The position numbers and the translations under genes are program-made. From Paramuribaculum sp. (GTDB lineage Bacteria > Bacteroidota > Bacteroidia > Bacteroidales > Muribaculaceae): 52,050 nt of DNA. Location of the stretch: assembly GCA_029052015.1 (NCBI GenBank), contig JAIDJW010000143.1, positions 1-52,050 on the forward strand. Direction: 5' to 3'. Below, in pieces: positions 1 to 52,050 of this stretch. A model generated the notes under the pieces. It did no database searches and had not been told where the DNA came from. It was given only the letters and a program-made list of their open reading frames with translations. The first letter of the stretch is position 1. The number at the start of each line of letters is the position of its first letter.

Positions 1-62
1 TGCCTGTGGCATCATACGGTCCGATAATATTAAACTAATGGGAGTTTCTCGACACCCTTGAG

Positions 63-1142
63 ATGATACCGGTCAATCGTCCGGCGGCAGTCGGCAACGC
101 TTTTGACTGGATTGACGACATAAATGCTCAGACATTGATGCTCAGACGCGCGCAGCAGGAATATGTGTCAAACAATCCCGGCAAAATAAGGTGGAATGCC
201 AGGAATCTTCCGGAACCGCCAGCACAGTACAACGCATACGTCGACCCCGTGACTACCCGCATAGTGATTGAAGAGAGAAAACTCGGCGACCACTCGGCGC
301 AGGTTAACGAACTGCTCGATGTCAAGCCAATCGACTGGATTCAGAGCTTTAACGCATCGCTTCAGTTCAGCCAGGCATACGTTTCGCCAAACTGGTATCA
401 GGGCGGCAACCGCTCTCTGCTGGCACTGCTCAATGTGGTGTATAATGTCAAGCTCAACCAGAAGCTGCACCCCAAGCTTCTCTTTGAAACGACAGTCGCA
501 TATAAACTGGGCATAAACAGCGCGCCTGACGACACAGTGAGGTCATACAACATGAGCGAGGACCTCTTCCAGATAAACAGCACTTTCGGCTACAAAGCCG
601 TGCGCAGATGGTACTACTCAGCCAACCTGCAGTTCAAGACACAGATGTTTCGCAGCCACCAGTCCAATTCCGACAAACTCAGGGCCGCATTCCTGTCGCC
701 CGGCGAGCTGAATGTCGGCCTCGGTATGACATACGAGTACACCAACAAGCGCAAGACATTCAATTTCAATGCCTCTATTTCTCCCCTTTCATGGCAGATG
801 CGCACCTGCATCAACAACCAGATTGATGAAACCGCCTACGACATCAAGCCGGGACGCAATGTCGTAAACAAGATAGGTAGCAGCGCCGAATATTTCATGA
901 ACTGGAAGGTGACATACAACATAGCATACACATCGCGAATGTTTCTTTTCACAGACTACGAGCGGTTTCAGGGCGACTGGGAGCACACCATCGCGTTCAA
1001 CATCAACAAATACCTCTCCACTCAGATATACGCCCACATGAGATACGACACCACAACCCCGCGCGTTAAGGAGTCTTGGCACAAATTCCAGTTCAAGGAG
1101 ATATTCAGCCTCGGTTTCACATATAAGTTCGCCAACACATAA
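63..1142 (+). CDS. DUF3078-like outer-membrane beta-barrel protein, N-terminus apparently missing or interrupted
   Basis: 359 aa ORF with alternating amphipathic beta-strand pattern to the C-terminus (LGFTYKF), 'NNPGKIRWNARNLPEPP' motif resembling DUF3078 proteins; no signal peptide at the ATG; in-frame TAA at 36-38. Confidence 0.6.
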   Translation: MIPVNRPAAVGNAFDWIDDINAQTLMLRRAQQEYVSNNPGKIRWNARNLPEPPAQYNAYVDPVTTRIVIEERKLGDHSAQVNELLDVKPIDWIQSFNASLQFSQAYVSPNWYQGGNRSLLALLNVVYNVKLNQKLHPKLLFETTVAYKLGINSAPDDTVRSYNMSEDLFQINSTFGYKAVRRWYYSANLQFKTQMFRSHQSNSDKLRAAFLSPGELNVGLGMTYEYTNKRKTFNFNASISPLSWQMRTCINNQIDETAYDIKPGRNVVNKIGSSAEYFMNWKVTYNIAYTSRMFLFTDYERFQGDWEHTIAFNINKYLSTQIYAHMRYDTTTPRVKESWHKFQFKEIFSLGFTYKFANT

Positions 1143-1738
1143 TGCGCCGCCTACTCTCTCTCCTTATCCTCGCTGTCGGCATGGCTACTGCCGTTTACGG
1201 CGAAACAGCTCTGCCGGCAACCTCACCTGCTCCCCTGCCCGGCTACAATGACAGGACTGTAGTGCAAAAGCGCATAGCGGCTTCAGGTCCACACCGTATC
1301 GAAGGAATATGGCGATTTCCCGAAACCGGATCGACAGTAGCCATAGAACGCGAGGACAACAACCGCGCACATCCGGGAGCAGTAACATACCGCATGATTG
1401 TGATGCGCAGCGACAACCGCTCGATACGCCCCGGCACATTTATGGGAATAATCACTCCCAGCGTCAAAAGTGATGTTTTCGATGCAAGCATATACACTTC
1501 ATCACACCGCAACAGCAGTCTGGATTCGCCCAGACGATTCACCCTCACCCTTGCCGAAAAGGGCGACCGCCTCGTTTTCTCGCGTGTGAAAAGCAAATAT
1601 TCGCTCAATCTGTGGCGGATTCTGCCATATATGTTCCGCTATGCGGTGCGCCGCAACAACAATACAGGAGAAGCCCCCGAAGGATGCGTCAAAATTTTTC
1701 CCGCACCGGCTGTTCCTGCCGAGCCACGTTATCTATGA
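1142..1738 (+). CDS. hypothetical secreted protein
   Basis: 198 aa ORF with clear signal peptide (MRRLLSLLILAVGMATAVYG); start codon overlaps the preceding stop. Confidence 0.7.
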   Translation: MRRLLSLLILAVGMATAVYGETALPATSPAPLPGYNDRTVVQKRIAASGPHRIEGIWRFPETGSTVAIEREDNNRAHPGAVTYRMIVMRSDNRSIRPGTFMGIITPSVKSDVFDASIYTSSHRNSSLDSPRRFTLTLAEKGDRLVFSRVKSKYSLNLWRILPYMFRYAVRRNNNTGEAPEGCVKIFPAPAVPAEPRYL

Positions 1739-2202
1739 AAACAATTCTTGTGCTAATCCTGAGTTTGTGTTTCCTGTGGGCTTCTGCCGACAAAACCACC
1801 CGCCGCGGGCTCAGGGTTGCCGCTCCTACAAAAACCGAAGCAAGGAGCAATACCGCTGCCGACACCGTCGCTCCCTCTCCCGGCATGGTAGAGCTCAGCG
1901 GATATGACAAGCCCCTGCGGTCAAACAAAGAATCCATCTACATCACCAACGCCACCCGGCGTATCCTGCTGGAAACAGTGGTGGAAATCTCCTATTTCGA
2001 TAATTCCGGCCGACTGCTCCATAAGCGCGATGTGCGCATAAAAACAAATGTGCCTGCCGGAGAAACCCGACAGGCCACATTTTCTTCCTGGGACAAGCAG
2101 CGCACTATGTTCTACCACCGCAGCGGCAAGCCACGCACTGCCGACGGCACTCCCTACCGCATTAAAGCTGTGGCAAAAAGCGCCGTCTATGCCGTCAAAT
2201 GA
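1735..2202 (+). CDS. hypothetical secreted protein
   Basis: ORF listed from 1612; the ATG at 1735 gives a signal peptide (MKTILVLILSLCFLWASA) and overlaps the preceding TGA. Confidence 0.65.
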   Translation: MKTILVLILSLCFLWASADKTTRRGLRVAAPTKTEARSNTAADTVAPSPGMVELSGYDKPLRSNKESIYITNATRRILLETVVEISYFDNSGRLLHKRDVRIKTNVPAGETRQATFSSWDKQRTMFYHRSGKPRTADGTPYRIKAVAKSAVYAVK

Positions 2203-3174
2203 TTATCTGGAGTCACGAAGCTGAGTCAGCTCGAATGTACCCGACATATTCTGGACTTCAATCTTGCCGCTGAGAATCTCAAAAAAGAAATCGCGTATGC
2301 GCTCCACGCTCAAAGTGGCAGGATTTCCCGATGCATCCGGACCTAAATCATACGTTTTCAGCAGTTGTGAGCCCAGACTCGCCGCTGTGAGCAGAAAATG
2401 ATTGTGAAACTTGTCTGTGTCGATAAGGTCTGCCGCGAGCACCTTGCCCACAACCGTGTAACAGCGCAGAGTACGGCGCACATCCTCTTCCGTCAGAGTC
2501 GACTTGACCTCGTCGGTATTGAAATCCATAGGTATTTTGCCGCTATCGGGGCTTTGTGGCAAACCGCGGTAGAGGGCGCCGAGATCGGCGAGCGAGAGAT
2601 TAAACATACGTGTGCCAGGAGTGGCGCTGAGTTTCTCTATCGAGAAGGCGCTGGGCAGCAGCAGATAGATGTCGCCCGCAATCCTTACTGCCGGGGCATT
2701 GAATGTACCTATGATAGAATTTGTCAGCTCTATATCCTGCGTGGCGAAAACTCCGCCGATAACAACGCAGTTTTCAAGTATCACCTCATCGGCATATATG
2801 CTGCCGGCAACAAAAGCGTTGACAAGCGTCACAGTCTTGCCATTAACATCGGAGTAGAATGTTGGACGACATCCGGCTGCGCGCGACACGATTGAGTTTG
2901 CCGAGCCCACGCTTTTGCGCATCTTTACCGAACCGGTGTTGTCTGAACTGACATACAACTCGGTCTGGGCGAAAACCGCCCCCTGGATATCAACATCGCC
3001 GGCACGCGCCTCGATGCGGTTGCCGAAAATCGGCCCCTCGACGATTGTGTCGCCGGTAAAGATGATATTGCGGTTGAGCTCCGCGATTTTTTCAGGGAGA
3101 ATTGATCCCCGGACAAGATTATCCTTTAATATGACATCGGTTTCGTTAAACCTTATTTCCTTTAATTCTTTCAT
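2203..3174 (-). CDS. bactofilin-like / polymer-forming beta-helix protein
   Basis: Repetitive short beta pattern (GDTIVEGPIFGNRIEARAGDVDIQGAVFAQTELYV...GSIYADEVILENCVVIGGVFATQDIEL) typical of right-handed beta-helix/bactofilin-like proteins; start at MKELKE preferred. Confidence 0.55.
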   Translation of the reverse strand: MKELKEIRFNETDVILKDNLVRGSILPEKIAELNRNIIFTGDTIVEGPIFGNRIEARAGDVDIQGAVFAQTELYVSSDNTGSVKMRKSVGSANSIVSRAAGCRPTFYSDVNGKTVTLVNAFVAGSIYADEVILENCVVIGGVFATQDIELTNSIIGTFNAPAVRIAGDIYLLLPSAFSIEKLSATPGTRMFNLSLADLGALYRGLPQSPDSGKIPMDFNTDEVKSTLTEEDVRRTLRCYTVVGKVLAADLIDTDKFHNHFLLTAASLGSQLLKTYDLGPDASGNPATLSVERIRDFFFEILSGKIEVQNMSGTFELTQLRDSR

Positions 3175-3184
3175 GGTCGAATTT

Positions 3185-4231
3185 TTAATCTTTTTGTTGG
3201 TGTGTATCTGACGCAATTGCCGATGTTGCATCGAGATTGAAAAGCGAGGACATATAGCTTCTCACTCTGTCGGCATGAGCATCGTTGCCGGTGATATTCT
3301 CCACAATGAGGGTGTTGTAGCATGACCGTATGCGTCCGGCATTGCCCGCACTAACCCTGGCGCTCCAGCTCTCCGACTCCATGCCGGAACCGATGGCTGC
3401 GGCGCGCCGGGAGTCTATCATCTGCGACGGATAAGTGGAGTGCTGCAGCCCCTGCGCTCCGCTCACCGTCTCGACGTATGCCACCGGCACATAGTGCACT
3501 CCGGAAACGGAAGCGTCAAGAAGGCAATGATTCAGCAGTCGGTCCATGTTCTGCTGGTGGCGCAGAAAAGAGTTTGCCCGGCCTATCGACTGCATGGCGT
3601 CACGCTTTGCTATCGAGGCGGCTATGCGTGCGTGCAATGCCGACCCTTCAGATGCTCCGACAGCTATCATTGCCGCTCCCTCCGAAGTTTCAGCCGAAAG
3701 CGCATCTGCCTGCCGCTTGAACTTAAACGCGGGCTGATCAAGAGAGTATATGCGGTTTTCGAGTTCATTGTCAAGGTCGGTAAACAGCTTTGTGTACCTC
3801 TCGCGAAGCCTGCGGTAGTCGTTTGACATCTGCGTCTGCTTTGCCACGCAACTTTTGGCCAGCTCGCGCAGATGAATGAGGTGCGCGTCGATATTGGCCC
3901 GCAATTCCGCAATCTGCTGGCTGATCTCGCTCTGTACGGTTTTGAAAAAACCTTTCACAATGGTCGACCCCACCTTCTGGGCCGCCTCGCCGATAGAAGC
4001 TACCTGGGCGGCTTCCGTGGCTACCACGCTGCCCGTGAGCATACCCACACCGGTGTTACACTGCGCCACAGAGGCGTCGAAAGGATCGGTGTCGACATTA
4101 ACATTGACTGTCACTGTCTCGTATGCCGTGCCGGAGTACGATGTTGTGCCGCCTGACTGCGATGCCGGATAGCTTACACTGCCGCTGTAGTGCACCGCTA
4201 TGGTTTTGGTGAATGATCTGGTGTAACTCAT
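3185..4231 (-). CDS. hypothetical helical protein, paralog of the 4228-5154 product
   Basis: 348 aa; 'GFFKTVQSEISQQIAELRANIDAHLIHLRE...RYTKLFTDLDNELENRIYSLDQPAF' aligns with the next gene; 4-nt overlap with that gene. Confidence 0.7.
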   Translation of the reverse strand: MSYTRSFTKTIAVHYSGSVSYPASQSGGTTSYSGTAYETVTVNVNVDTDPFDASVAQCNTGVGMLTGSVVATEAAQVASIGEAAQKVGSTIVKGFFKTVQSEISQQIAELRANIDAHLIHLRELAKSCVAKQTQMSNDYRRLRERYTKLFTDLDNELENRIYSLDQPAFKFKRQADALSAETSEGAAMIAVGASEGSALHARIAASIAKRDAMQSIGRANSFLRHQQNMDRLLNHCLLDASVSGVHYVPVAYVETVSGAQGLQHSTYPSQMIDSRRAAAIGSGMESESWSARVSAGNAGRIRSCYNTLIVENITGNDAHADRVRSYMSSLFNLDATSAIASDTHQQKD

Positions 4232-5154
4232 AGCGCTCCGTCCTTCAGGGTTGACATTTGGGCTGCGTTAAACATCTTCATCGCCATATCCTTTGCGCGC
4301 TGCGACATGCCAGACGAATCGACAAGCCTGCCGAACTCTCCGGCGAGCGCCCGCGACACCGGCGCGGGAGTCCACTGCGCATTCACGGCAGCCGCCGACA
4401 ATGCGGTGCGTATGGTGCCCTGCGCCTGCTGCGAGATGCCATGGTCGGTAACGTACACCGCGGTAGAGCGGTTGTCTGACGCGTCTATACGGCTCTCGCA
4501 CACCATCGCGGGATAAAGAATATGTCTGGAGGCTTCGCTGATATTCTCCGTCAACAGCACTTTGGCGGTCATATCATTGAGCTCGCGCGAACCTTCGAGA
4601 AAGCGCGAGGCGCTTCGCACCACCTGCATTCCGCGATATTTAATATTCGACGCTATTATATGCTGGCTCTGCTTCACGCTCTCCTCCTGCGACAGCGGCA
4701 CTATGGCCGTAAGCTGCGACGTGCGGTTTGTCACCTGCTCCATATCCTTTGTGGCGAAGTCCATCACCGGCCGGTCAAGCTCATACACTCTCTGCTTGAG
4801 ATTTCGGTTAATGGTGGTGAATGTCTTCAGATAGCGCGCGCTCGTGAGGTTATAGTCACGCTCCATGCGGTTGCGTATGGCTACAAGCTGCTTGCGCTGC
4901 TGGTTTAGCTGCATGAGATGCGAATCGACCTCGCTGCGCAATTTTGCCATCTTCTGCGAAATCTGCGAGCGTATGAGGGTATAGAATCCGCGGTTGACAT
5001 TGGAGCAGACATGCTCGGCGGCATCCTGCTCTGCTTTTATCACCGCCGCCTTCATTCCAACAACGGCCGCAGTGGTGCCGTTGATGTTATGGGTCACTGT
5101 GTTTATGCTGTGGGCCATCGGATTGGTATCCACAACGCAATCTATATATGCCAT
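4228..5154 (-). CDS. hypothetical helical protein, paralog of the 3185-4231 product
   Basis: 308 aa; 'GFYTLIRSQISQKMAKLRSEVDSHLMQLNQ...RYLKTFTTINRNLKQRVYELDRPVMDF'. Confidence 0.7.
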   Translation of the reverse strand: MAYIDCVVDTNPMAHSINTVTHNINGTTAAVVGMKAAVIKAEQDAAEHVCSNVNRGFYTLIRSQISQKMAKLRSEVDSHLMQLNQQRKQLVAIRNRMERDYNLTSARYLKTFTTINRNLKQRVYELDRPVMDFATKDMEQVTNRTSQLTAIVPLSQEESVKQSQHIIASNIKYRGMQVVRSASRFLEGSRELNDMTAKVLLTENISEASRHILYPAMVCESRIDASDNRSTAVYVTDHGISQQAQGTIRTALSAAAVNAQWTPAPVSRALAGEFGRLVDSSGMSQRAKDMAMKMFNAAQMSTLKDGAL

Positions 5155-5181
5155 GATTCTGTGACTTTGGAATGTTAGACA

Positions 5182-7347
5182 TCAATTGCCAGAAACCGGC
5201 GGAACAGGTGGTGTCGGAGGCACCGGAGGAACGGGAGGAACGCCTGATGGCTCGTTGTCATCAGATTCTTCTCCTGACTCTTCACCGGCTGCTTCATCTT
5301 CCTCATACTCCTCATCGGAATATTCTTCGCTCTCGCTGTCAGTATCGTCATTTTCGGGCTCTTCATCTTCGGGCTCTACCTCGACTTCACTTATACCGGC
5401 AACCTCAGAGCCGGCAGACACTTCCGGCTGCATTTCCGGAGACTGCTCCGGAGTTTCTCCTGCATTTTCCCCAGTCTCCGGCATCTGACTCTCCGCTTGC
5501 GGCTCCTCGGCTGCAGCATTGTCAAGCTCCTCAAGAGCATTTCTGGCTATCGACGGCAAATTGAGCGATATGTGCTCGAAGGTTATCGGCGCCACATTTG
5601 GCTGCGGCGGTAGCTGAGAGCTCTTGGCAAAGAGCGGGTTGACCTCCGCAAGATTCTTGCGGCGGCTGTCCATGTCGTGTATCTCGCTCGCTGCGGTAGC
5701 CACTTCGTTTGAATATCCGTCGCGCAGCTTGGCGTCGTAGTACTCCACATGCCCGAAGCGCTCCGCCTTGAGGTCTATATCCTCCTTCAGGCGGTCCATA
5801 TAATCCTCGAAATCGTTCTGCACACGCTGGAACTCCTGACTCTGCATCTCGAATGCCGCAAGACTCTGCGCAGCATTGTCAGTGCTCTCCACTACCGATG
5901 CTTCAAGCGAGCCGGAATTTGCCATGGAGTCCTCGGTGCGCTGGAGCGCTATGAGAGTGTTGTATGAAGCAACATAGTCGCGCAGACTCGCCTGCATGAG
6001 GTTGATGATGTCGGCGCTCTCGGCGCGGTTTGCACGATAGAAGGCATCGGTATCCTGATGCCACTTGTTGAGATAGCTCAGCTTCTGGTCCTTGATATGG
6101 TTGTATATTCTCAGGCGCTCCACACGGTTTTCAGTCATAAGGTTCTGCACCACCGGCGCCACAATCTCCTCATAGAGCTGGTGAACACCGAAAGGCATTG
6201 TGGTAACCGAACCGTCCTCTGCGGTCCATGTACCTGACACCGGATTGAATTTCACGCGTGAACTTGGGCGCAGGCTGAATGGCTCATATCCCTGCACATC
6301 GTCGGTGAAATCGAATTTTTCATTGCGTATGCGCTCGATTTCCTCAAATTCAAGCACCGGCGAGTAGTGATTGTAAGGAGCTTTGAGTATTCGATAAAGA
6401 AGTTTGTTTGACTCAAGCACAACCTTGCCTACCGAAGCCACCTTCAGCGCCGAGATTGCCTGAACGGAGCCGGCTATCGTCACCATCAGCGACTTGAGCA
6501 CATCCTCAAACTGCTGTGTTTCGGTTGACAACGATTTTTTCAGACGGTTGATTTCCTGAAATCGCCTTACACCCGGCTCATATTTCTCGCTATCGAAAAC
6601 ATTGAGCACCGGAGCGTCCTCCGGAATATCTCGTGTGCCGAAGGTGTGCAGCCTGTCAAGCTCGGGTGAATTATCGAGCACAAGGGGCAGGCTCACCGAA
6701 GTCGTGTCGAGATCGTCCATACAGTAGGAGATCGTGCGCAGAGAGCGGTCAAGTGCCCCGAGATAATCGTTTTGAGTCACTTCCTGGATAGAAAGCGAAT
6801 AGTCGTCGGTCTCTATTGTCTCGGTTTCTTCCGAACTCTCGATAACCGGTGCAATCTTCGACAAATCCTCAAGCTTACCTATAGTCTGAATCAAAAGGTC
6901 ATTCTGCTTGGGCTGCGAGAGGGTGACAACGCTGTCGGCAACGCTTCCGGTGTAGTCCACTATAAAGCTTTTGTCCTCATACTTTACCTGGTCCGCAACC
7001 GGCACGTATGCCACGCCTAATTTTGTCACCGCATAGCCTCGGAAAATCTCGTCGTGGAGCTTACGGAACTCGTCGATACGCTCGTCGATGCCCTGTATCT
7101 GCTTCTCATAGCCGCTCTTTTTTATGAAATAGACGAAAAATAGGATGATTGTCAGAAACCACACCCACAGCCCGGAGATTTTTTGCTGCAAAGCAGCTTT
7201 TTCCTCTTCGAGTGAGGCGATGTTGCGCTCGATACGTTCTTCCTCTTCAACTATCTTCTCGGCGGCCTGCCGATAGTAGTTGAAAAGAATTTTCGCTTCG
7301 TCCTGATACACGTTTTCGGAATCAGGGAAGATTCTACCTGTATTCAT
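5182..7347 (-). CDS. membrane-anchored coiled-coil protein with acidic, proline-rich C-terminal tail
   Basis: 721 aa; N-terminal coiled coil, one TM segment (LWVWFLTIILFFVYFI), acidic stretch (EEYSDEEYEEDEAAGEESGEESDDNE), terminal PPVPPVPPTPPVPPVSGN. Confidence 0.7.
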   Translation of the reverse strand: MNTGRIFPDSENVYQDEAKILFNYYRQAAEKIVEEEERIERNIASLEEEKAALQQKISGLWVWFLTIILFFVYFIKKSGYEKQIQGIDERIDEFRKLHDEIFRGYAVTKLGVAYVPVADQVKYEDKSFIVDYTGSVADSVVTLSQPKQNDLLIQTIGKLEDLSKIAPVIESSEETETIETDDYSLSIQEVTQNDYLGALDRSLRTISYCMDDLDTTSVSLPLVLDNSPELDRLHTFGTRDIPEDAPVLNVFDSEKYEPGVRRFQEINRLKKSLSTETQQFEDVLKSLMVTIAGSVQAISALKVASVGKVVLESNKLLYRILKAPYNHYSPVLEFEEIERIRNEKFDFTDDVQGYEPFSLRPSSRVKFNPVSGTWTAEDGSVTTMPFGVHQLYEEIVAPVVQNLMTENRVERLRIYNHIKDQKLSYLNKWHQDTDAFYRANRAESADIINLMQASLRDYVASYNTLIALQRTEDSMANSGSLEASVVESTDNAAQSLAAFEMQSQEFQRVQNDFEDYMDRLKEDIDLKAERFGHVEYYDAKLRDGYSNEVATAASEIHDMDSRRKNLAEVNPLFAKSSQLPPQPNVAPITFEHISLNLPSIARNALEELDNAAAEEPQAESQMPETGENAGETPEQSPEMQPEVSAGSEVAGISEVEVEPEDEEPENDDTDSESEEYSDEEYEEDEAAGEESGEESDDNEPSGVPPVPPVPPTPPVPPVSGN

Positions 7348-7416
7348 GGCATTGCTGATAAATGATAAAATGGTTTATAAAAACGGGTTAATTTAATTAT
7401 GTGTGTCTTATTAGTT

Positions 7417-8124
7417 CTATGCGAGACACGCCCTGCTGCGCCGGTTGCACAGCATCTCCATCTCGTCAAGAAGAGCGGCTATATTTTTTTCGTTGAGCGT
7501 ATATGCCGGTATTGCCCTTCGCATATCTCCGGCTATCTCAACAATGCGCCGCTCTGTGTCGGCAGCCTCGGTGCTAAGGCAGGGAGACGTGTAGCGCAGA
7601 GTCTCCGCAAGCTTGTCTATACGCGCCTTGACATCCGCGGACACTCCTTCCGCGTGAGCAGTCTGCTCAGCCAGCGCACGCACGGCACGCCGTGCCTCGT
7701 CGATTCCTCCCTGACGCTGAGACTCGGCTGCGTGCACTCTTGCCGCCTTGGCAGATGACGTGATGCCGGCGAAGATACCGCAGGCGAGCACAAACAGCAG
7801 CACAAGCTGCACTATCAACTGATATCTGAACGCCACAATGCTGCCTGTGTTCATCAGCAGCATAGCGCCGAGGGCCGCAAAGGCATACAGCCCCTTGACA
7901 TACCATCTTATGCCGATACCCGCCGCCTGCCGACCGGCCGGGTCATCAAGACTGACTGCCGGAGTAGCGATTGTGAACACCGCAAGCTGAAACACAATGC
8001 TGGCAACGACAATATTGAGTGTCAGGATATTTTCCGGCATTTCGCCGCCGAAAACCAGGAATGCGGCGATAATGAGAGCTTCGCCAGCTGCCGCGAGTAT
8101 ATAATAAAACGTTTTGTTCATCAT
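7417..8124 (-). CDS. hypothetical membrane protein with multiple TM helices and C-terminal cytoplasmic helical domain
   Basis: 235 aa; about four hydrophobic helices in the N-terminal half, charged helical C-terminal half. Confidence 0.65.
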   Translation of the reverse strand: MMNKTFYYILAAAGEALIIAAFLVFGGEMPENILTLNIVVASIVFQLAVFTIATPAVSLDDPAGRQAAGIGIRWYVKGLYAFAALGAMLLMNTGSIVAFRYQLIVQLVLLFVLACGIFAGITSSAKAARVHAAESQRQGGIDEARRAVRALAEQTAHAEGVSADVKARIDKLAETLRYTSPCLSTEAADTERRIVEIAGDMRRAIPAYTLNEKNIAALLDEMEMLCNRRSRACLA

Positions 8125-8133
8125 CGTTTGCGT

Positions 8134-9414
8134 TTAGCGTTTGTTGCCGCAGCGGGCGCAGAATTTAGAGCCGGGAGGGAAAGGAGCCCCACAACGGCTG
8201 CACACATCGGCGCCGGCAGCCCCTACAGGCTTGCCGCAGTTGGGGCAGAAAGCGGCTCCGGGCTGAAGCTTGGTGTCGCAACCCGGACAGCGCGCCTCTA
8301 TAACCAGAGGATTGCCGCAGCTCACACACCGACGGGCATTTTCGTCATTGTCGGTGCCGCACGCCGGGCAGGGATTATATTTGTGCCCGCAATTGGGACA
8401 ATAATCCATATTGGAGGGAAAGCGCTTGGCACAGCCTGCGCAGTACACCATCCTCACCTGCTGAGGCTGCTGCATGGGCTGCTGAGCACCGGGGGCGCCG
8501 GGCACAGCCCCCGGAGCAAAAGTGGGCTGCTGATACTGCGGGGTCATCATACCGGCGCCAACTCCTCCTCCGCCGCCCATGCCGCCCATCATGTTGATGG
8601 CCATGAGACCGCCGAGAAGTCCGCCGTTGTTGTCGCCGCCGAAGCTGCCTATTGCATTGTTGGCGGTGTTGAACATCTGCTCCTGCTGCCATGTGTGGCC
8701 CGTAATGCTCTGGGCACTCTGGCTCGACAGGGCTTCCTTGACCTTACGCCCTTCGGGGGTGGTGGTGTCAATATCTATATTGCTGACATAGAATTTGGTG
8801 AGCTCCAGCCCAAGGTCGTCCCAGAAAGGAGCCATCTGCTGCCGCAGCACATTCGAAATCTGGTCGAGATAGCCCGATATCTGTTTGTAGCCCACGTGAT
8901 TTGCGGTCATGAACTGCACAATAGCGCTCTTTGCTTTGGTTGTGAATTCGCCGGTAAACTGGCTCGTCATGTCAAACTCTGTGAAATCGACTTTTGGTCC
9001 CACCACTTTTACAAGAAACTTCTCCGCGTCAATAATCCTCAGACCGTACTGACCGTCTGCGGTCAGCGGGAGCATGGTGTTGTAGTCGCTGTCGTGTATA
9101 CTAAGGCTGCCGATGCTCCAGCCTATGTTGAAAGCCTGGATTCTGTTGACAAACCATATCTCTGCGGTAAAGGGATTTTTGCCTCCGAAAGGAAATCCGT
9201 AAAGATTGCGCAGTATAGGAAGATTCTCGGTGTTGAGAGTGTGGCGCCCCGGACCAAACTTGCCCATGAGCTTGCCTTTGGAAAAGAGCACTGCCTCCTG
9301 ACTCTCCTGCACAATCAGCTGTGTGTAAGTACTTAGATTGTTTTCCGGATATTTATGGGCATAGATGACAGGCATTCCCTGCGGTTGCCATATCACCGCA
9401 TCAATAATAGCCAT
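8134..9414 (-). CDS. SPFH domain protein with C-terminal zinc ribbons (YdjI/'virion core protein'-like)
   Basis: 426 aa; N-terminal SPFH-like region (SQEAVLFSKGKLMGKFGPGRHTLNTENLPIL), Gly-rich linker, then eight CxxC motifs (CAGC, CPNC, CPAC, CVSC, CPGC, CPNC, CSRC, CARC). Confidence 0.8.
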   Translation of the reverse strand: MAIIDAVIWQPQGMPVIYAHKYPENNLSTYTQLIVQESQEAVLFSKGKLMGKFGPGRHTLNTENLPILRNLYGFPFGGKNPFTAEIWFVNRIQAFNIGWSIGSLSIHDSDYNTMLPLTADGQYGLRIIDAEKFLVKVVGPKVDFTEFDMTSQFTGEFTTKAKSAIVQFMTANHVGYKQISGYLDQISNVLRQQMAPFWDDLGLELTKFYVSNIDIDTTTPEGRKVKEALSSQSAQSITGHTWQQEQMFNTANNAIGSFGGDNNGGLLGGLMAINMMGGMGGGGGVGAGMMTPQYQQPTFAPGAVPGAPGAQQPMQQPQQVRMVYCAGCAKRFPSNMDYCPNCGHKYNPCPACGTDNDENARRCVSCGNPLVIEARCPGCDTKLQPGAAFCPNCGKPVGAAGADVCSRCGAPFPPGSKFCARCGNKR

Positions 9415-9462
9415 TGCACTTTACTTTAAGGTTGATATTTAACAAATTAGATGTGTGTTTCG

Positions 9463-9494
9463 CAAATATAACCATTTTTTATCTTTTGTGCAAA
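9463..9494 (-). promoter_or_regulatory. Bacteroidetes sigma-ABfr-type promoter for the SPFH operon
   Basis: On the minus strand: TTTG - 20 nt - TATATTTG (plus-strand CAAA 9491-9494, CAAATATA 9463-9470), about 50 nt upstream of the SPFH start codon. Confidence 0.75.
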
Positions 9495-9508
9495 TAAAAG
9501 TAGCAGAG

Positions 9509-9601
9509 CGCCCCGTCACGGACGCGGAGGGGCGGGAGCATTGCCTATGGAGCGGCGGTTTTCAACCGCCGTATGCAGCGGACGGCGCTTGAAAAGCGCC
9601 G
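9509..9601. repeat. REP-like cluster of inverted repeats
   Basis: CGCCCC(9509-9514)/GGGGCG(9529-9534); CGGCGGTT-TTC-AACCGCCG (9553-9571); CGGCGCTT-GAA-AAGCGCCG (9583-9601). Confidence 0.65.
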
Positions 9602-9631
9602 CCCCATATTTGCATGTTGTAGCCTTAATAG

Positions 9632-12097
9632 TTATTGTACTTTGTAGAAGGCGCGGATGCGGTTGGGCTCAGTACGCGGACGACTGCCCGGGTCGTAAGT
9701 CACTTTATTATTCCAAACGACATAATGATGTGTCTGACTATTCACATTTTCACCTGCCGCATCAATTCTTGTAGCTCGGGCTCTGTCCTCATCTTCACGT
9801 TGCCCTGTTGGTCCTAAGGCGGTCTCCCTAACCTCTTTTCCAGCAGATGCTGACCAGTAAAGGATATCCTGGAATTCCGGGAATGTATTCCAATAGTTGA
9901 TGAGACCGACTTCAAGTTCGCGGATACCGGGCAAGTACCATTTGCTTTCATAAATCGATCCATCTGCATTTCGCTTATTCTTGCCCATAGCATAGTGGAA
10001 AGCGGTCTCCGGCTTTTCTGTGTTAAACATCTGCACACTACTCATTGGTACAGAACTTGCGCCGATGACCCAACTCGACATCGCCTGACCATTGGAATAG
10101 ACTTCGTATGATTCTGTGGAACCTTTAAATCCGGAAGTAGACGTATTATCAAGTCCCCAGGGCAGACCGCTGTAAAGCTCGGCGGGCATATCATGCTTGT
10201 CAAGAGGGTCTTTGTGGTCAAGATATTCCTCGTAATATTCCATCCAGCCGTCAATTGTCTCGCCTGATATTGTGCCTCGCACTCTGAGCAGGGCTTTCTG
10301 GTCAATTTCGAGGATGCGGTCGCGATCCTCGCCCTCATCATTGTGGTAATGGATGCGGACGCGGGCGGTGCGGTCGCCATAATTGGCGGGGTTATTACTC
10401 TCCGGCACATTCTCGTCAATATAGAAGTAGATGCGTGTGCGCGTTCCGCCCTCGGGGTCGCTGCCCTCAAAGTTGTTGCCTACACTTACGCTGGTATTCG
10501 CAGCCAGAGTATTGGTGACAAGGTCATGCGTGAAGTAGCGGCGGGCTCCGCGTCCGGCGGTGAGCACACCTCTGTCATATATATAGGTAGTGTTGTCAAG
10601 ACCAGCCGGTTCGGTGGTCATATTTATAGCCGGCACCTTTTCCATTCGCAACCAGCCGGGCATCTGTCCGGTAAGCTCGTCGGCAAGTATCTCTATGTCG
10701 ACCGTGCTCAGGCAGGTGGCACTCCCCTCCTCCATGCGCATGAAGTAGATGTCCATCGGCAGGGCGGTGGCATGGGCGTCAATCTTGCGCTCGTTGACGA
10801 TGGAGATGTACACCGGATTGTCGGTGCGCACATTCACTCGGCCGTCAAAGGTGTAGACAGTGGGGTCGTCATTGCGCACATAGTCGAGACCGCGGATGGA
10901 TATGCGGTTTTTGTAGCAGTGATTGCGGCGCACCTCGAAGTTGTCGACGGTATTGTTGCCGAGATACACTGTGAACTGCGCATCGTATTTGAGCCCCTGA
11001 TGGGTGATGTAGCGCCCTTTCATCACAAACGCGCTGGCTGTCTCCTTCTGTGCGATGGTCGGTTTCCAGCGCTGCTTGAGGTCGCCGTTTTTATCGTTTT
11101 CAACGATTGCGTCGGGATAGTCAGCCTCTCCGGTTGCCTTGCGCACATTCTCGTAGGTATAGTAAGTGAAGAGCATCGCCTCCTGGCCGTCGATGAGTGT
11201 GCGGTCGCTGACCTTGATGGTTTTTTCGGCCCTGAGGTCTGCACCCTTGCCAATAAGAGTCGTGTCGTTGGCACCAACTTCAGTAAAGGGCACGCATATC
11301 GGCATATTCTTGATACCGTACTCGGTGACGCGGAGCGTGGGCAGCTGATGGTCGTGGCTCGTCTGGTTGGCATCAAGACGCACCTGCACATCCACTCTCG
11401 CCATGAGCGCCCTCATGTCAAGATCTATCTTGCCGTCCTGAGCAAGTATCGCCTCATCAGCACCGCTCTTATACAGCACTACCATAGGCATGCCTCCGGC
11501 GGGGAGCTTGGTAATCTCATCGTCCTTGCGCTCCTGCGGGCGATAATACCAGTTCATGAGGTCGCTGAGGTGGGTGATGGTTATCTCTTTGGTCGGGTCG
11601 GAAGCATCGCCATGACATATCTTGCCGTCGTCTGTTATGTCTGCAACACGAAACTTGCATTCTTTGTGGTCACAGCCCGGGTCATCACATATCGCGTTAG
11701 CTACCGCGAAAATCTGCACGCCCTTAAGAGCGGTCTGACCGACAAACGCATCCTTTGGCACACTCACCGCCGCGAGCTGGCTATAGCCGAGGTCCACAAC
11801 ATGATATGGCTGCCAGGGCACATCTGCATCGGGATTTGGCTGAAGAAAATTGCCGTCGCTGTCAAAAAAGAAGAGGTGCAGGCGGTTTATCCGCTTCTCC
11901 TCAGCCTCTTTAGGCTCAAAATTTTCATTGCCGAAGGCGCGCGACATCAGCACCTGCGGCAGCATGTCGGTGCAGCGCGCGGTGATGGTCACAGCGCCCT
12001 CAGGCGCAGGCTCGGGAGCGTCAAATTTTTCCGAGGCGCACCCGCTGAGGAGCGCCGCGGCTGTGAGTGCGGAGAGTATTATATGGTGTAGTTTCAT
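9632..12097 (-). CDS. DUF4906-type lipoprotein, putative type V pilus tip/adhesin component
   Basis: 821 aa; lipobox LLSGC; DUF4906-like 'RDY...TVYTFDGRVNVRTDNPVYISIVNERKIDAHATALPMDIYFMRM'; last gene of fimbrial cluster. Confidence 0.7.
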   Translation of the reverse strand: MKLHHIILSALTAAALLSGCASEKFDAPEPAPEGAVTITARCTDMLPQVLMSRAFGNENFEPKEAEEKRINRLHLFFFDSDGNFLQPNPDADVPWQPYHVVDLGYSQLAAVSVPKDAFVGQTALKGVQIFAVANAICDDPGCDHKECKFRVADITDDGKICHGDASDPTKEITITHLSDLMNWYYRPQERKDDEITKLPAGGMPMVVLYKSGADEAILAQDGKIDLDMRALMARVDVQVRLDANQTSHDHQLPTLRVTEYGIKNMPICVPFTEVGANDTTLIGKGADLRAEKTIKVSDRTLIDGQEAMLFTYYTYENVRKATGEADYPDAIVENDKNGDLKQRWKPTIAQKETASAFVMKGRYITHQGLKYDAQFTVYLGNNTVDNFEVRRNHCYKNRISIRGLDYVRNDDPTVYTFDGRVNVRTDNPVYISIVNERKIDAHATALPMDIYFMRMEEGSATCLSTVDIEILADELTGQMPGWLRMEKVPAINMTTEPAGLDNTTYIYDRGVLTAGRGARRYFTHDLVTNTLAANTSVSVGNNFEGSDPEGGTRTRIYFYIDENVPESNNPANYGDRTARVRIHYHNDEGEDRDRILEIDQKALLRVRGTISGETIDGWMEYYEEYLDHKDPLDKHDMPAELYSGLPWGLDNTSTSGFKGSTESYEVYSNGQAMSSWVIGASSVPMSSVQMFNTEKPETAFHYAMGKNKRNADGSIYESKWYLPGIRELEVGLINYWNTFPEFQDILYWSASAGKEVRETALGPTGQREDEDRARATRIDAAGENVNSQTHHYVVWNNKVTYDPGSRPRTEPNRIRAFYKVQ

Positions 12098-12098
12098 A

Positions 12099-13316
12099 TC
12101 AGTTGATAATGATGTCGTTGTCAGAGCCCTCCTGCCAGTACTCTATGCCGTTGGCGGTGAGCATGAGCAGTATCTGGTCACCGAGGAAGTTGATATTCAG
12201 GCGATAGTTTGTGCCCGCCTGAGGCATGCGCCCGAGATCGAAGTCAACAGTCTTTTCATACTCGACACCGTCGAAAGTATACTTGACGATAATATGCTTG
12301 TCTGTGCCCAGATATTTGCCGGGACCTCCGGTGATATTCGGCAGCAGGAGCACAACAGTGCCGGCGGGTTTGGTGTCGGTCGCTCCGGCGGTCTTGGCTG
12401 ACCGCGCGGGCACCTCTACCGATTTGACAATACGGTTGACTCCTTCACCGCTTGCTTCGAGAAACTGGAAGGTGCCGTAATAAAGGTCACTTCCGACAGT
12501 TATTTGCGGGTCGGAGGGTGAAAAATCTATGGTAGCATCGCGATAGAAGCCGCCGTTGAGAGTCACGCTGTTGACCTTCACCGCACCGGCCTCGCTATAG
12601 TTATTGAGCTGCACGCTCAGACCGCTCATTATATGTCTGAATTTCAAATCCACGGCACCGCTTGCGCGCACATGGTCGGTGGTGATGGCATACATAGCGT
12701 CGGTGGTGGCGTCTGGGTGACGCTCGATGCGGTTGTCCGATGAGCCCACGCCATTGCCGTGAGGGTCGTTGCTGCTGCCGTAGACCACCGTATATTTCAG
12801 ACGTGGCGCGCCGAGGTCATTGCCCTTTTCTGACGACACCTCAAATCTTCCGTCGTAGGGGTAGTAGGCAACGAAGGTGTAGCGAAAAGCCGAGGGGTCC
12901 ACACCCGTGGCAGACTCGCCCAACATAGATTTGGTGTACCAAAGCCCTACCTTTTTGTCATCGGTGGATTTATAAAAGCATCCGTTGCCTTCAACCTGAA
13001 GTTCAGCCCGGTCAAGCACATCGGGGCAAACGAGGGATTTCTTTACTTCCCATACGGAGGAACCCGATGTTGGCTCATCCAGCGAGGTGTCGTTGACATG
13101 ACGCGGAATACAGTAGCCCATCACACCGAAAGATTCGCCCTCGGGCAGGTAGCTGTTGATGAGATTCGCCCTTGAAGCGTCATCGGAGTCAATGACGAGG
13201 GGGCGGCAGAATGTGATAGTGGCGTCAGTGTCCGGAGCGTCAGGCGCGTCTCCCGAACAGGAGGCGAGCGCGAGTGCTGCCGACAGCGCGACGATATGTA
13301 AAGCGGTTAACTTCAT
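12099..13316 (-). CDS. fimbrillin family (Mfa/Fim-like) lipoprotein
   Basis: 405 aa; lipobox LASC; fimbrillin-like 'VDLKFRHIMSGLSVQLNN' motif. Confidence 0.75.
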   Translation of the reverse strand: MKLTALHIVALSAALALASCSGDAPDAPDTDATITFCRPLVIDSDDASRANLINSYLPEGESFGVMGYCIPRHVNDTSLDEPTSGSSVWEVKKSLVCPDVLDRAELQVEGNGCFYKSTDDKKVGLWYTKSMLGESATGVDPSAFRYTFVAYYPYDGRFEVSSEKGNDLGAPRLKYTVVYGSSNDPHGNGVGSSDNRIERHPDATTDAMYAITTDHVRASGAVDLKFRHIMSGLSVQLNNYSEAGAVKVNSVTLNGGFYRDATIDFSPSDPQITVGSDLYYGTFQFLEASGEGVNRIVKSVEVPARSAKTAGATDTKPAGTVVLLLPNITGGPGKYLGTDKHIIVKYTFDGVEYEKTVDFDLGRMPQAGTNYRLNINFLGDQILLMLTANGIEYWQEGSDNDIIIN

Positions 13317-13368
13317 TGTCTGAGTCTGGTGGATGGAGAGATGTATATATGTGTATGGTCGCTATGCG

Positions 13369-14409
13369 TTATCTTGGCAGGTCGATATTGAGGTCGTTGA
13401 TATTTACGGGAGCCGTTGTCCAGTCCTCTACAACCGGAATATCGAAGAAAATGTGAGTGTTAAGCGCAAAGTTATATGAATAGCTCTTGCCGGGCAGCCA
13501 GGTGCCGGCGAGAGTTGAGGTTGCGGTCTGCTCGCCCAAAGAGCCTTCGGTAAACTCATAGACTATTTCAATCCTAAGGGCTGTGAAATTCTGAGGAATG
13601 GCGAGAATGACTTCATCGCCGAAAATATCCACAGGCTCGTTACCGAGCTGCAACCCTTCAGCACCTATTGTTGCGGTATAGACGGCAGTCCGCTCGCCAT
13701 GAGTCCAGCCGCCGAGCGATGAGCCGTCGGCGCTGAATGTGGTGCCGTCCCACGAACCGGAGTCGGATATGCCGCTGACTCTAAACGACTTGACCTTCAC
13801 CTTACGCGCATCGGCGTCCGGCTTGCCGTCGGAGCCGAGGTAACGGTCGTCAGAGCGCCCCCTGAAGGTGACGCGGCTCAGCAGGTGGCGAAACTTCAAA
13901 TCGACCGCAGGCTGAGTGCTGCCGTCAGCAAAAACCATGCGCCTGTCGGATGCAGACATCAGATCTGTGCCTCTTGCCGTGAAACCATTGACAGCTATAT
14001 GTGAATCAGCACCGCTGCCGGTGGTATATACAACTGTAGCTCCCTGAGGCAGCACGGCGGGATATAGAGCACGGAATTCGTATGTAAAGCCGGGCATCCA
14101 GTACTCCTCGTTGTCGTATGACCAGCTTCCGGAACTGAATGTCACAGTGCGCGCGTCAAACACCGGGAAAGTGCCGGTGACGTCAGACGGATTATAAAAC
14201 AATCCCCACACATTGAATGCGCATCCTTCGGTCTCGAAGGTGGATTTGGTTGCGGCAGCGCGGGAATCTGCCGCCGACACTTTAAATGTCAGCGGCATAC
14301 GGCCATCGTCCGGCTCATCGACAGTGGAGCTTGAACAGGCAGCGAGGGCAGCGACACAAACAGTCGCCGCCGCAGTGCGCCATATTCTTGAAATGGAGTT
14401 CAAATCCAT
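13369..14409 (-). CDS. fimbrillin family (Mfa/Fim-like) lipoprotein
   Basis: 346 aa; lipobox LAAC; 'VDLKFRHLLSRVTFRG' motif shared with neighbouring fimbrillins. Confidence 0.75.
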   Translation of the reverse strand: MDLNSISRIWRTAAATVCVAALAACSSSTVDEPDDGRMPLTFKVSAADSRAAATKSTFETEGCAFNVWGLFYNPSDVTGTFPVFDARTVTFSSGSWSYDNEEYWMPGFTYEFRALYPAVLPQGATVVYTTGSGADSHIAVNGFTARGTDLMSASDRRMVFADGSTQPAVDLKFRHLLSRVTFRGRSDDRYLGSDGKPDADARKVKVKSFRVSGISDSGSWDGTTFSADGSSLGGWTHGERTAVYTATIGAEGLQLGNEPVDIFGDEVILAIPQNFTALRIEIVYEFTEGSLGEQTATSTLAGTWLPGKSYSYNFALNTHIFFDIPVVEDWTTAPVNINDLNIDLPR

Positions 14410-14415
14410 TGATTA

Positions 14416-15516
14416 TCAATTATTGTTGAACGACTGGTCAAATGTGAAGTTCGCATTACCTGTCGCGGACACCCAACCGTCATCGCCCGCATTTGCATCA
14501 GGCACGATAGAACCGGTAAAACGGATGGGGTCCATACCTGTGGCGCTGCCGGATAGTGTTATTTTGTTATTTATGCTCTGTCCCATGCTCCAGTTAGGCT
14601 GCCATGTAGCGGTGATGGTGTTGCCCATAACGCCTTTAAGTTCGCCATTGCTGTCAGGAGCAAGAATATCAAAGTCGAATATGAGGCGGACGTTGGCATA
14701 CTGGTAAGCGAAAGGTATCATGAAAACAGCTTCTGTTTCAAGATTCGTTCTCGTAGGATTGGATTGGTCGGCAGAATTCGGCGTCTGAATTATGCCATCG
14801 GCATTTGTCAGAGTGAGAGATACTGTAGGATTCTCAACGAGTCTGTCCTCAGCAACTGATGTCCATGAACCGGGATAGTTGTCACCGGAGCCGCTGAATG
14901 TGCCGTGGTCTCTGAAATTTGATATCCGCACATTGCTGATTTTCACCGTGTAATTCTCACCTGGTATCTGGCTTGCGAAAGTGAATTTCAGACGTGTGAG
15001 CACATGCTTGAATTCAAAAGCTACCGGATCGGGAGTCACTCCGGACTGGCTCGGCGGACGCTTCTGATTGAGAGACCGGGCAAAAACAAGGTCATGAGTG
15101 CAATGGCTTTGGTTGACTGTAAAATCAACTATATTGAACACGGTGCCGTTAAGGTTGGCGTTGCCGGTGGTGCCGGTGCTTACCGATGTATTCTCGCAGC
15201 TATATGCATAAAAGTCGTATGTGCCCTGCGGATTCCAGTAGCGCTCGTTGGCATATGTCCATCCGCCATCGCTCTTATTGACTGCATCGCCATGAAACAC
15301 CTGTACCGGATGCGACGAAGTGGGCACAGTGTATGTGCCGTACACATAAAAGCGGCTGAAGTTATCATTTGCGAGCGCTCGGGAATTTTTGCTCATGTGT
15401 GTGTCGAAACCGATACGTGTAGCTCCACTTTCTTTAACGTCATCGACTATGTCGGAACTTGTACAGCCGACTGCGACAACGCATGCCATAGGCAGCAGAT
15501 AGTTGAAAAGTTTCAT
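14416..15516 (-). CDS. fimbrillin family (Mfa/Fim-like) lipoprotein
   Basis: Lipobox AVGC; 'VAFEFKHVLTRLKFTF' motif; alternative start at 15528. Confidence 0.75.
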   Translation of the reverse strand: MKLFNYLLPMACVVAVGCTSSDIVDDVKESGATRIGFDTHMSKNSRALANDNFSRFYVYGTYTVPTSSHPVQVFHGDAVNKSDGGWTYANERYWNPQGTYDFYAYSCENTSVSTGTTGNANLNGTVFNIVDFTVNQSHCTHDLVFARSLNQKRPPSQSGVTPDPVAFEFKHVLTRLKFTFASQIPGENYTVKISNVRISNFRDHGTFSGSGDNYPGSWTSVAEDRLVENPTVSLTLTNADGIIQTPNSADQSNPTRTNLETEAVFMIPFAYQYANVRLIFDFDILAPDSNGELKGVMGNTITATWQPNWSMGQSINNKITLSGSATGMDPIRFTGSIVPDANAGDDGWVSATGNANFTFDQSFNNN

Positions 15517-15545
15517 TGTGTTAACCATTATGTAATTACTATATT

Positions 15546-16571
15546 TTAATCTACTTCAATTGTCGGGAAATCGACATCGGTCCAGTCGCCCCAATCATCT
15601 ACATCGACTTCAAAGCCTGACTCGACCTGACTCTCTTCGTCAATGATATAGAGCCCGCTCACCGTAATCACTCCTCCTCGGGGCTGGCGCTGCATCTGGC
15701 TTGTGACATCATACTCGAATGTCTTGATTTTGCCGTTGGGCAGCATGGTCTCAAGATTGAGGGTAAAGCGAAGCGCCGAGTCAACGACCGCACCGTCGCG
15801 CCCATAATGCTCGCCGGGAAATCCGGGCACACCGAAGGTCTTCACTTTCGCTATCACTCCCCAGGCGGTGACTTCGCAGTCGAAAAGCACTGTTGCGGCA
15901 TCATCAGAAGTAGAGCCGTCGCGCAGATACACTCTCTCTGCCATGCCAGCGAGCGCTCCGCGCGCCAGTTTGACAAACTCTACCCCCTCCTCAAACTCAT
16001 ACCTTATTATATAGGTGTAGACAAGCGGACGCATGGTCACAGGCATAGGAGTGGTTTCATGAATGCCGCTCGGAGGCACCTGCGAGGAATAAGCGCCGTA
16101 CAGCACATCGGGAGGGCTGACGGTGCGCTCGCCCCGGTGAAGCGGCAGTAGCGTGGCGCGTGAGCGGGTTGTTGTTGTGGCGGTGGCATCTGACAGAGAT
16201 GCGGCATCGTTGATGACAATATATTCTGTGTCGTTGTTGTAAAAAAGGATGTCATACGGACCCTCGCCGAGGTTTACCTCGCCACCTCTGGCATCAAGGA
16301 AGTGGAGAGCCGGCTGGGAGCCGTCGGCGGGATAGACTGTCATGTTCACCGACTCCGGCTCGCCGGGGCGATGTGATTCGTATGTGCCCTCGCATGCCTC
16401 GTCATTCCAGTTTGCGGCATGATTCTCTCCATAATCACGTTCCCACTCTTTCTCATAGTCGATAGATACCTGCGAGCGCCGGAAATGGTCATAGCACAGC
16501 TCCTGACGGCACGATGTGAGAGCTACCGCGCCGAGAAATATGCAGAATATGTTTTTTACGCTGATTTGCAT
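15546..16571 (-). CDS. DUF5119 / FimB-Mfa2-like lipoprotein (putative pilus anchor)
   Basis: 341 aa; lipobox LTSC followed by RQELCYDHF; 'YDILFYNNDTEYIVINDAASLSDATATTTTRSR' as in DUF5119/Mfa2-like proteins; position in fimbrial cluster. Confidence 0.65.
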   Translation of the reverse strand: MQISVKNIFCIFLGAVALTSCRQELCYDHFRRSQVSIDYEKEWERDYGENHAANWNDEACEGTYESHRPGEPESVNMTVYPADGSQPALHFLDARGGEVNLGEGPYDILFYNNDTEYIVINDAASLSDATATTTTRSRATLLPLHRGERTVSPPDVLYGAYSSQVPPSGIHETTPMPVTMRPLVYTYIIRYEFEEGVEFVKLARGALAGMAERVYLRDGSTSDDAATVLFDCEVTAWGVIAKVKTFGVPGFPGEHYGRDGAVVDSALRFTLNLETMLPNGKIKTFEYDVTSQMQRQPRGGVITVSGLYIIDEESQVESGFEVDVDDWGDWTDVDFPTIEVD

Positions 16572-16583
16572 TGAAAAAGCTCC

Positions 16584-18365
16584 TTATTTTGATTTGACCG
16601 CCCAAGGACGCCACACGAGCGCAAACTTGACTTTCAGCGGTCCGAAATAGCCTGCGGTTTTGGCGCGCTGATACACATGATGACCGTTCATCGGCTCGTA
16701 ATCCTTATAGCTCAAGCGCATATAACCGACACCCAGCTCGGCGTCAAACGACAGCTTGTCGCTGACCGGAAACATGAAGCCATAGCTCACGCCGGCAAAC
16801 CATGCGTGGCCTCTGTGACCGGTTCCACCGTTTTCAAGGTCATACCACGTAAAGCCGGGGAAGGCTCCGAGGTAATGCCCGCGGAAAAACGACGGAGAGC
16901 GGAACCACCAGCGCACTTCAGGCGACACTGCCGCTACCTGATAGACCTTGTTTTTACCTTTATTTTTCCACCATGCCATCTCATACTCGAGATTCACCGA
17001 CCATGAAGATGCGAATGAATATTCCACTTCAAGCGACGGGGCAAGCGCCGCGTCATAGAGAAGGTTGGTCTTGAACGCCCAGCGCTCAAAGCAGGGATTA
17101 GCCGCACCGGATTTTGCCGGCACGTTGCTTTTGACCTCATCAGGCATGGAAGGTGAGGATGGTGCGGGAATAGCAGGCGGGAACGAGGACACTGATTTAT
17201 CTTCGGGTCCGAACTGACGCTTCAAGGCTTCGGGGTCACCGACCACCACCGCTATAGTAGAGCGCATGGAAGTAAACACCTGCTCACGAAGACAGGAGTA
17301 AGAAGCACCCTTGTTGAGCCGCTTGAGTCTCGACATACGCTCCGCAGGGTCGCCGTCGATAATCTCAAGAATCCGCCTGCTGTCTCTCATGCCGGGATTT
17401 GAAGATAAAATATGCCTCACTTCACCCCATTCCACACCGGGACCACTGATTGTGACCATTTCTACATCAGCAGATGTAGCCTCGGCTATTGACTTGCGGA
17501 GAGCTTCGCTACGTGTAATACCTACATTTCGGTTTATATCGTTGAGTCCGTCCGGTGCGGAGAAGTGTGCCACATACACTGCCGTAGGCTCGCCTGCCGC
17601 TTTGCGGCGCTCGATTTCCTTTATTATCGCGTCATAGCCCGATTTATTGGACTGACGGCTCATATCCGGCTTGGTCTGACCAATGAGATATATCAGCCGC
17701 ACGGCATTGGCGGGAAGCATTACGATATCCGCCGCAGGCGACTCCGGCGCCGGATCATGACCACGCAATGCCACATCCTCGTCAGCCTTGCGCGCGGCAG
17801 CGACTTCCTCGGGTGTGCCGACAACTACCGTCACCAGCGAGCGCATGAGCGGAAAAATATATGAACGGAGATATTTGTATGTCGCCCCGCCATTCATCTG
17901 CCGGAGGCGTTTCATTCTCATATCCGGGTCGCCGTCGATAGCGGCTATTATCTCATCGCGGCTGTCGACACCCGGGGTAGAAGATACAATCCTGCGCATA
18001 AGCGCCCAGCCATCCTTGCCGTCTGTAACCTCTATGAGCGAGGGAGCCACTTCAGCCTCGGCTGCAAGCGCGCCGCGCAGCCCGGAGGCGCGCGAAATAC
18101 CCACATTCCGGTTGACAGCGTTAAGACCGTCCGGCGCGGAGTAGTATGTTATGCTTACCGCAAGTTCTTCGCCGGAAGCCTTGCGCCGTGTCAGCTCGCT
18201 GACGATGCGGCTATATGAATTGCGGTTGATATCGCGGGTCATATCCGGTTTGGTCTGCCCTATCTTATAGCTGAGACCGATTGCGTGCGGTGCAACAGCC
18301 TCCGCGATTACCGGCAGACACAGCGCTAAAGCGCATAATATGTAGTGAAGCTTTCTCATCTTCAA
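16584..18365 (-). CDS. DUF3575 domain protein with two tandem degenerate OmpA-like domains
   Basis: 593 aa; signal peptide; two approx. 160-aa repeats (IGQTKPDM...YSAPDGLN.VNRNVGI... / IGQTKPDM...FSAPDGLNDINRNVGI...); C-terminal DUF3575 barrel (FKTNLLYDAALAPSLEVEYSF). Confidence 0.75.
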   Translation of the reverse strand: MKMRKLHYILCALALCLPVIAEAVAPHAIGLSYKIGQTKPDMTRDINRNSYSRIVSELTRRKASGEELAVSITYYSAPDGLNAVNRNVGISRASGLRGALAAEAEVAPSLIEVTDGKDGWALMRRIVSSTPGVDSRDEIIAAIDGDPDMRMKRLRQMNGGATYKYLRSYIFPLMRSLVTVVVGTPEEVAAARKADEDVALRGHDPAPESPAADIVMLPANAVRLIYLIGQTKPDMSRQSNKSGYDAIIKEIERRKAAGEPTAVYVAHFSAPDGLNDINRNVGITRSEALRKSIAEATSADVEMVTISGPGVEWGEVRHILSSNPGMRDSRRILEIIDGDPAERMSRLKRLNKGASYSCLREQVFTSMRSTIAVVVGDPEALKRQFGPEDKSVSSFPPAIPAPSSPSMPDEVKSNVPAKSGAANPCFERWAFKTNLLYDAALAPSLEVEYSFASSWSVNLEYEMAWWKNKGKNKVYQVAAVSPEVRWWFRSPSFFRGHYLGAFPGFTWYDLENGGTGHRGHAWFAGVSYGFMFPVSDKLSFDAELGVGYMRLSYKDYEPMNGHHVYQRAKTAGYFGPLKVKFALVWRPWAVKSK

Positions 18366-18512
18366 TCTGATAGATTGGCGTGTGTTTTCTCCGTATCGAC
18401 CGATTGGTTAGCGTAAAAAAACAGGCAACAAATATACCACTTTTTTCATAATTATGAGCGATTGTTAACCAAACAACTACAAAAAAACATCAATCTCTCA
18501 GCCCGCTATGAC

Positions 18513-18560
18513 AAAAAAAGCGCTCCGCAATGCAGATCCTTGAATCTGCATTGCGGAGCG
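18513..18560 (-). terminator. rho-independent terminator downstream of phospho-sugar mutase
   Basis: 17-bp perfect arms CGCTCCGCAATGCAGAT (18521-18537) / ATCTGCATTGCGGAGCG (18544-18560), with T7 on the minus strand after the stem. Confidence 0.9.
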
Positions 18561-18614
18561 AATATAGCTATAGGTTATGTCAGCGCTGCGGCAACCGAGC
18601 TGCTGACAGACACA

Positions 18615-20369
18615 TCAGTCTATGCCGAGGTCTTTCTTGATAACCTCGATTTTGGCATCGGCGGCTGCGGTTGCAGATTCATAATCTGCCGCCTCAGTCA
18701 TCTTGCCGCGCACCTCGACATAGAACTTGATTTTGGGCTCTGTGCCTGAGGGACGCACGGATATCTTGGTGCCGTCCTCGGTGAAATACTGTATCACATT
18801 CGAGGTTACAGGCATATCCATCTTGACTGTATTGCCCGAAACCGCATCGGTAGCGGAGAGTGTCTCGTAGTCCTTGATTGTGATAACCGGGCTGCCACCG
18901 ATAGATTTGGGAGGATTTGCACGGAAATTCTTCATTATTTCCTGAATCTCCTCTGCGCCTTTTTTGCCCTGACGCACCAGCGAGATACCGGCTTCGCGTG
19001 AGAAACCGTACTTGATATATATATCCTGAAGCATCTGCATGAAGTTCATGCCGCGCTCCTTTGCCCAGGCTGCGGCCTCGGCGAGAAGCGAAACTGCGGA
19101 GACAGCGTCTTTGTCGCGCGCGAAATCTTCGGCAAGAAATCCGTAGCTTTCCTCGCCGCCGCCGAGATAGCGGGCGGTGTTTTCGTGGTCGCGTATCACT
19201 GCGGCAATCCATTTGAAGCCGGTGTAGCAGTCAAACATCCGGATATTGTTTTTGTCCGCGATGCTCTTGATTGTTTCGGTGGTTACGATTGTCTTGACAA
19301 TGTATTCATTACCGGTGAGCTTGCCGAGCTCGGCATTACGGGTCATGATGTAGTTGAGAAGAATCATCACAATCTGGTTGCCGTTTAGCAGCACATATTC
19401 GCCGGCAGCGTTGCGGGTTACTGCGCCGACACGGTCGGCATCGGGGTCAGAAGCCATCACAAGGTCGGCGCCTACCTCTTTGGCCTTGGCGATAGCCATT
19501 GCCATTGCGGAGGGCACTTCGGGATTAGGCGAGGCAACTGTGGGGAAGTTGCCGTCGGTGATATCCTGCTCCGGCACATGGATGATATTTGTAAAGCCGT
19601 AATTGGCAAGAGACTCCGGTATGAGATTCACTCCGGTACCATGAATCGGGGTGTAGACAATCTTCATGTCGTGGTTTGCCTTGACAGCGTCAGGGCTGAG
19701 CTGGAGACCCTTGATTGCGGCGAGGAATGCATCGTCGACTTCCTTGCCGATGATTGTTATGTTGGACTTGTCGCCCTTGAATTTGATTTCGTCAACTCCT
19801 TTGATTCGGCCTACATGGTCAATGATATTGGTGTCGTGCGGAGCGATAATCTGAGCGCCGTCTTCCCAATAAGCCTTGTAGCCGTTATATTCCTTGGGGT
19901 TGTGGCTTGCAGTGATATTAACACCGCTCTGACAGCCGAGGTGACGGATAGCGAACGAGAGCTCCGGAGTGGGACGGAAGCTGTCGAAGAGGTACACCTT
20001 GATGCCGTTTGCTGAGAATATGTCGGCAACAATCTCGGCAAAAAGCCGGCTGTTGTTGCGCACGTCATGACCTACGGCTACCGAAATCTGCGGCAGATCT
20101 GCAAATGCCTCCTTGAGATAATTTGCGAGACCCTGTGTGGCAGCGCCTACAGTATAGATATTCATGCGGTTAGAGCCCACGCCCATAATGCCGCGCAGAC
20201 CGCCGGTGCCGAATTCAAGGTCCTTATAGAATGCTTCGATTAATTCTGTGTTGTCTTCCGCCTCAAGCATACGCTTCACTTCCGCGCGGGTGTTGTCGTC
20301 ATAGCCTTCAGAGAGCCATACCTGAGCTTTGGCTTTCACTGCGTCAAGCAGTTCCTTGTTATTTTCCAT
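18615..20369 (-). CDS. phospho-sugar mutase (phosphoglucomutase/phosphomannomutase family)
   Basis: 584 aa; FGTGGLRGIMGVGSNRMN, catalytic TASHNP, DPDADR metal loop, GGGEESYG, RPSGTEPKIKFY. Confidence 0.93.
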   Translation of the reverse strand: MENNKELLDAVKAKAQVWLSEGYDDNTRAEVKRMLEAEDNTELIEAFYKDLEFGTGGLRGIMGVGSNRMNIYTVGAATQGLANYLKEAFADLPQISVAVGHDVRNNSRLFAEIVADIFSANGIKVYLFDSFRPTPELSFAIRHLGCQSGVNITASHNPKEYNGYKAYWEDGAQIIAPHDTNIIDHVGRIKGVDEIKFKGDKSNITIIGKEVDDAFLAAIKGLQLSPDAVKANHDMKIVYTPIHGTGVNLIPESLANYGFTNIIHVPEQDITDGNFPTVASPNPEVPSAMAMAIAKAKEVGADLVMASDPDADRVGAVTRNAAGEYVLLNGNQIVMILLNYIMTRNAELGKLTGNEYIVKTIVTTETIKSIADKNNIRMFDCYTGFKWIAAVIRDHENTARYLGGGEESYGFLAEDFARDKDAVSAVSLLAEAAAWAKERGMNFMQMLQDIYIKYGFSREAGISLVRQGKKGAEEIQEIMKNFRANPPKSIGGSPVITIKDYETLSATDAVSGNTVKMDMPVTSNVIQYFTEDGTKISVRPSGTEPKIKFYVEVRGKMTEAADYESATAAADAKIEVIKKDLGID

Positions 20370-20463
20370 ATAGGGTTAAAGTTTTAAGATGATGTCAGAT
20401 TTGTGGTATGTCACAAATTTACAGCAATTTCATGAAACGGCAAGCATTGCCACCCCTAAAAAA

Positions 20464-20504
20464 CAAAAAAAAGAATCTCCGGCTCGGAGATGAGCCGGAG
20501 ATTC
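20464..20504 (-). terminator. rho-independent terminator downstream of OmpA-family gene
   Basis: GAATCTCCGGCTC (20473-20485) / GAGCCGGAGATTC (20492-20504) followed by a T-run on the minus strand. Confidence 0.9.
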
Positions 20505-20543
20505 CGAAGTTGTCACTTATATAATTCTTACGAGATTTCTCTC

Positions 20544-21740
20544 TTAGGGCTGGGTGAAGATTACGATGCGGTTCCAGTCATTTGTGTCGTAAGGCTGAAC
20601 ATCGCTGCCGTTAGCCTGGATGGTGAGTCTTGATGAGTCGATACCGTAGTTTACAAGGGCGTCAACTACTGACTGGCCGCGGCGCTGTGAGAGCTCCATG
20701 TTGTATGCTGCAGAACCGGTGTCTTCGTCAGCATAGCCCTGCACGATTACGTTTGCATTGGGGTTAGCCTTCATCCATTCAGCCACATTGTAGACATTGA
20801 CCATTTCCTCGTCAGAGATTGCCGCGCTGTTGATTTTGAATCGTACGGTTGCGAGCATGGGAGTCTGAACAACCACTTCCTGGGCAACTACTTCGGGGCA
20901 CGGGAGCTGAGCTTCTGCGGCAGCAAGAGCGGCAGCCGTTGTGGCGAGTTCGCCGCGAAGGTCATTGACCTGATTGTTGAGAGAGTTGATGTATCCGAGG
21001 TATTCGCAGGGATTGTATGATTTGAATTCACGTCCGCCGATATTGAAGAGGAAGCCGCCGTATGCGCTAACATTAGCCTCGATGGGGTCGCCGGAAGCGA
21101 CATTGTTGAAGTTATCGCCGTAGAAGTTCACACGACCTTCCGCAAAGAAATCAACATACTTGCAGAGACGGAAGCGGAGCTGAATACCTGCTGACACGGG
21201 AAGAGCCCATTCTTTAGTCTTGCGGTGACCGTCGCCGTCAGGAATGCTTGCGGTGGCGGGATCAAAGCCCCAGGTATATGTGCCGCCCACACCGACAAAC
21301 GGAATGATACTGAACACGCGGTCGGATTTCACACCACCGATAGAGTTGAACATATCCCACATAAGGTCGGCGTTCGCGTTAGCCATATTGATGTGGTCTT
21401 TAGTCACCCAGTCAAGGTGGAGCTTGCCGTAGTATCCGGTGATACGGAATCCCAGATAGGGGCTGAACCAGCGACCGAAGCCGACATTGTACATCGCTGT
21501 GATGTGGCGTTTGCTGTCACCCTTGTTCAGGTAGTGGTCAACGTATGGCACCTGCATTCCGGCGCCCAACTGGATAAACCAGTTATCTTTCCATGATGAA
21601 CTGTAAACGGGTTTGCAGTTGACTGGAACTTCGGTGACAACCGTTTCCTCCACAACTACAGCTTCCTGAGCCTCTGCATAGTTGGCTGAGAGCAGCATTC
21701 CGCCGCATCCCACAATCGCTAAAAGAAGGTTCTTTTTCAT
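20544..21740 (-). CDS. OmpA family outer membrane protein
   Basis: 398 aa; signal peptide, N-terminal beta-barrel, C-terminal OmpA-like domain (VIVQGYADEDTGSAAYNMELSQRRGQSVVDAL). Confidence 0.88.
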   Translation of the reverse strand: MKKNLLLAIVGCGGMLLSANYAEAQEAVVVEETVVTEVPVNCKPVYSSSWKDNWFIQLGAGMQVPYVDHYLNKGDSKRHITAMYNVGFGRWFSPYLGFRITGYYGKLHLDWVTKDHINMANANADLMWDMFNSIGGVKSDRVFSIIPFVGVGGTYTWGFDPATASIPDGDGHRKTKEWALPVSAGIQLRFRLCKYVDFFAEGRVNFYGDNFNNVASGDPIEANVSAYGGFLFNIGGREFKSYNPCEYLGYINSLNNQVNDLRGELATTAAALAAAEAQLPCPEVVAQEVVVQTPMLATVRFKINSAAISDEEMVNVYNVAEWMKANPNANVIVQGYADEDTGSAAYNMELSQRRGQSVVDALVNYGIDSSRLTIQANGSDVQPYDTNDWNRIVIFTQP

Positions 21741-21970
21741 TTCTCTCGTAAATTTTAATGAAACTTATTGTTAATGTTTTCTTTTTTGTCGTGCCACGGG
21801 GGATAACCTTGATAACCGTGCCGTGGGCGGCATTTTGATTTTATAACATTATCTCATTTTTTTTGTTCGGCAGTGTTCTGCACTTTTTTTCGTTTTTGCC
21901 GTTTTTTTCAGACTGATTGGAGTTTTCTCACTACCTTTGCACCTTAATAATAGAAGACAACCAGCAAGTG

Positions 21971-23137
21971 ATGCAAAAAAAACATATAGCCGTTATAGGC
22001 AGCACCGGATCGATAGGCACCCAGACCCTTGATATTGTTGCCCAGCGACCCGAAAAATTCGCTATCAGCGTGCTCGCCGCAGGAAGCAATGTCGAGCTCC
22101 TAATCAAGCAATCGCTCACGCATCGCCCCGCTCTCGCCATCATTGCCGACGAATCGAAATACAAAATCCTCAAAGAGGCTCTCGAACCGGCAGGCATAGC
22201 CACCGCTGCCGGAGCCGGAGCGCTCGCTGACGCGATGGAACGGGAGGATTTTTCGACCGTTGTAACTGCAACCGTCGGCTACAGCGGTCTTGAGCCCACC
22301 ATACGCGCCATACGCGCCGGCAAGGACATCGCTCTCGCCAACAAGGAGACCCTTGTGGTTGCAGGCGAGCTGATTACACGCCTGCTCAGCACCTCCCCCT
22401 CCTCCATTCTCCCTGTCGATTCGGAGCATTCAGCCATCTACCAGTGTCTGGTAGGCGAGGACCCCGCTACAGTCGACCGCCTCATCATCACTGCCTCCGG
22501 CGGTCCTTTCCGCACTCATTCCGCCGAGCGGCTTGCCAGAGTGACAGTTGCCGACGCACTAAAGCATCCCAACTGGAATATGGGCAACAAAATCACCATC
22601 GACTCGGCAACGATGCTCAACAAAGCCTTTGAAATCATCGAGGCCCGATGGCTCTTCGGCATCCCTGCCCAAAGAATCGAGGCTGTTGTGCATCCGCAGA
22701 GCATAATCCACTCTATGGTACAATTCTGTGACGGAGCGGTAAAGGCACAGCTCGGACTCCCAGACATGCATCTGCCCATCCGCTATGCTCTCGGCGACGG
22801 AATGCGCATTGACGCACCCGAACGCCGGCTCACCATTGCCGACTATTCGTCGCTGACGTTTGAAAAACCGGACACCGAGCGCTTCCCCTGCCTCGGACTG
22901 GCATACCGCGCGCTTGACGAAGGCGGCACCACAGCCTGCACCGTCAATGCCGCAAACGAAATAGCTGTTGCGGCATTTCTCCGGGGAGAAATCAGCTTTC
23001 TGGACATTTACCGCGTAATCGAAGCCACTCTCGGCACCACCGGCTTTATTGCCAAACCCGGCTACGAGGATTATGTGGCCGTCAATACCGAAGCGCGCTC
23101 AAAAGCGCAAGAAACCATCAAAAAAATCATTATCTGA
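21971..23137 (+). CDS. dxr: 1-deoxy-D-xylulose 5-phosphate reductoisomerase
   Basis: MQKKHIAVIGSTGSIGTQTLDIV; LANKETLVVAGELI; PVDSEHSAIYQCL; NMGNKITIDSATMLNKAFEIIEARWLF. Start at 21971 preferred over 21917. Confidence 0.96.
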   Translation: MQKKHIAVIGSTGSIGTQTLDIVAQRPEKFAISVLAAGSNVELLIKQSLTHRPALAIIADESKYKILKEALEPAGIATAAGAGALADAMEREDFSTVVTATVGYSGLEPTIRAIRAGKDIALANKETLVVAGELITRLLSTSPSSILPVDSEHSAIYQCLVGEDPATVDRLIITASGGPFRTHSAERLARVTVADALKHPNWNMGNKITIDSATMLNKAFEIIEARWLFGIPAQRIEAVVHPQSIIHSMVQFCDGAVKAQLGLPDMHLPIRYALGDGMRIDAPERRLTIADYSSLTFEKPDTERFPCLGLAYRALDEGGTTACTVNAANEIAVAAFLRGEISFLDIYRVIEATLGTTGFIAKPGYEDYVAVNTEARSKAQETIKKIII

Positions 23138-23139
23138 CA

Positions 23140-24507
23140 ATGGAGACATTTCTCATAAAAGCCGCACAGCTCATTGTAGCCTTGGGCATGCTCGTGATTA
23201 TTCATGAATTCGGCCACTACATTATAGCGCGCGCGTTCGGCATCAAAGTCGAGAAGTTTTACCTGTTTTTCAACCCCTGGTTTTCGCTTGTCAAATGGAA
23301 ACCGAAGAAAAAAACGGTGAAATATGACAAACACGGCAATGAAAAAGCCTCGTGGCGTGACACCGAATACGGCATCGGCTGGGTGCCGCTCGGAGGCTAT
23401 GTCAAAATCGCCGGCATGATTGACGAGAGTATGGACAAGGAGCAGATGGCACTGCCCGCGCAGCCGTGGGAGTTCCGCTCCAAGCCTGCATATCAGCGCC
23501 TGCTCGTGATGCTCGGAGGCGTGATTTTCAACTTCATACTCGCCATAATCATCTACGCCGGCATCGCATGGCACTGGGGCAACAAATACATTCCACTCGA
23601 CACCGCTTACGAGGGCATGGATTTTGTGCCCGCGGCACAAGCAATCGGATTTCGCAACGGCGACATACCTCTAAGCGCCGACGGCGAGAAGATTGACGCC
23701 TCAAAAAGCGACTTCATGTACCGCATGGCATCGGCAAAGGAAGTAACAGTGCTCCGCAACCACACCGACACCGTAAGCATAGCCATTCCCTCCGACTTTG
23801 TGCTCAAGCTCAACGACAGCGAAGGGTTTATGGCACTGCGCATACCTGTGTTCATCGCGCGCCTGCAGCCCGGCGAGGCGGCACAGAAGGCAGGACTCGC
23901 CGAGAATGACAGGATTATTGCTGTCGGCAACACCCCCACTCCATCATACCGCGAGCTCACCGAGGCCCTTCTTGACCATGCCGGAAAGGAGTGCGACATC
24001 ACTGTGGAGAGAGACGGCCGGAGAGAGGTATTCCGCGCAACTCCGTCCGAAGGGGGCAAGCTCGGATTCCAGCTCAAGAGCCCCGAAGAGGTATACCCCA
24101 CAATAAGTGTGAAATACGGCATATTCGAATCAATACCGCAAGGATGGACTATCGGCACCACCACCCTCGCCAACTACGTGAGCTCGATGAAATATGTTTT
24201 CACCTCGGAGGGCGCGCAGAGCCTTGGCGGCTTCGGAGCAATAGGCAACCTCTTCCCCGAGAAGTGGAACTGGTATAGCTTCTGGCAGATAGCAGCATTT
24301 CTGTCTGTAGCGCTCGCCTTCATGAACATCATTCCCATTCCGGCGCTTGACGGCGGCCATGTGATGTTCCTGCTCTATGAGGTGATAAGCCGGCGCAAAC
24401 CGAGCGAAAAGGTGATGGAATACGCCCAGTATGCAGGCATGGCATTCCTGCTTCTGCTGCTTGTGTATGCCAACGGCAACGATCTTTTCAGGGCATTCAT
24501 AAAATGA
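23140..24507 (+). CDS. rseP: RIP metalloprotease RseP (site-2 protease, M50)
   Basis: HEFGHY zinc-binding motif near N-terminus, central PDZ, C-terminal NIIPIPALDGGH. Confidence 0.93.
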   Translation: METFLIKAAQLIVALGMLVIIHEFGHYIIARAFGIKVEKFYLFFNPWFSLVKWKPKKKTVKYDKHGNEKASWRDTEYGIGWVPLGGYVKIAGMIDESMDKEQMALPAQPWEFRSKPAYQRLLVMLGGVIFNFILAIIIYAGIAWHWGNKYIPLDTAYEGMDFVPAAQAIGFRNGDIPLSADGEKIDASKSDFMYRMASAKEVTVLRNHTDTVSIAIPSDFVLKLNDSEGFMALRIPVFIARLQPGEAAQKAGLAENDRIIAVGNTPTPSYRELTEALLDHAGKECDITVERDGRREVFRATPSEGGKLGFQLKSPEEVYPTISVKYGIFESIPQGWTIGTTTLANYVSSMKYVFTSEGAQSLGGFGAIGNLFPEKWNWYSFWQIAAFLSVALAFMNIIPIPALDGGHVMFLLYEVISRRKPSEKVMEYAQYAGMAFLLLLLVYANGNDLFRAFIK

Positions 24508-25697
24508 ACAATATGAATTATAAGACTATAAGACTGCGCCGCGGCAAGGAAGAGTCGCTGAAGCGCTTCCATCCCTGGGTGTTTTCCGGAGCCATAGAAA
24601 CTATGGAGGACGGCATTGAGGAAGGCGACATAGTAAGAGTTGTATCCTCAACAGGCGAGCCCCTCGGCACCGGGCATTTTCAGATAGGGAGCATAGCGGT
24701 GAGAATGCTTGACGGCAGCGACACCGCCATTGACGAGGATTTTTACCGCTTGCGCCTGGAAAAAGCCTGGAAGTTACGCGAATCGCTTGGTCTTACAGCC
24801 GACCCCGAGGCTGCGTTCAGGCTCGTACACGGCGAAGGAGATTTTCTGCCCGGACTGATTGTTGACATCTACGGCTCCACAGCCGTTATGCAGGCACACA
24901 GCCCCGGCATGCATTTTGCCCGCAACACCATCGCTTCCGCTCTTACCACCCTTGACGGCGGCAGAGTACGCAACGTGTACTACAAATCAGAGACCACACT
25001 CCCTTACAAAGCGAGTCTTGACCCGCAGAACCAGTATATAATCGGAGGTTTTGAAACCGATATAGCCATTGAAAACGGCCTGAAGTTCCGGGTCGACTGG
25101 CTCAAAGGGCAAAAAACCGGGTTCTTTGTTGACCAGCGCGACAACCGCTCCCTGCTCGAGCGCTACAGCCGCGGCAAAAAGGTGCTCAATATGTTCTGCT
25201 ACACCGGCGGATTTTCAGTATATGCGATGCGCGGAGAGGCCGAGAGAGTTGTTTCAGTGGACAGTTCTGAAAAAGCTATCAGCCTCACCGAAGCAAACAT
25301 AGCGCTCAATTTTCCGGAAGACAAGCGTCACACCGCAGTGGCAGAAGATGCATTCAAATACCTCTCTGCCATGCAGCCTGGCGAATTTGACCTCATTGTC
25401 CTTGACCCGCCGGCATTCGCCAAGCACCGCGGAGCCATCAAAAACGCGCTCCGCGGCTATCAGCGCCTCAATGCCAAAGCCATTGAAAAAATAGCTCCCG
25501 GCGGGGTACTCTTCACTTTCTCATGCTCTCAGGCCATAAGCCGGGAGCAGTTCAGGCTCGCGGTATTCTCAGCAAGCGCACAGACCGGGCGCAAGGTGCG
25601 CATACTTCACCAGCTCACCCAGCCCGCCGACCATCCCGTAAACATCTATCATCCCGAAGGCGAATATCTCAAGGGACTCATATTATATATAGAATAA
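24504..25697 (+). CDS. class I SAM-dependent rRNA methyltransferase (RlmI-like)
   Basis: N-terminal PUA-like region; VDQRDNR, VLNMFCYTGGFSVYA, LDPPAFAKHR, SCSQAI motifs; 4-nt overlap with rseP. Confidence 0.9.
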   Translation: MNNMNYKTIRLRRGKEESLKRFHPWVFSGAIETMEDGIEEGDIVRVVSSTGEPLGTGHFQIGSIAVRMLDGSDTAIDEDFYRLRLEKAWKLRESLGLTADPEAAFRLVHGEGDFLPGLIVDIYGSTAVMQAHSPGMHFARNTIASALTTLDGGRVRNVYYKSETTLPYKASLDPQNQYIIGGFETDIAIENGLKFRVDWLKGQKTGFFVDQRDNRSLLERYSRGKKVLNMFCYTGGFSVYAMRGEAERVVSVDSSEKAISLTEANIALNFPEDKRHTAVAEDAFKYLSAMQPGEFDLIVLDPPAFAKHRGAIKNALRGYQRLNAKAIEKIAPGGVLFTFSCSQAISREQFRLAVFSASAQTGRKVRILHQLTQPADHPVNIYHPEGEYLKGLILYIE

Positions 25698-25699
25698 CA

Positions 25700-27703
25700 A
25701 TGAAACCATTCTTTATCCGGGCTGCCGCCGCACTGACGATAGCCTGCACTTGTTCAGCTATGGCAACAGAAAAAAAAGAATTTAATTATGTTGTAGACCG
25801 CTTTGCCGACATAGAGGTGCTCCGCTACACTGTGCCGGGTTTCGAGAGCCTGCCCCTGCAACAAAAAAAGCTTGTGTACTATCTCACTGAGGCCGCTCTC
25901 TACGGCAGAGACATACTCTGGGACCAGAACAACAAGCACAACCTCGCGCTCCGCTCCCTCCTCGAAAATATCTATACCGGATATGCCGGCGACCGTAACA
26001 GCGCCGACTTCAAGGCATTCGAGACATATCTCAAGCAAGTGTGGTTTGGCAACGGCATCCATCACCACTATTCGATGGATAAATTCACTCCCGGCTTCAG
26101 CCGTGAGTTCATTACCGCCGAAATCGCGAAACTTCCCGCCAATAAAAAGCCTGCCGACACCGAAACGCTCCTCAAGGTGATTTTTGACCCTTCGTATATG
26201 GCAAAGAAAGTCAACCAGGCCGAGGGCGCTGACCTTATCGCCACTTCGGCAAGCAACTTCTACGAGGGTGTTAGCCAGGCTGAGGTTGAAGCCTATTATG
26301 CAGCCCGCAAGGACACTACAGACACCACTCCCGTGATGCATGGCCTTAACACCCGCATCACCAAGGACGCAGCGGGCAATATCGTCGAGCAGACCTACCA
26401 TGTGGGCGGCCTATACTCGCCGGCAATCGAAAAAATCGTGGAAATGCTCGGCAAAGCCGCTGAAAACGCGGAAAATGCGAAGCAGCGAGCCGTCATTGAC
26501 AAGCTCATCGAATTCTATCGCTCCGGCGACCTCAAGCAATTTGACGAATATTCCATTCTGTGGACCGGCGACACCGACTCCCGCGTGGACTTCATAAACG
26601 GATTTATCGAGAGCTACGACGACCCCCTCGGCATGACCGGCTCCTGGGAATCTATCGTAAACTTCAAGAATCTCGAAGCCTCGCACCGCACGGAAGTAAT
26701 CAGCGGCAATGCCCAGTGGTTTGAGTCCAACTCACCTGTCGACCCCCGTTTCCGCAAAGACGAGGTAAAAGGAGTGACAGCAAAGGTTATCACCGCAGCT
26801 ATTCTTGCCGGCGATTCCTATCCCGCCACACCGATAGGCATCAACCTGCCCAACTCCAACTGGATACGCGCCACTCACGGCTCAAAGAGCGTCACAATCG
26901 AAAACATAACCCAGGCTTACGACGAGGCTTCACATGGCAACGGATTCAACGAGGAATTTGTTGACGACGCCGCCATGCGTGACCTCATGGACAAATATCT
27001 ATTTATCACCGACAATCTCCACACCGACCTCCACGAATGCCTTGGTCACGCTTCCGGAAAGCTTCTGCCCGGAGTGGACCCCGACGCTCTCAAAGCACAT
27101 GGCTCTACCCTTGAGGAAGCACGCGCCGACCTGTTCGCCCTTTACTATCTCGCCGACCCCAAACTCATAGAGCTCGGCCTCATTGACAACCCCGACGCCT
27201 ACAAGGCACAATACTACAAATACCTTCTCAACGGCCTTATGACACAGCTCATGCGCATCGAGCCCGGCAAGGATGTTGAAGAAGCCCACATGCGCAACCG
27301 CAAGCTCATATCCGAATGGGTGCTTGAAAAAGGAGCTGCCGACAATGTTGTTGCCCTCGAGAAAAAAGATGGCAAAACATACGTCAAAGTCAACGACTAC
27401 CCCGCTCTGCGCAAACTGTTCGGCGACCTCCTCGGAGAAATACAGCGCATCAAGAGCGAAGGCGACTATGACGCAGGCGCCGCCCTCGTTGAGAAATACG
27501 CAGTCAAAGTAGACCCGACCCTCCACCGCGAGGTTCTTGACCGCTATGCCACCCTTTCAATCGCCCCCTACCGCGGATTTGTCAATCCGGTCTACAAGAC
27601 TGTAACCGACAAAGACGGCAACATCACAGATGTGACGGTTGAATACACAGAAGACTATATTCCGCAGATGCTACGCTACTCGGGCAATTACTCCACCCTA
27701 TAA
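25700..27703 (+). CDS. dipeptidyl peptidase III family (M49) peptidase, secreted
   Basis: HECLGH zinc-binding motif plus downstream EEARAD; signal peptide from ATG at 25700 (MKPFFIRAAAALTIACTCSAMA). Confidence 0.9.
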   Translation: MKPFFIRAAAALTIACTCSAMATEKKEFNYVVDRFADIEVLRYTVPGFESLPLQQKKLVYYLTEAALYGRDILWDQNNKHNLALRSLLENIYTGYAGDRNSADFKAFETYLKQVWFGNGIHHHYSMDKFTPGFSREFITAEIAKLPANKKPADTETLLKVIFDPSYMAKKVNQAEGADLIATSASNFYEGVSQAEVEAYYAARKDTTDTTPVMHGLNTRITKDAAGNIVEQTYHVGGLYSPAIEKIVEMLGKAAENAENAKQRAVIDKLIEFYRSGDLKQFDEYSILWTGDTDSRVDFINGFIESYDDPLGMTGSWESIVNFKNLEASHRTEVISGNAQWFESNSPVDPRFRKDEVKGVTAKVITAAILAGDSYPATPIGINLPNSNWIRATHGSKSVTIENITQAYDEASHGNGFNEEFVDDAAMRDLMDKYLFITDNLHTDLHECLGHASGKLLPGVDPDALKAHGSTLEEARADLFALYYLADPKLIELGLIDNPDAYKAQYYKYLLNGLMTQLMRIEPGKDVEEAHMRNRKLISEWVLEKGAADNVVALEKKDGKTYVKVNDYPALRKLFGDLLGEIQRIKSEGDYDAGAALVEKYAVKVDPTLHREVLDRYATLSIAPYRGFVNPVYKTVTDKDGNITDVTVEYTEDYIPQMLRYSGNYSTL

Positions 27704-27736
27704 TATATATAGGTGTATTCCGGAATTGCCAAAATA

Positions 27737-27774
27737 AACAACAGGGCTGTCATCACGACAGCCCTGTTGTTTTT
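27737..27774 (+). terminator. rho-independent terminator downstream of DPP III
   Basis: AACAACAGGGCTGTC (27737-27751) - ATCAC - GACAGCCCTGTTGTT (27757-27771) followed by TTT. Confidence 0.88.
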
Positions 27775-27960
27775 AACCTTAAATCTAATACCATGAAAAA
27801 ACACAGTGCAAATATAGTAATTATACACTTACAACGCCGCTACACACAGACAGTTCGGAGGCAATCATATTATTAACATTTTTTAATGCAACGCTCTTAT
27901 CGCCGTTTTGTAACTTTACAGCGAAAAGAATATTCTTACAACATAACACCCTCATAGCTG

Positions 27961-28671
27961 ATGAGAATTAAAATACTGGTAATCGACGACGAAGAAGCAC
28001 TGTGCGAGATACTTAAATTCAATCTTGAGAAAGAAGGATACGAAGTCGATTGCTGTTATAGCGCCGAAGAAGCGCTTGAACTGGATCTGTCCGGCTATTC
28101 ACTCATGATTGTCGACATTATGATGGAGCGCCTGAGCGGATTTGACTTTGCAAAAAGAGTGCACAACAATGCTGCCACCGAATATATCCCCATACTATTC
28201 TGCTCCGCCCTTAACGGCGAGGACGACATTGTCATGGGGCTGAACATCGGTGCTGACGATTATATAACCAAACCTTTTGTGATAAGCGAAGTGCTCGCCC
28301 GCGTGCGTGCCGTGCTCCGTCGCAACAAAGCTCCCCGTCAGTGGTCACTAAATCCCGGCAACGGTATTTACGAACCGGACATAACCTTCGAGAATCTGCG
28401 TATAGACCAGAACGAGAAGCTGTGCTACCTCAACGACACGGATGTCAATCTCACCAAAACCGAATTTGACATACTGCTGTTTCTCCTCAACCACCGCAAC
28501 CGCATCTACTCACGCGAAGAGATTATCCGTCAGGTGTGGAACAGCGAGGTGGTTGTCACCAACCGCACCATCGACACCAACATAGCTCGCCTGCGCAAAA
28601 AGATAGGACCTTACGGCAACAATATCATCACACGCCTCGGATTCGGTTATGGTTTCAAAGAGACGGTCTAG
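27961..28671 (+). CDS. OmpR-family response regulator
   Basis: Receiver domain (VIDDEEAL; VDIMME; KPF) and winged-helix C-terminus (TKTEFDILLFLLNHRNRIYSREEIIRQVW). Confidence 0.93.
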   Translation: MRIKILVIDDEEALCEILKFNLEKEGYEVDCCYSAEEALELDLSGYSLMIVDIMMERLSGFDFAKRVHNNAATEYIPILFCSALNGEDDIVMGLNIGADDYITKPFVISEVLARVRAVLRRNKAPRQWSLNPGNGIYEPDITFENLRIDQNEKLCYLNDTDVNLTKTEFDILLFLLNHRNRIYSREEIIRQVWNSEVVVTNRTIDTNIARLRKKIGPYGNNIITRLGFGYGFKETV

Positions 28672-30109
28672 CTACAGATGGCACCTCTTTTTCCCGATGC
28701 TGGGAATCATATGGGGCATCATGCTGATTCTCATAGTATATCAGTACTATGCCTTCAAGGATGCCAACGACAACATCAAGCGCATACAGCTCGAATTTAT
28801 CGGCAAGCGCCTGATTGACGCCTATGACCATGATACCGACATGAGGCAATTCATGAACTTCGTGTCATCGTATCTTGAAGACAACTACAACGACGGCACC
28901 GTAATGGTGTATAACAACGAAGAGGATAAGATCGAGTACAGTATCGGCATCACACTCATTCAGGACGGCTCAGATCTCATCAGCAAGATAGACACCGACG
29001 AGGTCATAAAATACAAGTCGGGCAACGGCAGCATAAACGAAGCCTGGTATTTCAAGAAATATTCAAGCGACGACGGCAAAATATCCGTCATAGCCGCTGT
29101 GCCCGGCACCGACTCCCTCTGGAGCGCGCTTGAGGCTAACAAGAACCTGTGGTACATAATAATCGCCATAGCCCTCGCCGCCACATACTTCTGCTATCTT
29201 TCAACCCGCTACCTGACGCGAAATGTCACACTTCTGAAAAAATTTGCCGAGAGCGCCACCGAAAGCGACTTCAATTATGACGAAAGCCGCTTTCCACACG
29301 ACGAACTCGGTGATATCTCGCGACAACTTGTGAAGCTGTATCGTGAAAAGGTCGACGCGGTGTCACAAACCGAAAAAGAGCACCGGATAGCTCTTCATGC
29401 CGTGGAAGAAAAAGCGAGAATCAAGAAGCAGCTCACAAACAACATTAACCATGAGCTCAAGACACCCATCGGTGTCATCAAGGGCTATATCGACACTCTG
29501 CTATCAACTCCCGACATTGACGATGCCACACGCACCCGTTTTCTCACCCGCGCACAGGAAAACACGGAGCGACTTTGCAGCCTTCTCAACGACGTCAACA
29601 CCATGACTCGCCTTGAGGACGGTACAAGCAACATCCCTGTGGCTGATATCGACTTCCACGACCTCGTGTTTACCATTGAGAGCGACACCCGGATTTCCGG
29701 CATCACCGCGAACATGAAATTTTATTTCGATTTGCCTCTCGACTGCAAGGTCAAAGGAAACACAAGCCTGCTCACCGGATTAGTGTCCAATCTTGTAAGA
29801 AATGCCGCCCAACACTCTCGCGGCACAGAAATGCACCTCAACATGGTGATTGAATCTGACAAGTATTATACTTTCAGCTTCTACGACAACGGCACAGGAG
29901 TAGCCGACGAGCATCTGCCCCACCTGTTTGAACGCTTTTACCGCATCGACACCGGGCGCTCGCGAAAGGTTGGAGGCACAGGCCTGGGCCTGCCTATCGT
30001 AAAGAACACTATCGAGGCTCTCGGCGGAAGCGTGTCGGTGCACAACCGCGCAGAAGGAGGCCTGGAATTCCTGTTTACGCTTGAAAAATGGATGCCAAAT
30101 AGCAAATAA
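28649..30109 (+). CDS. sensor histidine kinase
   Basis: Two TM segments, HAMP-like region, NHELKTPIGVIKGYI H-box, NLVRNAAQHS N-box, DNGTG and GGTGLGLPIVK; 23-nt overlap with the response regulator gene. Confidence 0.93.
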   Translation: MVSKRRSSYRWHLFFPMLGIIWGIMLILIVYQYYAFKDANDNIKRIQLEFIGKRLIDAYDHDTDMRQFMNFVSSYLEDNYNDGTVMVYNNEEDKIEYSIGITLIQDGSDLISKIDTDEVIKYKSGNGSINEAWYFKKYSSDDGKISVIAAVPGTDSLWSALEANKNLWYIIIAIALAATYFCYLSTRYLTRNVTLLKKFAESATESDFNYDESRFPHDELGDISRQLVKLYREKVDAVSQTEKEHRIALHAVEEKARIKKQLTNNINHELKTPIGVIKGYIDTLLSTPDIDDATRTRFLTRAQENTERLCSLLNDVNTMTRLEDGTSNIPVADIDFHDLVFTIESDTRISGITANMKFYFDLPLDCKVKGNTSLLTGLVSNLVRNAAQHSRGTEMHLNMVIESDKYYTFSFYDNGTGVADEHLPHLFERFYRIDTGRSRKVGGTGLGLPIVKNTIEALGGSVSVHNRAEGGLEFLFTLEKWMPNSK

Positions 30110-30137
30110 TTGTTAAATAGCCAACCTCTTTTCGCGC

Positions 30138-30166
30138 TGTTACACAATTGTATCTTCATTGTAACA
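30138..30166. promoter_or_regulatory. dyad-symmetric candidate operator
   Basis: TGTTACA (30138-30144) - 15 nt - TGTAACA (30160-30166), located upstream of a TATTTTTG -7-like box. Confidence 0.4.
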
Positions 30167-30186
30167 CGGATGTAATATAGCGTATT

Positions 30187-30194
30187 TATTTTTG
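30187..30194 (+). promoter_or_regulatory. putative -7 element (TATTTTTG) of a leader transcript
   Basis: Matches TAnnTTTG; no convincing -33 TTTG. Confidence 0.4.
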
Positions 30195-30313
30195 CACCAG
30201 AAAATAACACCAAAGCTCTCGCTTAGGTAATAAGATATAGAAATCTATACCTCCAATCAGAAAAAACAGCATTATTGCATAATAGTAATTAAGAGTATAC
30301 TACAAAAACCTTG

Positions 30314-30352
30314 CGCGCGGAATGTCGACCGACATCACCGCGCGATTTTTTT
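30314..30352 (+). terminator. strong intrinsic terminator/attenuator directly upstream of U32 peptidase gene
   Basis: CGCGCGG(30314-30320)-a-ATGTC-GACC-GACAT-ca-CCGCGCG(30338-30344) followed by A and seven T (30346-30352). Confidence 0.88.
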
Positions 30353-30367
30353 GAACAACTCACGCCC

Positions 30368-32218
30368 ATGACCCGACCGCCACGCCCAATAGAACTCCTC
30401 GCACCGGCAAGAAATGCCGAAATAGCCATTGAAGCGATAAAGCACGGCGCAGACGCCGTGTATATAGGACCGCCTCACAACGGAGCCCGCGCAGCAGCCG
30501 CCAACTCGATAGAAGAGCTTGCGGCAGTGGCCGATTTCGCACATAAATACAATGCCAGAGTTTACGCCACTGTCAACACAATCATTTACAACGACGAACT
30601 AAGGCGTGTGGAGAGGATGATACGCGACCTGTACAGAGCAGGCATAGATGCGGTTATTGTGCAGGACATGGCAGTGCTCCGCATGGACATTCCTCCCATA
30701 GCCCTCCATGCAAGCACCCAGTGCGACATCCGCACCCCTGAAAAAGCCCGATTTCTTGAAGCAGCCGGATTCAGCCAGATTGTGCCGGCGAGAGAACTCA
30801 CCCTTGACGAAACAGAGCGGATTTGCAAGGCTGTATCAGTGCCGGTAGAGGTATTTGTACACGGAGCATTATGCGTGAGCTACAGCGGAGACTGCTACGC
30901 AAGCCTCGCCGCCACCGGCCGGAGCGCCAACCGCGGAGAATGCGCCCAACTTTGCAGAATGCCATACACGCTGACCGACAAGCACGGCAACATCCTTCTT
31001 GAAAACCGACACCTGCTTTCGCTAAGAGACCTCAACCGCTCCGGCGCGCTCGCCGATTTACTTGCAGCAGGAGTATCCTCATTTAAAATCGAGGGCAGAC
31101 TGAAGGACGCGGCATACGTCAAAAACGTCGTTGCCGCATACCGCATGGCGCTCGACAGCATCATAGATTCCAATCCCGAACTATACACCCGGTCCTCATC
31201 AGGACGCTGCGACTACTCTTTCACGCCCGACCTCAACAAGAGCTTTAACCGAGGATACACTTCCTACTTCACTAAATCCGAAGCTCCATCAACCCCCATG
31301 GCGTCATTTGCATCCCCTAAATGGATTGGAGAGAAAATCGGCACCGTAAAGGCTTGCCGACATAACTATATAGAGCTTGATACCAGAAAAAAACTAACAA
31401 ACGGCGATGGGATGGGCTACTTTGACACAAATGACCGTTTCATCGGTTTTCGCGTAAACAGAGCGGAAGGCACAAGAGTTTTTCCCGCCACCAAAACCAC
31501 AATCCCCGCCGGCACTCCCATATACCGCAACAGCGACAAAGCGTGGACCGATATGATCGGAGGGCAAACAGCCATCCGGCTAATAGACATAGCCATGACT
31601 TTACGCGCCACGCCATCCGGCATCGCGCTGGACATACAAGACACCGACGGATGCAAGGCGACTGTTTCGGTGGACGGAGATTTCCAGACAGCCCGCACGA
31701 CGCAACACGAGCGACGCAAGGAAACCCTTGAAAAAACGGGCTACACCTGCTTTAAGGTATCCGCTATTGACGACACTGCCGGCAACATCTTCATCCCGGC
31801 ATCGGTTCTCACCGGACTGCGCAGAGACTCCATTGCCGCACTTGAGCGCTCGCGGGCGCTCCACCACCGCTATACCTACCGCAACAAAGCACCTGAAGCA
31901 CCTGAATTGCCAACAGGTACAACATTGACTTACCGCGACAATGTTGCCAACACGCTTGCTATAGACTTTTACACTGAAGCCGGCGCCACAGCGTCAGAGC
32001 CGGCACTCGAATGCAATCCTCAATCAATAAGCGACGGCACAATAGTGATGAACACCCGCTACTGCCTGCGGCGAGAGTGCGGCAAATGCCTCCGCACCGC
32101 TGAAGGGCGACAATGGCAGGGGCCGCTTTCCATCAGTAATGACAACTATGCGTTCCGACTTGAATTCGACTGCAAACAATGCCGAATGCTTGTAAAAACA
32201 AGCTTTCCCCGCCGTTAA
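30368..32218 (+). CDS. U32 family peptidase (RlhA/TrhP-like)
   Basis: MTRPPRPIELLAPARNAEIAIEAIKHGADAVYIG...; EVFVHGALCVSYSGDCYAS; NRGECAQLCRMPY. Start at 30368 preferred over 30311. Confidence 0.92.
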   Translation: MTRPPRPIELLAPARNAEIAIEAIKHGADAVYIGPPHNGARAAAANSIEELAAVADFAHKYNARVYATVNTIIYNDELRRVERMIRDLYRAGIDAVIVQDMAVLRMDIPPIALHASTQCDIRTPEKARFLEAAGFSQIVPARELTLDETERICKAVSVPVEVFVHGALCVSYSGDCYASLAATGRSANRGECAQLCRMPYTLTDKHGNILLENRHLLSLRDLNRSGALADLLAAGVSSFKIEGRLKDAAYVKNVVAAYRMALDSIIDSNPELYTRSSSGRCDYSFTPDLNKSFNRGYTSYFTKSEAPSTPMASFASPKWIGEKIGTVKACRHNYIELDTRKKLTNGDGMGYFDTNDRFIGFRVNRAEGTRVFPATKTTIPAGTPIYRNSDKAWTDMIGGQTAIRLIDIAMTLRATPSGIALDIQDTDGCKATVSVDGDFQTARTTQHERRKETLEKTGYTCFKVSAIDDTAGNIFIPASVLTGLRRDSIAALERSRALHHRYTYRNKAPEAPELPTGTTLTYRDNVANTLAIDFYTEAGATASEPALECNPQSISDGTIVMNTRYCLRRECGKCLRTAEGRQWQGPLSISNDNYAFRLEFDCKQCRMLVKTSFPRR

Positions 32219-32248
32219 CATATATTATTGAACGAGCACCTAAAATCC

Positions 32249-32279
32249 TTGCAGAAAAGAGGAATATTCTTTACTTTTG
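32249..32279 (+). promoter_or_regulatory. Bacteroidetes-type promoter for galE
   Basis: TTGC (32249-32252) - 19 nt - TACTTTTG (32272-32279), 28 nt upstream of galE ATG. Confidence 0.7.
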
Positions 32280-32307
32280 CGGAATACAAAAACTAAATTC
32301 ATTCCAA

Positions 32308-33345
32308 ATGAAAAAGGACAGGATTCTTGTAACCGGAGGCACCGGATACATAGGCTCACATACCACTGTCGAGCTTCAGAACGCCGGCTATCCGGTAGTA
32401 ATCATCGATAATCTTTCAAACTCCAACATCGAGGTTCTCGACGGCATTGAAAAAATCACCGGCATTCGCCCTGACTTCGTAGAGGGTGACTGCACCAATA
32501 TCAACGACCTCAAAGAGCTCTTTGCCAAATATCCCGACATCCGCGGCATCATCAACTTCGCCGCAAGCAAGGCTGTCGGCGAATCTGTTGAGAAACCCAT
32601 CCTGTACTACCGCAATAACCTCGGCACCCTGCTAAACCTTCTTGACCTCATGGGTCCCAACGGTGTGAAGGGCATTGTATTCTCATCATCATGCACCGTG
32701 TACGGCGAGCCCGATGTAAATCCCGTTACCGAACAGTCGCCTATCAAGAAGGCAACCTCGCCTTACGGCAACACCAAACAGATTTCAGAAGAAATCATCA
32801 CCGATGTCATCAACGCAGGAGCGCCCTTCAAGAGCGTAATACTCCGCTACTTCAACCCGGTGGGAGCACATCCCTCCGCAGAAATAGGCGAACTCCCCAA
32901 CGGAGTGCCCCAGAACCTCATTCCCTACATCACCCAGACAGCTATCGGCATCCGCAAGGAGCTGAGCGTGTTTGGCAATGATTATCCCACTCCCGACGGC
33001 TCTTGCATCCGCGACTTCATCAATGTTGTCGACCTCGCAAAGGCTCACGTCAAGGCTATGGACCGCATGCTTGAGAATCCGGAGGCGGCTCCTATTGAAA
33101 TCTACAACCTCGGCACCGGCAACGGAGTAAGCGTGCTTGAGCTTATCAACACCTTCGAGAGCGCCACTGGAGTGAAAGTGCCCTACAAGATTGTAGGCCG
33201 TCGCACCGGCGATATAGAAAAAGTGTGGGGCAACCCCTCTCTTGCCAACGAAGTGCTCGGATGGAAAGCAGACACTCCCCTTGCCGACACTATGCGCTCG
33301 GCATGGGCATGGCAGTGCAAGCTCCGCGAGCGCGGCATCATGTAA
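32308..33345 (+). CDS. galE: UDP-glucose 4-epimerase
   Basis: MKKDRILVTGGTGYIGSHTTVEL, SSSCTVYGEP, SPYGNTK, RYFNPVGAHPSAEIGE. Confidence 0.95.
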   Translation: MKKDRILVTGGTGYIGSHTTVELQNAGYPVVIIDNLSNSNIEVLDGIEKITGIRPDFVEGDCTNINDLKELFAKYPDIRGIINFAASKAVGESVEKPILYYRNNLGTLLNLLDLMGPNGVKGIVFSSSCTVYGEPDVNPVTEQSPIKKATSPYGNTKQISEEIITDVINAGAPFKSVILRYFNPVGAHPSAEIGELPNGVPQNLIPYITQTAIGIRKELSVFGNDYPTPDGSCIRDFINVVDLAKAHVKAMDRMLENPEAAPIEIYNLGTGNGVSVLELINTFESATGVKVPYKIVGRRTGDIEKVWGNPSLANEVLGWKADTPLADTMRSAWAWQCKLRERGIM

Positions 33346-33354
33346 CACACACTG

Positions 33355-34596
33355 ATGCGCACTCTCGCCACCAAAATATTTATGCTCGTGGCGGCAATGC
33401 TTTTCGCATTGCCGCCATGCGCTTTTGCCGCGCAGCCGCTTGACAGCACTACGGTTGTGAGCGTGCTCGTCTGCGATCCCGGACGCGACATATATGAGCT
33501 TGAGGGTCACGCGGCGCTGAGAATAAGAAATTCCGCAACCGATTATGCGGTAAACTGGGGTCTTTTTGACTTCGAGGCACCGAATTTCGTGTATCGCTTT
33601 GTAAAAGGCGAAACCGATTATATGGCTGGAGCCATCCCCACCCCGATGTTTGTTGACTATTATCGTGCGCAGGGACGAAAAGTGACCGAGCTCGTCCTTG
33701 ACCTCACACCGGAGGAATGCGCGAGAATCGTCGATGCCGTAAATATCAACCTTCAGCCGCAAAACCGCACTTCCCGCTACAACTACGTCAAGGACAACTG
33801 CTCGACGCGCCCGCTCGCCATCATCGAAAAATCTCTTGCCGACACCCTTACTCTCGCACCGGCGCCTGCCACACTTACCGGACAACCGGCTACATTCCGC
33901 AACACCATGCGCCGGCATCACGCCAACTATCCCTGGTATCAGTTCGGCATAGACCTCGCTCTCGGCAGCGGCATCGACTATCCGCTTAATCCGCGCGAGG
34001 CTGCTTTCGCACCTACCGCCCTGCTTACGATGCTTGAAGGAGCGACTGCCGGCAACCGCCGCCTCGTGAGCGACATCAACGTCATGACACCCGGAGAGTC
34101 TGTGATTGCACCACCCACCCCCTGGTATCTGACGCCGCTGTGCGTATTCTGCGTGCTCTTTGCGCTATGCACCCTCATCACCCTTGCCGACCTTTCGCGC
34201 CGCAAGGTGACGCGCTGGTTTGACGCGGTGCTGTTCAGCGCATTCGGCATCACCGGATGCATACTCGCATTTCTGGTATTCGTGTCAAGCCACGAAGCAA
34301 CAAGCCCCAACTGGCTGCTGCTGTGGCTCAATCCGTTATGTCTTCTTGTGCCGGTATGTATATGGTTTCGCAGAGCCTCCGGTTTCCTTATCTGCTATCA
34401 ATTTGTTAACTTTGCAGCAGTAATTGCGGCAATAATATTGATGCCGATAATGAACCAAAGCTTCAATTGGGCATTTATACCGTTGGCGGCTTGCGACATC
34501 ATGCGCTCGCTAAGTTATATCCACATCACACGATGCGAAAGAAAAAGGAAAAATCTCTATCGAATAAGATACTCGGGGTCATTCTCATCTCGCTGA
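33355..34596 (+). CDS. DUF4105 domain membrane protein (Lnb-like lipoprotein N-acyltransferase candidate)
   Basis: Signal peptide; ELEGHAALRI and YNYVKDNCSTRP motifs; C-terminal multi-TM region. Confidence 0.75.
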   Translation: MRTLATKIFMLVAAMLFALPPCAFAAQPLDSTTVVSVLVCDPGRDIYELEGHAALRIRNSATDYAVNWGLFDFEAPNFVYRFVKGETDYMAGAIPTPMFVDYYRAQGRKVTELVLDLTPEECARIVDAVNINLQPQNRTSRYNYVKDNCSTRPLAIIEKSLADTLTLAPAPATLTGQPATFRNTMRRHHANYPWYQFGIDLALGSGIDYPLNPREAAFAPTALLTMLEGATAGNRRLVSDINVMTPGESVIAPPTPWYLTPLCVFCVLFALCTLITLADLSRRKVTRWFDAVLFSAFGITGCILAFLVFVSSHEATSPNWLLLWLNPLCLLVPVCIWFRRASGFLICYQFVNFAAVIAAIILMPIMNQSFNWAFIPLAACDIMRSLSYIHITRCERKRKNLYRIRYSGSFSSR

Positions 34597-36143
34597 TAGG
34601 AATGGCTGCTGAGGCGCAGACAGCGCCCAAGCGCCCCAAGCTGGTTGTCGGCATAATGGTCGAAGGACTCAATGCCGACTATCTTTCGCTTCTCAACGAC
34701 TATTTCAGCCCCGGAGGCTTCAAGCGGCTCATGCGCGACGGAGCCACTATCACGGATGTGGACTACGGCACTCCCCTTGACGCCGCAGCCGCCACAGCCA
34801 TGGTGTTTACCGGAGCGACACCGCCTGTAAACGGCGTGCCATCGGCAAGAATCTATAATCCTGACACAAAACGCACGTCAACCACTCTGCTCGATCCGAG
34901 CAAAATCGGCAATTTTACCGACGAAACCTATTCGCCGGCTCAATTGCTCGTATCCACCATCAGCGACGAGGTACGACTCGACGCGGCAGGCACAGGCTGG
35001 GTCTACAGCATCGCGCCCGATCCGACCGTAGCCATCATCATGGCAGGTCATGCCGGCAACAGCGCCTTCTGGATAGATGACAAAAACGAACGCTGGGCCA
35101 CCACCACCTATTACAAGGATGTGCCCTCCACCATAACATCGCGCAACTACCGCACTCCTCTCGCCACAAGTCTTGACACGATGTCATGGGCGCCCCTGCT
35201 ACAGCCGTCACTGTATCCCGACATACCGGAATACAAGGCGCAATACCCTTATCGCTACACTTTTTCGCGCCGGGATGTCGACCGCATGAAGCGCTTCAAG
35301 GCATCGCCCAAAGTCAACACGGAGGTGACGTCTCTCGCAAAAGACTACCTGACATCCATGCAATTTGGCGTGCGCGGCCCGGTGGACATGCTCAATATTG
35401 CATACACAGTCGCACCTTACACATACGGACACGACGCCGACAACCGTCTTGAGATTCAGGACGCATACATACGTCTTGACCGCGAACTGGCATCGCTGTT
35501 TGACGCTATTGACCGAAAAGCCGGAGCCGGCAACTCGCTTGTTTTTCTCATCGGACACCCCGCCGCGAGCACCTCGCGCCGCGATGACGAGAAATGGGGT
35601 GTGCCTTCTGGAGTATTCTCCACCCGCAAGGCAATATCCCTGCTCAACACCTACCTCATGGCTCTTCACGGCGCCGGCGAATGGGTCAGCGGCTACTACG
35701 ACCGCAATTTCTACCTCAACAGCCGCACCATCAAGGACAATAAACTCGATGCGGCCACCGTGCGCGCCGAAGCCGCCGAATTTCTCGCCCGCATGAGCGG
35801 AGTGAGCCGCGTGTTCACTATCGACGATATAATAGCGTCGCGCGCCGGCGACAAGGCTGCCGCACTTAAGCGCAACACATCCGTGCGCCACTCCGGCGAT
35901 ATAATTGTAAGCATCACCCCCGGTTGGGAAATCGAGGATGACTTCAACCTCAAAGGCCCCGAAACGACCTCCAAAGTGTATCGCGACAACTTTGTAGCGT
36001 CACCGGCATTCCTTATGGGCACCGGGGTTCCTGCAATCAAAATCGACACTCCGGTCGATGCACGCACTATCGCCCCGACCGTCAGCCGACTGCTGCGCAT
36101 ACGCTCGCCCAACGCGGCATCGCTGCCTGCCATCAGATTCTGA
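34533..36143 (+). CDS. alkaline phosphatase family protein (PafA/NPP-like)
   Basis: Signal-like N-terminus, VVGIMVEGLNADYLSLL, AAAATAMVFTGATPPVNGVPS; start at 34533 preferred (64-nt overlap with upstream gene). Confidence 0.8.
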   Translation: MRKKKEKSLSNKILGVILISLIGMAAEAQTAPKRPKLVVGIMVEGLNADYLSLLNDYFSPGGFKRLMRDGATITDVDYGTPLDAAAATAMVFTGATPPVNGVPSARIYNPDTKRTSTTLLDPSKIGNFTDETYSPAQLLVSTISDEVRLDAAGTGWVYSIAPDPTVAIIMAGHAGNSAFWIDDKNERWATTTYYKDVPSTITSRNYRTPLATSLDTMSWAPLLQPSLYPDIPEYKAQYPYRYTFSRRDVDRMKRFKASPKVNTEVTSLAKDYLTSMQFGVRGPVDMLNIAYTVAPYTYGHDADNRLEIQDAYIRLDRELASLFDAIDRKAGAGNSLVFLIGHPAASTSRRDDEKWGVPSGVFSTRKAISLLNTYLMALHGAGEWVSGYYDRNFYLNSRTIKDNKLDAATVRAEAAEFLARMSGVSRVFTIDDIIASRAGDKAAALKRNTSVRHSGDIIVSITPGWEIEDDFNLKGPETTSKVYRDNFVASPAFLMGTGVPAIKIDTPVDARTIAPTVSRLLRIRSPNAASLPAIRF

Positions 36144-36270
36144 CCCCACTTTTAGGGCACGGTAGGCGTTATTTTTCAGCTATTTAAACTATCTTTGCAC
36201 TCGGTTTCGGCACCTTTAGTCCGCCGAAAGCGCGTCTTATTGTAAAACATATTAAATATCAATATATTAA

Positions 36271-39200
36271 ATGTCATTCACATCATTTCTAAGCAAGATA
36301 TTCGGCAACAAGTCACAGCGCGACCTCAAGGAGATACGCCCCATTGTCGATTCAATCATAGCTCTCGGCCCTGAAATGCAGGAGCTGTCAAACGATGATC
36401 TCCGCAACAGAATCACCGCTGTCAGAGCCGACATCAAATCTGCAATCGCAGACGACGAGCAGGCCATCAGAAACAAAAAAGAGGAAATAGAAACTCTGCC
36501 GTTTGACAAGCGTCAGCCGCTATGGGACGAAATCGACCGCCACGAAAAGAATATTATCGACACTCTCGAAACCAAACTCAACGAGCATCTGCCGGTTGTT
36601 TTCGCAGCTCTGCGTGAAACCGCCGCACGATTTGCCGCTAACGAAACTGTGGAGGTTACTGCCACACAGATGGACCGCGACCTTGCGGCGCAGGGACGCG
36701 ACTTCGTCAGCATAGAGGGCGACAAAGCGATATACCGCAACCACTGGCTTGCCGGCGGCAATGAAATAAAATGGGATATGGTGCACTATGAGGTGCAGCT
36801 CATAGGCGGCGTGGTGCTCCATCAGGGCAAAATAGCCGAGATGGCCACCGGTGAGGGAAAGACCCTCGTAGCTACCCTGCCGGTATTCCTGCGCTCGCTC
36901 TCCGGCCGCGGAGTGCATGTGGTGACTGTCAACGACTACCTGTCGAAGCGCGACAGCGAGTGGATGGGTCCGCTGTATATGTTCCACGGCTCGACAGTTG
37001 ACTGCATCGACAAGCATCAGCCCAACACCCCCGCACGCCGCGCCGCATACAACTGCGACATAACATTCGGCACAAACAACGAATTCGGCTTCGACTACCT
37101 CCGCGACAATATGGCGATGGCTCCGGACGACATGGTGCAGCGCAAGCACTACTATGCGATTGTCGACGAGGTTGACTCAGTGCTTATCGACGATGCCCGC
37201 ACACCTCTCATCATCTCCGGTCCCGTACCCAAAGGCGACGACCAGATGTTCAACGAGTACCGCCCGAATGTCGAGAAAGTTGTCAGCGCCCAGCGCAAGC
37301 TCGTCACGCAGCTTCTCAGCGATGCAAAGACCAAGCTGGCGAGCGATGACAAAGAGGTGCGCAAGGAGGGTGCGTTGCTGCTCTTCCGCGCATTCAAGGG
37401 ACTCCCCAAAAACGGCGCCCTCATCAAATTCCTCTCGCAGGAGGGCATGAAGAATGTACTCCTCGAAACCGAGGCATATTATCTGCAGGACAACTCACGC
37501 GAAATGCCCAAGGCCACCGAGCCGCTATATTTCGTAATTGACGAAAAAAACCGCAGCGTGGAGCTTACCGACAAAGGTATCGACCTGCTCACCGGCACCA
37601 GCAGCGACCCGCAGTTCTTCGTGCTGCCTGACATAGCCGCCCAGCTGTCCGAAGCAGAGACAATCACCGACTCCGCCGAGCGCAGCACCCGCAAGGACGA
37701 GCTCATGCAGAACTATGCAATCAAGGCAGAGCGTGTCCACACAGTCACCCAGCTCCTCAAGGCATACACCCTCTTTGAAAAGGACGTGGAATATGTGATC
37801 GACGACAACAAAATCAAGATTGTCGACGAGCAGACAGGACGTATCATGGAGGGTCGCCGATACTCCGACGGCCTCCATCAGGCTATCGAGGCGAAAGAGG
37901 GCGTGAAAGTCGAGGCCGCCACGCAGACTTTCGCCACCATCACCCTGCAAAACTACTTCCGTATGTACCACAAGCTCGCCGGCATGACCGGTACCGCCGA
38001 AACCGAGGCGGGCGAGCTCTGGGATATCTACAAACTCGATGTGGTGACCATACCCACCAACCGCCCTGTTGCGCGCAAGGATATGGACGACCGCGTCTAC
38101 AAGACCAAGAAAGAAAAATATGCTGCTGTAATCGACGAGATACAGAGACTTGTCGGCGAGGGACGCCCGGTGCTCGTCGGCACAACCTCCGTCGAAATCT
38201 CAGAGCTTCTCAGCCGAATGCTCACAATGCGCCGCATTCCCCACAATGTGCTCAACGCCAAGCTCCACCAGAAAGAGGCAGAGATTGTTGCCCAGGCAGG
38301 CAAAGCCGGTACGGTTACAATCGCCACCAACATGGCGGGCCGAGGCACCGACATCAAGCTGCCCGAAGAGGTCAAGCAGGCGGGTGGTCTCGCCATCATC
38401 GGCACAGAGCGCCATGAGAGCCGCCGCGTCGACCGTCAGCTCCGCGGACGTTCAGGCCGTCAGGGCGACCCGGGTTCATCGGTATTCTATGTGTCGTTCG
38501 AGGACCAGCTGATGCGCCTCTTCGCCACCGACCGCGTGATGAAGATGCTCGACACCCTCGGACTCAAGGAGGGCGAAATGATTGAGAGCGGCATGGTGAC
38601 ACGCGCCATCGAGAACGCCCAGAAGAGAGTAGAGGAAAACAACTTCGGCATACGTAAGCGCCTGCTCGAGTATGACGACGTGATGAACAAGCAGCGCACA
38701 TACATCTACACCCGCCGCCACCACGCGCTGCTCGGCGAGAGAATCGGCATCGACATAGCCAATATGTTCTACGATGTTATCGAAAACCTCGTAAACACCT
38801 ACGACTCGGCTTCCGGCTACCATGAACTTTCGATGGAACTGTTCAAGATTCTAACCATCGAAACTCCGTTTACCGAAGAGGAATTCCGCACACTGAGCAA
38901 GGAGGAGGCTATCGACCGTATCCACGCCGCCGCTATCGAGGCGTTCGACCGCAAGAGCGCCCGCATAGCCGAGGTTGCGCAGCCTGTTGTGAAGGACTGT
39001 GTTGAAAACCGCGGCATGAACACCATGATAATCGTGCCCATGACCGACGGCAAGCGCATATTCAATCTGCCGGTCGACATCATGGCTGCATATAACTCCG
39101 AGAGCAAGTCTATTGTCAAGGAGTGGCACAAAGCTATCATGCTCGTCACAATCGACGAACTGTGGAAGGAACACCTGCGCGAGCTCGACCAGCTCAGACA

Positions 39201-39603
39201 GAGTGTGCAGAACGTATCCTACGAGCAAAAGGATCCTCTGGTAATCTACAAGGTAGAGTCGTTCCATCTCTTCGAGCAGATGCTCAACAACCTCAACACC
39301 AAGGTTATCTCCGCTCTCATGCGCGGCGCGATATATGTGCAGCAGCGCCCGGCAGCGGATGTCGACGAACGCCGTCCCGAGCCCGAGGTGCAGCGCCAGA
39401 TGCCTCAGCGTCAGGCGCCCCCGGCATATCGCGAGAGCCGAAGCGAGCTTCCCGGCGATGCAAACCGCGCGGCAGCGTCAGCCCAGCAGGGCGAGAAGCA
39501 GCGCCCTATGCCTGCACAGGCGGCCCCGAAAATCAACAGAAACGACCCCTGTCCCTGCGGAAGCGGCAAAAAGTACAAGAACTGCCACGGAAGAGGACTT
39601 TGA
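36271..39603 (+). CDS. secA: preprotein translocase subunit SecA
   Basis: 1110 aa; [14 protein letters not shown] Walker [34 protein letters not shown]-terminal SEC-C zinc motif [17 protein letters not shown]. Confidence 0.98.
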
Positions 39604-39638
39604 CAGCTATAGAACTTGTTTAGAAACACAATAACCGT

Positions 39639-40550
39639 ATGGAAAACAACCGCTCAAAACTTATATGGGTGGCTCTCGCACTCGTTGCGCTACTTGTTGC
39701 CGCCCTCGTGTTCAGCATATTCCAGGTGACATCGCTAAAGAGTGAAGTCGACTCAACACGTGCCGAGAATGAGCAGCTACAGCTCACTAACGAGCAGCTT
39801 CAGCTCTCAAACGAGTTTGAGGCGATAAACTCTCGATTCGCACAGTATGAGGATCAGGCAACCCAGCTTGGAGGCGATACCATACTCGCCAAATACAATG
39901 CGGCGAAAAACAAAATCGAGCAACTCCTCGATGAGCTCAACTCAGAAAAAAAGAAGAGCCAGCAGCGCATAACACAGCTGCAGAACGAAATCGCCACTCT
40001 GCGCGGACTTCTGCGCCATTACATAGCGCAAGTTGACTCGCTCGGCAAGGAAAATGCCGGACTCCGCGCCGAAAACGCCCAGATTAAGGACGAAAACATG
40101 CAGCTTTCGTCAAAAGTAAGGGAGGTGTCGAAAACCAACGAAACTCTCAGCGAGCGCATGACTCTCGCAGAGAAGCTTAACGTTACCGGCGTCACCCTCA
40201 CTCCGCTGCGCAAAAACGGCAAGAAAGAGAAGAATGTCACCAAAGCCAAGCAGCTTATGGTCACCTTCACTATTCCGCAAAATAACTCCACACCGGTCGG
40301 CTCAAAGACCATCTATATGCGCATAACCAGCCCCGAAGGCTCGCTCCTCGGCAATGCCGGAAGCTTCAGCTTTGAAGGAGCATCACTCCCCTGCACCGCC
40401 AAAAAGACTATCGAGTATGCCGGCGAGGAGATACCCGGAGTGACACTATACTGGGATGTCAACACAGCACTGACGCCCGGTGACTACACTGTTGAGCTAT
40501 TTGCCGACAACTACCGGCTGGCATCGCGCCACTTCACTCTGAAAAAATGA
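39639..40550 (+). CDS. hypothetical single-pass membrane coiled-coil protein
   Basis: 303 aa; N-terminal TM helix (LIWVALALVALLVAALVFSIF), long coiled coil, C-terminal beta-rich domain. Confidence 0.75.
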   Translation: MENNRSKLIWVALALVALLVAALVFSIFQVTSLKSEVDSTRAENEQLQLTNEQLQLSNEFEAINSRFAQYEDQATQLGGDTILAKYNAAKNKIEQLLDELNSEKKKSQQRITQLQNEIATLRGLLRHYIAQVDSLGKENAGLRAENAQIKDENMQLSSKVREVSKTNETLSERMTLAEKLNVTGVTLTPLRKNGKKEKNVTKAKQLMVTFTIPQNNSTPVGSKTIYMRITSPEGSLLGNAGSFSFEGASLPCTAKKTIEYAGEEIPGVTLYWDVNTALTPGDYTVELFADNYRLASRHFTLKK

Positions 40551-41272
40551 CCGAACTGCTTCAGGACTTTCTCGGCTCGATAAATTCGCTTGAGGTCACC
40601 ACTGCATCTACTGCGTTCAAGCTCTTTCTGAGCATGCTGCTCGGTTGCTGCGTGGGAGTGGAGCGCAAGCGCAAGGGGCAGATTGCGGGCATACGCACAT
40701 TCGCACTCATCGCAATGGGCGCAACCCTCGCCATGCTCCTGTCAATCTATGTGCCGCAGGAATATCTGGGGCTTAAAAACGGGGATCCGGGACGTATCGC
40801 CGCCCAGGTTATAACCGGCATCGGCTTCCTCGGCGCCGGAGCCATCATACAGATGAAGGGGTCGGTGCGGGGACTCACCACCGCCGCAAGCATCTGGATG
40901 GTGGCCACCATCGGCATGGCTGTCGGCGTGGGCATGTATGTGGTATCGATTCTCGCGACTGCCCTGATTCTTGTGATACTGGTCATAATCGAAGCGATAG
41001 AGCGCAAGGTGCACGTCGGTCAGGAAACACGCATAGTGCGCATCCGCGTACACGGCATCGTCGAGGATATAGACTCCTACCGCAGAGTGCTTGATGCATT
41101 CAGGATTCATCTTGTCAACGTCTACGCCGAGTATGACTACGAGGCGGAGGTGACACGCCTCAACCTCGTTGTGCTCGTCAAGGATACTACCGATTTCATC
41201 GCCCTGTTCTCATCGCTGCGCAAGCTCAATGACACCGAGGGCATATCTCTCGCCAACCAGGTAAGTATATGA
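40547..41272 (+). CDS. MgtC/SapB family protein
   Basis: GCCVGVERKRKGQIAGIRTFALIAMGATLAML, GIGFLGAGAIIQ, VRGLTTAASIWMVATIGMAVG; ATGA overlap with previous gene. Confidence 0.92.
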   Translation: MTELLQDFLGSINSLEVTTASTAFKLFLSMLLGCCVGVERKRKGQIAGIRTFALIAMGATLAMLLSIYVPQEYLGLKNGDPGRIAAQVITGIGFLGAGAIIQMKGSVRGLTTAASIWMVATIGMAVGVGMYVVSILATALILVILVIIEAIERKVHVGQETRIVRIRVHGIVEDIDSYRRVLDAFRIHLVNVYAEYDYEAEVTRLNLVVLVKDTTDFIALFSSLRKLNDTEGISLANQVSI

Positions 41273-43509
41273 TACTCGCAGCAGTAGAGGCAGCGAATCT
41301 GCCGGTGGAAGGTCTGATAACGGACCTGGCGTTCATCCTAATCCTCGCGGCAATAACCACCGTGCTGTTCAAATGGATGAAGCAGCCGGTGGTGCTCGGC
41401 TACATTGTCGCCGGGTTTCTTGCAAGCCCCAACTTCACCTACCTGCCGTCCGTTACCACTCAGGAGAATATCGAATTCTGGGCGCAGATAGGCATAATTG
41501 TGCTGCTGTTTTCGCTCGGACTGGAGTTCAGCTTCAAGAAACTTGTCAATGCCGGCGGTTCGGCGGTCGTTACAGCCTTAATAATCGTGACCGGAATGAT
41601 GTGCGCGGGCTTTGCCATAGGTCATCTGCTCGGCTTCTCCAACATCAACAGCATGTTTCTCGGAGGAATGCTCTCCATGTCCTCCACCACCATCATCATC
41701 AAGGCATTCAATGACCTCGGTCTTCAGCACAAGAAGTTTGCTTCTCTGGTTTTCGCGGTGCTGATTGTCGAGGACCTCTTCGCGGTGCTGATGATGGTGA
41801 TACTCTCGTCCATCGCCATAAACAACAGCCTTGCCGGCGGCGAGATGCTCTACAGCGTCACAAAACTGGTGTTTTTCCTCGTGATGTGGTTTGCCGTAGG
41901 AGTGTTTGTGCTCCCCACCCTGCTAAACGCGTCGCGCCGGTTCCTCAATTCCGAAACTCTTCTGATAGTAGGCATGGGACTATGCCTGGGCATGGCGGTG
42001 TTTTCCGTCTACTGCGGATTCTCGCTCGCCCTCGGCGCATTCGTCATGGGGTCAATACTTGCAGGCACCAGCTTTGCCGAACGCATAGAGCGCGTTGTCA
42101 CCCCTGTAAAAGACCTATTTGGCTCGGTATTCTTCATATCAGTGGGCATGATGGTAAATCCGAGTGTGATTTCAGAGTATCTCACTCCTATCCTGATTCT
42201 CTCCGCGGTAGTTATCGTGGGGATGATACTTTTCGGCACCTTCGGCATGCTCGTCACCGGGCAGCCGCTCAAAGTTGCCATTGAAGCGGGATTTTCGCTC
42301 ACCCAGATTGGCGAATTCGCCTTCATCATCGCCACCCTCGGCATGAGCCTGGGAGTGCTCGACCCGACGATATATCCCATAGTCGTGGCAGTGTCGGTGC
42401 TCACCACCTTCACCACACCTTATTTTATACGCATGGCCGATCCGGTGTACGCCGGCATTGTGCGCATCCTCCCCAAGCGCCTGCACTTCCTCATCGACCG
42501 CTACACCGACAAGGCTTCCTCCGAGAGCGAAACCGGCATGCTGTGGAAGAGCGTCATCCACCGCTATATGTGGCGCGTGATGCTCTATGCGGTGATTCTC
42601 ATCACCATATCCATTATATCGGTAAAATGGCTACTGCCATGGCTCACCGGCTTCAGCCCATCATGGGGCAGGCTGATATGCTCCACTGTCACCCTACTGG
42701 CCATGGCTCCCTTCCTGCTCGCACTCTCCTATCCGGCATCAAAAAAGACAGAGCGCAAGCGCCTTCTTGCGGCAAACGCCCGCTTTGACGTGCCGCTGAT
42801 AGTAATGACCCTCTTCAGGATGCTGATAGCCCTGGTGTTTGTGATATATATTCTCACACGGATATATTCGGCATGGGTTGGCGCTGTGTTCGGCTTCGCG
42901 ATATTCGCTCTCCTTATGTTCGGACTGTCGAAAAGGCTAAAAAAGAGGATGCGCCGCATAGAGTCACGCTTTATCGACAATCTCAACGAGCGCGAGCTGC
43001 GACGGAGCGGACGCAACAACAATATCGTCAGCAATCTCCACCTCGCCTACATGACCGTGGGCTATGACTGCCCCTTTGTCGGCGAGCGCCTGCAGGACAG
43101 CGGACTCCGCACCCGGTTCGGCGTGAATATCGCAACGATACAGCGAGGCAACACCCTCATCCCCGTTCCTGCCGGCGAAACCCGCATCTTTCCCGGCGAT
43201 GTGCTCGGAGTGATCGGCACCGACGAGCAGATTCAGGCGATGCTGCCCATTGTTGAGAGCGCCGAGGAAGAGCAGAGCACAGCCACCGACGGCGGAGGCT
43301 ACAAGCTCACCACCGTGCAGCTCAGCGACACTTCGCCCCTTGTCGGCAAAAGCGTTGCGCAGTCGCGCCTCAGCACCGACTACAAGGCACTCCTTGTGAG
43401 CATCAACCGCGCCGACGAATTCTTCACCCCCAAAGCCGACACTGTCTTCAACTCCCACGACATCCTCTGGATAGTCGCCACCAAATCCACCCTCGCCGCC
43501 CTCCGCTAA
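41269..43509 (+). CDS. CPA2-family cation:proton antiporter with C-terminal TrkA-C-like domains
   Basis: 746 aa; about 12 TM helices, KQPVVLGYIVAGFLASPN, GLEFSFKKL, IVEDLFAVLMM; C-terminal RCK_C-like segments; ATGA overlap with MgtC gene. Confidence 0.9.
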   Translation: MILAAVEAANLPVEGLITDLAFILILAAITTVLFKWMKQPVVLGYIVAGFLASPNFTYLPSVTTQENIEFWAQIGIIVLLFSLGLEFSFKKLVNAGGSAVVTALIIVTGMMCAGFAIGHLLGFSNINSMFLGGMLSMSSTTIIIKAFNDLGLQHKKFASLVFAVLIVEDLFAVLMMVILSSIAINNSLAGGEMLYSVTKLVFFLVMWFAVGVFVLPTLLNASRRFLNSETLLIVGMGLCLGMAVFSVYCGFSLALGAFVMGSILAGTSFAERIERVVTPVKDLFGSVFFISVGMMVNPSVISEYLTPILILSAVVIVGMILFGTFGMLVTGQPLKVAIEAGFSLTQIGEFAFIIATLGMSLGVLDPTIYPIVVAVSVLTTFTTPYFIRMADPVYAGIVRILPKRLHFLIDRYTDKASSESETGMLWKSVIHRYMWRVMLYAVILITISIISVKWLLPWLTGFSPSWGRLICSTVTLLAMAPFLLALSYPASKKTERKRLLAANARFDVPLIVMTLFRMLIALVFVIYILTRIYSAWVGAVFGFAIFALLMFGLSKRLKKRMRRIESRFIDNLNERELRRSGRNNNIVSNLHLAYMTVGYDCPFVGERLQDSGLRTRFGVNIATIQRGNTLIPVPAGETRIFPGDVLGVIGTDEQIQAMLPIVESAEEEQSTATDGGGYKLTTVQLSDTSPLVGKSVAQSRLSTDYKALLVSINRADEFFTPKADTVFNSHDILWIVATKSTLAALR

Positions 43510-43534
43510 TCCCACCCGATAATTCATGCAATGA

Positions 43535-43566
43535 TTTGTATTTAAATGAGAAATAGACTACATTTG
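43535..43566 (+). promoter_or_regulatory. consensus Bacteroidetes promoter for the zinc-repeat/KAP/UDG-like cassette
   Basis: TTTG (43535-43538) - 20 nt - TACATTTG (43559-43566), 34 nt upstream of the first ATG. Confidence 0.8.
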
Positions 43567-43600
43567 TGATATTCTTAGTTTCTGAATTTGGAGAGAGCAA

Positions 43601-44038
43601 ATGGCTAACTACTATTGCAAATACTGTGGGGCGAAAGCAAGTTCAATTCTATCGTTGACAAACGGGACGTGTTCCCGGCACCCTAAGGGACGCAATCAGG
43701 GGATGCATGAGTTATATGAAGGAGTAGAGGATTCGGAATATATATGTAAGTATTGCGGAACTAAAGCAACATCTATATCGTCTTTGACTAACGGCACATG
43801 CAGAAAAAATCCATACGGCAACGGGGAAGGTCATCACGAACCTTTCATCGGCGGAATACGGAAAGAGTATGTATGTAAATATTGTGGTGATAAAGCTACG
43901 TCCATTCAGTCCCTCACTAACGGATTATGTCCCCATCATCCAACGGGTAGAGGCAAAGGAAGGCATGCACCGACTATTCTGCCTTGCTCTGACCCCAATC
44001 TTATAGATGACCTGTTCAAAAAAATATTCGGTTCTTAA
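43601..44038 (+). CDS. small protein made of three tandem zinc-finger-like repeats
   Basis: 145 aa; three repeats of Y-x-CKYCG-x-KA-[ST]-SI-x-SLTNG-x-C-...-H with conserved CX2CX14CX11H. Confidence 0.8.
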   Translation: MANYYCKYCGAKASSILSLTNGTCSRHPKGRNQGMHELYEGVEDSEYICKYCGTKATSISSLTNGTCRKNPYGNGEGHHEPFIGGIRKEYVCKYCGDKATSIQSLTNGLCPHHPTGRGKGRHAPTILPCSDPNLIDDLFKKIFGS

Positions 44039-44049
44039 AATAATCCCAA

Positions 44050-46026
44050 ATGGCAACTTCAATATCGGACCTCCCATATATAGATGAGGAATATGATTTA
44101 AAAACAGAGTATTATGTCAAGGGGCTGGAAGCATTTATCAGAAATGCGCAGACCCCGATGACTATTGCTCTGCAAGGAGAATGGGGAAGCGGAAAAACGT
44201 CATTGATGACCCGTCTTAACCGGGTCTTATGCCATGGTGAGAATTCTGATTTTATCGGAATTACAATCAACACCTGGGAATACTCCATGCTTGCGTCGCC
44301 GGAAGAAACCGTCTATAATATCCTCGGTAAGCTGGTAAAAGATGTAAGCAAAAACGACTCCAAAGCCAAAAATGTATTTAACCGTTTTCTTCGTGGTACC
44401 GGAAGATTCCTGTATCGAGGTGGTCGCGAACTCCTTAAAGCTGTTCCTGTTGCAGGGACAACACTTGGCTTTGCCATAGAGGCAATAAATGTACCCACAG
44501 AAAATCCGTATATCACCAATAAGGAAGAGGAAGCATCCCTATCGGAAGTAAGAGAGGCGTTGGAAACTGCCGTCAACAACCGGATAACCAAAGAGGCACA
44601 AAAGAAGGGAATTATAGTTTTTGTTGATGATCTGGATCGTCTGAATCCCCCTGTGGCTGTTGAGATTCTTGAGCTGTTCAAGAATGTATTTACCATTGAA
44701 AATTGTATCTTCATATTAGCTATTGACTATGAAGTTGTGGTAAAAGGACTTGAACCTAAATTCGGGAAACTTACAAATCAGAATGAGAGAGAGTTCCGCT
44801 CATTCTTCGACAAGATAATACAGGTACCGTTCTCACTCCCTGTAAATAGCTATCGACCTATTAGTTTTGTAGTGACATCATTGAACAAGATAGGGTATAT
44901 ACAAACAAAATTGACAGATGAACAACAAAACCTGTTTGAGGCTGTGGTCAAAGCATCAGTAGGTAACAATCCACGCTCTATAAAACGATTGATAAATACC
45001 CTCTCTCTACTTGATTGCATAGCCAAGGAACAAGTGATTAGCAATAATTCTGCCCATAATTATGGAACCGACATAAAATTAACCGGTGACAATCTCATAC
45101 TGGACAAATTGCTGAATTTCATAGTTGTCGCCATACAGATATGCTATTCTCGGATTTATTCGCTTTTGGTTAAGAAACCGAATTTCACCGAATGGAATCG
45201 AGAATTTGCATCCCGCGAAGGGATAGATGCGGCCATTGACGATGAGGATGCTGACTGGAAAGATATTCTTGAAGCGGCATGCACCGCCGACAAATATCTT
45301 AATCTGCGCCATCTTGATATCTTGAAGTTGTTTTCGATGATTATAGATATCGTCAGTCAGAGCGGTGGCAATATCAATGAAAATATCAATGCAAGACTAA
45401 AGGATATTCTTGACAAAGCAGCCGTGACAGGAGTGAGCGCCAATGTAAAAGTGGCAGATTTTGACAAAAAGGCGTTCATTCAGAAACTTTATGATAATGT
45501 TGGCAGACGCATTCGGCAGCTTCGCCCTGACATAGAAGACATTAAAGTCAAGAACAATACCGGCAACGGCGGATTTAAATTCAGGGATGAGAATAACCGT
45601 GGATATGACATCCGATTCATTCCATCGTATGAACCGGATAATACTGTGACTCTGACAATAGAAATGAGCACGAAAATAACACGCTCGGAGGATATGCTCA
45701 ATAAGGCGTTGGATGACCTGCTGGAGAATAATCAGTTGACAAACGCCTTGTCAGAGCTCGATGCAAAAATATCTCCATTGCTGCAGAAACTGTCCTTTTT
45801 CGAAAGTAAACACTCCAATGACGATTTGTGGTTTACCTCTTACTCGGAAGAATTGCGTTATATGCACGAGAAAGGCTTTATGTCAGGCGATGTCACACAC
45901 GATGCCGTGTATAGGCTTAAGTTGCAGAAAGCATCGGATTTCGAAGACGGTAGAGTTGTTGATGCTATTGCTGATGTCGTTATTGCAAATTATGATTTTA
46001 GAAAAACGATGTCAACATACAGATAA
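44050..46026 (+). CDS. KAP family P-loop NTPase
   Basis: 658 aa; Walker A GEWGSGKTS, Walker B GIIVFVDDLDRLNPPVAVEILELFKNVF, FILAIDYEVVVKGLEPKFG, GNNPRSIKRLINTL sensor region. Confidence 0.9.
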   Translation: MATSISDLPYIDEEYDLKTEYYVKGLEAFIRNAQTPMTIALQGEWGSGKTSLMTRLNRVLCHGENSDFIGITINTWEYSMLASPEETVYNILGKLVKDVSKNDSKAKNVFNRFLRGTGRFLYRGGRELLKAVPVAGTTLGFAIEAINVPTENPYITNKEEEASLSEVREALETAVNNRITKEAQKKGIIVFVDDLDRLNPPVAVEILELFKNVFTIENCIFILAIDYEVVVKGLEPKFGKLTNQNEREFRSFFDKIIQVPFSLPVNSYRPISFVVTSLNKIGYIQTKLTDEQQNLFEAVVKASVGNNPRSIKRLINTLSLLDCIAKEQVISNNSAHNYGTDIKLTGDNLILDKLLNFIVVAIQICYSRIYSLLVKKPNFTEWNREFASREGIDAAIDDEDADWKDILEAACTADKYLNLRHLDILKLFSMIIDIVSQSGGNINENINARLKDILDKAAVTGVSANVKVADFDKKAFIQKLYDNVGRRIRQLRPDIEDIKVKNNTGNGGFKFRDENNRGYDIRFIPSYEPDNTVTLTIEMSTKITRSEDMLNKALDDLLENNQLTNALSELDAKISPLLQKLSFFESKHSNDDLWFTSYSEELRYMHEKGFMSGDVTHDAVYRLKLQKASDFEDGRVVDAIADVVIANYDFRKTMSTYR

Positions 46027-46092
46027 AAAGCATCTGTTTCGGGAAATGAGACAGCACGCAGTTAATTTTGCTGCTACAAGTACTGCGACATT

Positions 46093-46947
46093 ATGAAAGA
46101 TATAAAGTACAATCCTATTGAAGAGAGAACGCTCAACGACAGACTGGTAAATCTTTATGGTCCAAAAATTCCGGGGCTCTATTCAGCCGTCAAGCCATTG
46201 TTTGATGACCCGGAAGCAATCAAACCGGCGTTGCCGCTCCTGATTGAGCTCAACGATAATGAGGCGTATGAGAACGCCGATTTACACGTAATGGTCTTCG
46301 GCAGGGAAACCAATAACTGGAATGACACCGATGAAAGAGGTGATTGTCCTTATGGCACATACAATTTCAACCTTTCAACTTCAGATGATATCCTGAACGA
46401 AATAAGGGGAAAGCATATCGATGGAGAAGCGGAAATCTACGGACTTGGAGATATTTACCACGCATATTGTTATGAAGACAATGGTGTTGGAAAAACAATT
46501 TTTACGCGAAGACAAAATCAACTGATACAGCAACTCAGGGAGCGTCTTGGCAACTGCAAGGTTGAAGCTGTCTGGAACAACATTTCAAAAATAGGGTGCG
46601 GAGGCACCGACTTCGGTAATAGTTGTCGCAAACCTACAGCTGAGATTCGTAATATCGAACGGGAGTATTTCAACATTGTTGCCGCTGAGGTTGAAATTCT
46701 TCGACCGGACATCATCGTATTCCTTACAGGTTTTTATGCCGATGACGAAATCAAATACAAATTCTGTCTCTCTGATAATGATTTCCAGCCGGTTAAGAAG
46801 GGCATCTTTCTTGACAGAGTAAAAATACCGGGAGTGAGATATGCCGCACGCACAATTCATCCTTCGCGCCAGAGCAAAGAGAATCTGAAGCTCCACTTTG
46901 ATGCTTTGATTGATGATATTGTAGGTGCAATAAGCATTCCACAATAG
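46093..46947 (+). CDS. hypothetical protein with UDG-superfamily-like motifs
   Basis: 284 aa; HVMVFGRETNNW (motif 1-like), EAVWNNISKIG, ILRPDIIVFLTG, TIHPSRQS (HPS motif 2-like), in the order seen in uracil-DNA glycosylase superfamily folds. Confidence 0.55.
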   Translation: MKDIKYNPIEERTLNDRLVNLYGPKIPGLYSAVKPLFDDPEAIKPALPLLIELNDNEAYENADLHVMVFGRETNNWNDTDERGDCPYGTYNFNLSTSDDILNEIRGKHIDGEAEIYGLGDIYHAYCYEDNGVGKTIFTRRQNQLIQQLRERLGNCKVEAVWNNISKIGCGGTDFGNSCRKPTAEIRNIEREYFNIVAAEVEILRPDIIVFLTGFYADDEIKYKFCLSDNDFQPVKKGIFLDRVKIPGVRYAARTIHPSRQSKENLKLHFDALIDDIVGAISIPQ

Positions 46948-47099
46948 CATCTGAATATGCGGCAGTGTCTTCAGATATAGCCGCTACAATTAGTGCGCCA
47001 AAGGCGTGTCGATTATCCAAAACCCTATATGTTGCCCATCATGTCAAGTGCTTTTTATCGCTGCGGAGCAGTGGGCACCCTTGCGGGAATTTTTCTCAC

Positions 47100-47219
47100 G
47101 ACCCCAAGGGGTCTTTTTCAAGAGTTAGCGCTTTTATCACGTAGTCTCGCTGACGCTCCACTACGCGCTATTGTCTCGCCACCTCTGACGAGGTGTAAGC
47201 GCCTCACTTATTTGAGGCG
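47100..47219. repeat. cluster of inverted repeats between cassette and beta-propeller gene
   Basis: GACCC-CAAG-GGGTC+T5 (47100-47118); TAGCG..CGTAGT/ACTACG CGCTA (47126-47170); CACCTC-TGAC-GAGGTG (47180-47195); CGCCTCA/TGAGGCG (47200-47219). Confidence 0.6.
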
Positions 47220-48296
47220 GAGCTCGAGGAGAATGGGGTTGATGTCGTCGGTTCCGGTGCCGGCGCCGAGCTGGGCTTCGTCAATGCCGCAATAGATGCA
47301 GTCGCCTGACGAGTATTGGGCGGGAAGGGCGTAATATGTCTGGCCATCAATAACGACGGGGAATCCGGGGGATTCTTCGCCGCGGGAGGTGCGCGAGAGA
47401 AGGAGCTTGCCGCTGCGGTCGTAGATCTGGACGGTTATCGCGCCCTTGCAGTTGTATGCGACGAATACGTAATCATCGACCACGAAGCTGTCGTAGCGTA
47501 TATAGTTTTTCGCATTGGCGTACATCTCCTCAAAGCTGGTGAAGCGTGGCGATGCGTAGCTGCCGAGAGTGAAAGCGACTTCGGGATGAAGGCCGCCGCG
47601 GTCGATGGAGTATAATGTGTCGTTATTCTCTATGAAAAGGCGGTTGTCGCTATAGGTGAGCTCGCGTGACATCCACACGGGGCCTTCCTCTGACGGCAGG
47701 GTTTCGTAGACAAACGGCGTGGTGAGCGTGTCAGTAAGCTGCCATGCGGAGTCGTAGAAGTATATCTTCATATTGTTGCCCTCGGCAAATTCCGACACTC
47801 CCGCCCATCCGGTGCCGTAAGGGTATATGGCGCCGCAAAGGGTGTCGGTGCGCTCCATAGTGCAGTTGCCGTAAAGGTCGTAGGCGAGGATACGGTTGCC
47901 GCCGACATTGTTCTCAACAACCCATCCCTTGCCGTCAGGTGTCGGCCACTGATAGTGAATCATGCGGTATTCGCCGGGGCCGTTGCCTTTTTTATTGAAG
48001 GACGAGATGCATTTGCCGGTGCTCTTGTCGAAGGTCATTAGGGTTTCGTTTTCCTCGATAAAAATCGTGTTGCCGATGACACCGCGCAGATTCATCATTG
48101 TGGAAAGCATGGATGAGTCGGTGAATTCCGGACGGATAACGGTTTTTATCTCAAAAACATCCCCGGGATTGCCGTAACTGTCCTTGTCGACATTGGCAGC
48201 AAGGTCTATGACGGGCAAACCAGAGCAGCCATCACGAGTGCCGGAGCAGGAGGAGAGAAGGAGAACGGTTGCAAAAAGGGCGATAGACTGTTTCAT
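47208..48296 (-). CDS. 6-bladed beta-propeller-like lipoprotein
   Basis: 362 aa; lipobox LSSC; 'FDKSTGKCISSFNKKGNGPGEY' as in Bacteroidetes 6-bladed beta-propeller lipoproteins. Confidence 0.75.
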   Translation of the reverse strand: MKQSIALFATVLLLSSCSGTRDGCSGLPVIDLAANVDKDSYGNPGDVFEIKTVIRPEFTDSSMLSTMMNLRGVIGNTIFIEENETLMTFDKSTGKCISSFNKKGNGPGEYRMIHYQWPTPDGKGWVVENNVGGNRILAYDLYGNCTMERTDTLCGAIYPYGTGWAGVSEFAEGNNMKIYFYDSAWQLTDTLTTPFVYETLPSEEGPVWMSRELTYSDNRLFIENNDTLYSIDRGGLHPEVAFTLGSYASPRFTSFEEMYANAKNYIRYDSFVVDDYVFVAYNCKGAITVQIYDRSGKLLLSRTSRGEESPGFPVVIDGQTYYALPAQYSSGDCIYCGIDEAQLGAGTGTDDINPILLELRLK

Positions 48297-48300
48297 CCGG

Positions 48301-48822
48301 TTACATCTTCTGAATGTCCTTGCCTATATTAGTCAACTGGCTCGCCGGAATATTACCGGAAAAGACGATGAATTTACCTTTGTCGGATGCAGTACTTGTA
48401 AAAAGAACTATCTTCTTATATATTTTTTCGGTGCTGTTGCGATTAATCTTCACTTGCGACAGCTCGCCGTAAACGTATGTGCTTTCCTTATCATTAGTGA
48501 GTGTAATAAGACTTTCGGCATTTTTGTTGTACCAGAAATAGCTTTCAATTATTTTGCTTGCCTTATCTACTGCGGCATTGCTGCGGAGAGTAAAGATGTC
48601 GATAGCCTCAAGTCCCTTGACATTCTCAAGATACGGCACCTTTTCACGGACATCTGACGACACCATGCCGAGCATGGATTTAGTCACCTTGACTTCGGAA
48701 ACATTCTTTTCTTTGCCCAGTTCTCTTAAAAGAGATATGAAGTAGCTATCCTGATGACTGTCGGCGAACACCGCTCCACAGGAAATTATCGCCATTATAA
48801 GCGTTACGAGTATCTTTTTCAT
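48301..48822 (-). CDS. DUF4252 domain protein
   Basis: 173 aa; signal peptide; 'VKVTKSMLGM...KGLEAIDIFTLRS' and location next to ECF sigma factor. Confidence 0.75.
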   Translation of the reverse strand: MKKILVTLIMAIISCGAVFADSHQDSYFISLLRELGKEKNVSEVKVTKSMLGMVSSDVREKVPYLENVKGLEAIDIFTLRSNAAVDKASKIIESYFWYNKNAESLITLTNDKESTYVYGELSQVKINRNSTEKIYKKIVLFTSTASDKGKFIVFSGNIPASQLTNIGKDIQKM

Positions 48823-49445
48823 TTCAGTGCTGTGTTAAGTGATTTATCAAGTTCTTCAATCTGTCTGGTTACCTGTCTGGCCTGCCGGCCTGCCTCGTTG
48901 ATTTTGTCGAACAGAAGCGCTATCGACGCTTCCCCTTCGAGGAGAGCGGCTGCCGCCTGAGCCTGCTGCGAGGAGCTCACCTTCTTCGAGGTTTTGGTCT
49001 GCACACGCTCGGGAGTGTGCACCCGTGGCACCGGCTGCGGCATTGTCACGGCTGCGGCAGGAGTGAAGGTGTCGCCGGTCTCGACAACCTGCGCAAGGAG
49101 CAGCGGGTCTTCATCGGCAGCCGGTGTCATAAGCCTCACCGCAAGGACGGCAATCAGCGCAACCGCGGCGGCAATGCCGGCAAAAGCCATCCAGGCAGCC
49201 ACCGCCGGACGCTTCGCCCGGCTTTGCGCGGCGATAGCGGCGCGGATATCGCTCTCGAGTTGCGCCGGCACTTCGATATCATCAATGCCTGACATGGCCG
49301 CGAATATCCGGCGGTCGGCCTCAAGGTCTGCAGGAATGCCGGCAGCCGAGGCAAAATAGCTCTTTATCCGCCGGATTTCTTCCGGCGATGCGTCGCCGTT
49401 ATAATAACGGTCGAGCAGCTGTCGGATGTTTTCTGTTGTTTTCAT
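48819..49445 (-). CDS. putative anti-sigma factor (single TM)
   Basis: 208 aa; helical N-terminal domain (IRQLLDRYYNGDASPEEIRRIKSYF), one TM, 4-nt overlap with ECF sigma gene. Confidence 0.7.
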   Translation of the reverse strand: MKTTENIRQLLDRYYNGDASPEEIRRIKSYFASAAGIPADLEADRRIFAAMSGIDDIEVPAQLESDIRAAIAAQSRAKRPAVAAWMAFAGIAAAVALIAVLAVRLMTPAADEDPLLLAQVVETGDTFTPAAAVTMPQPVPRVHTPERVQTKTSKKVSSSQQAQAAAALLEGEASIALLFDKINEAGRQARQVTRQIEELDKSLNTALK

Positions 49446-49939
49446 AATATATCGCTTTTTGAGAAGAGTTGCTTAAGTTTTTTGCGCCCGCGGCTCAGGA
49501 GCGCCCTCACGTTGACCTCTGTCAGCCCCGTCGCCTCGGCTATCTCCTGACTGGAGAAGGCTCCGAAAGCGTTCAGCTCCATTACCTGACGCTGTGTGTC
49601 CGGCATGGTCTGTATGGCTCCCGCGACAATGCGGAGCGACTCTCTCCGCTCCATTGCCGCCTGCTGGTCATCGTCACTGCACTTTTCGGCCACAAAGTCA
49701 ATTGGCGCCGATGGCTGCGTCCGGGTCATGCGTGTGACGCATTCGTTGCGCACCGCGTTGATTGCATAGCCGCTGAGAGAAGAAACGGAGTCTAGAGCGT
49801 GGCGGTTGTTCCACAGCCTGACCATAATATCCTGCACAACATCAGCGGCATCGTCAGCAGAGCCGAGGATAGCGACCGCCACGCGGTACATGGCCGCATG
49901 CATCGGTATAATCTCGTCGTTGAATCTCCTCTCGGTCAT
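49442..49939 (-). CDS. ECF-type RNA polymerase sigma factor
   Basis: 165 aa; sigma2 (DAADVVQDIMVRLWNNRHAL) and sigma4 (QVMELNAFGAFSSQEIAEATGLTEVNVRALLSRGRKKLK). Confidence 0.92.
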   Translation of the reverse strand: MTERRFNDEIIPMHAAMYRVAVAILGSADDAADVVQDIMVRLWNNRHALDSVSSLSGYAINAVRNECVTRMTRTQPSAPIDFVAEKCSDDDQQAAMERRESLRIVAGAIQTMPDTQRQVMELNAFGAFSSQEIAEATGLTEVNVRALLSRGRKKLKQLFSKSDIL

Positions 49940-50017
49940 CTGTCGCTTTTTCTATGCTCTCACTATTATGACTCAATCCGGGGCCGTTTGTGACAAAAAA
50001 AAACGTTTTTTTAAATC

Positions 50018-50055
50018 AAAAAGGGTGAGACTCGCTGACCGGTCCCACCCTTTTT
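50018..50055 (-). terminator. rho-independent terminator after rpoC
   Basis: AAAAAGGGTG...CCACCCTTTTT inverted repeat immediately 3' of the rpoC stop. Confidence 0.85.
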
Positions 50056-50082
50056 GTTCAGTTATTGAATTGTGCGAGCAGG

Positions 50083-52050
50083 TTATTCGCCGGCGCGCTT
50101 GTCGTTGATTTCTATTTGCTCGGCTTCCTCATAGATGCTCTCGATGTCATCCTTGCCACCGACAACGAGACGGTCGTACTCGCGGAGTCCGGTGCCGGCA
50201 GGAATAAGGTGACCGCAGATAACATTTTCCTTCATGCCCTCAAGAGTGTCGGTCTTGCCGTTGATGGCGGCTTCGTTGAGCACTTTGGTGGTTTCCTGGA
50301 AGGATGCGGCAGACATGAAGCTTGATGTCTGCAGAGCCGCGCGGGTGATACCCTGAAGTATCTGCTCGGAAGTAGCGGGCACTGCATCACGCACCTGAAT
50401 GAGATTGAGGTCGCGGCGCTTGAGCGCTGAGTTCTCGTCACGGAGCTTGCGGGCGGTGATAATCATGCCGGGCTTCACGGTTTCTGAATCTCCGGCGTCT
50501 GTCACAACCTTTTTGCCCCAGATGCGGTCGTTTTCTTCCATGAATGCGCGCTTGTCGACAATCTGCTGCTCAAGGAAGCAGGTGTCGCCCGGGTCAAGAA
50601 TGTTGACCTTGCGCATCATCTGACGCACGATAACCTCAAAGTGCTTGTCGTTGATCTTCACGCCCTGCATTCGGTACACGTCCTGAACTTCGTTGACGAT
50701 GTACTCCTGCACGGCTGTCGGACCCATGATGTTGAGGATGTCGGCGGGAGTGACGGCACCGTCGGAAAGCGGTGTGCCGGCTCTCACATAGTCGTTTTCC
50801 TGTACGAGAATCTGCTTGGACAGGGGCACAAGATATTTCTTGACTTCGCCTATGCGCGATGTGACTGTAATCTCGCGGTTGCCGCGCTTAACCTTGCCGA
50901 AGTTGACCTCGCCGTCGATTTCTGCAACGATAGCGGGATTTGACGGGTTGCGCGCCTCGAAGAGCTCGGTGACACGGGGCAGACCACCGGTGATGTCACC
51001 GGCGCTACCTGTTGCGCGAGGTATCTTGACGAATATTTCGCCGGGCTTGAGCACAGCTCCTTCATCAACCATGAGGTGAGCGCCCACAGGCAGAGCGTAG
51101 GTCTTGATAATCTGTCCGTTGGCATCAAGGATATTGGCTTCGGGCACTTTGCCGCGGTCCTTGGACTCGATGATGACTTTTTCGCGGAGACCTGTCTGCT
51201 CGTCGGAGTCGACGCGGTATGTGATATTTTCGGTAAAGTTTACGTATTCGACCTTACCACCTGCTTCGCTGACGATGACGGCGTTGAAGGGGTCCCATTC
51301 GCATATCACATCGCCTTTCTTGACAGCTGCACCATTATCAAAGTACAGTTTGGAGCCGTAAGGTATGTTTGCGTTGGTGAGCATCATCTTGGTGTTGGGG
51401 TCGATGATGCGCATCTCTGCGAGACGTCCTATAACCACTTCCACATTGCGTCCGTTCGCATCCTTTTCATCGGTCTTGACAGTGCGGAGCTCGTCGATTT
51501 CGAGCACACCGTCGTAGCGCGAGGTGACGGATGATACCGCAGCGATGTTGCTGGCGACACCACCGACGTGGAATGTACGCAGTGTGAGCTGTGTACCCGG
51601 CTCGCCGATTGACTGCGCGGCGATGACGCCGACAGCTTCGCCTTTCTGCACGAGGCGGTTGTTTGAGAGGTTGCGGCCGTAGCACTTTGCGCAGACGCCT
51701 TTCTTTGACTCACATGTGAGTACCGAGCGGATTTCGACAGATTCGATGGGCGAAGCGTTGATGCGGTCTGCCGCCTCATCGTTGATTTCCTCGCCGGCGG
51801 CAACGATAATCTCGCCGGTTATGGGGTCGATAACGTCGTGAACGCTCACGCGGCCGAGGATTCTCTCTCCGAGTGATGCAACGACCTCGTCGTTGTTTTT
51901 AATTTCCTTGCAGACAAGTCCGCGGAGTGTGCCGCAGTCCTCTTCGTGGATAATCACGTCGTGGGCCACGTCGACCAGACGGCGGGTGAGGTAACCTGCG
52001 TCGGCGGTCTTAAGCGCGGTGTCGGCAAGACCCTTACGGGCACCGTGGGT
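50083..52050 (-). CDS. rpoC: DNA-directed RNA polymerase subunit beta' (C-terminal part; runs off the window)
   Basis: [34 protein letters not shown] continues past the listed ORF start at 51969 to the window edge; [34 protein letters not shown]-terminal [12 protein letters not shown]. Confidence 0.97.

Follow-up and report, generated by a model that had tools for sequence, protein, structure and literature searches.

Which function is encoded by three closely spaced genes that are flanked by genes for a CPA2 antiporter and a convergently transcribed lipoprotein in a 2.35-Mb genome (87% complete) of the family Muribaculaceae? The window analyzed here is the whole 52,050-nucleotide stretch of contig 50 of that genome, and a first-pass annotation had described the genes as a candidate defense-like cassette with its own promoter. 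Three plus-strand open reading frames span positions 43601 to 46947, separated by spacers of 11 and 66 nt, and encode a zinc-repeat protein (43601 to 44038, 145 amino acids), a KAP-family P-loop NTPase (44050 to 46026, 658 amino acids), and a protein with a predicted uracil-DNA glycosylase (UDG) fold (46093 to 46947, 284 amino acids). The CPA2 gene (41269 to 43509) is the left neighbor of the cassette, and the lipoprotein gene (47208 to 48296) is the right neighbor. Bacteroidetes promoters follow the pattern of a −33 TTTG and a −7 TAnnTTTG, and one of this type, read directly from the sequence, lies on the plus strand at 43535 to 43566, with TTTG at 43535 to 43538, a 20-nt spacer, and TAcaTTTG at 43559 to 43566; the description of a same-strand unit with its own promoter thus stands. 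A sigma-70 scan gave no match above chance, and the cassette promoter differs from the sigma-70 consensus. A candidate intrinsic terminator (GACCCCAAGGGGTC-TTTTT, plus strand) is located at 47100 to 47118, although sites of this kind are about as numerous as expected from shuffled sequence. The cassette had also been called AT-richer than its flanks, and the composition agrees: the GC minimum of the window falls at 44 to 47 kb (0.40 to 0.43 per kb; next lowest, 0.46), and GC3 is 0.40, 0.42, and 0.44 in the cassette genes versus 0.50 to 0.72 in all remaining genes of the window.

The 658-amino-acid protein is a KAP NTPase (Pfam PF07693, 1.1e-39, 137 bits against a cut-off of 20; residues 26 to 320 align to profile positions 8 to 288 of 293) with Walker A (GEWGSGKTS) and Walker B (DDLDR) motifs. 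PADLOC profiles for PifA (5e-28), QatA (1e-21), and PDC-S20 matched mainly the ATPase domain. The kinship to PifA that had been proposed holds for this domain and not beyond it: the match covers only residues 35 to 320 of the window protein and positions 39 to 315 of the 720-position profile, with no full-length similarity, and PifA has no known UDG or zinc partner, unlike the window KAP. The cassette resembles QatABCD in having a KAP NTPase as the large gene of a multigene operon, but the window protein scores 83.8 bits against the QatA cut-off of 600, no QatB, QatC, or QatD is encoded in the window, and the neighbors are the zinc-repeat and UDG-like genes instead. Full-length relatives are 42 to 58% identical to the window KAP. 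Strong relatives number roughly a dozen in 198 family genomes, and several of the KAP genes stand alone; in phage and plasmid collections, only distant KAP domains were found, in phage records.

The 284-amino-acid protein scored 14.2 bits against the Pfam UDG profile, under the gathering cut-off of 24.3. A profile search of alignment A4 against PDB sequences returned nothing credible (best E value of 0.074, "Syn-F4-Link"), and the UDG assignment therefore rests on fold and motifs. A search of Bacteroidales with alignment A3 gave distant relatives only, PADLOC-DB contained no match for this protein, and no relative was found in the phage and plasmid collections. While a single-sequence AlphaFold model was discarded (pLDDT of 37), an alignment-based AF2 model (20 aligned sequences) reached a pLDDT of 88.6 and a pTM of 0.89. 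When this model was compared with the PDB using Foldseek, 50 of 50 among the matches listed belonged to the UDG superfamily; at least 35 matches had E values of ≤0.001, all of them UDG-superfamily structures, with probabilities of 0.99 to 1.00 and TM-scores to the target of 0.37 to 0.54. UdgX was the best match (1.8e-5), and the Thermotoga maritima UDG (a family 4 UDG), SMUG1, and TDG were also matched. The predicted structure indicates that the UDG-superfamily fold is real, in line with the DNA glycosylase fold suggested at first reading. GRE.NNWN, WNN, and HPS are invariant across the ten closest sequences (alignment A3). Specifically, G70-R71-E72 (motif 1, GxD/E) and H256-P257-S258 (motif 2, HPS) are invariant in 10 close relatives; over 20 relatives, G70 and P257 are invariant and E72 and H256 nearly so. 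This pattern is consistent with retention of the catalytic carboxylate and histidine (Glu72/His256, assigned by motif position only). Elsewhere, an 892-amino-acid protein (L176:6173-8851) carries a relative of the window protein as its N-terminal ~250 amino acids, fused to a long further domain.

The 145-amino-acid protein consists of three repeats of ~40 amino acids of the form C-x2-C...C-x3-H/N (YxCKYCGxKAxSxxSLTNGxC...), with Asn in place of His in repeat 2; Pfam returned weak zinc-ribbon matches only. Relatives occur in 9 of the 198 family genomes and are 54 to 59% identical where they adjoin a KAP gene. Since related repeats are also present in proteins with signal-peptide-like starts beside unrelated genes (G027 and G086), the repeat alone does not imply nucleic acid binding, and the role in binding nucleic acids, one of two first suggested for it, is unproven.

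Comparison of congeneric strains showed this site to be without the cassette in three of them. In G074, 31 nt replace window positions 43515 to 48174 (blastn of the window against L186), so that the whole cassette is missing together with the 3′ portion of the lipoprotein gene, and the sigma/anti-sigma block shared with the window comes directly after CPA2. The right-hand junction in G074 falls inside the lipoprotein gene, which is truncated there; this "empty" site looks like a deletion, and a clean mobile-element insertion was rejected as unproven. In G504 and G501, neither the cassette nor the convergent lipoprotein gene was found at the CPA2 site. Conserved core genes had been proposed on both sides, which is correct for CPA2 (31 of 34 congeneric genomes) but not for the lipoprotein gene. 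Because these three strains lack the cassette at the site and most congeners carry other genes after CPA2, we conclude that it is accessory; it is also patchily distributed and foreign-looking. UDG-like relatives were detected in 9 of 198 sampled family genomes, and the window protein is 75% identical to its relative in G113, from another genus, versus 70% to that of congener G074, whose CPA2 counterpart is 84% identical. The cassette was probably transferred between genera, judging from these identities. Patchiness and incongruent identity suggest that the module is mobile, as postulated earlier; no recombinase or target-site duplication was seen at the cassette.

The three families do co-occur elsewhere. 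On contig 15 of G074 (L036:5648-9832), zinc-repeat, KAP, UDG-like, and WYL regulator genes lie as four adjacent genes, and L011 has the order KAP-lipoprotein-UDG-WYL. KAP-UDG pairing was seen in only three genomes; most relatives of the UDG-like gene have no KAP gene and lie beside WYL regulators or Sel1/TPR proteins, or, in G424, beside tubulin-like and GmrSD-like genes. Other operons join the zinc-repeat and KAP genes to a GmrSD-type gene (contig C168 of the same genome, G142, and G009) or the KAP gene to a GmrSD-type gene without the zinc repeat (G196 and G076). GmrSD_N profile scores in these sister operons range from 3e-18 to 8.5e-35, and no GmrSD_N or GmrSD_C domain was matched in the three window proteins. 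GmrSD_N genes thus occupy the effector slot behind sister KAP copies, whereas the window slot holds the UDG-fold protein. GmrSD type IV restriction enzymes act on modified DNA (PMC4619093). Since the sister operons pair the same core with GmrSD-type nucleases, the effector slot behind the KAP core appears exchangeable. The UDG-linked proteins did not group together among the 11 KAPs placed in a tree, and two label changes were needed; a single change sufficed in only 10% of bootstrap trees, the deciding branch was weakly supported, and the UDG-linked KAP of G074 fell near the GmrSD-linked KAP of G076 with weak support. An SMC-like effector behind the KAP gene in G073 was rejected as a candidate, as the gene resembles housekeeping recF. 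No known system combining zinc-repeat, KAP, and UDG proteins was found in PADLOC-DB or the open-licence papers searched, and none was found among these papers that pairs KAP with UDG or KAP with GmrSD; within these sources, the combination is as new as had been supposed. The cassette is a new combination of known families, plausibly with a role in defense.

Two further features of these neighborhoods were observed. In C168 (L042:4233-6390), a WYL gene, an ADP-ribosylglycohydrolase gene (Pfam, 3.2e-35), and an exonuclease-like gene just precede an RNA-zinc repeat-KAP-GmrSD unit; ADP-ribosylglycohydrolase genes have also been reported beside Brig1 and Brig3 (PMC11078745, PMC13160076). Small tubulin/FtsZ-like proteins recur beside UDG-like and WYL genes, one at L083:800-1279 (Pfam Tubulin, 4.9e-12) and others, with N-terminal resemblance only, at L012:9759-10451, L013:5756-6463, L037:10181-10864, and L181:4087-5283.

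In seven KAP operons, the noncoding stretch before the first gene is ~80 to 90% identical, and the KAP proteins are mostly 40 to 58% identical to that of the window. A covariance model of this RNA, R1, found copies in 97 of the 198 genomes of Muribaculaceae, commonly several per genome, as well as in other Bacteroidales families; Rfam gave no match. Copies lie at L036:5418-5555 (plus strand), L042:6618-6755, L043:5746-5883, L083:552-690 and 2978-3120, and L173:7066-7193 (minus strand). At L173, from another family, the RNA is 73 nt upstream of a gene whose product is directly related to the UDG-like protein of the window. Among 63 distinct copies, changes on both sides were seen in 22 of the 27 pairs; such changes filled 363 cells versus 91 ± 11 in shuffles, and the covariation score was 0.568 versus ≤0.104 for slid structures, in an alignment that was fitted to the model and so leans towards it. 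A terminator-like hairpin lies 3′ of the RNA in G074, and the inverted repeat TTGCA-n5-TGCAA is often just upstream of R1 copies. An integron attC site was provisionally set aside as an explanation: the copies are mostly isolated, no recombinase was noticed nearby, and they often lie 70 to 120 nt before one start codon. R1 represents a structured RNA family of Muribaculaceae and other Bacteroidales that covaries strongly and is so far undescribed. No copy was detected in the window at an E value of ≤1, and R1 therefore bears on the cassette through its relatives only. Rfam did give a match in the window, at 27732 to 27804 on the minus strand (67.2 bits), to BTncRNA_FopS; this family comprises paralogous sRNAs of Bacteroidetes.

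The genes downstream of R1 differ between short and long copies. KAP, GmrSD, PvuRts1I-type, or UDG-like genes were identified by profile within 2.6 kb downstream of 32 of 61 short copies (39 of 61 if two motif-only families count), a tally that is partly circular because several profiles were built from the same loci. None of 21 long copies (180 to 200 nt) had such genes, and many of these precede lipoprotein or secreted-protein genes. By profile comparison, support for kinship to UDG was 96% for L084, 86% for the L078 group, and 64% for the L124 group, in which L131 exceeds the Pfam UDG cut-off. The L100 group, included in the 32, showed weak kinship (30%); two further groups showed none (2% and 1%), and eight control families gave ≤0.25%. 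PvuRts1I-like SRA-domain modification-dependent endonucleases directly follow R1 in eight Muribaculaceae loci (L102:577-1434, minus strand; L106, L108, L109, L111, L112, L118, and L119), several of which also have two further small conserved genes.

On balance, we favor the interpretation that the cassette is an accessory anti-phage module in which a KAP-zinc repeat core serves a UDG-superfamily glycosylase effector directed against phage DNA. The defense-like reading of the first-pass annotation is preferred because restriction genes of the GmrSD type and a WYL regulator accompany sister KAP copies. The KAP NTPase would be the core, with the zinc-repeat protein as its physically interacting partner; together they would bind DNA or an infection structure, and the KAP protein QatA does bind single- and double-stranded DNA (PMC13279940). 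ATP would be spent on sensing infection or on loading the effector, which would most likely remove from phage DNA a modified (or uracil-like) base, leaving abasic sites that stop replication. In the sister operons, the same core would act with GmrSD-type nucleases, also against modified DNA. Precedent comes from the UDG-superfamily proteins Brig1 and Brig3, which defend by excising alpha-glucosyl-5hmC and 5hmC from phage DNA (PMC11078745, PMC13160076). The likeness, judged by fold and setting and not by sequence, is that of a UDG-superfamily protein in an accessory, defense-like context; the best structural match of Brig1 is likewise a family 4-like UDG, from Sulfolobus tokodaii (PMC11078745). 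Brig1 differs in that its homologues are reported mainly from Actinobacteria and that no KAP or WYL was found in the texts searched (PMC11078745, PMC13160076), and Brig3-BapA differs in that the window has no BapA.

The same layout of NTPase plus effector could instead reflect toxin-like abortive infection, with the KAP-zinc repeat sensor releasing the UDG-like protein to remove host bases so that the infected cell dies. Effectors are swapped under one NTPase here, as is common in abortive systems, but no antitoxin was seen, and members of this UDG family are also found where KAP is absent, which speaks against a need for KAP to keep the UDG-like protein silent; we regard this outcome as unlikely. 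The fold itself is that of repair enzymes, with UdgX, family 4 UDG, SMUG1, and TDG as its nearest structures, and would also suit an accessory DNA repair or stress module in which the UDG-like protein clears host DNA of damaged or deaminated bases, with KAP and the zinc-repeat protein as an accessory ATPase. We consider such a role likewise unlikely for a patchy, AT-rich cassette that was probably transferred between genera and whose sister operons combine GmrSD-type restriction nucleases with WYL regulators. To our knowledge, GmrSD-type nucleases have no role in repair. It is improbable that the cassette is a decaying remnant of an RNA-zinc repeat-KAP-UDG-WYL system, no longer regulated or functional after loss of its leader RNA and regulator, since, although the RNA and WYL gene of G074 are missing and zinc repeat 2 carries Asn in place of His, none of the three frames is broken, the residues invariant in A3 have been retained, and the promoter is clear. 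If the cassette is an anti-phage module, the copy in the window may be expressed constitutively or be a reduced form, as it has neither the WYL gene nor the RNA leader; a search of the window for a WYL remnant found none.

The simplest reading of the operons together is that a single KAP core is joined to one or another enzyme directed against modified phage DNA. More tentatively, they could belong to a modular Bacteroidales defense family with a KAP-zinc core and interchangeable UDG-type glycosylases or GmrSD nucleases, in which many copies are under R1 leader-RNA control and R1 additionally lies ahead of many stand-alone genes of the UDG-like or PvuRts1I restriction type. Base-excision immunity was described very recently (Brig1 in 2024 and Brig3 in 2026), with glycosylases acting alone or with a deglucosylase. 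If the proposed family is real, two unlike attacks on modified phage DNA, by glycosylase and by GmrSD nuclease, would share one ATPase core, and the role of KAP NTPases in defense would be testable through effector swaps. The R1 RNA family may also offer a handle for finding more genes against modified phages in gut Bacteroidales.
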